A stretch of 64,000 nt of DNA from Terebella lapidaria (lineage: Eukaryota > Annelida > Polychaeta > Terebellida > Terebellidae). A program made the position numbers and the translations under genes. The DNA is taken from NCBI GenBank assembly GCA_949152475.1, contig OX424562.1, positions 22,754,209-22,818,208 of the forward strand, read 5' to 3'. Each line of letters begins with the position of its first letter. Position 1 is the stretch's first letter. The notes beneath the pieces were generated by a model, which did not search any database, had not been told where the DNA came from, and worked only from the letters and a program-made list of their open reading frames with translations. Of this stretch, positions 1 to 64,000 are shown in pieces.

Positions 1-608
1 ACTAATCCCCTGAGCACAGGGAAATCGCCATACCTTTTTTCAGGTAAACATCTTCTAAACGTCGACACAACTTTAATACAGTTCATATCTTCACTTTGTT
101 CTCTTATTTATTTCAGTATGTGGCATTTACACACTTAAAAATAAAACAAAAGTACACAAATACTGGAAATAAATCGCGGAAGTGTGATATTTCAGATGCA
201 ACCGCTGTGTCTGTTGACAGTTTTGGAAGTATTCGTCTGACCACGTGATTGGATTAGCCAATCTGAGACAGGGCACATAAATGCTAGAAAAAGGCACAAG
301 TCACACGATAAATGTTCCATTGCTATCCATTTGTATATTGATTGGTTTGTATGTGTTTATTTGTCAAAATTACTGATCGCACTGCGTCAGGATTATCGGA
401 GTGCAATTTCATAGAGCTCTGCCTGGGGATAGGGTTAGGCAACAATAGGATCAACAAACAATCGTCTTCAGTGTGAGAGGATACCAACAACATGAACAAC
501 AACAGCAAACAATGCATCACATGAATTATGATTGTGTCAAAGAAATAAAACTTGTAGGTTTGCATCAAATTATAGCACATATACATGGAGCGTGTTTGCC
601 TTTTGCAG
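1..608. other. Left flank, no gene recognised
   Basis: AT-rich sequence without a convincing coding region. The only longer open frame, on the minus strand at 323-586, has no recognisable domain. Similarity to the second duplicated unit begins only near 609, so this stretch is either unique or the tail of an earlier unit outside the window. Confidence 0.4.
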
Positions 609-1083
609 CCTATATGTGCAATTCATGTACCAGGCGATAGTGCATCTAATCCCCTGGCCAGGGAATGGATACGCTATCAATGGCGGATGATATGATCATC
701 GCAGTAACACAGTAACCATGTTCTTTATCAGACCTACACAACATTAATATTGATGATCAGTGCCCAAATCCCTGGGAATACAACTGGACATAGTATGGTC
801 GCTCATTGTACATTATGATCATACATCTTGGTTATATTTGCCAATACATGATTCAAGGTCGGTCGTTATCAGTGATTTACATGCACTACCGTACCCAATA
901 GCGTTCAGGACGTGAGATAATTTGTTTATCAGTGTAGAAAATTGACGTTCGGATGGGACACTTTTTATTCTTACAAAACTACATTTATTTCAAATATTTC
1001 ATCTCTATGTTTTTATCCTTTCCATGCCAGTGTAAACATCACAATAGCATAGTTCTAACTTTCATAATTTCCCCATGTTTCAT

Positions 1084-1208
1084 GGCCCAAGTATCATACC
1101 CTGCGCCTTCCTCTATATTCAATGTGGATTAAAAAGGTGCGAGATGGATAAAATGGTATGTTTTCAGTGGACGAGTAGTATTGAGGAGCAGTGTGCGGTA
1201 CTTGGGCC
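1084..1208 (+). mobile_element. 125-bp MITE with 8-bp target duplication (hAT-like), copy 1
   Basis: The element begins GGCCCAAGTATC and ends with the inverse, GGTACTTGGGCC. It is flanked by the 8-bp direct repeat TGTTTCAT (1076-1083 and 1209-1216). The paralogous site near 13835 lacks the insert and has one copy of the target. An inverted copy of equal length lies at 1452-1576. An 8-bp duplication with short inverted ends is typical of hAT-derived MITEs; that superfamily assignment is an inference. It has no coding capacity. Confidence 0.85.
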
Positions 1209-1451
1209 TGTTTCATTATCGATGCATAATCCACACCGCCTGGTGCTACATACACTACATGATTAAATGTAATTTTATTGTTATTTTCATAATATGATCC
1301 ACTGGTAAATAAATCTTCAAAAGCTTGTGTTAGAATTTATGATTGGTTGACAAATCAACCGAAAGATCAGTACCTAATCCAACCGTAATCCATTGAGGGC
1401 ATGTACTGCTCCCGAAACATTTGATTAACAACCAAAGCCGTACCACGTCAT

Positions 1452-1576
1452 GGCCCAAGTACCGTACACTGCTCCTTACTACTACTCGTCCACTGAAAAC
1501 ATACCATTTAATCCGTCTCGCACCTTTTTAATCGTTATTGAATATAGAGGAAGGCGCAGGATATGATACTTGGGCC
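1452..1576 (-). mobile_element. 125-bp MITE with 8-bp target duplication (hAT-like), copy 2
   Basis: Its reverse complement matches the element at 1084-1208 end to end with few differences, and it has the same length. The flanks are CACGTCAT (1444-1451) and CACGTGAT (1577-1584), an 8-bp duplication with one mismatch. The paralogous site near 14178-14192 reads straight through without the insert. With copy 1 it forms an inverted pair about 240 bp apart. Confidence 0.85.
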
Positions 1577-3258
1577 CACGTGATCAGGGGAAGACAGTTG
1601 GACAATATAGGTGTTTTCTACACTTTTTATATAGTAGGCCTACACAATTGCCCAAAATCTACTGAAACAAAAATTCTGAAACAAACTCCATGTAGTAGGT
1701 GTAGAACATGTATGTACAGAAAACCAAAAGGCTACTGAGTTTGATATATTATTCAAACAAGGTCGTAGAACATGACTCGCGTTTTGCTGTAGTATTACCT
1801 GCAGATATCCATTTTCTCCTGCGCGTGTGTCCCATAAATACATTATACAATATCAATAAATATACTTGTTTGGGAAATCTCACACAGTTTGGAGCAGAAC
1901 AATGGAAACCAAGCCCAATGAATTGATCTCCTGCATGCCATTGACATCGAGGAAAACAGCTCAAAACCTATGCCTCATCAACATCAACAGAGTTTTTTTA
2001 ATGAACGAAATGAAAAATTATAGACATCCGATGCATCAACTCTGAATGAATATAAAAACGCAAGCCACAATATTGTGTGATTGGTCACATCTGTTTTAAA
2101 GGTAATGCCGTTGTTCTCTGGGCCTGCTTCGGGAGAACATAATTTGTTTAGTGTGCCCATATATCTCTATAATCTGACTAGAGATACATTCCCGTTCTCC
2201 ACAGTTTGGACACAGCAAAAAACATACCAATAGATTTATAGTTATGACAAACAGATTGTCATGCAGTTGGTATTTACCCGTACCTATTTTTGTTCTCGAA
2301 TCATCAAATGTGATTGATATCTGTTGCAATGCAATAACAATATTCAAATAAATACATATTTAAGTGATATAAAATTTTGCACTCGTTTCCCCTACAAAGT
2401 ATCCACAAACCCAGTGATTCAAGTACACAATATCAAATACCAGAGATAATATAAACTGTTGAGTACATTCGAGGAACCCATTTGCTCAGATTTAATCTAT
2501 TGCTTTACTGATTACATATCAATAAAGGTATCTTGCTGGTTATTGCAACTACCCATTCGATTGTTACAGTGACTCATTTGACATGCGAGAGATAATGTTT
2601 CACATTTCATTACGCGACGCAGTCTCATTTCATACAAATTCTATGGTGAAGACGATGTCTTCATTTTCAAGGACAAATCACCTGTCAGAGTAGGAAAACA
2701 GAAACCAGACAACTGCACTGACATAGCATCTTTTATTTTTAAAAATCAACAACGCAAAAATGCATGATGTGAACGAATGTATATGCGCGTTGGCATTTAT
2801 TGACGTTACCTGGAAGATGTTACCTGGAAGTTAAACTGATTATTGTGATTTCCATCACTATTATACATCTGACGTATGTGATCTTCAAGCAATTACGCTG
2901 TATATTCTTTCGTATTCCCGTTGTTTGGGTATTGCTGCGAGGGAACTGCTTCGAACGAAAGTATGCGGAACGCTGACTTTGAATGTCAATTTTTTACAAA
3001 CTTGAGGTTGCCCTGAACATTTTGTAGTGTTTGCATTTCTCGTAGGCAGCTACTGATTAGTTTTGCATGGGAAACCAAAACATAGAATGCCACTTTAAGG
3101 AACTGAATAGCGCCATACTAAGTCACAATTCTACCTGTTATGTTAAACAATGATAGATGCGAAGCTGACGACGATCATACCGAGAACAAACAGGTACCGC
3201 AGATGTTTGGCTTCCCGACTTGGTGGCAACTCTGTCGTGGAGAGTTGGTAATATCAAT

Positions 3259-3470
3259 GTATGTATCAACCTATTACCGCTGTAAACCAAATTTTTATGA
3301 TGCCAATAAAACACCTAATATCAAAAAGTTTCAGAATAGAAACAAAGCCCGACCAAACATTCATATCTGAAGCCACACTGGTGCCATCAGGGGCAGACAG
3401 TGTGTAATTATAGTTGTTTCTACTGTACACCAGATGGAGTTAGTGTACAACTGCCCTAGGAAAAAAATAG
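3259..3470 (+). repeat. ~210-bp dispersed repeat, insertion in block X copy 1
   Basis: In copy 1 of block X, 212 bp separate ATATCAAT from TGGACCTATC. In copy 2 (about 21508) these are practically adjacent, so this is an insertion, or less likely a clean loss from copy 2. The insert starts GTATGTATCAACCTATTACC and ends in an A-rich run. Related sequence occurs at 29009-29125 (minus, same start), 29225-29510 (plus) and 12303-12520 (plus). It may be a SINE or MITE; no clear target duplication or tRNA-like promoter was seen. Confidence 0.6.
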
Positions 3471-4077
3471 TGGACCTATCTGCAATAGCTACAAAGCACA
3501 GTTCTCAACTTGATGAATATCAATGATGGTTTAGTTGATTCAGCAAATACTAAGCATGTCAGATATGATGTCAAAATACCATCCTAATGCCATACATGTA
3601 TCCAACTATCGTAACTATGGAGCACAGTTATCAATTCGACAACAAGGAACATACAAATGGTGACAAATAGCACGCTCCAAGAAAGTACGTGTTTATAACC
3701 TTTCCAAGTTAGAATAGAATTTATTTTATTTCGACACACTTAAATGTATTTACATGAGGGATTACAAAAAAACTGTTTGATAGAAGTCCGGACTTCACAT
3801 AGCCACAGTTGGTTGTCTTCCCATGAAACCCGTTTTGATGAAGTAATAGTGACGGTAACCTAACAAAAAAAATAATAATAATGGCAATAATAATACTAAA
3901 AAAGGTGGACAAAAATCAATAATAAGCTCTCAAAACGGTGCACGACAATTATATGCCAGTGAGATGATGGATGAGAGTGAGAATGAAGTTGTCCTTTCGG
4001 GAGAGAGCCGCCGTTGGTTGATAGCTGGTGAATGAAAAACCCCGCCAGTAACATGAATGAAAATATTTTCAGGCAAG

Positions 4078-5895
4078 TCAGAGGCTTGTACAGGAAGGGG
4101 AACCAACTTGTGGACGGCAATCCGGACATACATTGTTTTGACACTTTACGGTTGATTTATATTGGTCTGTAAGACGTTTTGATATTTTTTGCTTGAATGT
4201 ATTACGATTTTTTATTGAATGTATATCATTTCCCATTATATTCCAATTTTTCCCTGCTATATTTCGGGGGGAGCGTTGTGACAGATGTGAACGGCTTATC
4301 GTGAGAGTCACGTGGGTTGATTGACGGGTTTTTATATGTATATATGTTTCAGGGAAAAAGCCCTGAAATGATATAGGCAACCGATTCGACCTGTAGTCAT
4401 GTACAAGTAGAGCAGTAAATAACTTATGTACGTCTGGTACCTTTAATATTTTGTCTTTCTTGAATAGCGGGTCAGTGTGTGCATTATATTTTTTGTTGTT
4501 CATTATTCTGATAACCTTCTTTTGCAGAGTAAATATTTTGTTTGCAGATGCAGCATGTCCCCAGGCAGTGATGCCATACGTAATATGGCCATGAAATAGT
4601 GCGAAATAAATTGCTTTCAGTGCATCAAGTGGAAGAAATTTTTTTACTCTGTTTAACATGCAGATAGTGCCGCATAACTTTGTTTTAAGTTTTGACATAT
4701 GTGCTTTCCAAGAGAGTTGCTCGTCAATTGTGAGCCCGAGGAATTTGACAGTTGGAAGGCGGAGTATTTCAACATCATTTAGACTCAAATTTAGGTCCTC
4801 GTCAGGCGGTATCCGCTTATTTGAAAATAAAGAATGGTTGTTTTTTTTAACATTAATGGCTAATTTGTTAGCTTTGAACCAGCAGTCAAGTTTTTTTAAT
4901 TCATAATTAGTTTTCTGATATAAATAAGTTAGGTTTGTACCTGACATATATACAGTAGTGTCATCTGCGTAAGACAATAAATTTAATTCCGTTGATGCTT
5001 TCACGTCATTTATGTAAATCAGGAATAATATGGGTCCCAAGATGCTTCCTTGAGGAACACCACAGGTTATATTTTTAGGTGAAGAACAGTAGTCATTTAT
5101 CTGCACAAACTGTTTTCTATTAGTAAGGTAGTTCCTAAACCACTCAAGGCAAATTCCACGTATTCCATAATATTCAAGTTTCCTCATCAAAGTGTCATGG
5201 TTAATGGTATCAAAAGCTTTTGATAGATCTATGAAGACCGCTAAAATTGACTCTCTAGTTGGTTTGTTATCACCGTCAGATATATCCTGAATTAGTTGCA
5301 AAATGGGATGTATAGTGGAGTGTTTCTTTCTGAAACCATATTGGTGTTTGTTCAAGATATTGTTACACTCCAGAAAACTTGTTAGTCGATTGCATATCAG
5401 CTTTTCCAGGAGTTTCGATATTGAAGGGAGTAGGCTGATAGGTCGATAATTATTCATGAACTTATTATTACCGTTTTTAAAAATTGGAATTATTTTTGCA
5501 ATTTTAAGATCCTGGGGTACTACACCAGTACTTATGGACTGGTTGAATATATGCGTCAATGGGATAGCTATGGTATCAACGATTTCTTTAAGAAGTTTGG
5601 AAGACATATTATCATGACCTTGGCTAGTTTTAGATTTCAGCTTTGACGCAACCTTAATTAGCTCGGATGGTGTAATTGGGGTGAGGTAGAGATTAGTATA
5701 AGAATATGCGGGCATATAAAATGAAAAGTGTTTCTCCACTTTTGGTACACTGTCACTAACAGATTGTCCTATGGAAGAAAAGAAAATATTGAAATGTTCT
5801 GCGATATCGGCTGGGTCACTTATTTCTAAGCCATTCACGGAGAAGGTGCTAGGTAACGTATCGTAGGATTTTGTAGAGATCAGAGTTTTCAACAT
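4078..5895 (-). CDS. LINE-A ORF2, reverse transcriptase part (605 aa)
   Basis: This is the reverse transcriptase of a Jockey/CR1/L2-type LINE. Motifs in order: IAKIIPIFK and NNYRPISLLP (about residue 140-155), HQYGFRKKHST, FIDLSKAFDTINHDTL with the first catalytic Asp, GVPQGSILGPILFLIYINDV, the SYADDTT active site, and VKFLGLTID. The C-terminal part carries the conserved YGITAWGHA and LQKKVIRI segments seen in related elements. The frame is open for its full length. The first Met is internal, because homologous residues continue upstream in the same frame beyond 5895. It lies directly downstream of the endonuclease half and was once continuous with it. Confidence 0.85.
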   Translation of the reverse strand: MLKTLISTKSYDTLPSTFSVNGLEISDPADIAEHFNIFFSSIGQSVSDSVPKVEKHFSFYMPAYSYTNLYLTPITPSELIKVASKLKSKTSQGHDNMSSKLLKEIVDTIAIPLTHIFNQSISTGVVPQDLKIAKIIPIFKNGNNKFMNNYRPISLLPSISKLLEKLICNRLTSFLECNNILNKHQYGFRKKHSTIHPILQLIQDISDGDNKPTRESILAVFIDLSKAFDTINHDTLMRKLEYYGIRGICLEWFRNYLTNRKQFVQINDYCSSPKNITCGVPQGSILGPILFLIYINDVKASTELNLLSYADDTTVYMSGTNLTYLYQKTNYELKKLDCWFKANKLAINVKKNNHSLFSNKRIPPDEDLNLSLNDVEILRLPTVKFLGLTIDEQLSWKAHMSKLKTKLCGTICMLNRVKKFLPLDALKAIYFALFHGHITYGITAWGHAASANKIFTLQKKVIRIMNNKKYNAHTDPLFKKDKILKVPDVHKLFTALLVHDYRSNRLPISFQGFFPETYIHIKTRQSTHVTLTISRSHLSQRSPRNIAGKNWNIMGNDIHSIKNRNTFKQKISKRLTDQYKSTVKCQNNVCPDCRPQVGSPSCTSL

Positions 5896-7202
5896 TTTCC
5901 AGGTTTGTTTAATATTGTTTTTATTCTTATCAAAAATGTTGTTATAGTATAAGCATTTCGCTTTCCGTTTGGTTTTGTTGACAGATAAGTTTTGTATACG
6001 GTCAAATTATGTTGATTCGGATGTTTAAGTTGTTTATGGTATAGTTTGATTTTTGTCCGTGAAGAAATAAGGAGTCCATTGGTGATCCATGGATCGTGCT
6101 TAACAAATTTTCTATGTGTCGTAATCGTTTTAATTGGAAAAGCCACCTCGTAAGCCTCAGAACACATTTTCGCAAAAACATTATATGCCCAGTCGGGATT
6201 TTCCTCAGCAAGTATGTTTGTGTAGTCATATGTCGTCAGTGATTCTCGAAAGGTGCGTATATTTGATTCCTTGAAGGATCTTATTTTAATTTGCGTTGGA
6301 GGCAGGGAGTCCATCAAATCCTCAATGAGTGTAAAGATACCGAAATGGTCTGACAAGTCACTGATAATGATACCAGTCTCATACTTAGATTCGAAGTCAT
6401 TCGTATACATATGATCAATTAAAGTCGCTGAGTGGGATGTTACACGTGTTGGTTTCAGTATTAAAGGTAGCATATTTGCTTCGAATAGTTCGTCCACATA
6501 TTCATGAGTTCGTTTGTGCGTCTCGAATTGCAAGAGATCAATATTGAAGTCTCCCATTAGTAATATCTTTTTGTTTTCTGATTTAATTTGTTGCATCAAT
6601 TCAAATAAAGTATGTTCAAAGATATCCAGGCTTGCTTTTGGTGGTGTGTTGGGTCTGTAGATTGTCCCGATTACGAGGGTGTTTTTTGTTGTTTTAATCT
6701 CTATGAATAAGGATTCAAATACATTAGGAATAAATATAGAAATATCTTTCCGCAATATATATTGTAGATTTTCTTTCACATACATCCCAACCCCTCCGTG
6801 TGCATTATTTCCTTCCCGTGTGGCAGAGAGTAACTTATTATAACCAGGAAGCGTGTAATTGATAAGATCGTGTTTTTGGAAAATTTCTGTTAAACCGATA
6901 ACATCAAACGCAAAATTGTCACCAGTCATTTCAGCCAATAATTCAGTTAACTTGTTCCATTTAGCACTCAAACTTTGGCAATTTATACAAAACAGAGATA
7001 GACTATATCTCTCTGGCTTGCATGTGTTAACAAATTGTACTGGCATGTAATAGTTACACTCAGATGTGAAATTGTGAAATGGAGATATGGCACCTTCCTC
7101 ATCAATGCCATCGTCATGAAGAAATTCTTCATACATCCCGCGTAAATTTCTATCAAGCATGACCTGGCTGGAAGCTGTATCGGTCTTTTGACTTGCCATC
7201 AT
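5889..7202 (-). CDS. LINE-A ORF2, endonuclease part (437 aa)
   Basis: This is the APE-type endonuclease half of a LINE polyprotein, which nicks target DNA for target-primed reverse transcription. Visible motifs are LFCINCQSL (start of the domain, about residue 70), VIGLTEIF (catalytic Glu), LMGDFNIDLL, LIDHMYTN and the C-terminal SDLSDHFGIF (catalytic Asp-His). An N-terminal stretch of about 65 residues is acidic and without a recognised domain. The frame ends just before the RT frame. Near the end the reading shifts: another frame in 5895-5990 continues naturally into the RT protein, so one frameshift separates the two halves of what was a single ORF. Confidence 0.8.
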   Translation of the reverse strand: MMASQKTDTASSQVMLDRNLRGMYEEFLHDDGIDEEGAISPFHNFTSECNYYMPVQFVNTCKPERYSLSLFCINCQSLSAKWNKLTELLAEMTGDNFAFDVIGLTEIFQKHDLINYTLPGYNKLLSATREGNNAHGGVGMYVKENLQYILRKDISIFIPNVFESLFIEIKTTKNTLVIGTIYRPNTPPKASLDIFEHTLFELMQQIKSENKKILLMGDFNIDLLQFETHKRTHEYVDELFEANMLPLILKPTRVTSHSATLIDHMYTNDFESKYETGIIISDLSDHFGIFTLIEDLMDSLPPTQIKIRSFKESNIRTFRESLTTYDYTNILAEENPDWAYNVFAKMCSEAYEVAFPIKTITTHRKFVKHDPWITNGLLISSRTKIKLYHKQLKHPNQHNLTVYKTYLSTKPNGKRNAYTITTFLIRIKTILNKPGKC

Positions 7203-7588
7203 GAAGTCGTACCGCCAGGGCTCTCATCCAACCCGCCACCCCCACACGGAATGGCTCGTCCCGAGAAGACAACATGAGGAAATGTGAGATGATGCATGTA
7301 CTGATGAGTGGGTGAGTACAAAACAACAATATGTGGACAATACATACAAACATATACAAATACTCGACAGATCTGCGTATCAATGTCGAGATAAAGCATT
7401 GATCTCAAGTGGGTATAGGCCTATCTCAGATATATTGAGCAATGTTCACCACTGTATTAAATTTACTCAATAACAAAGGCTGAGCACGCAGTATCGTCTA
7501 GGGATTTCTGGTCAATATTGAACTCACTATATCGTGACGAAACATATACATCAAAACAATAACATTATCGAACTATAGAGTTGTTGTT

Positions 7589-8580
7589 AAGATTGTGTAT
7601 CGAGTACGATGCACATACTTTCAATGGTTCCATACCATGTGCAATTTTGGATCATGTCTCGGCCGTTTCATGACAAACTTACATGAAATTTGGAATATAT
7701 ATTCTCTATATATCCATGGAGCTGACGCAAACAAGAGATTGAAGATTTCATAAATAAATTAGTATATAAATGGAGTTGAATATTGCTCGAACAAATGTAA
7801 CTTACGTTGCGTACACGAAGCATTACATGGTGTAGTTTCTTAACTACAGCGAGTGCACATATCTATGATCAATAACCTACTCTCATATTTCAAGTATCCC
7901 ATCGATATTCATGTCAAATTGATGCGCAAATGTGTATATCTATTGCGATCCCCTGAAAATGTCTTGTGCCGCTGGTCAGTGAAGCGCTAAGTACAGATCA
8001 GCGGATTATTCGTATGGCAAATACCGTCAATGCTCAGCTGTCGAGAACGTTGTACTCAGGAATGAGATGTTGTTGTGATTTTGGTTCTATACTGCACTTA
8101 GAAAATATCAGAGTCGCTGAATTCTTGATGTAGTTTGCGGTTGTGTTTACAATGCCAACGGATATAGACGTTATTAATGCGATTGATAATCAATTTCTTT
8201 TGCCCAGTGTATCTTCAATGCCGATGGTATATAACATGCTATTTTGACCATCAAAATCCCATCAAGTGTTGAGGTAAATCCCAAAACAGGCAGTAGGTTA
8301 TTGTTCTATGATATGTAGTCTAACCATAGTCAAGAAACTGTACCCTAAAATGTTGTCTGTTTTCTATGTAAGTTACATTTAAATGGCGGTGTATAACGTT
8401 CAGGATCTTTATGAATATCGACTGGGTCTTCAATCTGGCCATTGGACAAGCCTTGTAGTTACGGATAGAACCTACGCAACAATTTTCAGCGCAATCCATT
8501 AAAACACTGCAGAGTTATAGGCCAAACAAAACATACCAGAATTCTGCTGATAAGGCATGGATCCTGACTGATAAGCATCC
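7589..8580 (-). mobile_element. ~990-bp TTAA-flanked element, copy 1
   Basis: TTAA stands at both borders (7585-7588 and 8581-8584). The 992-bp interior is the reverse complement of 15241-16230, which is also bordered by TTAA. The two copies differ at only a few positions where compared, so one moved or was converted recently. Terminal inversions are weak (GGATGCTTATC against GATTGCGTATC). No transposase frame is present. TTAA targets are characteristic of piggyBac-type transposases, so a non-autonomous relative is plausible. Confidence 0.75.
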
Positions 8581-8584
8581 TTAA

Positions 8585-9490
8585 CACGTGGTATGTTATA
8601 ATTGGACCATGGTACTGAATTACAAGCAACAAACCAACTTGTGGTTATTCGCACATGGAGTTGTATCATCTGACATGGAGGATTACAATTGAATAACTAC
8701 GCACAGATGCTTTACATACTTCTATGTACAGTACAGTCAATTGTTTTACACAATCGCACAATATTGTGTTATACGCAGGACTAGTGACTTGGAGTACCTG
8801 AAGCAGATCAGCTGACACAAGACATTGTTATTTGCACAAGACATTGTTATTTGCCATCAGCTGATCCACTACATAAGTACTTATTTGGTATATGATGTCT
8901 GTTTCACCTGTATCATAATTGAACAAATTATAAACTATTAATATTGTTCAGCCTATTGATGCAATGCATTAGAGGTGTGGAATGTTGGGTATGGTGTACA
9001 TAATAGGTTATGTATTTTTGTCATTGTTATTAATGTGTGTATTGAGATTGCCACACTGGGATCAAGAGCTTACCAGAAAAGTTTATTATAATACTACGAT
9101 GTAGTACTAATGTCAGGGATTGCTACTGAATTCCCTCAGTGTGGAGCGTGAAAGTATTGTATTTTCGGGAGAAATTTAACACATTGAAACGAATGTTGTT
9201 AAGTTTGATGTTTTTCATACCTGTTTAACATACCTGTCCAATAGATTTTGTTAATTTTTTTCGTGACTTGGTAACGGTCTGATGCTCTGGTGAACGTTAC
9301 ATTGATGCGTTGCTGATCATGTATTCTTTCCTTGGACATCTGAAATTTTCACTGATGATTGAGGTTTTCATTATTTTTGCCGTGGAGTGAGTTATAAGTA
9401 ATATAATACAACATGATGACGCATTCCTGTAGAACGTATGCTTTGCATGTTGCAATATAAGATATGAAAACAACACACACTGTGAAAATT
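8585..9490. repeat. Remainder of duplicated unit 1, no gene
   Basis: Non-coding. Bases 9075-9310 align with 22380-22560 (shared ACTAATGTCAGGGA and TGACTTGGTAACG). Bases 9310-9490 align with 27900-28075. Bases 8632-8690 resemble 21695-21745. A short tandem duplication of a segment containing GACATTGTTATTTGC lies at about 8826-8865. These matches show that unit 1 and unit 2 were collinear before the insertions. Confidence 0.6.
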
Positions 9491-9544
9491 AGGCCAAGGG
9501 CCGAAGATAGGATACCGGACAATATATATGTTTAATATTTTAGA

Positions 9545-10200
9545 TATTAGCCAGGTGGAAAATCAAGTTCAAAGTCATGAGAATATTCAGCATATATCAT
9601 TTCCTGTTCGCAGTTGATTATTAAGCTGTAAAGTCGATAATGAGCGTGATATTAGCCTTTTTGTTCTCTGACCTTGAAAATGAGGTCAAAGGTCGAATTC
9701 AAGGTCATGGCAATATTCAGCATATATCATTTTCTATATGTTCACAATTGATTCCTAAGTTGTAAAGTCGATAATAAGCGTGATATTAGCCATTTTGTCC
9801 TGTGACCTTGAAAATTAGGTCATAGGTCGAATTGAAGGTCACGACAATTTTCAGAACATATCATTTCCTATATGTTGACAATTGATCCCTAAGCTGTAAA
9901 GTCGATAATAAGCGAGACATTAGCCATTTTGTACTGTGACCTTGAAAATGAAGTCAAAGGTCAAATTCAAGGTCATGATAGTATTCAGTATCATTTCGTA
10001 TATGTTGACAATTGATTCCTAAGCTGTCATCTCGATAATAAGCGAGATATTAGCTATTTTGTGCTCTGACCTTGAAACTGAGGTCAGAGGTCAAAGTCAA
10101 GGTCACGAGAATATTCAGCATATATCATTTCCTATATGTCAACAATTGATTCCTAGTCTCTAATCTCAATATTAAGTGAGATGTTAGGCATCATGTGTCC
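9545..10200 (-). repeat. Core tandem repeats of the Helitron-like element, copy 1
   Basis: About five units spaced close to 130 bp recur here. Each contains an ATAAGCGTGATATTAGCC-like segment, a TTGACAATTGATTCCTA-like segment and a GACCTTGAAAATGAGGTCA-like segment. The same unit occurs about four times in the copy at 25196 and about ten times in the copy at 39183, so the array varies in length between insertions. Confidence 0.8.
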
Positions 10201-10284
10201 CATTATGAAGCATAGGAGAATTTAACATGGGAAAGTCCCATTTGGGCCGAGTTTGGGCCAAAATTGCCCATTTCGAGCGATTCA

Positions 10285-10991
10285 TTTCACTTCCCGATAC
10301 ATAGAGGATGTATTGTCCTAAATAATCCCAAGTTTGGTGATCATTTGGATGTCATATATCCTAAGGAACTTGAAATTAAGGATACTACAGACTCCGCTAA
10401 TTTTTCCAACTATCCAGACCTGAGGTTGGAGATTGATAATGAATCTAACCTGTCAACTAGATTATATGACAAACGTGATGATTTCAATTTTTCCATAGTC
10501 AATTTCCCTTTTCTAAGCAGCAACATTCCTATGTCACCGGCATATGGTGTGTTTGTTTCTCAACTTATACGCTATTCCAGAGCTAGTTGCAAATATGAGG
10601 ACTTTGTGCATCGAAGTGCCCAGCTAGTCTCTAAACTGCTGCGACAAGGATATGTTTTACCAAGACTTATAGCTGCGTTTAAGAAATTCTATTGACGTCA
10701 TCATGATCTGGTTGATAAATACACCAAATCCATATCTGCCATGCAACTAGATCTATTTTCATGTTAATTTTGGGGAATTCATGACGGGTGCCACTAGTGG
10801 GGCAGGAAATGCTCACTCTTTCCGGAACACCTGATTTCACCTCCTAATGGCCATTTTAGGGGGTTCATGAGTTTCCCTGTCATTTTTGTTTTCTCACACT
10901 TCGTATGCCTGATATGACTTTTTGTCCCCGGACTATGAGACCCTGTTTTGTTTGCTCGGAATACTTAATACTGGGTATTGATTCCACGTCT
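10285..10991 (+). pseudogene. 5'-truncated retroelement fragment with RT C-terminal protein remnant
   Basis: A 707-bp insert sits inside the Helitron-like element, flanked by the direct repeat ATTCA (10280-10284 and 10992-10996). It splits the host element's TTGAATCGCTCGAA motif. Its plus strand encodes ELEIKDTTDSAN, LYDKRDDFNF, IVNFPF, SPAYGVFVSQLIRYSRA and GRHHDLVD-like segments. I recognise these as the C-terminal part of a reverse-transcriptase protein common in aquatic animals; its clade (Penelope-like or other) is unresolved. The piece is truncated and broken. It lies opposite to the element that carries it, so it is a passenger and not the element's own gene. Confidence 0.6.
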
Positions 10992-11280
10992 ATTCAAGCG
11001 CAACGAAACGTATACACATCACAGGAGTACATAGGAGGAGTGTTATGTATCAAAAACAAAAACAAAAATACTAAACAGATTTTGAGAAAATGGCCGCCAA
11101 TGTCCAAAATCAGGAATTTTTCGTCGAAAATGGCCGCAATTTGGAAAAAAAAAGCGCAAATTTTTTGTGCAAAATTTCAGAAAAATTCACCCATAAACAG
11201 AAAAGATAAACATGTGGACGACGACGACGACGGACACAACGCCATGCCAATAGGTTATCGGACCAAAGTTCCGGTAACCT

Positions 11281-12560
11281 AAAAACATCATGATCATTTT
11301 ATTCTACAGTAGTGTACCAAAATGCAATTTTTACACAACGTATCTCCTCAATGACTGGCAGTGTCTGCATGTTCATTGACCCCTTTTCGATGAGGATAAT
11401 CAGTGTTTCCCTAATGGATCGCTATTTGTAGGGACTCATTTGACTTGTTCCTACATTGAGACAATCCTTCAAGCGATGCAACTTTATCCTAGAAAAAGTT
11501 TCTGGCCACAGAAAAGAAAACTCTCATAATACATATGGCCATTTAGACCGACTGGCAGTGTGCTCGATTGAGAATATCCATTAGTGTAGTGTTTTCAAAT
11601 GAATGTTTTTGTCGTTACTCCATTTCGTGCCCGTACGAAACGATCCCGTCAGCATTGTAAACAACACCAAGACTGAAACGTTCAGTTTGTATTGCTATGA
11701 AATGGATTGCTAGCCACACATTTCCTAATAATTGTCACGACTACATGTATTAGATCATATTTGGATCATGTGTTTCGTTCAATACACAGCATATGGAAGA
11801 CATTTGCTTGATGAAGAATAACGAGTTAGTTATGTTATCGCACCTGGTATATGTTAATTGGAGAATAAGAATCATAGCTCACAAACAGTTGCCCTTGATG
11901 ACGTCAGTGTGGCTTTTGATATGATTGGCACTATCTCCAGGCATAATCATGATCCTCCTTTTAGTGGTTTCATACATTAATAAATGTGTTAACTTATCCG
12001 ACCAAAACACGATTCTGGAGAATACTCGATTGTACAGTGCAAAAGGCCTCTACAGACTGATTGACATGAATTGGGTTTTTTCCTGAGAATTTAAAAAACG
12101 TTTCCGATAGACCCTCTTGATAACATGATGAAAACTCGTTGCTCAGTCAGATAATGATGGACTAAGTGGGCCAAGATTTCCAAACGATTACCCACAACGA
12201 GCAGACGAATGTATTCATAATGTTTCGACCACCGACACGCACATCATTTTTTGGATGAGTTATTCATGATCAGTCGTCGATATGCAAGTTTTCAGTTCCA
12301 TATATCAACTTATTTCAAAAGATGCTGATGATGTCAACTACAAAAACTACAAAATTAACATTTTTAGAATAGGAACGAAGCATGACTAATATATCATTCA
12401 AAGATACACTGGAGGCATCAGGAATAGCATTGAGTAAGATAAATTCACAGATTAAACAGTAACCTGAAATGAACTGCATGAAATATATGTATGACAAGTA
12501 GCCTAACATAGCCTAAATATGCTACTGAGTGATGATACATGTATCCTCGGGGACAGATTC
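11281..12560. repeat. Segmental duplication block Z, copy 1
   Basis: Aligns with 28085-29420 across its length (for example GTATCTCCTCAATGA against ATATCTCCTCACTGA, and shared text around 11580-12240). With 9310-9490 it forms one block interrupted by the Helitron-like insertion. Copy 2 carries a 117-bp insert at 29009 that is missing here. No conserved open frame was found. Bases 12303-12520 resemble the ~210-bp dispersed repeat at 3259. Confidence 0.75.
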
Positions 12561-12577
12561 AACGTCCATCATAAAAA

Positions 12578-12640
12578 AAGTTAGCCCAAGGGCTAGGATA
12601 GGTTACCGGACAATTTTGGATATAGGCATTGGAGGTGACA
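12578..12640 (-). mobile_element. 3'-terminal fragment of the Helitron-like family
   Basis: The reverse complement contains TTGTCCGGTAACCTATCC followed by the hairpin TAGCCCTTGGGCTAA. These are the same 3' terminus and A/T-run junction as at 26305 and 41322. No core repeats or 5' terminus follow, so this is a solo end or a heavily decayed copy whose other boundary I cannot place. Confidence 0.6.
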
Positions 12641-13367
12641 TAGGACCTTGAGATTTACCACCCAAGGTCATCTTTGTGAACTTCAAAGTCGCCATTAGGT
12701 TTGCTGAATATGATTATTGATATGTTCATAATACAAACATATATATCAACAATATATACAGGGCTGACATTCAATATGGAATATATCAGTTGGTTGGGTA
12801 AACTGATGAAATATTATGTCATAGATTCAAATTGATAAGCACCATGAAGTTGTTACATGATCTGATGTTCAGCCAAGCATGTCACCTGCCGATCAGGCGA
12901 TTATCGTGCCAATTGACACCACGGAAGTGCACATGGATTGACGAAATAACTGACCACTGCGATATGGGGTGATTTTGTTCTGCTATTAATTATGTGGGCT
13001 GGTCAAATTTATGTGCATATCCCAAGATCTCCTTGACTTGGAGCTACGAAATTTTAAACACATATTCCCGAAGTAATGGTGCATCAAATAAGTGCGGCAA
13101 ATTGTCATGGAGTGGTTGCCCTACGACGTAATAGGCTAAAGCAGACTGAGATAGCGAGGCAAAACAACAACATACAGGGGGAGGTCAGCAAGATCCTGAA
13201 GAGGAACGCCGATTGACGATGAACGCGGATGGCGGACATTTTGGATTCATCCAACATGGCGGCTCCATATGACGGCCATCTTGGCGCCCATCAAAAAATC
13301 AAATTATATGGTATTGGCCAGGCCAAATTTGAAGCTTTTGGGAGAATCTGAACCAATTATCCCTAAT
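12641..13367. other. Spacer between duplicated units 1 and 2
   Basis: No gene recognised. Around 13250-13300 are several 'ATGGCGG/GGCCATCTT' tracts like those in the Helitron-like family's leader, so decayed element sequence is possible. Confidence 0.3.
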
Positions 13368-15186
13368 ATGTGCAATTCCTGAACCAGGCGATAGTGCATC
13401 TACTCCCCTGGCCAGAGAATGGACACACTATCAATAGCGGCTGATATGATAATGGCAGTAACACAGTAACAATGTTTTGTATCAGACCTACACAACAAAT
13501 ATTGATGATCAGTGCCCAAATCCCTGGGAATACAACTGGACATAGTATGGTAGCTCGTTGCACATTATGATCATACATCTTGGTTATATTTGCCAATACA
13601 TGATTCAAGGTCGGTCGTTATCAGTGATTTATATGCGCTATCGTACCCAATAGGGTTCAGGACGTGAGATAATTTGTTCATCAGTGTGAAAAATGGGACG
13701 TTCCGATGGGACAGGTTTTATTATTACGAAACTACATTCATTTCAAACATTTCTCTATTTTTTATCCTTTCCATGTCATTGTAAACATCATAATAACATA
13801 GTTCCAAGTCTTATAATTTCTCATGTTACATTATCGATGCATACATCACACTGTCTGGTGCTACACTACATGATTGAATGTATCTTTTATTGTTATTTTC
13901 ATAATATCATCCACTGGTAAATAAATCTTCAAAAGGTTGTGTTAGAATTTATGATTGGTTGACAAATCAACCAAAAGATCAGTACCTAATCCAACCGTAG
14001 TCCATTGAGGGCATGTACTGCACTTGGAGTATTTGATTGAATATACCCTTTGACCTAGTCTATGTATTATCGACACATTACCACCAATAAAACTAGAACT
14101 GCATGATGTCAATAAGAAACCTAAAACACACTCATTTCGGAATAAATACAAGGCGGACATCATTAACAACCAAAGCCGTACCACGTCATCAGGGGGAGAC
14201 AGTTGGAAAATATAGGTGTTTTATACACTTTTTATATAATATAAAATTGCCCAAAATCTACTGAAACAAAACTTATGAAACAAACTCCATGTAGTAGGTT
14301 TAGAACAAGTATGTACGTGCCCAATCACAAAACCAAAAGGCTACTGAGTTTGATATATTATTCAAACGAGGTCGTAGAAAATGACTCGCGTTTTGCTGTA
14401 GTATTTCCTGCGGATATCCATTTTCTCCTGCGCGTGTGTCCTATAAATACATTATACAATATCAATAAATATACTTGTTCGGGAAATCTCACACAGTTTG
14501 GAGCAAAACAATCGAAACCAAGCTCAATGCATTGATCTCCTGCATGCCATTGACGTCGAGGAAAACAGCTCAAAACCTATGCCTCATCAACAGAGGTTTT
14601 TTTAATGAATGAAATGAAATATTATAGACATCCGATACATCAACTCTGAATGAATATCAAAAAAACGCAAGCCACAATATTGTGTGATTGGCCACATCTG
14701 TTATCAAGGTAATGCCGTTGTTCTCTGGGCCTGCTTCTGGAGAACATAATGTGTTTAGTGTGCACATATATCTCTGTGATCGGACTAGAGATACGTTCCC
14801 GTTCTCCACAGTTTGGAAACAGCAAAATAACAGATTGGGACGAGATAGATAAGGGCCAATAGATTAGGACGAGCAGATTGTCATGCAGTTAGTATTTACT
14901 CATACCTATTGTTGTTCTCGAATCATCAAATGTGGTTGAGTTCTGTTGCAATGCAATAACAAGAATCAAATAAATATTCATAACCATGACAGTTATTCCA
15001 AGAATGTCGTATCGGTTTGAGTGATATAAAATTGTGCACTCGTTTCCCCTATCAAGTATCAACAATCCCGGCGATTCAAGTACACAACATCAAACGAATA
15101 CCAGCGGTAATTGAGCTGCTGATTACATTCGAAGAACCCATTTATTCGAATTGATAATAATCCATAGCTTCACTGATTACAAATCA
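13368..15186 (+). repeat. Segmental duplication block X, copy 2 (left part)
   Basis: Collinear with 609-2525. It lacks both 125-bp elements of copy 1. It keeps about 120 bp (14035-14160) that copy 1 lacks. Copy 3 near 30500 also retains part of that stretch, so copy 1 had a deletion there. The block stops at 15186, where the LINE-B 3' tail begins, and resumes near 20300. Confidence 0.8.
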
Positions 15187-15240
15187 AGGTTCAAGGTTCA
15201 AGGTTCATTTATTCAACAGCATGTACACAGTATACATTAA

Positions 15241-16230
15241 GGATGCTTATCAGTCAGGATCCATGCCTTATCAGCAGAATTCTGGTATGTTTTGTTTGGC
15301 CTATAACTCTGCAGTGTTTTAATGGATTGCGCTGAAAATTGTTGCGTAGGTTCTATCCGTAACTACAAGGCTTGTCCAATGGCCAGATTGAAGACCCAGT
15401 CGATATTCATAAAGATCCTGAACGTTATACACCGCCATTTAAATGTAACTTACATAGAAAACAGACAACATTTTAGGGTACAGTTTCTTGACTATGGTTA
15501 GACTACATATCATAGAACAATAACCTACTGCCTGTTTTGGGATTTACCTCAACACTTGATGGGATTTTGATGGTCAAAATAGCATGTTATATACCATCGG
15601 CATTGAAGATACACTGGGCAAAAGAAATTGATTATCAATCGCATTAATAACGTCTATATCCGTTGGCATTGTAAACACAACCGCAAACTACATCAAGAAT
15701 TCAGCGACTCTGATATTTTCTAAGTGCAGTATAGAACCAAAATCACAACAACATCTCATTCCTGAGTACAACGTTCTCGACAGCTGAGCATTGACGGTAT
15801 TTGCCATACGAATAATCCGCTGATCTGTACTTAGCGCTTCACTGACCAGCGGCACAAGACATTTTCAGGGGATCGCAATAGATATACACATTTGCGCATC
15901 AATTTGACATGAATATCGACGGGATACTTGAAATATGAGAGTAGGTTATTGATCATAGATATGTGCACTCGCTGTAGTTAAGAAACTACACCATGTAATG
16001 CTTCGTGTACGCAACGTAAGTTACATTTGTTCGAGCAATATTCAACTCCATTTATATACTAATTTATTTATGAAATCTTCAATCTCTTGTTTGCGTCAGC
16101 TCCATGGATATATAGAGAATATATATTCCAAATTTCATGTAAGTTTGTCATGAAACGGCCGAGACATGATCCAAAATTGCACATGGTATGGAACCATTGA
16201 AAGTATGTGCATCGTACTCGATACGCAATC
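15241..16230 (+). mobile_element. ~990-bp TTAA-flanked element, copy 2 (nested in LINE-B)
   Basis: Near-identical inverted partner of 7589-8580, bordered by TTAA at 15237-15240 and 16231-16234. It separates the last part of the LINE-B 3' end from the LINE body, so it inserted after LINE-B. The two copies form a ~1-kb inverted repeat whose inner ends lie about 6.7 kb apart. No open frame of a transposase was found. Confidence 0.75.
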
Positions 16231-16498
16231 TTAAAAAAAATGATTAATCAAAGTATGTTGCATGCTGTCCAGGTATTGCATAGCTTGCTTAGCTGTCTTC
16301 CTGCAATACCTGTAAATAAGTAAATAATATAATAAAACATACGGTGAGCAAGTAAGAGGAAAAGAACATACAAGTGGAGGAGATCCAACGATCATGATGT
16401 GACACCGGGACGGACGGAAGATGAGGTCAGGTCGGTAACCAGGGCCGGACCGAAAGAGGTATAGTATCGTGTCGAAAGTAAAATTATATAACTTCAAA

Positions 16499-18365
16499 TT
16501 AATTTATTTGAGTATCGAAGCAGTCTCTGCAATGGATATTATCACAAAAAATTTGAGTTACGTATTGCTCGAGAAACCAATATTTCAGTTTAGTTTTTAA
16601 TGCGTATTTCGATCTGCATGACATAATATTCAGGGTTGAAATCCGAGCATATTTGTTCCATATATTTGGATATGTGTAATTCGGTAGCTTGAGTGTGAAA
16701 TTGGTTCTAGGTCTTCTTATATAGTATAAATCGTTCTGTCGTGTTATTCGAGTAGTTGTGTGTCCACCATGGAATATATTCTGAAATGATCGCGGAAGTT
16801 TATTTTCCTTATAATCAAACATAAATAATAGTATTTGCATCTCGTAAAGATCAGTTAGCTTCAATATTTCGTGATGTTTAAACAGTGGTTCAGTATGAGA
16901 TCTATACGACTTTTTACTTATTATTCGAAGGGCACGTTTTTGTAAAATTATCAGTTTATTGATATATGTAGAATTTCCCCATGCCAGTATGCCATATGAA
17001 AGGTAAGATTCAACTAACGTGTGATATATAGATTTAAGAATGTGACTTGGTAACATGTTTTTCACACGATTTATCATATATAGAGATTTTGAAACCTTTT
17101 TGCATATATAATTAATATGCGATTTCCAAGTTAAGTTTGGGTCAAGGCAAATACCAAGAAATTTATTGGAGTCTTCAGAAGTATGTTTTTGCATTTTATG
17201 TGAGTCGATTATAATAGGATGATCATGTAGTTTTATTTGGTTATTGTGAGGGGCAAACAGTGTATATTTGGTTTTTTCAGTATTCAGCTTTAGTTTGTTT
17301 GCTGATAACCAATCAGATATTTTGACTAATTCTTCATTAACAAAAGTTGATAATTCTTCAGCGTTATTGCTAGATGTAAATAGTGTGGTGTCGTCCGCAA
17401 ATGACAATAAGTTTAATTTAGTACATGTATGTATATCATTAATATAGATTAAAAATAGAATAGGACCCAATATCGAACCTTGTGGTACACCATATGCTAT
17501 TTGTTTCAGACTTGATTTTATATTATTTATATCACAATATTGTTGTCTATTTTCTAAGTAGCTTCTAAACCAATCGTTACATTTTCCCCTGATACCATAC
17601 ATATGCAATTTATTTAGGAGTATATTGTGATTAACAGTGTCAAATGCTTTAGATAGATCGATGAATATGGATAAAGTTATGTCTTTATTTTCTCCTGTCA
17701 TACGCTTCCGAAACATGTTTAAGTAATTGTACTAAAGGGTGTATCGTTGAGTGGTGTTTTCTGAAGCCATATTGATGTTCATAAAGGAGGTTGAAATTGT
17801 CGAGGAATTTAGTCAGCCTAATACACATGATTTTTTCAAGGATTTTAGAAAAACTGGGCAATAAACTGATAGGTCTGTAGTTATTAAGCTGCTGTTGATC
17901 ACCTGATTTAAAGATTGGAACTACTCTGGCAATTTTTAAATTATCGGGGACAACACCATGTTCTAATGACTTATTGAATATGTGTGTGAGTGGTATCAGT
18001 ATTTCAGGTATAGATTATTTCATTATTTTATTAGATATTTCATCATAACCTGTACTTGTTTTATTTTTCAATTTATTGCATATCTCTATTATTTCAATCG
18101 GAGTGGTTGGTGTTCCGAACATTGTCTGGGTGTTAAATACTTTTAGATAATCCGAGTAGTTCTTGTTTGGTGATTGTATGGATGCGTTTATGTTTTTACC
18201 TACGTTCACAAAATAATTATTTAAATATTCAGATAATAAGTTAGTAGAGTTAATTTCATTACCATTAATTTTCAAACTGTTTGGCAATATTGATTTTTTC
18301 TTATTTTTCTGCAAGACATTGTTGATGATTTCCCAGGTTTTCCTGATGTTATTTTTATTATACAT
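16499..18365 (-). pseudogene. LINE-B ORF2, reverse transcriptase part (broken)
   Basis: The frame at 18015-18365 carries the link region (LKNKTSTGYDEISNKIMK), then meets a stop. The RT core continues through a second frameshift near 17716 into 16499-17716. Core motifs are FIDLSKAFDTVNH, AYGVPQGSILGPILFLIYIN, LSFADDTTLF and KFLGICLD. The C-terminus has LSYGILAWGNS and LQKRALRII. With the endonuclease break, about three to four lesions separate this copy from an intact ORF2, so it is dead but not ancient. Confidence 0.8.
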
Positions 18366-19606
18366 AATAAGTATTTTTGCGTATTCGAGTTAGTTTGTTA
18401 TATAAAGAAGAATATCTTTTGAATTTCATTATGTTGTATTCTGTTGGCTTCTTCAATTTCTTTTTCAATAGTTTATTTTTATTTAGCGAAGAAATTAAAA
18501 GACCATGTGTCATCCAGGGTTGTCGTTTGATATATTTGTTTGATAATTTTACTCTTTGCAGGGGGAAAATTCTTTCAACAATAGATTTGTATTTACCTAG
18601 AAATGTATTATAAGCCTCATTAGGGTCATTTGTTTGGAGAACGTCATCAAAATCAGTTTCAGCTAATATTGATCTGAATTGTTGCATTTTGTTTTCATTT
18701 ATAAATCTGGAATACATATAGTCCTTAGAAATTTTACCGACGTATTCCGATGAAATGTGGAAAACACCAAAGTGATCAGCTACCTCATCCGTTATGATAA
18801 TTCCCGAAACAGTGTTTGTATCTGTGTTATTCGTGTATATATGATCAATTAGTGTTGCAGAATGATTAGTAATTCTAGTTGGTTTTGTTATTAAAGGCCT
18901 GAATCCCTGTGAGAACATCGTATCAACAAATGAGGTGATCCTATTATTTGAACGATACTTTAGTAAATCAATATTAAAATCACCAATTAAATATGCGACC
19001 TTATTTTCATCATTAATAATGTTAATAATGTCATGTATATTACTCGTGCATATGTCTAGATCAGCTTTAGGAGCAGTATTTGGTCTATAAATGTTACCAA
19101 TTATAATAGCCTTTTTCTTGGTACTTGTGGTTATTTCAACAAAAATTGTTTCAATTATATGTGGTATAAATACAGACAGGTCTTTTCTAATGTTGTATTT
19201 TAAATGTTCTTTTATATATAATCCTACCCTCCCTGCCATCATCTTGTGTATCGCGAGTAGCATATATTAATTCATGGTAACCGGGTAAAGTATATTTAAT
19301 ATTCTGAGGAACTTTGAATACTTCTGTTAATCCAATTATATCAAAATCCGAGTCAGTCGATTGTAGAGTAGCTAGTAAGTTTACTAAGGAATCAAAATGG
19401 GCATTTAAACTTTGGCAATTTATACCGAATAAGGAAATATTATGTTTTGTTTGTTTTTCTCTTTCGAGTTTATATTCTTGAGGATCATAATAAGAACAGG
19501 CATTAATCGTATCGTTAGTAACTGAGTCATCTCCGTCATCTAATTTTGATAGCAGATCATATTCACTTTCGGTGCGAACCTGGTCCAAGGTGACGTCACC
19601 CTCCAT
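18358..19606 (-). pseudogene. LINE-B ORF2, endonuclease part (broken)
   Basis: Two overlapping frames (19187-19606 and 18358-19263) together cover an APE-type endonuclease. The first has an acidic N-terminus, LFGINCQSL and IIGLTEVF. The second has VGLYIKEHL, LIGDFNIDLL, LIDHIYTN and the catalytic ADHFGVF. A frameshift near 19200-19260 separates them. The domain layout and residues match LINE-A, so the two belong to the same LINE group but are clearly different families. Confidence 0.75.
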
Positions 19607-20299
19607 GACGAGACGGTCCGCCAGGTCCGGGTGTCACAGCATGATGGCAGGAAAAACCTAAACTAAATACAAAAGTAAAAACAAAATTCAACAGAAAGAT
19701 AAAAGATACAGGGGAGTACATTTCTTGTGTACTCAAACAAAAGGTTATGTACATTAGTTCCTACATCTTAGTAGGAGACCAACATAGTACTTCAATTATA
19801 CAACCAGGCTATGGCATTTAAAATGCTATTTACATCGTTTACAATATCAAAATAGGTATATTATATCTAATCAAATACCTTATATGAGGCGGGTTATAAC
19901 AATTCAGTGCTGTACGTTAACGGTATATAAATGTTTCGATCCATGTATGTCTTACAGTTAAAAACCCCCCTTTGAATTGTGTCCACCCATTATGTTTGGC
20001 CGCAGTCAACAAGAGCAAAAGATCTGAAATTAAACAGTTAACAAGCTACTTACAATTTATGAGTATTTGTGCGTGATTTACAAGGAGTGCAAATATACTG
20101 TACAAGTAATATATCGCATATCAATTGATATTTGATTAACGATTGTAAAGGACCGACTTCAGGCCAGAGATTGAGTATCGGTAAAAGAAAAAAAAACAAA
20201 ACAAACAATCAAACGGCCATTAGACCTTCATTTACTTTACTACAGAATATTATGCTTTATTTGTTTTGAATACTGAGTTATGCAGGTTATAGCTCAAGC

Positions 20300-21690
20300 T
20301 CAATGAAGATATCTTGCTAATTCTTGCAATTACCCATTCGATTGTTACAGTGACTCGTTTATAGCTCTCGCTAAAACAAAATGCGAGAGATAATGTTTCA
20401 CATTTCATTACGCGACGCAGTCTCATTTCATACAAATTCTATGATGAAGACGATGTCTTCATATTCAAGGACAAATGACATAGCAAATGACATAGCATTT
20501 TTTTATTTTTAAAAATCAACAACGCAAAAATGCATGATGTGAACGAATGTATTTGCGCGTTGGCATTTATTGACGTTGCCTGAAAGACAGAAGTTTCAAA
20601 CTGATTATAGGGCTGGAAAGCGGAAGTATGATCGGTGATAAATTCCAATGAAATATCCGTGAATAAGGCGTCGCCGGGGATAAACTTAATTATCGCCCAT
20701 TTCTAACAACGTCAATAACTGCTGAAATAACATGTCTTGCGTCAAATAACTTTAGCGAAAGTACAAAGCAGGTATACTTGTGTCAAAATCCATTAGAATA
20801 ACAGGCCGTCTGCCGGCAATTTTGCTAGTCTAAGAGCAAGGCTTTATTCGAAGTGCCGTTTTTTTCAGTGCCTCTTCAAAGCTTGGATATGTTGTGGAAT
20901 TGGACAATTTTTATCTTTAACAACAGTTTTTGTATATCTTCATCGTGTATGGATACTATAACACACTAGAGACATCGTTTATATACTTAAAATCACCATA
21001 TTAAATGCACCCCCATGTTAAAAGATAGGGAGGCGTCAGGTGCTTATCCCCAATCTGAATAAATTCATTGGAATTTGTCATCGATCAGTACTTCCGCTTT
21101 CCAGCCCTATTGTGATTTCCATCATTATTATACATATGACGTATGCGATCTTCCAGCAAATACGCTGTATATTCTTTCGCATTCCCGTTGTTTTGGTATT
21201 GCTGCAAGGGAACTGCTTCGCACGAAACTATGCGGAAAGGTTGACTTTCAATGTCAAATTTCAACAAACTTGCCCTGAACATTGTGTGGTTGTATTTCTT
21301 GTAGGCAGCTACTGATTAGTTTCGCTCGGAAAACCAAAACATATAATGCCACTTTAAGGAACTGAATAGCGCCATACTAAGTCACAATTCTACCTGTTAT
21401 GTCAAACAATGATAGATGCGAAGCTGACGGCGATCATACCAAGAGCAAACAGGTACCGCAGACGTCTGGATTCCCGACTTGGTGGCAACTCTGTCGTGGA
21501 GAGTTGGCGATATCAATATTGGACCTATCTGCATTAATTACAAAGCACAGTTCTCAACGAAATCAATGATGGTTTAGTTGATTCAGCAAATACTAAACAT
21601 GTCGGATATGATATCAAAACACCATCCTAATGCCATCCTACTATCGTAACTATGGAACACAGTTATCAATTCGACAACAAGGAACATACA
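20300..21690 (+). repeat. Segmental duplication block X, copy 2 (right part)
   Basis: Collinear with 2526-3655 (shared GAGAGATAATGTTTCACATT, CTTTAAGGAACTGAATAGC and others). A 498-bp MITE at 20610-21107 interrupts it where copy 1 reads straight through near 2845. It lacks the 212-bp repeat present at 3259 in copy 1. Confidence 0.8.
20610..21107. mobile_element. 498-bp TA-flanked MITE with ~40-bp inverted ends
   Basis: The ends read GGGCTGGAAAGCGGAAGTA and, on the other side, its inverse TACTTCCGCTTTCCAGCCC. Inverted similarity continues inward through AATTCCAATGAA. TA borders both ends. The paralogous site at about 2841-2850 (CTGATTATTGTGATTTCC) has no insert. This fits a Tc1/mariner-type MITE; there is no coding capacity. 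Confidence 0.8.
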
Positions 21691-22544
21691 AATTGTTTGA
21701 TAATCGCAGATGGAATCATACCTCGGAAGAATGTACAACAATAATGTTTGGACACGAGGCAGATTGTTCATTAGTTTATTTTTCAATTATCTCTTTCGAC
21801 ATTGCCTTCGTATATGGTCTCACCGTTGCTTGATTAGTTTTGGAAGTGCATACTTCAGAGTAACGAGACAATATATAGTCTGATGTGGTGAAATTATTCC
21901 TAAGGATATTAACAATGGTAAATTTGTAAGGACATTTGAATACCCATGAATATATATTTTTTCTAATCATGATGTGGGAGCTGTAACAGTAACAATTCAA
22001 CATGATGCATACTGATGCATACATTTTTGGATTTGATTATTAGCCAAGTTATTGACTAAGTTTGAAGTAACCAGACAGGAATATCACGAAACAGATGGGA
22101 GCTGCTTATGTGTTATACATCTGATTCCGAGTTGGCCTTCTCATGAGGTGGTAATTTGCTTCCCCGCCATGTCATTTGAAGGTCAAACGTGATGATGGAA
22201 ATGTGTTGGGATAATTCCAGAGGATAATTCAGCCATCATTAGCATCCTGCAGCTAGCTGTCGAACGTTGACTGACCTGATTCCATTGTGCTTGGGTCTGG
22301 TCATGTTCGTGTTGACGTTCTAATGCCTAAACAAGTCTAAATGAGCTACAAAATGGTCACAAAATGATGCACGAGTTTGTCAGAAAAGTATCTTGTAATG
22401 TTTCGACGGAGAACTAATGTCAGGGAAGGCTACTAATTTCCCTCAGTTCGGAGCACGAACAAAACATTACAAAACATTGTAATATCTGTCCAATATACTG
22501 TTTTGTCAATTTCTGCATGACTTGGTAACGTTCTGATGCTCTAG
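21691..22544. other. Unit 2 DNA between block X and the 5.3-kb element
   Basis: No gene recognised. Bases 22380-22544 align with unit 1 at 9075-9290. The rest is only patchily similar to unit 1. Confidence 0.4.
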
Positions 22545-22548
22545 TTAA

Positions 22549-25500
22549 GATGCAGTGAGACCCACCATCTTGGAAGCCATTTTTTGCTCAGGGCAGAACC
22601 GCACCAAAAAGGAGTCATTTGTTATGAATTATTGAGTAATACTAGGTCTAAAATTTCAGGTTGTGGTAGCAGATTAGTCAGTTCTCAACATTTAAAAAAT
22701 ATGTTGGTAACCCATGTGGGTCTGGATCCATCCGGATCAAAACCCAATTTTACGCGTAGCGGTTCTCAAACTGAGTGGAGACAGGTCCCTAGGGACCTCA
22801 GTGTTTAGAAAGTTATATCTGTGTAATATTCGAGCCGAGCCTTACATTTTTGACTTTCTCTATAGGTACGTGAGAAATTGTCATCGTTCTCACTGCATTT
22901 TCAAGAAAACCGCCATTTTTCATTTTCAGCACGTTTTGGGGGCAACATTGCTGTAACAAATCTGCATTGAAATAGGCGACAATGCATAGTTTGTGGCACT
23001 TACTATTAATCATTGGGATGTATTCTTCATCTGTACATATCCATTACAACAGTTGTTCCGTTATTTTGTTCTAAAAACACAATCCAAATGATAACATTTC
23101 AAAACAGTTTTGGCAAAACGGCATGTTTGTATTCCTAAATCACGTGATCATTATGATACGTCATTGTATCATTACACATCCCAACAGCTGATCGGTGCCT
23201 CATTATAACAGGAATAATAATAGTATAATAATCGACTTTTCGAGCTGTAATGGAGATGCTCTAAGTAAATTCAAGTAATACACAGATAAATAACATTTCT
23301 TCAATGCCACAATACCGAATAATATGGGACTATTTGCATTGCTGCCGCACACGTAATTGGGCAAGGAATGACTCAGGACTTCTATTCGCCAGATGGCGCC
23401 TTGAATGTTTCCAGGAATTTCCCAAACAACAAAAAAGTTTTGAGGCACTGTCGTCAATCAAAACACTTCAGCTAGTCCAAAATGACTGATTTAGATACAG
23501 GAATGTTATACGCCAATGAGTTACAACGATCCAACAACTGTCAACGTCTGCAGGTGAATATATCACGTACGCAACCCATTCCAGGACACATGTGCTTTGC
23601 CCTTCAATCCGACTCGGAACCGATCGGAAGTAAACATTTGTCACAAAAATCACATGCAAGCCCATGTGCATCAACAGCTGACCAGCATGTAAACAACACT
23701 GATATGCGGGTCACGTGTGTGGTTAACCCTATCATTTGCCATGTCCGGCACATGGGAAGGTCCGATGCCAGCCATTTGTAGAATTTGGTCTGTCAACTCA
23801 GGGACATGCACACATTTTGGCCAGTGCAACAGGTTAGTATTTGTTTATTTTTTATACCAACAAACAGTGTTTGTTTATTATTGATACTGATTAGGACAGG
23901 CGGTCTGTTTACACAGAAAAGCACAGGAACTGAATAATGAACATGTTGTTGATAATTTAAATTGCCGGTACCATACAGTATATGGGTAGACCATCTACTG
24001 GTACTAGTATGTCTTAAATTTATTTCCAGAACTAGTACTTAGGGATCATTCGTTGATGCATCCAAAATTGCTATTATTCGGTTCATATTTCACTATTTCA
24101 ACATTCGTTATGGACAAAAAATTGGCCCGAAATGTGTCATGAAATATTGACATTAAACTACAACAGCTTCATCGACTCCATGGAAAATGCTGTTGAAATT
24201 AACTGTACTTCTCGTTATTTCCGATACTTAGTTCCTACAACATAGTACCAGCATAGAAAACAGCCAAAACTTTCTAACTAATTATCTAATATCACAGACG
24301 AGTACCTGTTCGGTTTGATTCCCATGACACGAATAATTGGTTCCTACTTCAGTCATTCCGCCACTACTTAAATTGTGTGTCAAGTTTTGTGTGTCAAAAT
24401 TGTGTGTCAACATTCCACTGGCGTGCCAGAGGTTGCAGGTTTCAATCCTACATGTACCCAGTCTAGCATACTGTACACCCAAAATTTACTTATGAATATT
24501 TCACAAATTACATGTTCACTTTACTTTTTTATTTGCAGGCCTCTACCACATGACATTTAGGGGAAGGGGGGTGTTCAGGCCCCCCCCCCCCCCCAGGACA
24601 ATGAACCCCACCCACGTCTCTAAATCCTGCATCTTGCATCATGCCATGTGAACACATGCAATCACCAGAGCACCAGATTACAGATTCTGTCACCAGATGA
24701 CAGAATGGATATTATGGATGTGTTGCTACGTGTTTTACCCGTATTATTGATGATGTTGATAACAGCTTATCACTGTGATGTGATTTAGCTGTTTGATTGG
24801 TGCCACATGAAGTGGATCCCCAGTTGGATATACTCACTAGCTGGATAAGTGTGTGCTGCTACAGAGATTGAAATTGTGGGTCTGACTAGCAACATCGTCT
24901 CTGAAGCGACGAAGAAAACTGTGTCATGTGTATCTACCCAAATTGGACATATCGGCAAGTCGATATGTGCTAAAAGACCTACTCTGTGCTGCAGATATAC
25001 TGTGAGTACTAATTTACATAGATATAATGTGGCTTGCATACCGAGATGTGAACATTATTATCTGGTTTAGATATCATGTGGAGAGTTTGTATTTCCATGT
25101 AATGCCTGACATTATCATGTTTGGACCTGGGATGCTATGCCTCCAGCAGTTACATGAACTTTTGCAAACAGGCTGAATTGAATGACAATGTTTTTAGGTT
25201 ACCGGACCTATGATCCGCGTCGTCGTCAGCGTCGTCCGTCCACATTTTTAGCTTACCGGCCCATAAGGGCCGATAAGCTATTGTCGTGGTTTTTCGTGCG
25301 TTGTCCGTCGTCGTCGTCCGCCACATTATCTGTTAACATTTTTTATCTTTTTTTCGGGCTGATGAATTTGTCCATAAATTTGTGTGACTATTGGGTCAAT
25401 ACCCCCAGATGGCTTTTTTTCATTTTTTTTTATTGAATCGATTATGCGATTTTGGGGTCCATTTTTATGCCGAAAATGGCTGTTTTTGCATGTTCTTAAC

Positions 25501-27876
25501 TTTAAAAATTACTTTCTCAAAAACTGTCTGATCAGTTTTGAGATTTTAGTTTCAAAATGTTCCCCCGATGTATATTTATAATGTGTATAAGTTTTGATGC
25601 TCTTGAATCGCCGGCCTGCGTGCGGCGGCCATTTTGATGTTGCTTACGGGGCCCAAATAGGACTTTCCCATGTTAAATGCTCCTATGCTTTAGAATGGGC
25701 CACAATGTTCTAGATATCTCACTTAATATTGAGATTAGAGACTCGGAATCAATTGTGGACATATAGGAAATGATATATGCTGAATATTCTCGTGACCTTG
25801 AATTTGACCTTTAACCTCATTTTCAAGGTCAGAGCCCAAAATGGCTAATATCTCGCTTATTATTGACTTTACAGCTTAGGAATCAATTGCGGACATATAG
25901 GAAATGTTATATGTCGAATACTCTGATGACCTTGAAATTGACCTTTGACCTACTTTTCAAGGTCAAAGCACAAAATGGCTATTATCTCGCTTATTATCGA
26001 CTTTACATCTTCATGATCTTAGAAATCAATTGTTGACATACAGCAAATGATAAATGCTGAATATTCTGTAGACCTTTAATTTGACATTGGATTTGATTTT
26101 CAAGGTCACAGGACATGATGATTATTATCTCTCTCATTATTGAATTTCCAGCTTAGTAATCAATTGTGAACGTATAGGAAATCAAATATGCTGAACACTC
26201 TCGTGACTTTAAGTTTGACCAGTGACCTTATTTCTAAGACCACGGGACAAAATATAGCTACTAGTATTATATATTGTCCGGTACCCTATCTTAGCCCTTG
26301 GGCTATTTTTTTCTACATACTTGGGTAAATTGATCCCTGTATTTTGGATGTACATGTATTTCCATGCACATTCAATGTCTGTAGTAGGGTTTGATAGTGG
26401 CCCAGTCCTGGTATTCCTTGAGCAAATTCATCATGATGTACAGTAACCATGGTGACAGGGACACTCAGATGAAGGCCAAAATAGTTCATACATTTAATTT
26501 TTTGGTGTGTGTATGGCCAAAACAAAAAGAATTGTGAAACATGTACAGTATGTTAGTTATTAGATGTCTGACCATGTTCATTTCACGTTTTGTGACCATG
26601 GTAATTTATATGTACTTCTTCCCATAGTATACAATTTTCATATGAGCATTTGAGTACTGTTTTTCTATTATACAGGAAACTATTCAAATATTGAACATAT
26701 ATGGTAAATATTTTTATTGAGAAACAGGCTGATTGCATCATGACCTACATATTGTCATTATGGTTATGTACAAATGCTGGTTTTTTTTATGTCAGTTATT
26801 CTGAGCCACATTCTTGGCAACTAATACATGTATAGAGAAAAGAATGAAGTGACCAATTGGATAAGTGTGTGTGCCTATGAAAAAAGTGAATCAATAAATG
26901 AAACTAATGTCAAACAACTTGTAATCAAGAATTAAATTACCGGTAACGATGGTTTTAATACTTGTGTTTCATGCTTGGTAGGTAATACTAGGTATATTAA
27001 TTTACTGAATTTTGTAAATAAAAATTTTTAATTAATCACTTTATAAATTCCACTTGTACATGTTCTTGTATGTGTTGGCATGGCAGAATTGAACCATTTA
27101 CAATATTAATAATGAAAAATATATATGTTCTAAACAAATGTTGTGTATGCAGATATTGATTAGTAGTATTTAACCTCAGTATTGCAGATTAATATGACAG
27201 CTTGAGCAGTATACTGACTTGTTCTTGACATGCACATCATGTACTAGTATTTGAGCTTCTATGAACATGAGGAAAGCAGTGTGCACCTTGCAGGTGTGTT
27301 ACACATGACTGCCCACACAGTCCAGGCAGGTGCCTGTAGCATGTGGCACACAAGATTCCTGTAAACAAAGTATATCTGCTTGTTCTCACTTATTCAACTT
27401 ATTTTGCATACATCTTCCCCTTCCAGACAATGAATGAATGTTCCATAGGTGTACAAGGGTTAAAAAAGTAGTCCCCTTGGAAGTGAACCTGTGGCCATGA
27501 TGGATTTGTTGTTCAGTTCTCACAGCAGAGTCAACTTCAAAAATCCATTGTATGGTTTTGAGGGGGAAATCTAAAAAAGTAAGGCTCGGCTCATAGACTT
27601 GGGTATGTGGCAATTGTTGGAAAAATAGTTAGCAGATTTGTTAATGTATATTTCTATATGAACGGTGACGCGTAAAATTGTGTAATTTAACTTTGTCATT
27701 TGGCATCCTAAAATTTGATTTAATACTTCAAAATTCTTCTTTAATATAATATTGCTTGCTGAAATGCTATTTCTAGGCCCTTTTCCTCATATTGGGTTTG
27801 ATAAAAATAATTTAGTAATATTCAATGCTGCAATATTTACTGTGCTACACAAAAAAATGGTGGGTATTTCTGAATC
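22549..27876. mobile_element. 5.3-kb TTAA-flanked inverted-repeat element
   Basis: TTAA borders the insert at 22545-22548 and 27877-27880. Unit 1 at about 9283-9310 reads across the site with matching length (TGAA in place of TTAA). The ends are inverted repeats: GATGCAGTGAGACCCACCAT on the left against GATTCAGAAATACCCACCAT on the right, with more diverged inverted similarity for 300 bp inward (shared AATTTTACGCGT and GAGCCGAGCCTTAC). No transposase was recognised among its small frames. A Helitron-like copy is nested at 25196. TTAA targets suggest piggyBac-type mobilisation. Confidence 0.75.
25196..26305 (+). mobile_element. Helitron-like element with ~130-bp core repeats, copy 2
   Basis: Starts AGGTTACCGGACC after a T-run and ends with the TAGCCCTTGGGCTA hairpin before a T-run. 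About four core units lie at 25716-26260. Just inside the 5' end, at about 25252, a second leader begins (AGCTTACCGGCCC ... GGGCCGATAAGCT), again after CACATTTTT. This looks like a related family's 5' end nested in or fused to this one. It sits within the 5.3-kb TTAA-flanked element. Confidence 0.65.
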
Positions 27877-27880
27877 TTAA

Positions 27881-29420
27881 CATTCCATTGATGCATGAAC
27901 GTTGTTATTACGTGTATTCTTTCTTTGGACTTCCTAAATTTTGATTGATGATTGAGGTCTTTTTGATGTGGAGTGAGCTATACGTAATAAACACAAAATG
28001 ATGACGCATTCCTGTAGAAGACTCAGTCAGTATGCTTTGCATGTTGCAATTTATGAAATCGCAACACACGCTGTAAAAAAACACCTCATGGTCATTTTAG
28101 TCTACAACAAATGCAATTTTGATAGAACATATCTCCTCACTGAGTGCATGTTCATTGCCCCCTTTCCCATGATGTATGGATAATCAGTGTTTCCCTGATG
28201 GCTCGCTGTTTGTAGGGACTGCGTTGAATTGTTCCGACTCTGAGACATTCCTTCAAGTGATGTAACACTTCCCCTACAAAAAGAATCTGGCCACGGAAAA
28301 GAAAACTCTGTAACTCGCATAATACATATGGCCATTTAGACCGACTGGTAGTGTGCTCAATTGAGAATATCCATTAGTGTAGTGTTTTCAAATGAATGTT
28401 TGTGCCGTTGCTCCATTTCGTGCCAGTACAAAACGATCCATAAGCATTGTAAACAACACTAAGAATAAAACTTTCAATTTGTATTGCTATTAAATGGATT
28501 GCTAGCCACACATATCCTAATAATTGTCACGACTACATGTATTAGATCATATTTGGATCATGTGTTTCGTTCAATACACAACTTTTGCTTGATGAAGAAT
28601 AACGAGTTAAGTATGTTATTGCACCTGGTATATGTTAGTGAGAGAATAAGAATCATAGCTCACACACAGTTGCCCCTGATGACGTCAGTGTGGCTTTTGA
28701 TATGATTGGCACTATTTCCAGGCAGGCATAATCATGATCCCTTTTCTAGTGGTTTGATACCTTAATAGATGTGTTAACTTATCGGACCAAACACGAATCT
28801 GGAAAATATTCGATTGTACAGTGCAGAAGGCCTCTACAGACTGATTGACATGAATCGGGGTTTTTTCCCTGAGAATTTTTTTAAAAAAAACGTTTCCCAT
28901 AGACCCTCTTGATAACATGGTGAAAACTCGTTGCTCAGTCAGATAATGATGGACTAAATGGGCCAAGTTTTCGAAACGATTACCCACAACGAGCAGACGA
29001 ATGTTTTCCAGTGTGTCTTTTGATAAAGTAGTTGGTCTGGCTTTGTTTCTATTGCAAAATGTTGTATGATTGTTTTTGGAATCATCAAAGTTTGGCTGTA
29101 GTTGTGGTAATAGATCGATACTTACATTCATAATGTTTAGGCCTACACCACCGGCACGCACATCATTTTGCTGATGAGTTACTCATGAGTAGTCGAGGAT
29201 ATGCATGTTTCCAGCTGTATGTATCAACTTTTTTCAAAAGATTTTGATTATGACAACAACAGAAACTACAAAATTAACATTTTTCAAATAAAAACGAAGC
29301 TTGACTGGTAATTCATCCAAAGACACACTGGGGGCATCAGGAAGAGCATTGAGTAAAATAAATTCGTATATTAAACAGTAAACTGAAATGCACTGCACGA
29401 ATAAGGAGTATGACAAGAGG
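27881..29420. repeat. Segmental duplication block Z, copy 2
   Basis: Aligns with 9310-9490 joined to 11281-12520, which confirms that the Helitron-like copy at 9491-11280 is an insertion. It has one extra 117-bp segment at 29009. The minus-strand frame at 28712-29161 spans that insert and the older block and is not kept in copy 1, so it is not taken as a gene. Confidence 0.75.
29009..29125 (-). repeat. 117-bp copy of the ~210-bp dispersed repeat
   Basis: Absent from block Z copy 1, where GAATGT and ATTCATAATG are adjacent near 12210. Its reverse complement starts GTAAGTATCGATCTATTACC, the same start as the insert at 3259, and continues through AATAGAAACAAAGCC before stopping short. A shared start with a variable 3' end suggests 3' truncation. 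Confidence 0.6.
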
Positions 29421-29510
29421 ACAGATGAAATAGTGTGACTAACGGCATCGAGGCAGACAGGCTGTAGAATAACTTTGTTTCCACTGTACACCTCCTTGAA
29501 TTTTTCTACA
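29225..29510 (+). repeat. Diverged copy of the ~210-bp dispersed repeat
   Basis: Same orientation as 3259-3470, with matches in the TATCAAC start, the GACACACTGG-GGCATCAGG middle and the GCAGACAG ... CTGTACACC end. Block Z copy 1 has the counterpart at about 12303-12520, so this insertion predates the duplication. Confidence 0.45.
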
Positions 29511-30419
29511 GCTGTCCAACGACCAATTTACGTCCTATTGACTTCATGTGAAAACTACAACACCTTTTCTTGCTTAAAGCCAAATGTCAGAGTATATAAC
29601 TCATTTTCTCCAGTTCTTTTCCGTTCCCTTGGACCAGTCTTATAGGCAGTGGTTAGATTGACCAAAGGAGTAAAGTACCACTTTGCGAGAGTAGTTTTCC
29701 GATGAATATAACAGACTGTTGTGAGTGACCTGGTCCTTGACTGATCTCTTGTTATGAAACCCCCAATGCAGTTGATCTGTAGTAGAGTAAAATCAGCCTC
29801 ATTTTATCTCGTGTATAATTTAAGCTTGATAAGAATCCTTGTTCAGTCAAATTGTTCTTTCATGGTCCGTGGTCCTCGTGAGGTATTGAACAATGAACTT
29901 CAACATACGGTGGAAAAAAACAGCGTCCATTATAAGTATATGTAATTAAGGTTACAAAAATCAAACCTGCACGACAATTTACTACAGCATGCAAGGAAAT
30001 CTATTCGGTCACCATGGAAATATAGATATATATAGATACAATAATGGATTTGGTTACATAGTTATGTTCACAGCTTAGCAATATAATCAACTAAAGGTGT
30101 CGTTGTTGAATTACAAAATTTCCCTGCAACTTCGATGAACCGCACGTGCAAGGTGATACACGTGCTGAATCTGATGACTTATGATATCTTTGCTACAATG
30201 TCCAAAGGCGCGTCATCAATTTTAGGTAAAGTATTCACACTTTAAAAGTAATTACATTCACTTTGGTAATGGAGGAGGATACATATTGCTTCGATGATAT
30301 TCAACGATATTCAAATCCATCGTGATAAACGTGTGTGGAGACCCGTTACCCTCAGTCGAGAGAAAAGTATTATACTGCCTCAATAGCATTCACCGATACA
30401 TCAATCTTCGAAGGCTGAT
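29511..30419. other. Spacer between duplicated units 2 and 3
   Basis: AT-rich, no gene or repeat boundary recognised. Confidence 0.3.
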
Positions 30420-31650
30420 GTTGGACATTTCGATTGGTTGGCAAATCAACCAAGAGAGCAGTACCTATATGAACCCTATTTGATTGAGGGCGTGCACTGT
30501 TGCACAAACATTTCACCGAATATGTCCTCTGACCTAATTCATATTATTCAAGCAAGTTCGTACGGAATGACTCGCATATTCTGCACCTTTGTTACATTTA
30601 GCCATTTCCTTGATGCGTTTGTGTTCTGTGAATAAATATATGAATGTTTTCAGATTCTCGGATGATATAGAGTAAAAGAATCCGAAACCTAACCCAATAG
30701 AGATGTCTATTGCATAACATTGAACCATTGGAAAACACCTCACTATCTATACTCAGTAATGAACGTGAGTAGAAAAGAATACTACTACATATATTTGATG
30801 CATCTACTCTGAATGGATATCAACTAACGCAAGTCACAATATTATGTGATTGTCCGCATCTATATTCAAGGTCATGTTCTCTGTGTCTGCTCTCGGGGAA
30901 CGATGCGTGTTGTGCAGTATACACGTCGCAGTATACATGAAAGAATCTGCTTGGTGACATATACCTCCTCTCAATGGTAAGGACACAGAAGGAAAAAGAC
31001 TTCTAGCACTTACGACCTTATGTTCATGCAATTAGATTCTACAGGTACACTTTTCTGTTCTCAAATAAACAAATGTTATTTAATATCAAAGAAATTACTG
31101 GAATCAAATAAATAACCGTAGCATTGATTTCAAGCACGTTGTATTGATTTTGTTCTGTTCCAACGCAATTACAATCATCAAATAAATATTTGAAGCCAGC
31201 ACCATTATTCCAAGAATGTCATATCAGTTAGAGCAATGCGAAATCTTGCACTCATTTCCCGTATCAAGTATCCACAAACCCAGTGATTCAAGTCCACGAC
31301 ATCAAACGAATACCAGAGGTAATATGAGCTGCCGAGTCGATTCAAAGAATTCCTCTGGTCGATTTGATAACATTGCAGGCGAGACTGCGAATCAATAAAG
31401 CTATCTTGCTGGTTATTGCAGTTACCAAGTGGCGGTGAAACAGTATATCATTCCTAATTGTAGATATCAATACCGTATGTACTGCTGTTTTATATTTTTT
31501 TTCATGGGACAGAGTATCACATGTCGTGGAATTGCCATTGCGAAAACATGTCATCGTCCTGAAAAAAAACGGAGCACCCGCCAGTGTGGAAAACAGAAGC
31601 CAAGCAACTGCATTGACACAACAGCATTCTTGAGTTTGAACAGAACACGA
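30420..31650 (+). repeat. Segmental duplication block X, copy 3 (diverged)
   Basis: Parallels 1340-2720 and 13940-15180 in order: GATTGGTTG-CAAATCAACC, CAATATTGTGTGATTG, the TATCAAGTATCCACAAAC-CCAGTGATTCAAGT stretch and GGAAAACAGAAGCC. It is more diverged than copies 1 and 2 are from each other. It runs straight into the upstream flank of fucosyltransferase A, so the duplicated non-coding blocks may once have flanked further fucosyltransferase copies. Confidence 0.6.
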
Positions 31651-32348
31651 CGTTGTACGTTGGTCTTCATTCACAGACAATATAAACATACCGATGATCA
31701 AATACTCTATCTTGATCATCGTGATTGGTTGTATCGCATTAATTGCAGAGAACTATTCATGGAAAATAATTCACTGGTTCGGCTCTTTAAGCATACGTTT
31801 TCACAGAAAACCAAATTTTAAGAATCCATTATCGGGAAAATTATGCATACAAACATGAAATAAACGTTTATATAAGTTTATGAGGGAATAGTTCTCACCT
31901 ACATGTATAGTCTGTACTCTTGAACGGAATCTCTCAGTGTCTGTTTAAGTACATGTATTAATAAATGATAATAATTCGGATTAATATCAACAATATGTAC
32001 AAATACCACTTGTATGTATTGTAGTAAGTCATAAAGCGGCTATAAAGAGGTATCACCCTTAGAATATTGCAGTTATGAAGCACAGGATCATTCTATAATC
32101 ATGAACAACTTATGCCCATAATGTTCACAACAATACACACACACACACACACACACCTTCACACAAACATTATTTTCAAACACCCCACACGCTGAATTGT
32201 ATACCGCACACTGATTAGCTTTGTAATGATCATTTAAAATGGAGAACATCATGTATCATTGGCGAATCTGTATCGTGTGACACATATCCGATGCGATCGT
32301 TTCGTAACATTATGCAATACTGAGTCCTTGTTGACAGTCGACTAAACG
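31651..32348 (+). other. Upstream flank of fucosyltransferase A
   Basis: Closely matched by 41864-42555 upstream of A', up to the start codon. The open frame ending near 31821 is not protein-conserved: most of the differences from 42049 change residues. No TATA box could be assigned with confidence. Confidence 0.5.
32135..32157. repeat. CA dinucleotide microsatellite
   Basis: A run of about eleven CA units, much shorter at the homologous place upstream of A' (about 42350). Confidence 0.9.
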
Positions 32349-33554
32349 ATGGCATCCGGAATATACACTTTCATACTGTTTGTCATTGTCACGACACTAT
32401 TTTTCTATACATGGATCATATTGTATGAATCAAACATTGAATTCCACTTGGGAAACAGCGGTTATAATAATCAAACACATTTCAGTAACGTCAATGGAAA
32501 CTGGTCCAGGCGTGAGTCCACACAGATACACGGCGAACCATCACACGAGTTTCAGGAACATTATGAACATAGTCAGTCTGGCGATCAGCACACAGAATTC
32601 AAGCAGCAAGAGGGAATCCATAAAAATACTGAACGATTTGGAGTAGTTCATCCTATTAATACAGACGGTCAACTCCATAACGTGTCGCAAAATAGAAGTT
32701 CACTACCCAAAATACTGTACGTGACAGCAAATTCAAACAAGGGTCGCCTGGCTAACCAGATGTTGGTCTATGCTACACTCTTCGCTATTGGCCATAGGGA
32801 CAGAACCCGCACACCAATCATGAGAAGAGATGGTTTTGAAGCTCTGCGTTCGACATTCCGAAACCTATCAATTCCCGAGATGGAAATGGTGAACACGCAA
32901 TTCGCCAGACAGAAGTTTGTGACCACTAAGACATTGAGGGAGGTACCAAAAATAAAAACACTACCAAAAAAGAACATAACGATTGCTGGTTATTTCGTGT
33001 CGCATAGATATTTTAGTGATGCCGAGAATCAACTGCGCAAAGAATTCACGTTCTCAACCGAGGTTCAACAACGAGTGAGCGAGTATTTCAGAAATATCAC
33101 ACCACCACTCTGGCGAAATTCCTCGTTCGTCCGCGTGGGAATCCACGTTCGTCGAACTGACATGCTCAGCAGATCGAGTATCAGGATGGGTTCTGTACCA
33201 CACCCAGTCAGCTACTTCCAACACGCCATGGAATACTTCGCTAGTCACTTCAAAAGAGTTCAGTTCATCGTCGCCAGCGATGACTTGGATTGGTGCAAAT
33301 CGAATATCAACAGAACAAGTGTGGTTTATTCCGGACACGATTTTACGACTGACTTGGCTATATTGTCGATGTGTGACCACATGATCTATACAATGGGCAC
33401 ATATAGTTGGTGGGCTGGTTGGTTGTGTCGAGGTATAACTGTGTATTATGGTGTTTTACCAAGACCAGACACACATTGGGGACAGGTACACAAAAACAAC
33501 AGCTGGGTGCCACCGCCACGGTCACACTATAATAACTGGATCCCGATTGTTTGA
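32349..33554 (+). CDS. Alpha-1,2-fucosyltransferase, GT11 family (type A)
   Basis: Predicted galactoside 2-alpha-L-fucosyltransferase: transfers L-fucose from GDP-fucose to terminal galactose of glycans in the Golgi. It is a 401-residue type II membrane protein in one exon. The signal anchor is at residues 6-26. A polar, sequon-rich stem follows to about 118. The catalytic domain begins with KILYVTANSN. GT11 motifs are GRLANQ (132-137; the family usually has GRLGNQ), VGIHVRRTD (263-271, GDP-fucose binding) and TMGTYSWWAGW (348-358). Several N-glycosylation sites (NQT, NWS, NLS, NIT, NNS) fit a luminal enzyme. The start is the ATG in ACGATGG; the transmembrane segment follows at once. A' at 42556 is its close paralogue. 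Confidence 0.9.
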   Translation: MASGIYTFILFVIVTTLFFYTWIILYESNIEFHLGNSGYNNQTHFSNVNGNWSRRESTQIHGEPSHEFQEHYEHSQSGDQHTEFKQQEGIHKNTERFGVVHPINTDGQLHNVSQNRSSLPKILYVTANSNKGRLANQMLVYATLFAIGHRDRTRTPIMRRDGFEALRSTFRNLSIPEMEMVNTQFARQKFVTTKTLREVPKIKTLPKKNITIAGYFVSHRYFSDAENQLRKEFTFSTEVQQRVSEYFRNITPPLWRNSSFVRVGIHVRRTDMLSRSSIRMGSVPHPVSYFQHAMEYFASHFKRVQFIVASDDLDWCKSNINRTSVVYSGHDFTTDLAILSMCDHMIYTMGTYSWWAGWLCRGITVYYGVLPRPDTHWGQVHKNNSWVPPPRSHYNNWIPIV

Positions 33555-36037
33555 GAACCGTTCTAAATCTTTGATTTTATGTGGTTGCTTATTGCATGCA
33601 AGTATCTGAGGTACCAATAACATAATATAGTTATAGTGAAACATCATCAAAATCAACTGTTCGATTTTGTATTTGTCAAGTGCAATCTATCTGACTTGCG
33701 ATCTGTAATTTGATCATTTTTTTGCTTAGCTTGTGGGTAGTGAACATGTATGCATGCTAGGTGTGTTAATTTCGGCGATCCCACGATGAAGAGGTATGCC
33801 CAATTACAGGGATGTCGCTGGTCGTCTTTTGAATGTGTTATAACTGTGGTGTTCCTATTTGTTTCACGACATCACGTTGCAAGATTACAGGATTTCACTC
33901 CTTCGGAGAGACCTCGTCCACGAGATCAGCTGTGTCCCACATTTCAACCACATCACTCTGTTAATCACCCAATAATGGATTCCCCAGATATGTATCTGTG
34001 TGCAGTCGGATGGATTCCCCAGACATGTATCTGTCTGCAGTCGGAGAGCAGAAACCCGTGTTTACGTGGGATATTTCAGTGGTGTGTGGGGTTGGGGAAG
34101 GGCGACCCAGGACCTGTGCCGAGATATACAGTCATTGGCTCGAAAGGTACGGCACCAATGTAATGTTCGGTCATCACACGATAAAGAGGTACATATCCCA
34201 TTCCTGGAATCTCGCCAATCGCCTCATAAATGTACTGGCATCTGTGCGCTATAACTGTGGTATTCCTACTTGTGTAGCCACAACACGTCACAACGCTACA
34301 CCTAAACACTGAATTGAGAAGCACCATAAAAGATGCCGGAGTTGAATGAGTGAATGTTCTATGTAATGTCATAGTCAATAAAACAAAGCTAAAATCATGA
34401 CCAGAAGTTTATATATCAATTTTTTAATTGTTCATTTTTGATCAACCTTAAGACTGACATTGACCAGTTTGTGTCATCTGGCACGTTTAAAATTATCTTA
34501 TCGAATACCAGTAATGCTGATTCATACAGAAGTGTTGTTTACTCACGACTATTTTAATCTGTAAGAGACGTATTTAAGTCAGTGCTTGTTCGGTATCATG
34601 TAGTATTCGCTCTGGTTGCCATTTACCAGTGACGACCACATCACATGCACCCAATCACATTCGCAATGCATTATAAAACATGCATGGACCATTACCAATT
34701 CTCATTGGATCATCTGGGAATCATTACCGGCACATGGATTATGTTTGAATTGGCTCTGTGAAAAACAATCAAGTTAGGCATGTCAAGTAAAGCATATATA
34801 TTTATCTTCCGAAATCCAAAACACTCAATTTACACAAACATATTTGACAATATCTTATATATTCTGAGGTTCTGCAATGATTGGCATTTAATGTTGGATC
34901 ATGAAATGCGCGCGTAAAAGGCTCGCTAAGAGAACGGAATTTATTGAGCAATTCTCCAAATTGTCTGAGGGTCAACTTTAGGCTCTCAGTTTGGAAAATG
35001 ATAATTTTTATATATGTCAAACAAGCTTAAGCTTTACCCATCCAGTGGTGAAGGGTTAGTAGTTATTAGTTGACTCGGTCATTTTTATTTTCTTCATAAT
35101 CATTATTAAGTTCAGTATAATGATTGATGATTTATTTGGTAATCATTTGTACTCCGACGGTGTTGAATAACTAAATTTGCCTATAATTACTAAGTGTCGA
35201 ATTAATTATTCCCATATGGATCATTGTCAATGCAGTAGGTAGGAATACAATCAATACTCACTATTTTTTCGCCTCAATAATAAGGCAGTGAATGGTATGT
35301 CATTTTAATAAAAAAAATATAAATAATAAAAAATAAGCCTATAGCGTCTATAAAATGGATGTTGCAACACTTCTTTCTCATATATTAGCAGTCCCATCCA
35401 TGAACAAGTCAGGTACCGCGGTCGCTAGCAAAGTTTATTATTCAATTTTAGATTACCAAATGAGTTTAATTTTCAATTGTCAATGACTTTTGTTGAAAAC
35501 CAAAAGTCTTCCTGACAGCACACATGGATGCTATGTACAAGGCTTGTTGTTTCTAGCATTCACGTGCAGCAAGCGTGTATAAAGTAAACCCTTTGACCAT
35601 AGATCCCGGAAATAGATATTCTTAATTGGGGTACATTCAATTATTGATTTTCTTTCACTGGCTGCTGAACAAACTGCGCAAATGGTAGTTACGTCACGGA
35701 ATATAAGATACTTCTGTACATCTGTATGCTTTGCGCATAGTCAACAATCACTCACCAGTATATGGCTCACGGTAGGCCTATTAAGAGCGACCGTCAGCCC
35801 ATTCATAGATTTAGAAATCACACAATGAGCGCACGACAGATGCTCTCTGTGCTGAATACCAAAGCATATAGTAGTACATTCAACCACTGATTAGCTTTGT
35901 AAGGATCATCTTGTAATGGAGAGGCATAATATCATGTGTCATTAGCATATATCCTGCAGCACATATCAGATGTGCTCGTGTGTTGTTCAGGCCATAAGAC
36001 CTCGTGTGCTATCGGGTCCATGCTGAAAGTCAATTGA
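33555..36037. other. 3' flank of A and 5' flank of B
   Basis: Bases 33555-34700 match the 3' flank of A' (43747-44700). A AATAAA at 34377-34382 could end an 820-bp 3' UTR; A' has ATTAAA there. A short duplication with GGATTCCCCAGA lies at 33975-34040. Relative to A', about 430 bp are missing near 34549. Bases 35100-36037 match the 5' flank of B' (54900-55812). Open frames here shift between paralogues and are not taken as genes. Confidence 0.6.
34377..34382 (+). promoter_or_regulatory. Possible poly(A) signal of A
   Basis: AATAAA about 820 bp past the stop codon of A, in flank conserved with A', where the same place reads ATTAAA. Confidence 0.35.
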
Positions 36038-37246
36038 ATGATGACGTCCAGAATATACACTTTCATGCTATTTATCATTATGACGACACTGTTTTTCTAT
36101 ACATGGATCATGTTGGATGAGCAAAACATCAAATTCCACTTGATAAAGAGCGGCCATAATAATCAAACGCATTTCATTAATATTAATGGAAACTGGTCCA
36201 GGAGTAAGTCCACACAGAACCACGGGGAGCCATTGCATGAGTTTCAGGATAATTTTGATAATAGCCAGTCTGGCCATCAGCTCAGAGAAATCAAGCAGAA
36301 GAAGGGGAGTCATGAAAACACTGGAGGATTGGGAGCTGCTCATCCTATTGATACTGACGGTCACCTTCATAACGTGCCACAAAATACAAGTCCAGTACCC
36401 AAAATATTGTACGTGACGGCGAACTCAAACCAAGGTCGCCTGGGTAACCAGATGTTGGTTTATGCTACTCTCTTCGCTATTGGCCATAGGGACAGAACCC
36501 GCACACCATTTATGCAAAGACCTGGCTTTGAAGTCCTGCGTTCAACTTTCCAAAACCTATCAATTCCCGAGATTGATATGGTTAACACCCGATTCGTTAA
36601 GCAAACGTTTGAAACTACAAAGACATTGACGGAAGTGCAAAAAATCAAAGCATTACCAAAGAAGAACATAACGATTGCTGGTTACTTTGTGTCACATAGA
36701 TACTTCAGCGATGCCGAAAATCAACTACGCGAAGAGTTCACGTTCTCAACCGAGGTTCAACAACGAGTTAGGCAATACTTCCGAAATATCACACCAACAC
36801 TCTGGCGCGAATCTTCATTCGTCCGCGTGGGAATCCACGTTCGTCGAACTGACAGGCTCAGTGAAACAGGTATTCAAATGGGTTCTGTGCCTCACCCAGT
36901 CAGCTACTTTCAACACGCCATGGAATACTTCACTAGTCGCTTCAAAAAAGTTCAGTTCATCGTCGCCAGCGATGATTTGGCTTGGTGCAAGGCGAATATC
37001 AACGGAACACATGTGGTTTATTCTGAACACGATTTCGGGACTGACTTGGCTATATTGTCCATGTGTGACCACATGATCTATACAATGGGCACATATAGTT
37101 GGTGGGCAGGATGGCTGTGTCCAGGTGTGACAGTGTATTATGGTGTTTTACCAAAACCAAACACACATTTGGGACTCGTTCACAAAAACAACAGCTGGGT
37201 TCCACCGCCACGGTCAAAATATAATAACTGGATCCCGATTGTTTGA
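36038..37246 (+). CDS. Alpha-1,2-fucosyltransferase, GT11 family (type B)
   Basis: Same predicted reaction and Golgi topology as A; 402 residues, one exon. Signal anchor at residues 6-26 and a polar stem to about 120 that is the least conserved part against type A. The catalytic domain has GRLGNQ (133-138, the canonical form), VGIHVRRTD (264-272) and TMGTYSWWAGW (349-359). Two ATG codons stand in tandem at the start; either could be used, since the anchor follows. An AATAAA lies 63 bp past the stop (37309-37314). It lies about 2.5 kb downstream of A in the same orientation. I count 23 substitutions against B' at 55813. Confidence 0.9.
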   Translation: MMTSRIYTFMLFIIMTTLFFYTWIMLDEQNIKFHLIKSGHNNQTHFININGNWSRSKSTQNHGEPLHEFQDNFDNSQSGHQLREIKQKKGSHENTGGLGAAHPIDTDGHLHNVPQNTSPVPKILYVTANSNQGRLGNQMLVYATLFAIGHRDRTRTPFMQRPGFEVLRSTFQNLSIPEIDMVNTRFVKQTFETTKTLTEVQKIKALPKKNITIAGYFVSHRYFSDAENQLREEFTFSTEVQQRVRQYFRNITPTLWRESSFVRVGIHVRRTDRLSETGIQMGSVPHPVSYFQHAMEYFTSRFKKVQFIVASDDLAWCKANINGTHVVYSEHDFGTDLAILSMCDHMIYTMGTYSWWAGWLCPGVTVYYGVLPKPNTHLGLVHKNNSWVPPPRSKYNNWIPIV

Positions 37247-39182
37247 GAACCTTTTAAGTCTTTGAAGGATATCAGTGCCTATTGTATGTAAGTCTGTGTG
37301 CTGCATAAAATAAAACACTGATAAACTAATAATATACCATGACCATCTTCATTGTAATGAATAATCAAATGTTCCACATACAAAATTACTCAAATAATAT
37401 ATGAGAAGCTGCGCCGAATGCTGTTTCTAATGTATAGCCAGAAATGTCTATAATATTAATTTGTGGTATTTTTTTTCTTCTAGATTTAGTGGTGTTCTTA
37501 ACGGAACGCGTTTTAATGAACCTGGCATGTTATGTTTTCAAGCATCGAGTGCATATGTAGTGCAGGACGCCTATATACCACTGGTTGCAAATAATTTGGT
37601 CCACCTGGTACAATTATGTTCTTGTCTCTTTCAAAATACGCTCGCACACTTTCCATTCAACGAAATATTTGAAACACCATGAACATACTCATCAATGTCC
37701 TTTCCTGCATACTGATTTCTGTTCATATTTCAATGTGTAAGATACGTATTCCAGGCAGTGCTTGTTTGGTATCATGTAGAATTCTTTGCCTTGCTTGTCA
37801 GTTATCAGTGGCGACCTTATCGTATGCACCCAATCACATTCGCAATGCATTAACAAGTAAGCGTCAGGAAATATAGTAGTCATGTGTTGCCTCTCAGCAT
37901 TGCGCAGTTAGACTCACATGTAGGGTACCGGGAAAAGGGATCATGTTTTATCAAGTTAATTTCAATTCTTTCCAAAACCTAGGCAATGCTGATCATCCCA
38001 TTCATAAACATATTCTTCCAAAACCTTTTTTCCAGCAATAACATGGTGCGTAACTCCTGAATATAATATCTTCAAAGGGTATCATGATAAAATAACACAT
38101 TTATTCATCAAGACAAATAAATGTGTACATCAATAAAAATAACTGTTCGATTAAATTCTTCAATTCGTTGAGCTGTTTTTTTCAACTCGCTTGCATTAGC
38201 CTTGCAACAAAGTTCTGATCATTTTGTTCTCGCATGACCTGTCCCCCTGGAAGCAAACCAACAAGAATCGATTGAGTCACGGCCTACGGTAAGCTTATAT
38301 CATAATCCCTCTCCCACCCCTGTTCGAAACACCATGCAGGATGGGGGACAAAGCCATATTTTGACATAATTCGCAGTTGGAGAGCCTGTGTCTTCTTTGA
38401 TTTTGTGATTGCCAATTCGGGCAGCACATCCATGAACAGTGCCTCGCAAATTGACCCCCCCCCCCCCCCTCACCTCCCTCCCCGCATACAACTGTAATTC
38501 TCTTGTTTCATTGGTCACAGAATTGGATCGTAGGATGCTAGCGAGATGGTAGTAAAGTTACGTCATACATTCGTTCATCACTGGAGATAATTCTCGCTGT
38601 TAGCCACATCGCGTTCATCACTGAATCGAGTTCCCTGGGATAACTCATTGGTTAAAACTCGAAAGACTCGCAATATTGTGCAGTTATTAGACATCAATAA
38701 ATTGTAAGACGTTATGAGAACTAAAGCGAAAATTTCTGTTGAAACCACTACTTTCAAAACAAATACTGCTGTAAGATAGCAGGACCGGACAAACGCATCC
38801 ACCCATGGACCGTTTTAATCGTATTTGAATATGTCGCCTCATGATGGAGTCGACAATAAACATGCATGAACCATTACAAAACTGCACTGGATCATCTATG
38901 AATCATTGACGGCACATGGATTATGTTTGAATTCGCTGTATGACAAGCAACCAAGTTAGACTTGTCAAAAAAAATCATGTATATTTATTTCCAAAAATCC
39001 AAAATACTTGATTTACACACATATTTGACAAAATCTCTTAAATTCTGAGGTTTCGCAATGGCTTTTAATGTTGGATTGTGCCTGTAAAAGGCTGGCTAAT
39101 AGAATGAAATCTATTGAGCAATTCTCCAAATTGCCTGAGGGTCAACTTTAAGCTTTCCATTTGGAAAATAATAAATGATTTT
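37247..39182. other. 3' flank of B, no gene
   Basis: Bases 37247-37860 match the 3' flank of B' (57218-57825), and 37480-37850 also resemble 44900-45250 downstream of A', so all genes share a common 3' flank. A C-run lies at about 38455-38468. Bases 38860-39180 match 34670-35000. Confidence 0.55.
37309..37314 (+). promoter_or_regulatory. Possible poly(A) signal of B
   Basis: AATAAA 63 bp after the stop codon of B. The equivalent place after B' reads AATATA, and B' has a SINE-like insertion between. Confidence 0.4.
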
Positions 39183-41322
39183 AGGTTACCGAACCTTTGG
39201 TCTGATAACCTATTGCCGTGGCGTTGCGTCCTTCGTCCGGCGTCCGTCGTCCGTCCGTCCACATTTTTATCATTAAAGTTTACAGTCAAATATTTCTGAA
39301 TTTTTGCTCAAAAATACCTGAAAACATGTCCAGGAAAGTTTTTTTAGTTTTCTGATTTTTGCTTTTTTTCAAAATGGCGGCCATTTTAGAAGAAAAATGT
39401 CTGATTTTGGACTTTGGCGGCTATTTTCTCAAAATCTCTTCAGTAACTTTTTTTTCCTATTGAAGCATATCCCTCCTCATATGATCCCCTATGATGTGTA
39501 TAAGTTTCGTTGCCCTTGAATCGCTCGAACTTGGTCCAAATTGGAATTTTCCATGTTAAATTCTCCTATGCTGTATAATGGGACACATTATGCCTAATAT
39601 CTCACTTAATATTGTGATTAGAGACTAGGAACCAATTGTGGACATATAACAGGAAATGATATATGCTGAATATTCTCATGACCTTAGATCTAAATTTTCA
39701 AAATGGCGGCCATTTTCGACGGAAAATGCCTGATTTCAGACTTTGGCGGCCATTTTCTCAAAATCCGTTCAGTAACTTTTTCTCTCATTGATGCATAACA
39801 ATCCTCATATGGACCCCTATGAAGTGTATGAGTTTTGTTGCCTTTGAATCTCTTGAAGTGGGCCATTTTCGGCCCAAACTCGGCCCGAATGTGACATCCC
39901 CCTCTTAAATTCTCATATGCTTTATAATGGGACACATTATGCCTAATATCTCACTTAATATTGTGATTAGAGACTAGGAAACATAGGAAATGATATATGC
40001 TAAATATTCTCGTGACCTCGAATTTGACCTTTGACCTCATTTTCAGGTCACATGACAAAATGGCTAATATCTCACTTATTATCGATTTTACTGCTTAGGG
40101 ATCAATTGTGGACATATAGGAAATAATATATGCTGAATATTCTCGTGACCTTGAATTTGACCTCTGATCTCAGTTTCAAGGTCAGAGCACAAAATAGCTA
40201 ATATCTCGCTTATTATTGACTTTACAGCTTCGGAATCAATTGTGGACATATAGGAAATAATATATGCCGAATATTCTGATGACCTTGAATTTGACCTCAT
40301 TTTCAAGGGCACAGGAAAAATGGCTAATATCTCGCTTCTTATCGACTTTACAGCTTAGGAATCAATTATGAACATATAGGAAATATGCAGATTATTGCCA
40401 TGACATTGAATCTGACCTTTGACCTCATTTTCAGGATCACGGGACAAAGTGGCTAATATCTCACTTATTATCGATTTTACAGCTTAGGGATCAATTGTGG
40501 GCATATAGGATATGATATATGCTCAATATCCTCGTGACTTTGAATTTGAACTCTGACTTCACTTTCAAGGTCAAGAGCCAAAACTGGATAATATCTCACT
40601 TATTATCGACTTTACAGCTCATAAAGCAGTTGTGGACATTTAGGAAATGATAAACGTCGAATACTCTGATGACTTTAAATTCGACTTTTGACCTCATTTC
40701 AAAGTCACAGGACAAAATGGCTAATATCTGGCTTCTTATTGACTTTACAGCTTAGGAATCAATTGTGAACATACAGGAAATGATTTACAGATTATATACA
40801 GATTGCAGAATATTCTCGTGATCTTGGATTTGACCTTTGACCTAAATTTCAAGATTACGGGACAAAATGCCTAATATCTCACTTGTTATCGACTTTACAG
40901 CTTAGGAATCAATTGTGAACATATAGAAAATGATATAGGCTGAATATTGTCATGACGTTGAAATCGTCCTTTGACCTAATTTTTAAGGTCAATAGGCAAA
41001 ATGGCTAATATCTTGCTTTTCTATTTATTTAATAGCTTGGGAACCAATTATGGACATATGGAAAATGATATACACTGAATATTCTGATGACTTTGAATTT
41101 GACCTTGAATTTGACCTTGACATTATTTTCAAGGTCAGAGCACAAAATGGCTATTAACTTGCTCTTTACAGCTTAGGAATTAATTGTGGATGTACTAGAA
41201 ATTATATGCTGAAAATTCTCGTGACCTTGAATTGACCAATGACCTTATTTTCAAGGTCATGGGACAAATGGCTAATATCCAAAATATATATTGTCCGGTA
41301 ACCTTTCTGAGCCCTTGGGCTA
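39183..41322 (+). mobile_element. Helitron-like element with ~130-bp core repeats, copy 3
   Basis: Begins AGGTTACCGAACC after a T-run; ends with GAGCCCTTGGGCTA before a T-run. The paralogous sites near 35000 and 45583 read through (GGAAAATGATAATTTTTATA) without it. About ten ~130-bp core units at 39590-41260 make it the longest copy. The leader (about 39360-39580), with its ATGGCGGCCATTTT motif, is duplicated at 39700-39950 with one core unit between, so the leader itself was amplified. No protein-coding gene inside. Confidence 0.7.
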
Positions 41323-42555
41323 ATTTTTTATATATCTGTCCACAACAAACCTAAGCTCTACCAGCACCCGATTTCCGCCATTTGCAGCATGATTTTTTTA
41401 ACGCATTTGGTTACTGCACACCTAAAAATCGAGTGATCACCCTGAAAATCGAATCACTTCATGACATTATCATGCCTAATCCAGTGATGAAATGTCAGTA
41501 GCTATTAGTCGACTCAGTCATATTTATTTTCTTCATAATCATAGTTCAGTATAATGATTAACGATTAATTTGGTAATCATTTGTACTCGCGGTGTTGATT
41601 AACAAAATGTGTCTATAATTACTAATGTCGAAATAATTATTCCCAAATGGACCAATATCAATGCAGAAGGCAGAAACAGACTCCTCACCATTTTTCCTTC
41701 GCCTCAATAATATGGCAGGTAATGGTAGGTCTGTCAATAACGTTTATGTCTATAACGTGTATAAAAAGCATGTTGCAGCACATCTGTCTCATAAATTATC
41801 ATTCCCATCCATGAACTAGACAACAAGTTCAGGTACAAGACAACAAGTTCAGGTACAAGTTCTTTGAAAAGAACACGACTTTGTACGTTGGTCTGCATTC
41901 ACAGACAATATAAACATACCGAGGGTCACATACTCTATCTTGATCATCGTGATTGGTTGTATCGCAATAATTGCAGAGAACTAGTCATGGGAAATAATTC
42001 ACTGGTTCGGCACTTTAAGCATACGTTTTCACAGATAACCAAATTTTAGGAATCCATTATCTGGAAGATTATGCATACAAACATACAAGAACGTTTATAT
42101 AAGTTTATGAGGGAGTAGTACTCACCTACATGTATAGTATGTACTCTTGAACAGAATCTCTCAGTATCTGTTTAAGTGCATGTATTAATAAATGATAATA
42201 ATTTGGATTAATATCAACACCAATTGCATGTATTGTAGGAAGTCATAAAGCGGCTATAAAGAGGTATCACCCTTAGAATTTGCAGTTATGAAGCACATGA
42301 TCACTCTATGATCATAAACAACTTATGCCCATAATGTTCGCAACAATACACACACACACCTTCACACAAACATTATTTTCAAACACCACACACGCTGAAT
42401 TGTATACCGCACACTGATTAGCTTTGTAATGATCACTTCAAATGGAGAACATCATGTATCATTGGCGAATCTGTATCGTGTGGCACATATCCGATGCGAT
42501 CGTTTCGTAACAATTATAATGCAATGCTGGGTCTTTGCTGACAGTCGACTAAACG
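41323..42555 (+). other. Upstream flank of fucosyltransferase A'
   Basis: Bases 41480-41780 match the region upstream of B (35070-35370), of B' and of the fifth copy. Bases 41864-42555 match the flank of A. A 20-bp-class tandem duplication with ACAACAAGTTCAGGTAC is at 41819-41858. Confidence 0.55.
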
Positions 42556-43746
42556 ATGGCGTCCGGAATACACACTTTCATACTGTTTGTCATTATCACG
42601 ACACTGTTTTTCTATACATGGATCACATTGTATGAATCAAACATTGAATTCCACTTGGGAAACAGCGGCTATAATAATCAAAAACATTTCAGTAACGTCA
42701 ATGGAAACTGGTCCACACAGATACACGGCGAACCATCACACGAGTTTCAGGATCATTATGAACATAGTCAGTCTGGCGATCAGCACACAGAATTCAAGCA
42801 GCAAGAGGGAATCCACAAAAATACTGAACGATTGGAAGTAGTTCATCCTATTAATACAGACGGTCAACTCCATAACGTGTCACAAAATAGAAGTTCACTA
42901 CCCAAAATACTGTATGTGACAGCCAATTCAAACAGGGGTCGCCTGGCTAACCAGATGTTGGTCTATGCTACACTCTTCGCTATTGGCCAAAGGGACAGAA
43001 CTCGCACCCCATTCATGAGAAGAGATGGTTTTGAAGCTCTGCGTTCGACATTCCGAAACCTATCAATTCCCGAGATGGAAATGGTGAACACGCAATTCGC
43101 CAGACAGAAGTTTGTGACCACTAAGACATTGAGGGAGGTACCAAAAATAAAAACACTACCAAAAAAGAACATAACGATTGCTGGTTATTTCGTGTCGCAT
43201 AGATATTTTAGTGATGCCGAGAATCAACTGCGCAAAGAATTCACGTTCTCAACCGAGGTTCAACAACGAGTGAGGGAGTATTTCAGAAATATAACACCAC
43301 CACTCTGGCGAAATTCCTCGTTCGTCCGCGTGGGAATCCACGTTCGTCGAACTGACATGCTCAGATCGAGTATCAGGATGGGTTCTGTACCACACCCAGT
43401 CAGCTACTTCCAACACGCCATGGAGTACTTCACCAGTCACTTCAAAAAAGTTCAGTTCATCGTCGCCAGTGATGATTTGGCTTGGTGCAAATTGAACATC
43501 AACGGAACAAGTGTGATTTATTCCGGACACGATTTCACGACTGACTTGGCTCTATTGTCGATGTGTGACCATATGATCCATACAATGGGCACATATAGTT
43601 GGTGGGCTGGTTGGTTGTGTCGAGGTATAACTGTGTATTATGGTGTTTTACCAAGACCAGACACATTTTGGGGACTTGTACACAAAAACAACAGCTGGGT
43701 GCCACCGCCACGGTCACACTATAATAACTGGATCCCGATTGTTTGA
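42556..43746 (+). CDS. Alpha-1,2-fucosyltransferase, GT11 family (type A')
   Basis: A 396-residue paralogue of A with the same predicted role. I count about 21 substitutions against A, plus a 4-residue deletion in the stem (after NWS) and a 1-residue deletion just after HVRRTDML; both are in frame. Motifs: signal anchor 6-26, GRLANQ (128-133, the same Gly-to-Ala change as A), HVRRTD (262-267) and TMGTYSWWAGW (343-353). All catalytic motifs are intact, so it is probably functional. Its downstream partner B' has been pushed away by the 9.1-kb element at 45810. Confidence 0.9.
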   Translation: MASGIHTFILFVIITTLFFYTWITLYESNIEFHLGNSGYNNQKHFSNVNGNWSTQIHGEPSHEFQDHYEHSQSGDQHTEFKQQEGIHKNTERLEVVHPINTDGQLHNVSQNRSSLPKILYVTANSNRGRLANQMLVYATLFAIGQRDRTRTPFMRRDGFEALRSTFRNLSIPEMEMVNTQFARQKFVTTKTLREVPKIKTLPKKNITIAGYFVSHRYFSDAENQLRKEFTFSTEVQQRVREYFRNITPPLWRNSSFVRVGIHVRRTDMLRSSIRMGSVPHPVSYFQHAMEYFTSHFKKVQFIVASDDLAWCKLNINGTSVIYSGHDFTTDLALLSMCDHMIHTMGTYSWWAGWLCRGITVYYGVLPRPDTFWGLVHKNNSWVPPPRSHYNNWIPIV

Positions 43747-45807
43747 GAACCGTTCTAAATCTTTGATTTTAGGTGGTTGCTTATTGCATGCAAGTATCTG
43801 ATGTAATAATAAAATAAAATAGTTATAGTTAAACATCATCAAAATCAATTGTTCGATTTTGTATTTGTCAAGTGCAATCTATCTGATTTGTGATCTGTAA
43901 TTTGATCATTTTTTCAGCTTAGCTTGTGGGTAGTGAACATGTATGCATGCTAGGTGTGTTAATTTCGGAGATCCCACGATGAAGAGGTATACCCAATTAC
44001 AGGCATGTCGCTGATCGTCTTATGAATGTGCTGTAACTGTGGTGTTCCTATTTGTTTCACGACATCACGTTGCAAGATTACAGGACCTCACTCCTTCGGA
44101 GAGACCTCGTCCACGAGATCAGCTGTGTCCCACATTTCAACCACATCACTCTGTTCAAGTTAATCATCCATATGGATTCCCCAGATGAGTACAGTGTACA
44201 TGTCTGCAGTCGGAGAGGAGAAACCCGTGTTTACGTGGGATATTTCAGTGGAGTGTTGGGTATAGGACGGACGACCCAGGACCTGTGCCGATATATACCG
44301 TCATTGGCTCGAAAGGTACGGCACCAATGTAATGTTCCGTCACTGCACGATAAAGAGGTACATATCCCATTCCTGGAATATCGCCAATCGCCTCATAAAT
44401 GTACTGGCATCTGTGCGCTATAACTGTAGTGTTCCTACTTGTGTAGCCACAACACGTCACAACGCTACACATCTAAACACTGAATTGAGAAGCACCATAA
44501 AAGATGTCGGAGTTGAATGAGTGAATGTTCTATTTAATGTCATAGTCATTAAAACAAAGCTAAAAGCATCACCAGAAGTTTATATATCAATTTTTTAATT
44601 GTCCATTATTGATCATCCTTCAGACTGACATTGACCAGTTTGTGTCATCCGGCACGTTTAAAACTATCTCATCGAATACCAGTAATGCTGATTCGTACAG
44701 AAGTATTGTTCACTCACGACTCGGATAGCTGAGTATCAGTTCAATTGTCGATTATAGATTGAGGTAGGGCTGTAACAAGCTAGTTCTTGTCATTATGACG
44801 CTATTAAAGCTGCCTTTTCATTGACTGCAATAACGGTAGTGAATAGGTATATCCTACGAATATTCAGATAAAATCTTTGAATCAGTATTTCTCCCTGGAT
44901 TTACGTATTTAACGTAACGCGTTTTAATGAGCCTGGCATGATCTGTTTACAAGCAAAGATTGTATATGTAGTGGATAGCGCCTGCCACATGTTCAATGAT
45001 TGCAGATAATTTGGTCCACCCAGTACTATTATGCTCTTGTTTCTCTGTTGAGTCACCGCACCAGCACACTGCAACGACATTTTTTTTAAATAATCAACAA
45101 ACTTATCCATACCCTCTCCTGCGTATTGATTTTTGTTCATATTTAATCCGTAAGACACGTATTTAAGTCAGTGCTTGTTCGGTATCATGTAGTATTCGCT
45201 TTGGTTGCCAGTTATCAGTGACGACCACATCACATGCAGCCAATCACATTCGCAATGCATTATAAAGCATGCATGGACAATTACAAATTCTCATTGGATC
45301 ATCTGGGAATCATTACCGGCACATGAATTATGTTTGAATTCGCTCTGTGAAAAACAATCAAGTTAGACATGTCGAGTAAAAACATTATTATCTTCCGAAA
45401 TCCAAAGCACTCGATTTACACACACATATCTGACAATATCTTATATATATTCTGATGTTCTGCAATGATTGGTATTTAATGTGAGATCATGAAATGCGCG
45501 CGTAAAAGGCTCGCTGAGAGAACGAAATCTATTCAGCAATTCTCAGATTGCCTGAGGGTCAACTTTAGGCTCTCAATTTGAAAAATTATTTTATTTTTAT
45601 ATGTCAAAACAAGCTTAAGCTCTACTTGCAGCATGATTTTTTAAACGCATTTGGTTACTGGACACCTAAAACTCGAGTGATCACACTGAAACTCGATTCA
45701 CTTTATGACACTATGATGCAAAATCGCGTGATGAAGGGTCAGTAGGTATTAGTTGACTCAGTCATTTTTATTATCTTCATAATCATTATTAAGTTCAGTA
45801 TAATGAT
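43747..45807. other. 3' flank of A'
   Basis: Parallels 33555-35110 downstream of A. An extra ~430 bp at 44720-45145 resembles the 3' flank of B (37480-37700). No conserved frame. Confidence 0.55.
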
Positions 45808-46314
45808 TAAAGCTACTGTCTTCGAAACCAGTCAATATTTTTTGAAAACTATATTTCATATTAAACATACTAAATTAACTGAATGAGACATAGTCACATC
45901 AAATGTAATGACTATAACCAGTCCTCAAGGAAATTTTGCTCATTTGAACAGGCGGTTCTCGCGTTAATAAAGGAACTGTATCCATTACACCCAGATGTAA
46001 ACAACGCATAGAAGTGCAAGATGGACTGACAATTTTACGTACATCATGGTTTATCACTGATATTTTCTCATATCTACACTTTATATGCACATACGAAGAG
46101 TCACGTGACAGGGGTTTTAAAAATGGCGGATTTTTATTTCGTCCCAAAACAATTCGATTGTATTGTAAAATAAGAGCATTTATACGTGCAATCAGTGGAC
46201 GTGTATGAACGTTAACAGTGCTAATATACGCGGATTGCATTATCAGGATACTGTGTGTGATTGTGATATTTTCACGACGTGTTTTCAACTGTCATCTACC
46301 CGCGGTGAGCGATA

Positions 46315-47400
46315 ATGGATGAGCATAGTAGCACCGGAGAACCGATGTCGATGGTCGGGGAGACTACAGACGCTGACCTGGAGCTTTCCACACACGACAG
46401 CTCCGCCATCCACGAGCTCGAGCCAATAGTGTCGATTAGCAGACAACTGAGACCACTTACTTTGGTATGTACTTCGATCAGAAGAGAGCAGGCCGCCCTC
46501 AGAGAGACAATCACCTCGAAAATCGAGGAATGTAAACAAGAGTTGTTGGCTGACATCAACACGAAAATAGGCACACTCAGAGCAGACGTTATGGACGATA
46601 TCAACAGTATGTCAACACGCATAGACAAGCTAGAAAACACAGTGCAGGATATATGTGAGTTACACGAATTTAACCATGAAAAAACTGTCGTTGTTTCAAA
46701 GCTGAAACCAGAACCTACCATGACAATGCATGATCAGGCTCAAAGACTTGTTAACGAAGGACTAGGGCTGGACTTTGAAGTTGTGCGTTCCAAGAGACTT
46801 GGTAACAGGGATGGTAGACCTGGTATTCTAAAGATTGAACTGGCAACACAGACACAGAAAGTCGCTTTGTTACGTAAAAAAACAAACCTGAAAAACTCGG
46901 CAACGTACAGCAAGCTCTACATACGCTCATCACAGTCGCACGAGGAAAGAGTTGCGCAGAATAATATCAGAACAGTATGTGACGCTGTCCCAGAACTTCG
47001 GGACAGATTTCGCTTCGCTGGCAACGGGAGGTTGGTCGAGAAGTACACAACGGAGAAGCACAGAGGTGACCCAGACCCTCACATGTCATCCCCGTCTTAC
47101 GGAGAGGGAGCACGACGCAGGCAAAATGAGGCACCGAAGCTGTCTAGGTTTCGTGATACCAGTCGGACTGAACCTGATCCACCAGGACCTCCAGATATTC
47201 ACGACCGTATCCAGTTTCCGCCCATGAATGCTGGTTACCCCGGTGGAGAAACCGACAACCCATATGCCAGAGTGCTACAGACAACAAGCCAGACGAACCC
47301 GATGATGACCCCAAGCACCTACATGAACCAGCAGTACCCCGTGACCCCAAGGCCTACGCTACGACATCCAGTACCGCGTGTTTTGTACAACGCAGCATAG
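46315..47400 (+). CDS. LINE-C ORF1, coiled-coil/RRM-like nucleic-acid-binding protein (361 aa)
   Basis: Probable LINE ORF1 protein that binds element RNA. It has an acidic N-terminus and a predicted coiled coil at about 55-120 with regular Leu/Ile/Val spacing. An RRM-like domain follows at about 122-210 (KTVVVSKLKPEP, VVRSKRLGNRDGRPGILKIEL) and a basic segment to 250. The proline-rich C-terminus has several PP and NPY-like motifs. This resembles ORF1p of L1-type elements in order of parts. Its UAG stop (47398-47400) is in the same frame as ORF2. Intact in this copy; a 5'-truncated duplicate lies at 50159. Confidence 0.75.
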   Translation: MDEHSSTGEPMSMVGETTDADLELSTHDSSAIHELEPIVSISRQLRPLTLVCTSIRREQAALRETITSKIEECKQELLADINTKIGTLRADVMDDINSMSTRIDKLENTVQDICELHEFNHEKTVVVSKLKPEPTMTMHDQAQRLVNEGLGLDFEVVRSKRLGNRDGRPGILKIELATQTQKVALLRKKTNLKNSATYSKLYIRSSQSHEERVAQNNIRTVCDAVPELRDRFRFAGNGRLVEKYTTEKHRGDPDPHMSSPSYGEGARRRQNEAPKLSRFRDTSRTEPDPPGPPDIHDRIQFPPMNAGYPGGETDNPYARVLQTTSQTNPMMTPSTYMNQQYPVTPRPTLRHPVPRVLYNAA

Positions 47401-47424
47401 GATGGACTCCAGTCTCATGAGGAT

Positions 47425-49788
47425 GTGATACGCCTAGCGACGTGGAACATAAATGGGTGGACTGGTTATAATTACCAGTTAAGATATCAAATTATTGTAC
47501 AATCAAATATTGATATAATATGTTTGTGTGAGACTCATTTAAAGATTGATGAACAAATTACTGTTGACAAGTACACATGGTTTGGGAATAATAGGCACAG
47601 ATTACATAAAAATACACGAAAAGGATCTGGTGGTGTCGGATTTCTCGTGAAAAGTGCTATTTTGGAAAATTTTGATGTCAATATTGACAAGTCTGTAGAT
47701 AGTGTTATGAAAATTTCATTGTACCATAAACATACATCATACCAGTTGGTTATTTTTGGGTGCTATGTACCACCTAGCAATTCTACAAGAGGTAGAAATT
47801 CTCACGATATATTTTCTTGCTTGTCCAGTCATATTTATGTTGATATAACTGAAGCTGATGCTATATTTGTATGTGGAGACTTCAATGGAAGGATTGGTAA
47901 TTTGTCGGAAGTGATATTTGATGTACATAACAGTATACCCGACAGAGTAGTTGTTGATGAAACTAAAAATTCACAGGGAGAAGAATTTATTGATTTCTTG
48001 CAAGAAATGAACATGTGGTTTTTGAATGGTCGGTTTGTAAATGACAATTTCACATGCATATCCAAAGAGGGCAGATCTGTCGTAGACTACATATGTGTAC
48101 CTCATGATCAAGTGATTCACTGTAAAAATTTCAACGTGTGTACCGTTACTGATTTAATTAGCAAATTTAATATGCAACAAATGGTTTCAGGTGTGTGTAG
48201 ACCTCCAGATCATTCTGTGATTGTTGTGGATGTTGAGATTGACAGGAGTGGCCACCTAGGAGTACCTCGCCCAGTTTTTAGTGAACAATGTAATACATGT
48301 AGTAAACATGATAATAGAGAACATATCAGTGTGAGTGACAAGCGTAGAAAGTATGATGTAAGAAATATACCAGAAAATTTCATGGCTAATATAAACTGGC
48401 GTGACGAGGTTAATAAAGTTATTGACAGATTAGAAAGGGAAATATTACATCAAGGTGACATATATATGTATAAATCACTCTGTACCTGTGTATTTGTAGA
48501 AATGGACAATTTTTTAAACTATAAGAATGTTGGTGTCCATTGTCGAAAGCAATTCAAATCATACAAACCATACTGGAATCAGCAATTAACAATATACTGG
48601 AAGGATATGTCAGGTAAAGAGAAATTGTATCTTACCGCAAAGAAAAATGGTACTGTGAAAATGTGGTTGAACAGAAAAAGGAAAGAATTTATATCTGCTA
48701 GGAATACTTTTGATAAATACCTGAGAAAATGTCAAAGAGATTACAGAAAAGAACAAATCACCAATATTGAAGCTGTATGTACGGATGACCCTAAGAAATT
48801 TTGGAAATATATTAAAAATCTTGGCCCATCCAAAGATGGAAAAATTCCTGACTCAGTTAGATGTGGTGCTAGCGTATTTAGTGATCCAAATATTGTACAC
48901 AGGGAGTGGTCCAAGGCCTTTGAAGAATTATATAATCCTATTCCTTGTAACCATGATGCATCCTTCGCAAAAAATGCCACAAACTTTGTAAATGATTATG
49001 AAATATCAATGACAGGTAGCAATGAAATTCAGAGATCACATTCAATGAAGTTGTTAGTACAAATAAAAAACTCAAATGTAAAAAAAGCTGTTGGTATTGA
49101 TTGTATTCCTAATGAGGTAATAAAATGTCCAGGTATATACTTTGCAATGTATAAATTGTTTAAAACAGTATTTGAAACTGGTGTGGTGCCTTCAGTGTGG
49201 CAACGTGCTATTGTAAATCCTATTCCAAAGGGGTCTAGTAAAGATCCACATGTACCATTAAATTATAGGAGAATATCTTTGCTGTCGTGTGTATCTAAAG
49301 TTTATACATCTATCCTTAATAACAGAATTGTGCAGTTTTGTGATGAAACAAATATATTGGTGGAGGAGCAAAATGGTTTTCGAAAGGGAAGATCATGTTT
49401 GGATCATGTGTTTACCTTATCTAGTGTTATACGAAATCGACAGAAAAGTAATCTAAATACCTTTTGTGCTTTTATCGATATGGAAAAGGCATTCGATTGT
49501 ATTGATCGGACTTTGTTATTCTATAGGTTATTGTTATATAATATTGATGGGAAGTGTTACAAATCTGTTAAATCATTATACAATAACACAACAGCATGTG
49601 TGAGGATAAATAATAATTGTGGTACCTGGTTCAACACCACTTCTGGTGTGCGTCAAGGTGATTGTTTGTCGCCGACCTTATTTAGTTTGTATATTAACGG
49701 TTTAGCACAAGAAGTTAAAGCTTTGAATCAGGGGGTAAAATTCTGCGATCAAGATTTATCAATTTATTGTATGCAGACGATATTGTAA
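47425..49788 (+). CDS. LINE-C ORF2, endonuclease and RT (first copy, 787 aa)
   Basis: APE-type endonuclease at the N-terminus: RLATWNINGW, IICLCETH, FVCGDFNGRIGN, VVDYICVPHD and PPDHSVIVVDV. The RT follows with VGIDCIPNEVIKCPG, NYRRISLLS, NGFRKGRSCLDHVF, FIDMEKAFDCIDR and SGVRQGDCLSPTLFSLYIN. The frame ends just before the YADD active site, because one T is missing in a run near 49763; the YADD part continues in another frame at 49767. Around 49030-49085 a 7-base loss and a 1-base gain offset each other and garble about 18 residues. The ORF has no early ATG; it starts at GTG or is entered from ORF1. Confidence 0.8.
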   Translation: MIRLATWNINGWTGYNYQLRYQIIVQSNIDIICLCETHLKIDEQITVDKYTWFGNNRHRLHKNTRKGSGGVGFLVKSAILENFDVNIDKSVDSVMKISLYHKHTSYQLVIFGCYVPPSNSTRGRNSHDIFSCLSSHIYVDITEADAIFVCGDFNGRIGNLSEVIFDVHNSIPDRVVVDETKNSQGEEFIDFLQEMNMWFLNGRFVNDNFTCISKEGRSVVDYICVPHDQVIHCKNFNVCTVTDLISKFNMQQMVSGVCRPPDHSVIVVDVEIDRSGHLGVPRPVFSEQCNTCSKHDNREHISVSDKRRKYDVRNIPENFMANINWRDEVNKVIDRLEREILHQGDIYMYKSLCTCVFVEMDNFLNYKNVGVHCRKQFKSYKPYWNQQLTIYWKDMSGKEKLYLTAKKNGTVKMWLNRKRKEFISARNTFDKYLRKCQRDYRKEQITNIEAVCTDDPKKFWKYIKNLGPSKDGKIPDSVRCGASVFSDPNIVHREWSKAFEELYNPIPCNHDASFAKNATNFVNDYEISMTGSNEIQRSHSMKLLVQIKNSNVKKAVGIDCIPNEVIKCPGIYFAMYKLFKTVFETGVVPSVWQRAIVNPIPKGSSKDPHVPLNYRRISLLSCVSKVYTSILNNRIVQFCDETNILVEEQNGFRKGRSCLDHVFTLSSVIRNRQKSNLNTFCAFIDMEKAFDCIDRTLLFYRLLLYNIDGKCYKSVKSLYNNTTACVRINNNCGTWFNTTSGVRQGDCLSPTLFSLYINGLAQEVKALNQGVKFCDQDLSIYCMQTIL

Positions 49789-50138
49789 TGCTTGCTGAAA
49801 ATGAAGAATATTTACAAAATATGTTGAACTGTATGTACAGGTGGTGCTTTAAATGGAAACTGAAGTTAAATATTGGAAAATCTAATGTTGTACATTTCAG
49901 GCCGAAACGAAAAGCTCGAACAGAGATTGAATTTCATTATGGTAGTACTACTATAGATATATCTGACAGATATAAATATCTTGGTATATTTTTTGATGAA
50001 TTTCTTACTTTTGAATATTGTGCGAAAATTTTATCTGATTCGGCGGGTAGAGCCTTAGGTGGTGTGATTTATAAACATCGTGATTTGAAGGATATCGGTT
50101 TCAAAACATACCAGAAAATGTACTTTACAGCAAGCTAG
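49767..50138 (+). pseudogene. LINE-C RT fragment with YADD motif, first copy, cut by duplication junction
   Basis: Continues the RT with YADDIVMLAENEEYLQNM, WKLKLNIGKSNVVHFRP and YKYLGIFFDE, then ends abruptly at KMYFTAS where the tandem duplication begins. The thumb and C-terminal parts are missing from this copy and are found only at the end of the second copy. Confidence 0.8.
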
Positions 50139-50158
50139 CAGACAAGCTAGAAAACACA

Positions 50159-50917
50159 GTGCAGGATATATGTGAGTTACACGAATTTAACCATGAAAAA
50201 ACTGTCGTTGTTTCAAAGCTGAAACCAGAACCTACCATGACAATGCATGATCAGGCTCAAAGACTTGTTAACGAAGGACTAGGGCTGGACTTTGAAGTTG
50301 TGCGTTCCAAGAGACTTGGTAACAGGGATGGTAGACCTGGTATTCTAAAGATTGAACTGGCAACACAGACACAGAAAGTCGCTTTGTTACGTAAAAAAAC
50401 AAACCTGAAAAACTCGGCAACGTACAGCAAGGTCTACATACGCTCATCACAGTCGCACGAGGAAAGAGTTGCGCAGAATAATATCAGAACAGTATGTGAC
50501 GCTGTCCCAGAACTTCGTGACAGATTTCGCTTCGCTGGCAACGGGAGGTTGGTCGAGAAGTACACAACGGAGAAGCACAGAGGTGACCCAGACCCTCACA
50601 TGGCATCCCCGTCTTACGGAGAGGGAGCACGACGCAGGCAAAATGAGGCACCGAAGCTGTCTAGGTTTCGTGATACCAGTCGGACTGAACCTGATCCACC
50701 AGGGCCTCCAGATATTCACGACCGTATCCAGTTTCCGCCCATGAATGCTGGTTACCCCGGTGGAGAAACCGACAACCCATATGCCAGAGTGCTACAGACA
50801 ACAAGCCAGACGAACCCGATGATGACCCCAAGCACCTACATGAACCAGCAGTACCCCGTGACCCCAAGGCCTACGCTACGACATCCAGTACCGCGTGTTT
50901 TGTACAACGCAGCATAG
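50159..50917 (+). CDS. LINE-C ORF1, 5'-truncated duplicate (252 aa)
   Basis: Repeats ORF1 from MQDICELHEF (mid coiled coil) to the UAG stop with very few changes. The acidic N-terminus and the start codon are absent because the duplication begins inside ORF1. No promoter or start of its own is evident; it counts as a fragment. Confidence 0.75.
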   Translation: MQDICELHEFNHEKTVVVSKLKPEPTMTMHDQAQRLVNEGLGLDFEVVRSKRLGNRDGRPGILKIELATQTQKVALLRKKTNLKNSATYSKVYIRSSQSHEERVAQNNIRTVCDAVPELRDRFRFAGNGRLVEKYTTEKHRGDPDPHMASPSYGEGARRRQNEAPKLSRFRDTSRTEPDPPGPPDIHDRIQFPPMNAGYPGGETDNPYARVLQTTSQTNPMMTPSTYMNQQYPVTPRPTLRHPVPRVLYNAA

Positions 50918-50941
50918 GATGGACTCCAGTCTCATGAGGAT

Positions 50942-53900
50942 GTGATACGCCTAGCGACGTGGAACATAAATGGGTGGACTGATTATAATTACCAGTTAAG
51001 ATATCAAATTATTGTACAATCAAATATTGATATAATATGTTTGTGTGAGACTCATTCAAAGATTGATGAACAAATTACTGTTGACAAGTACACATGGTTT
51101 GGGAATAATAGGCACAGATTACATAAAAATGCACGAAAAGGATCTGGTGGTGTCGGATTTCTCGTGAAAAGTGCTATTTTGGAAAATTTTGATGTCAATA
51201 TTGACAAGTCTGTAGATAGTGTTATGAAAATTTCATTGTACCATAAACATACATCATACCAGTTGGTTATTTTTGGGTGCTATGTACCACCTAGCAATTC
51301 TACAAGAGGTAGAAATTCTCACGATATATTTTCTTACTTGTCCAGTCATATTTATGTTGATATAACTGAAGCTGATGCTATATTTGTATGTGGAGACTTC
51401 AATGGAAGGATTGGTAATTTGTCGGAAGTGATATTTGATGTAGATAACAGTATACCCGACAGAGTAGTTGTTGATGAAACTAAAAATGCACAGGGAGAAG
51501 AATTTATTGATTTCTTGCAAGAAATGAACATGTGTGTTTTGAATGGTCGGTTTGTAAATGACAATTTCACATGCATATCCAAAAAGGGCAGATCTGTCGT
51601 AGACTACATATGTGTACCTCATGATCAAGTGATTCACTGTAAAAATTTCAACGTGTGTACCGTTACTGATTTAATTAGCAAATTTAATATGCAACAAATG
51701 GTTCCAGATGTGTGTAGACCTCCAGATCATTCTGTGATTGTTGTGGATGTTGAGATTGACAGGAGTGGCCACCTAGGAGTACCTCGCCCAGTTTTTAGTA
51801 AACAATGTAATACATGTAGTAAACATGATAATAGAGAACATATCAGTGTGAGTGACAAGCGTAGAAAGTATGATGTAAGAAATATACCAGAAAATTTCAT
51901 GGCTAATATAAACTGGCGTGACGAGGTTAATAAAGTTATTGGCAGATTAGAAAGGGAAATATTACATCAATGTGACATAGATATTTTGTATAAATCACTC
52001 TGTACCTGTGTATTTGTAGAAATGGACAATTTTTTGAACTATAAGGATGTTGGTGTCCATTGTCGAAAGCAATTCAAATCATACAAACCATACTGGAATC
52101 AGCAATTAACAATATACTGGAAGGATATGTCAGGTAAAGAGAAATTGTATCTTACCGCAAAGAAAAATGGTACTGTGAAAATGTGGTTGAACAGAAAAAG
52201 GAAAGAATTTATATCTGCTAGGAATACTTTTGATAAATACCTGAGAAAATGTCAAAGAGATTACAAAAAAGAACAAATCACCAATATTGAAGCTGTATGT
52301 ACGGATGACCCTAAGAACTTTTGGAATTATATTAAAAGTCTTGGCCCATCCAAAGATGGAAAAATTCCTGACTCAGTTAGATGTGGTGATAGCGTATTTA
52401 GTGATCCAAATATTGTACACAGGGAGTGGTCCAAGGCCTTTGAAGAATTATATAATCCTATTCCTTGTAACCATGATGCATCATTCGTAAAAAATGCCAC
52501 AAACTTTGTAAATGATTATGAAATATCAATGACAGGTAGCAATGAAATAATCAATTCAGAGATCACATTCAATGAAGTTGTTAGTACAATTAAAAAACTC
52601 AAATGTAAAAAAGCTGTTGGTATTGATTGTATTCCTAATGAGGTAATAAAATGTCCAGGTATATACTTTGCAATGTATAAATTGTTTAAAACAGTATTTG
52701 AAACTGGTGTGGTGCCTTCAGTGTGGCAACGTGCTATTGTAAATCCTATTCCAAAAGCGCTAGTAAAGATCCACATGTACCATTAAATTATAGGGGAATA
52801 TCTTTGCTGTCATGTGTATCTAAAGTTTATACATCTATCCTTAATACCAGAATTGTGCAGTTTTGTGATGAAACAAATATATTGGTGGAGGAGCAAAATG
52901 GTTTTCGAAAGGGAAGATCATGTTTGGATCATGTGTTTACCTTATCTAGTGTTATACGAAATCGACAGAAAAGTAATCTAAATACCTTTTGTGCTTTTAT
53001 CGATTTTGTAAAGGCATTCGATTGTATTGATCGGACTTTGTTATTCTATAGGTTATTGTTATATAATATTGATGGGAAGTGTTACAAATCTGTTAAATCA
53101 TTATACAATAACACAACAGCATGTGTGAGGATAAATAATAATTGTGGTACCTGGTTCAACACCACTTCTGGTGTGCGTCAAGGTGATTGTTTGTCGCCGA
53201 CCTTATTTAGTTTGTATATTAACGGTTTAGCACAAGAAGTTAAAGCTTTGAATCAGGGGGTAAAATTCTGCGATCAAGATTTATCAATTTATTGTATGCA
53301 GACGATATTGTAATGCTTGCTGAAAATGAAGAATATTTACAAAATATGTTGAACTGTATGTACAGGTGGTGCTTTAAATGGAAACTGAAGTTAAATATTG
53401 GAAAATCTAATGTTGTACATTTCAGGCCGAAACGAAAAGCTCGAACAGAGATTGAATTTCATTATGGTAGTACTACTATAGATATATCTGACAGATATAA
53501 ATATCTTGGTATATTTTTTGATGAATTTCTTACTTTTGAATATTGTGCGAAAATTTTATCTGATTCGGCGGGTAGAGCCTTAGGTGGTGTGATTTATAAA
53601 CATCGTGATTTGAAGGATATCGGTTTCAAAACATACCAGAAAATGTACTTTACAGCAGTGTGTTCAGTTAGTGACTATGGTGCTGAAATATGGGGTTTTA
53701 GAAAATTCAAATTTGATGATAATGTTCAGAATCGAGCAATGCGTTACTTTTGAGGTGTTCATAAGTTTGCTCCTATAGCAGGTTTGGCTGGTGATGTTGG
53801 TTGGCTCACATCCAAGTACAGAAAATATATGTGTATGTTGCGTTTTTGGAATAGAATGGTGACTATGAATGAAGATAGGTTGGTCAAAAAAATATTTAAT

Positions 53901-54482
53901 ATTGACTATACATTGTGTAGCAAAAATTGGTGCAATGACGTTAAAACTGTTTTTAACTTACTTGGTATGGATGTTGTATTTGAGGAGAAGCGTATTTGTC
54001 GTATTGATGAAGTTAGGGAAATATTAATGCAAATAAATGAAGAAGAATGGCTAGGTGACGTGTCAAATAAACCAAAGTTACGTACCTATAAATTATTTAA
54101 ATCTACACTATCTACTGAAGACTATTTAAATTATTACATGCAGAAACGTATCCGTTCTTTGTTAGCCCAGTTCAAATTAGGTATATTGCCAATAGAAATA
54201 GAAACAGGAAGGTTTAAAAATGTCCCCCTAAATGAAAGATTATGTAAAATTTGTGATATGGCAGAAGTGGAAGATGAGTATCATTTAGTAATGTCTTGCC
54301 CAGCCTATTGTAAATTCAGAAAAAAACTTTTTTCTAATGCTGTGAATCTTATGTCCCATTTCGAACAGTACAACGACCGAGACAAATTTGTAAAACTTGC
54401 TTCATCATGTCAGAAATATTTATCTATATACCTGTGTGAATGTATGAAACATAGAAATGATTTAATATGTAATGCATCGTAA
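50942..54482 (+). pseudogene. LINE-C ORF2, second copy with complete 3' end (broken)
   Basis: The frame 50942-52786 carries the endonuclease and RT start, here with the undamaged NEIINSEITFNEVVSTIKKL segment that is garbled in the first copy. A lost base near 52758 shifts into 52723-53313, the missing T before YADD shifts into 53292-53753, and an in-frame TGA at 53751 precedes the C-terminal part to 54482. That part contains a zinc-knuckle-like cluster, LCKICDMAEVEDEYHLVMSC (Cys-Cys-His-Cys), usual near LINE ORF2 ends. So three lesions break this copy. Confidence 0.8.
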
Positions 54483-54916
54483 TGTTATTTGTAAAAAAAT
54501 ACCCTGTCACATTTGCAATATATGTAATTTTGTAGTGACTGATAAGCCCTGTGAGGCTGGGAGTACTATGTTTTTTTTGTATTTTGTACTGTGATGATGT
54601 TTACGTTATGATGTGCTCTGGTCACTCTAATAAACGATAGAAATCTAAAAATCTAATCTACGAACTGGAAAATGTACTCGACGTTTACTTTTAAGCGTGA
54701 TTCAGGCATTTGTACATTCGGGTTTGATGGATATACTTTCGTTTGTTTATATACAAAACCGGTAGAAAGTGTATAATAAAACGGATGAAAAGACAACTCG
54801 GACAATTGTAATGGTCAAAATCATTGATCACACCTTTTGTTATCTTGCATTAGATGTGTTGCAGAAGAATGTATTTTTAAAAAAAATATTGCATATATTC
54901 GAAGGCAGTAGCTTTA

Positions 54917-55812
54917 ATGATTTATTTGTGATCATTTGTACTCACGGTGTTGAATAACTAAATTTGCATATTATTTCTAATGATGAATTAATTATTCCCA
55001 AATGGATCATTATCAATGCAGAAGGTAGGAATACAATAAATACTCACTATTATTTTCGCCTCAATAATAAGGCAGTGAATGGTAGGTTATTTAATTTTAA
55101 AAATTCTAAAATAATGACTAGGCCTATAACGTCTTTAAAATGCATGTTGGAACACTTCTGTCTCATAAGTTATCAGTCCCATCCATGAACAAGTTCAGGT
55201 ACCGCGGTCGCTAGCAAAGTTTGTTATTCAATTACTAAATGAGTTCTATTTTCAATTATCAATGCCTTTTGTTGGAAACCAGAAGACATCCCGACAATAC
55301 ACGTGGATGCTACGTACAACGCTTGTTGTACCTGACATCCACGTGCAACAAGCGTGTATAAGGTAAACCCTTTGACCATAGATCCCGCAAAATAGATATT
55401 CTTAATTGGGGTTTCATTCAATTATTGATTTTCTTTTACTGGCTGCTGAACAAACTGCGCAAATGGTAGTTACGTCACGGAATATAAGATACTTCTATAC
55501 ATCTGTTTGCTATGCACGTAGTCAACACTCACTCACCAGTATATGGCTCACGGTATCAACAGCGACCGTCAGCCCATTCATATACTTAGAAATCACACAA
55601 TGAGCGCACGGCAGATGCTCTATGTGCTGAATACCAAAGCATATAGTAGTACATTCAACAACTGATTAGCTTTGTAATGATCATCTCGTAATGGAGAGGC
55701 ATAACATCATGTGTCATTAGCATATATCCTGCAGCATATATCAGATGTGCTCGTGTGTTGTTAAGGCCATAAGAACTCGGGTGCAATCGGGTTTATGCTG
55801 AAAGTCGATTGA
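54917..55812 (+). other. Upstream flank of fucosyltransferase B'
   Basis: Collinear with 35122-36037 upstream of B, including TAATAAGGCAGTGAATGGTA and the segment before the ATG pair. No other gene seen. Confidence 0.6.
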
Positions 55813-57021
55813 ATGATGACGTCAAGAATATACACTTTCATACTATTTGTCATTATGACGACACTGTTTTTCTATACATGGATCATGTTGGATGAGAAAA
55901 ACATCAAATTCCACTTGATAAAGAGCGACCATAATAATCGAACGCATTCCATTAATATTGATGGAAACTGGTCCAGGAGTAAGTCCACACAGAACCACGG
56001 GGAACCATTGCATGAGTTTCAGGATAATTTCGATAATAGCCAGTCTGGCCATCAGCTCAGAGAAATCAAGCAGAAGAAGGGAAGTCATGAAAACACTGAA
56101 GGATTGGGAGCTGCTCGTCCTATTGATACTGACGGTCACCTCCATAACCTGCAACAAAATACAAGTCCAGTACCCAAAATATTGTACGTGACGGCGAACT
56201 CAAACCAAGGTCGCCTGGGTAACCAGATGTTGGTTTATGCCACTCTCTTCGCCATTGGCCACAGGGACAGGGTACATACACCATTTATGCAAAGACCTGG
56301 CTTTGAAGCCCTGCGTTCAACTTTCCAAAACCTATCAATTCCCGAGATTGATATGGTTAACACCCGATTCGTCAAGCAAAAGTTTGAAACTACAAAGACA
56401 TTGACTGAAGTGCAAAAAATCAAAGCATTACCAAAGAAGAACATAACGATTGCTGGTTACTTTGTGTCACATAGATACTTCAGCGATGCCGAAAATCAAC
56501 TACGCGAAGAGTTCACGTTCTCAACCGAGGTTCAACAACGAGTTAGGGAATACTTCCGAAATATCACACCACCACTCTGGCGCGAATCTTTATTCGTCCG
56601 CGTGGGAATCCACGTTCGTCGAACTGACAGGCTCAGTGAAACGGGTATCCAAATGGGTTCTGTGCCACACCCAGTCAGCTACTTCCAACACGCCATGGAG
56701 TACTTCACTAGTCGCTTCAAAAAAGTTCAGTTCATCGTCGCCAGTGATGATTTGGCTTGGTGCAAGGCGAATATCAACGGAACACATGTGGTTTATTCTG
56801 GATACGATTTTACGATGGACTTGGCTATATTGTCAATGTGTGACCACATGATCTATACAATGGGCACTTATAGTTGGTGGGCAGGATGGCTGTGTCCAGG
56901 TGTGACAGTGTATTATGGTGTTTTACCAAAACCAAACACACATTTGGGACTTGTTCACAAAAACAACAGCTGGGTGCCACCGCCACGGTCAAAATATAAT
57001 AACTGGGTCCCGATTGTTTGA
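55813..57021 (+). CDS. Alpha-1,2-fucosyltransferase, GT11 family (type B')
   Basis: A 402-residue paralogue of B with the same predicted role and topology; I count 23 substitutions and no indel. Motifs: signal anchor 6-26, GRLGNQ (133-138), VGIHVRRTD (264-272) and TMGTYSWWAGW (349-359). Catalytic motifs are intact. Two ATG codons begin the frame, as in B. Changes cluster in the stem but several fall in the catalytic domain (for example STYSEHDFGT of B against SGYDFTM here, just before the last motif). A SINE-like element interrupts its 3' flank 25 bp after the stop. Confidence 0.9.
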   Translation: MMTSRIYTFILFVIMTTLFFYTWIMLDEKNIKFHLIKSDHNNRTHSINIDGNWSRSKSTQNHGEPLHEFQDNFDNSQSGHQLREIKQKKGSHENTEGLGAARPIDTDGHLHNLQQNTSPVPKILYVTANSNQGRLGNQMLVYATLFAIGHRDRVHTPFMQRPGFEALRSTFQNLSIPEIDMVNTRFVKQKFETTKTLTEVQKIKALPKKNITIAGYFVSHRYFSDAENQLREEFTFSTEVQQRVREYFRNITPPLWRESLFVRVGIHVRRTDRLSETGIQMGSVPHPVSYFQHAMEYFTSRFKKVQFIVASDDLAWCKANINGTHVVYSGYDFTMDLAILSMCDHMIYTMGTYSWWAGWLCPGVTVYYGVLPKPNTHLGLVHKNNSWVPPPRSKYNNWVPIV

Positions 57022-57045
57022 GAACCTTTGAAGGAGTTGAAGTCT

Positions 57046-57217
57046 CAGTGGGAAACTTTTTGGGATGGGAAACTTTATGTCTTAGTGGGAAAGGTCAGGG
57101 AATACCATGTACATAAGTTTTGCAAACTTCAGGTATTCACCTTTCAACATGTACACTTATATATTGTCTTAATTGTTATTGTTGAATAAACTGATTGATT
57201 GATGATTGATTGATTGA
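57046..57217 (+). mobile_element. 172-bp SINE-like or truncated LINE insertion with GATT tail
   Basis: Flanked by the 9-bp direct repeat TTGAAGTCT (57037-57045, 57218-57226). It ends in repeated GATT after GAATAAACT. The 3' flank of B (37247-37260) lacks it. The tandem tail and target duplication show target-primed insertion. Whether it is a SINE or the 3' end of a LINE is undecided; it falls in what would be the B' 3' UTR. Confidence 0.8.
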
Positions 57218-58106
57218 TTGAAGTCTTTGAAGGATATCAGTGCCTATTGTATGTAAGTCTGTGTGCTGCTTAAAATATAACATTGATAAACTAGTAATAT
57301 ACAATGACCATCTTTATTGTAATGAATAATCAAATGTTTCACATACAAAATTACTCATATAATATATGAGAAACTGCGCCGGATGCTGTTTCTAATGTAT
57401 AGCCGTAAATGTCTATAATATATGTACATAAATTTGTGGTATTTGTTTTGTTTTTTCCTAGATTTAGTGGTGTTCTTAACGGAACGCGTTTAATGAACCT
57501 GGCATGTTATGTTTTCAAGCATCGAGTGCATACGTAGTGCAGGACGCCCCCCACTGGTTGCAAATAGTTTGGTCCACCTGGTACAATTATGTTCTTGTCT
57601 CTTTCAAAATACACTCACACACGTTCCATTCAACGAAATTTTTGAAAACCAGGAACATACTCATCAATGTCCTCTCCTGCATACTGATTTCTGTTCATAT
57701 TTCAATGTGTGAGATACGTATTCCAGTCAGTGCTTGTTTGGTATCATGTAGAATTCTTTGCCTTGCTTGCCAGTTATCAGTGGCGACCTTATCGTATGCA
57801 CCCAATCACATTCGCAATGCATTAAGGTAGTCCGCTCCAAACAGTGAGGGAAGGGGGTCAAGGTTTTTTTTAAAATAAATACCTGTATCAACATGATCTA
57901 GAGCTTCGAAATGATATATGAGCAGGAATCAGCTAATGGGTAGAATACGTAACATGGACATGTCCTATTTTTTTTTCATATTTCAACAATTTTAAGAAGT
58001 GCATTTTGTGTAAATATGGTCATAGTTATCAAATAATGTATTTGTTGAGACTTCATGAGCAATAACACTATTTTATCTTAATATTTTATCTTTAATGTTT
58101 TGCATA

Positions 58107-58230
58107 GGACGAACTTGGACATGTCTGCGTTCCAAATGGAATAACACAGACATGTCTGCATTACAAACGGACGAACATGGACATACATGCATTGCAAACG
58201 GACGAACATGGACATGTCTACATTAAAAAT
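58107..58230 (+). repeat. Four tandem 31-bp units
   Basis: Four units of 31 bp with the pattern GGACGAACATGGACATGTCT plus an 11-base GCATT-CAAAC tail; the second unit is the most diverged. It lies within the 2.87-kb TTAA-flanked element. Confidence 0.85.
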
Positions 58231-60394
58231 CTTTCTCGACAGAATAATTATGAATGTTGATTACCCGGATAACTATAAAATTTTATTATTACTATCAACA
58301 GATGATACCAGCAGAGTGTCGTAACTTTTAATAGACGATAACCGTGAATCAGCAGTCGTCAATAGTGTGCTTTAAAACTAATATTTGGCCTGTATTATCT
58401 ACTTGTAATACAAATCATTGTCAATAAGTTGCAAGGCCGCTTGAAAATTTTTGTTCATGCTTTTAGTTCCTCATTCTTCATACACCGTCGTCGGCGAGCC
58501 TTCGTTGTAAGTTCGCCAAGGCTATAGAACTCAATTTAGACTTTGTTATTGAATAATCCGTGAAAACATGTGTAATGAAGAACTTTATTCGGTCTAGATT
58601 CGGCGATCAGAGTGCTAGATAAACCGATCTGGCACTCGAAACAATACCATATAATCTCTTTCATCCTTGGATGTACAAATGTAATTTTTCCACTGGTATT
58701 AAACGAAATCTCATATATATCTCATTATGTTTATCATTTGTGGAATTTATACAAAATTATGTGTGAGAAATGCGGCATATTAATATGCAGCTTATGCTGT
58801 TCCCTGTATTCAGTTGATTGAAATTGACTCACTAATGGGTGATTGCAATATCTGTATGCAAAATAAATATCACCATGCTCCGGTACCTCTGGCTTTGGGT
58901 TACCATGACAACCGTGGTCATGCAGTATGGAAGGATACAATATCCATCACATGGGGATTCGACTCATAACCCTTGCAGATTTCTTCTGTGAAAATTTCAC
59001 TTGAAAAAGTGATTAAATGGCAGACGCAGTCCATGAACTTCTGGAACGCCCCTCGTACATTTAAAATGTTCGCGTTTTGTCATGTTTGCTCACTTTCTGA
59101 TTCGTCGGAACGTATGTCACAAGGTTCGTCACATGATCAGATTTTTATCCGAAGTGTTATTCTGAACAGGTGCGTGTTCGATAATTCTCAGGACGGGTGC
59201 GAACGAACGAAGCGAGCACAGTTCGAGCGGTCTGGGGTTATTCACCGGTATAAAAGAATTTTATCACGAGGGCGGCTGAGCGCCAAAAACGAACCATGTT
59301 TATTCATATTATTGATGCGGATATAAATGAGATAGCAGTCAATTGAGTATGTTCATTTATAGTTTTTTGGACGAACAAGAAATGTCCTTGTTCGTCCATG
59401 AATAACCTCGTGTAGGCTCCTGTCACCATGCTCTGCTCGTGAACGCTCATGTAACACGGGACACGGCACAATCATTGTGATTTGAAAGCCTATCGGAGAG
59501 GGTATCCTTTCAATACTTACAATGCATATTCTATCAAGTTATACGCACCAAATACCCCAAAACCCAGCTAATTTCCATTGAACGGCGGACGTAACCAAAT
59601 AAACTTCCATGGAGCCTTACCGAAGATCGCCGACGGTGCGCGCCATTGTGTCCCATTTGGAGCTCGAAAATTTGTAACGTTGCCATGGTAGCTCAAGAAC
59701 GTAAAACTTAGACTCGCATCCATTCACAAACATTATCCGATTTATAAAGACACTCTGAAAATTTAATACTGGATGTAACTCGATTATTGTGAGTCACACA
59801 TGCATTTCGTACGTTCTCTTACAAACTGGTATTCACATACATACAATAAGTGAAACATACATGTTGCGTCTTTTTGTGTGGCATTTCATATATTATTGCA
59901 CTTTCTACTATTTGAGCTATATGGTACTCCTTACAGCCACGTTTTTGGACGTAACTCCAAATCGAGGAAATTTTCACACCTGATTTGATATTTTTAAAGA
60001 ATATATTTAGTATTGAAATATGTGTATAATAACCAATAGAAAACATTTGTTCAAATACTCGTAGCATTCTGAATCAGCACCCACAAACCAGTTATCACTC
60101 ACGCACATAGTTTTTTAGAAACCTTATGGGGAAGGACGTAACAGCCGAAAAAAGACATCAAAATATGAGCGATTTTCGAGGACATGTCTCAAGTTTTAGA
60201 TCTATAAAATATTTATTTCAAACAGTGTAGCCATAGATTCTGTTTTTTTCATCAATACATTTTCCATTCTAGGTTTCAAACTTTAAAATCACCAGTTTGG
60301 AGTAGAACTTTTTAAAAAAACGAAATTTTTCGTCATGGACGTAACATACTACCCATTAGCTGATTCCTGCTCATATTTTATAGAGTAACTGTTC

Positions 60395-60596
60395 AGTATC
60401 CTAAAACTGGAAAGAAAATAGGGGGTCACCGCATCCGTTCGCATGGAAAACACGATGCAAGATGTGAATATGGACAATAAAATGTGCAAAAATGCCAGCA
60501 TTTATGTAATTTCAGGTAAATATGTGTGATTTTGATCGAATATGTAGAAGAAACGAGCACGGTGACCCCCTATTTTCTTTTCAGTATTAGGATGCT
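60395..60596. repeat. Nested inverted repeat (37-bp arms)
   Basis: Arms 60395-60431 and 60560-60596 are inverse copies with few mismatches (GAAAATAGGGGGTCACCG against CGGTGACCCCCTATTTTC), with a 128-bp loop. It could be a small MITE nested in the right arm of the larger element, which would explain why the right inner block lies farther from its end than the left one. Confidence 0.7.
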
Positions 60597-60703
60597 GGTC
60601 ATTTACTGAATAAAATAATGTCATTTTGAAGAGATAATATTCAAGAAATGACTTTTAAATTTGGACTCTCCGTTACCTCACTGTTTGTAGCGGACCACGT
60701 TAA

Positions 60704-62271
60704 CAAGAAAGCGTCAGGAAATATAGTAGACATGTGTTGCCTCTTAGCATTGCGCAGTTGGACTCAAATGTAGGGTACCGGGAAAAGGGATCATGTTAAA
60801 TTTCAATTCTTTCCAAAACCTAGGCAATGCTGACCATCCCAGTATAGTTCAGTATAATGATTAACGATTAATTTGGTAATCATTTGTACTCACGATGTTG
60901 ATTAACAAAATTTGTCTATAATTACTAACGTCGAAATAATTATTCCCCAATGGACCAATATCAATGCAGAAGGAAGAAATAGACTTCTCACCGTTTTTCT
61001 TTCGCCTCAATAAAAAGGCAGTTAATGGTAGGTCCGTCAATAACGCTTAGGTCTACAGCGTGTATAAAAAGCATGTTGCAGCACTTCTGTCTCATAAATT
61101 ATCATTCCCATCCATGAACTAGACAACAAGTTCAGGTACGGCAGTCACTAGTGTAACGTTTGACGCCCGCTACCTAGGGCGCATGCGCCTCGCATTGCGG
61201 CACGGTCACGGCGGGCACCGTAATTACTTAACTATAACCAAGTAACAGTCCGCCGAACAAGTCCGGCCGTCATACATTACTCAGACATTGCATCATCACG
61301 GTAATGTAGCCCGATGTAACGAGTCCGGAGTGCCATGGGTGTGGCGTCCGGAACCCGCGCGGGCGTATAGCTGGCCTGCCTCGCCGACGGCCCTGCCGCG
61401 GGAATAGAACCCTAGACAGTCGGTCTGCCAGAGCCTGTGTCACACACCATCCCAGGGCGAGAGACTACCGTTCCGTGCGCCCCCGGATCGAAATTACCCC
61501 CGTCATGGGCCCCCAATTGGAAAATGCCCCCGGGGTCCTAGCGGACCCACTTAGCCAGGAAAAGGGGACCTGGAGTACATGGCCGTGTTCGCCGTCGTCC
61601 TCTCGCCTTGAGAGACAACTCCAAGAGACAACTCCGAGTAAGCAAGGAAGAATGCCAGCTTATATAGCTGACAGCTCACGATAGCGAGGGCTGACGTAAG
61701 ACCATTATTACAGTATTGTGGAAAGATCATTGACAGTGCGTTGCCTAGCGAACATGAAGCGGCCAAAACAAGAATAGTGTGTGAAAAAGCCAAACTCCTA
61801 TCGCAATCTTTGGGCAAAATTGTCACATTAGCAAAGTTTGTTATTCACTTTTAGATTTCCATATGAGTTGTCCATAGACCACGGAAGTAGATATTCTTAA
61901 TCGGGGTCTCATTCATTTATTGGTTTCTTGATCGAGTGCACATCTGTGCAAATGGTAGTTACGTGACTGTATATAGGATAATTATGTACATCTGTACGTG
62001 ATGCACGTAGTCAATGGTCACTCACCAGTAGCATATGGCTCACGGTGTTATGAGCGACCGTCTAGCACATTCACACATTTTGAAATTCCGTAATCGTGTC
62101 ACGGCAGATGCTCCGTGTGGTGAATGCCTCACAATAGTAGTCCTTCCAAACACTGATTAGCTTTGCAATGATGCTCTTTGTTATCGCGTGTCATTCGCGC
62201 ATCTGTATCCTGTAGCACATATCAGATGTGCTCGTGTGGCCGAAATAATAAGAATACTATTCTATTTCAAA
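60704..62271 (+). other. Flank of a fifth fucosyltransferase copy
   Basis: Bases 60704-60840 continue the 3' flank of B' (as 37855-37990 after B). Bases 60845-61150 and 61830-62240 match the 5' flanks of A' and B (for example ATCATTTGTACTCACGATG and ACTGATTAGCTTTG). A GC-rich insert at 61152 interrupts it. Confidence 0.6.
61152..61827 (+). mobile_element. Solo-LTR-like fossil (LTR retroelement, possibly Gypsy)
   Basis: A 676-bp GC-rich insert in an AT-rich flank; the paralogous flank of B (about 35430) reads across the site. It begins TGTAAC and ends GTCACA, the TG...CA form of an LTR, and is bordered by CTAG/TTAG, a possible 4-bp target duplication with one change. A TATATAG motif lies near 61665. 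No internal region or second LTR is in the window, so it appears to be a solo LTR. The family is a guess from the termini. Confidence 0.5.
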
Positions 62272-62385
62272 TACTATTTCATACTATTTGTCATTATCAC
62301 AACACTATTTTTCTACACATGGATCATATTGGATGAGCCAAACATCAAATTACACTTGATGAAGAACGACAATGATGATCAAACT
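62272..62385 (+). pseudogene. Fifth GT11 fucosyltransferase, 5' stub (type B)
   Basis: Encodes FILFVIITTLFFYTWIILDE and PNIKLHLMKN, matching the anchor and start of the stem of B and B' (LDE-NIK-HL). The usual start region is lost: no ATG stands where the others begin. After about 38 codons the frame runs into a foldback repeat element at 62386. No further GT11 sequence follows up to the window end, so the gene is dead, or its remainder lies beyond 64000. Confidence 0.75.
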
Positions 62386-63560
62386 ACGGTGGCTCCAATT
62401 TGCAATCAATTTCCTCTGCGTTTATACACTTTAACAAAAAACAATGTGATCGAATTCATGGACGTCACAATTATTTCTGACGCGTCAATTTCTGATGCAG
62501 CAAAAATATTCGTGACGCATCACAAATACATTTAAACAATTTCTGACGCACCACAAATATTTCTGATACGTCATAGATCATTTCTGATGCAGCAAAAATA
62601 TTTGTGACGCATCACAAATTATTTTTGACGCAGCACAAATATTTGTGATGCATCACAAATCATTTCTGATGCAGCACACATATTTCTGATGCATCACAAA
62701 TGAATTCTGTTTCAGCACAAATATTCCTGACGCATCACAAATGATTTCTGATGCAGCACAAATATTTCTGATGCAGCACAAATATTTCTGATGCGTCACA
62801 AATGCCTTTAGACAATTTCTGATGCAGCACAAATATTCATGATGCGTCACAAATCATTTCTGATGCAGCACAAACATTTCTGATGAGTCACAAATGATTT
62901 CTGATGCAGCACAAATATTTCTGATGCAGCACAAATATTTCTGATGCTTCACAAATACCCTTAGACAATTTCCGACGTAGCACAATTTTTCCTGACGCAT
63001 CCTAACGCATTTCCTGACGCAGCACAATTATTTCTGATGCGTCACTAATGATTTCTGATGCAGCACAAATATTTCTGATGCGTCACAAATACCTTTAGAC
63101 AATTTTTGACGCAGTACAAATATTCCTGATGTATGTCCTGACTTAAATATTTAAGTCGCGACAGAAATATTTGTGTCGCAGCACAAATGATTTGTGTCAT
63201 GACTAGAATATTTGTGTTGCGACAGAAATATTTGTGTCGCAGGACAAATCATTTCTGTCATTACTTTACTATTTGTGTCGTGACAGTAATATTTATGTCA
63301 CGACTAAAATTATTTCTGTCACAGCACAAAGATTTGTGTTGCAGCAGAAATGATTTCTGTCGTGACTTTAATATTTGTGTCAGGACTTAAATATTTGTGT
63401 CACGACAGAAATATTTATGTCGTGACTAAAAAGATTTCTGTCGCAGCACAAATATTTGTGTCGCGACAGGAATATTTGTGCTGCATGTGAACTTAATTAT
63501 TTATTTTCGTAATGTTACTTCCAAAATGCGAGAACAATCATGTCATTTAGGAGCCACCGT
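62386..63560. mobile_element. Foldback element made of palindromic ~20-bp repeats, copy 1
   Basis: Ends are ACGGTGGCTCC (62386) and its inverse GGAGCCACCGT (to 63560), with the 3-bp direct repeat ACT on both sides (62383-62385, 63561-63563). The left arm (about 62460-63130) repeats units like ATTTCTGATGCAGCACAAAT. The right arm (about 63150-63490) repeats ATTTGTGTCGCGACAGAAAT, which is broadly its inverse. The whole insert can therefore fold on itself around 63140. It has no coding capacity and has split the fifth fucosyltransferase. Confidence 0.7.
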
Positions 63561-63563
63561 ACT

Positions 63564-64000
63564 ACGGTGGCTCTGAATTGCCATCAATTTTATCTGAGTT
63601 TTTTACACTTCAACGAAAACAAATATAACTACATGGATGTCACAAATGATTTCTGATGCAGCACAAATGTTCTGACGCATCACAAATGATTTCTGATGCA
63701 GCACAAATATTTTTGGCGCATCACAAATGATTTCTGATGCAGCACAAATATTTCTGACGCATCACAAATGATTTCTGATGCAGCACAAATATTTGTGATG
63801 CGCCACAAATGATTTCTGATGCAGCACAAATATTTGTGATACATCACAAATGATTCTGACGACACAAATATTTTTAACGCATTACAAATGATTTCTGATG
63901 CAGTACAAATATTTTTGACACATCACAAATGATTTCTGACGCAGCACAAATATTTCTGACGTGCCACAAATGATTTCTGATGCAGCACAGATATTTGTGA
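63564..64000. mobile_element. Foldback element, copy 2 (runs off the window)
   Basis: Starts ACGGTGGCTCTGAATTGC right after the ACT that borders copy 1. It continues with the same leader (a TACACTT-AACGAAAAC-like stretch and ATGGATGTCACAA) and the same GATGCAGCACAAATATTT repeats to the end. It is thus a head-to-tail neighbour of copy 1; its right end is not in the window. Confidence 0.7.

Follow-up and report, generated by a model that had tools for sequence, protein, structure and literature searches.

The IS3EU/GingerRoot superfamily is described as having TA...TA termini, target duplications usually of 6 bp and an integrase-like DDE transposase (Kojima and Bao 2023, PMC10045372). Among elements with repeat-bearing arms, Tetris, for which a Mutator affiliation was suggested, carries ~220-bp repeats and makes 8-10 bp duplications, and Galileo, a foldback element of the P superfamily, is described with further binding sites for its transposase in the arm repeats (PMC4079207). 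In the part of an oyster satellite paper drawn on here, two satellites are tabulated as overlapping IS3EU. No description of tandem-repeat or foldback arms in IS3EU/GingerRoot was found at the level of titles and abstract openings among the papers listed. A study of the clam Donax, to judge by its title, reports tandem-repeat-containing MITEs, which are likewise short non-autonomous elements with tandem repeats. CACTA En/Spm elements, which belong to another superfamily, have many short subterminal TnpA sites that serve in end pairing and promoter control; compared with the arrays reported here, those motifs are fewer and form no palindrome satellite.

The window, a stretch of 64,000 nucleotides from the annelid Terebella lapidaria, lies on contig C8 of a genome (G000) that was searched over 761.6 Mb in 438 contigs. 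Its right end is read, with a probability of about 0.58, as a pair of damaged copies, both non-autonomous, of a foldback DNA transposon that is IS3EU/GingerRoot-like and whose arrays are putative protein-binding sites (Table 1). The group to which these copies belong is like IS3EU/GingerRoot in termini, duplication length and transposase class (PMC10045372), and it is by these three features that it is called IS3EU/GingerRoot-like; in contrast, the superfamily description, as far as that paper was drawn on, lacks the array-bearing arms and the HECT-like gene found here. With Tetris (PMC4079207) the group shares long inverted arms of tandem repeats, a variable unit number and arrays that can expand to satellites, and with Galileo tandem-repeat inverted arms, a variable unit number and possible satellite expansion, but it differs from both in its ~20-bp near-palindromic units, 6-bp duplications and integrase-type transposase. 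The foldback architecture is here extended to an integrase-type, IS3EU-like group.

Table 1. Features of the two neighbouring elements in window positions, and the end types that share the termini
Feature	Position	Strand	Sequence	Remark
Element 1	62385..63561			transposon copy of 1,177 bp
Left terminal inverted repeat, element 1, type A end	62385..62396	+	TACGGTGGCTCC	exact inverted match to 63550-63561
Type A subterminal segment	62397..62486	+		similar to the 24 ends in the genome that fit TAYGGTGGCTCCRAATTK
Type A array, 28 near-palindromic units	62487..63121	+	ATTTCTGATGCAGCACAAAT / ATTTSTGAYGCRTCACAAAT alternating	41 bp per pair
Joint, type A half / type B half	63122..63128	.		single genome occurrence
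Type B array, 18 units	63129..63493	-	ATTTGTGTCGCGACAGAAAT type	61 bp per three units
Type B subterminal segment	63494..63549	-		same at both ends of 11.85-kb element
Right terminal inverted repeat, element 1	63550..63561	-	GGAGCCACCGTA	
Single-base gap separating elements 1 and 2	63562..63562	.		
Left terminus of element 2	63563..63574	+	TACGGTGGCTCT	one mismatch
Type A array of element 2	63649..64000	+		stops ~21 bp past window
End type A			ATTTCTGATGCAGCACAAAT	window left
End type B			ATTTGTGTCGCGACAGAAAT	window right
End type C			ATTTCCCTCGCGAGGAAAAC type	
End type D			core GACGCGTC	one copy
End type E			cores CGCTGCAGCG, CGCCGCGGCG, GGTCGCGACC	
End type F			CACC motifs	same termini, non-palindromic array

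The sequence-only reading had proposed a transposon with a body made of palindrome satellite and exact 11-bp inverted ends. The transposon itself is supported, since pairs of TACGGTGGCTCC flank arrays and have target duplications in relatives, and the ends are indeed exactly inverted, over 12 bp. Element 1 is a hybrid of two end types, its left half being of type A and its right half of type B, and a 30-mer placed over the joint matched the genome once at up to three mismatches, the match being the window itself. The type A end of the window, TACGGTGGCTCCAATTTG, is a near variant that falls outside the pattern TAYGGTGGCTCCRAATTK. On the other side, the first 827 bases of an 11.85-kb element on contig C15, when inverted, match positions 314-1177 of element 1 at 77% identity. 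The arms are inverse, as had been claimed, in a loose sense, with 386 of 521 aligned bases identical (74%); this is not unusual for the group, because the inverted arms of three A-type and four C-type relatives are 72-79% and 76-84% identical, while six B-type relatives reach 86-89%. The 6-bp target duplication is absent at the window copy, where TCAAAC stands against CTACGG (1/6), and the copy is most simply a local product of recombination or deletion between neighbouring arrays.

Two further claims concerned the flanks. The ACT reported as a 3-bp flanking repeat takes in one base of the terminus on each side, and relatives have 6-bp duplications. Harbinger-like elements make 3-bp target duplications, and such an assignment was rejected on these same two grounds, the 6-bp duplications of the group and the overlap of the ACT flank with the terminus. 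As for the two abutting elements, a second copy does start at 63563, one base on, and no right terminus was seen for it, its array running out beyond the window into other sequence. A GC-rich segment beside element 1 (window about 61140-61640) looks by eye like one beside a type F array (L092, about 800-1300), and may be another dispersed repeat.

Other copies of these ends are plentiful, TACGGTGGCTCC having 305 exact genome matches against 29 for its reversed control. Among 31 complete copies listed by hand, 24 have perfect 6-bp target duplications, one has a perfect 7-bp duplication, four match at 5/6 and two fail (L033, 3/6; L088, 4/6), where the chance of a 6/6 match is ~0.0005. A mechanical pass over all loci retrieved found perfect 6-bp duplications at 26 of 40 distinct neighbouring terminus pairs; among the remaining 14 are the window copy and nested or inner ends that were wrongly paired. 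Both termini read TA...TA in 30 of the 31 copies (L082 starts TT), a tally that is not independent of the terminus search by which the copies were retrieved; the longer form TACGG...CCGTA is found in the 11.85-kb element and the window copy. The count of 31 leaves out single-terminus loci, repeats of one place, two large duplication-bearing elements, a 343-bp type A copy with an altered left end (L062, 6/7 flank bases matching), a copy with an altered right end (L014), a chance pair (L011), the short inner pairs L071:500-1392 and L074:500-620, and the pair L073:500-9575. For type C, 19 of 21 listed pairs were retrieved. Three large candidate pairs were found, two of them with a 6-bp duplication and the third, L073:500-9575, with none.

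Two loci on contig C1 depart from the simple pattern. Between termini at L074:500 and L075:5421 lie 11.15 kb that carry short B-like arrays and are flanked by a perfect 6-bp duplication; none of the at least 117 transposase matches in the genome falls there, and the stretch is possibly a carrier of unrelated DNA. At L085 (G000:C1:35673500-35679000) a type A right end and the same flank occur three times with a period of 1,596 bp, a tandem duplication that takes in flanking DNA.

The near-palindromic ~20-bp units that had been described in the window are real. Units were sought with the anchor ATTT...AAAT, which alone fixes up to four of the ten symmetric positions, and the mean number of complementary positions out of ten is 7.3 for the 28 units at 62487-63121, 6.9 for the 18 at 63129-63493 and 7.4 for the 17 at 63649-63992. 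Counting near-perfect palindrome centres (at least 8 of 9 pairs) gave 6 in the first array, 4 in the second and 6 in the third, where shuffles gave 0.4, 0.3 and 0.5 (at most 3), although these shuffles destroy tandem order and one good unit is thereby counted many times. Single type A units are mildly palindromic, with 11-16% of shuffles as palindromic as the 20-mer consensus; for the 41-mer the best palindrome is matched by 10.5% of shuffles and the number of dyads by 0/200. The type B consensus is matched by 2.5-8% of shuffles for the 20-mer, and by 1.5% and 0/200 for the 61-mer. Dyads spaced every ~10 bp were rejected as a separate finding, because any palindromic unit repeated with period P brings with it another dyad, at P/2. 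In the proposed folding check, the left array, folded as one DNA strand, has z = -8.4, with 0/20 shuffles as good.

Across the genome, the arrays distinguish at least six types of end that share TACGGTGGCT (Table 1), five of which combine common termini and a ~20-bp period with differing, mostly palindromic cores. Autocorrelation gives periods of 41/2 for A and E, 61/3 for B and C, 20-21 bp for D and 50 bp for F. Type D alone has a core like that of type A in the window, to which B, C and E bear no relation in their cores. In the longer consensus, the dyad number of A, B and one C array is reached by 0-0.5% of 200 shuffles, and that of the other C array by 4.5% and 0%. For type D, 5.5-6% of shuffles are as palindromic as the 20-mer consensus and 28-30% as the 62-mer, and the dyad number is reached by 5.5% and 29.5%, respectively. 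Type E is uneven: the dyad number is reached by 0.5% and 12% of shuffles in the left array and by 39.5% and 100% in the right, and the consensus palindromy of one array is weak (33-100% of shuffles as good), and in three whole E elements the palindrome centres number 8 (shuffles 0.4, at most 4), 3 (0.2, at most 2) and 5 (0.5, at most 2). The type F consensus has no dyads; its arms are present without unit palindromes. Ends counted at up to three mismatches number 631 for E, 391 for F and 71 for one C end type, and type A ends number 24 with no mismatch, counts that are not directly comparable between types because the search patterns differ. The 21 listed terminus pairs of type C range from 388 to 1,022 bp. 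On contig C7, ~11 kb of array (L076:495 to L077:1526) follow a type A terminus at L076:378, an apparent case of a transposon arm grown into a satellite.

The coding capacity of the group is seen in the C15 element, which spans 11,850 bp between termini and is flanked by GTAAGA, a perfect 6-bp duplication. The inverted arms are 88.8% identical to one another over 759 bp, and each arm consists of a ~40-bp end, a short spacer and a ~0.7 kb type B array, with 12.1 and 11.5 copies of the 61-bp repeat, i.e. the long inverted arms with tandem repeats that mark a foldback element. A reverse-strand frame matches the Pfam integrase core rva_4 (3.9e-35), one forward-strand frame matches Pfam HECT (3.4e-6) and a second forward frame, with no Pfam match, is HECT-like by eye. 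On contig C11 a second transposase frame, 70% identical, is separated by 0.9 kb from a type A array with a type A terminus at its end, and the HECT match there is just under the cut-off (22.5 against 23.9 bits). Both transposase frames are above the cut-off for rva_4 (3.9e-35 and 2.4e-33) and below it for Pfam rve, and both show by eye D-58-D-41-E; no HHCC zinc motif was seen by eye upstream of the core in the two frames, which may not span the full gene. A search of solved structures with the transposase gave 0 matches at E up to 1, and a pattern of the 6-bp flank plus terminus gave no match for the left end of the C11 type A element.

Because the B arrays of C15 and the A array of C11 accompany transposases that are 70% identical, the A and the B arrays are each paired with a separate transposase lineage; no partner was established for C, D, E or F. 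For types C and E none was seen by eye near the terminus among the matches listed, and a script that compared part of the type E places listed (C1, C5, C7 and C9) found none within 30 kb. An F end was found 3.2 kb from a diverged match to the transposase; the pairing is not counted, since ~0.5 coincidences of this kind are expected by chance from 391 F ends and at least 117 matches. Just inside the left array of the C15 element, at L071:1381-1392, there is an inner inverted copy of the terminus, which by eye shortly precedes a possible start codon at ~L071:1421.

What the arrays do was approached by comparing units between and within families. The between-family comparison took one unit from each of types A-E, a small set in which clearly palindromic unit types were chosen, and is for that reason support and not proof: covariation was 0.48 against 0.19, paired cells 86% against 73.5% and cells changed on both sides 9 against 4.1, with 0/500 shuffles as high for each, and slid controls were lower for paired cells and covariation. 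The other two of the five measures were within the shuffles (pairs changed on both sides, 85/500; further pair types, 310/500). Within families, pairing did not exceed that of shuffled halves in A (0.591 against 0.608), B (0.603 against 0.647) or C (0.569 against 0.572), nor was there a clear excess in register (217/500, 437/500 and 60/500 shuffles as high, respectively). A slight excess was found in one long type A array (0.609 against 0.585, sd 0.009, largest shuffle 0.613) and in register in type E (33/500 and 24/500 shuffles as high), type F was below its shuffles (0.354 against 0.572), and D and E, with 4 and 8 units, are too few for shuffled halves. In four type B arrays the CANAAATATTTGTG block is conserved and the core CpGs vary mainly C to T and G to A.

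Since A, B and C have no clear within-family excess, strand pairing is probably not the conserved property, and independent conservation of each half-site suits a protein that binds as a dimer. With cores that differ symmetrically between types and changes within types that are mostly uncompensated, symmetric protein-binding sites would appear to fit the arrays better than hairpins. It is correspondingly improbable that the arrays act as structure, i.e. as single-stranded hairpins or cruciforms that aid excision, replication or double-stranded-RNA silencing: the stable fold of the left array, the inverted arms and the slight excess of paired positions in E and the long type A array agree with such a role, but a compensatory excess is not clear in A, B or C, type F has arms without unit palindromes, and folding alone proves little because any inverted array folds well. 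Slightly less probable again is regulation of element expression through binding of the units by a host factor, for instance of the bZIP kind or a reader of CpG methylation. The window arrays do contain 12 TGAYGCRTCA cores, and the CpG-rich B cores vary mainly by C to T and G to A changes, two points in favour of such a factor; however, the bZIP resemblance noted by the sequence-only reading is not supported, the type A arrays of the window having no CRE (TGACGTCA) and one AP-1-like site (TGASTCA), and the unrelated cores of B, C and E count against a host factor because it would favour one motif.

The main rival treats the arrays as neutral: a minisatellite would have arisen beside a terminus, spread with the element as a passenger and been homogenised by unequal exchange, so that palindromes and period are simply inherited. 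This possibility, which is unlikely but of some weight, is strengthened by the type A array that spans ~11 kb; the varying length of type C copies, the mild palindromy of single A units and the lack of clear compensation within A, B and C also accord with it, and Tetris seeds satellites likewise in Drosophila (PMC4079207). Drift alone, however, does not predict that differing cores keep a ~20-bp period and dyad symmetry, as A, B and C do above all, and the AT-rich block of type B is conserved while its CpG core decays. Arrays of binding sites are favoured on the between-family, within-family and type B conservation tests together with the analogy of Galileo, although a palindrome is not needed in every lineage, as the 50-bp non-palindromic array of type F shows behind the same termini.

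As binding sites, the arrays would offer multiple copies of a target for a protein encoded by the element, most simply the transposase, a dimer of which may recognise each near-palindrome. With a period of about two helix turns the sites would lie on one face of the DNA, and this could help both to load the protein and to bring the two ends together. Control of the promoters of inward-facing genes is a likely second role, because the arrays sit between each terminus and those genes. Lineages would then have altered the sequence of the site and kept its symmetry and spacing, and the occurrence of different palindromes at the same spacing in sister families points to the arrays as places where the element's own machinery docks. 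A more speculative step, which we regard as possible though doubtful, is that lineage-specific palindromic sites two helix turns apart form a lock between the protein of a family and its own ends, replaced symmetrically when families split, such that the protein of each family zips its two arrays together and the arrays of relatives are ignored. Should the arrays prove to be binding sites, about five versions of one device, different in recognition sequence and some of them in many copies, coexist in a single genome, and it becomes testable how transposon families gain specificity for ends of their own, why foldback arms have arisen repeatedly and by what route transposon ends become satellite DNA.

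A tandem repeat of ~134 bp with TCAAGGTCA/TGACCTTGA motifs, which we take to be the letters of an SF-1/ERR-type half-site, occurs in the window at 9563-10191, 25714-26253 and 39983-41279, and a similar repeat is present in the C15 element (L071:2377-2983) and at the C11 locus (L091:5208-5499).
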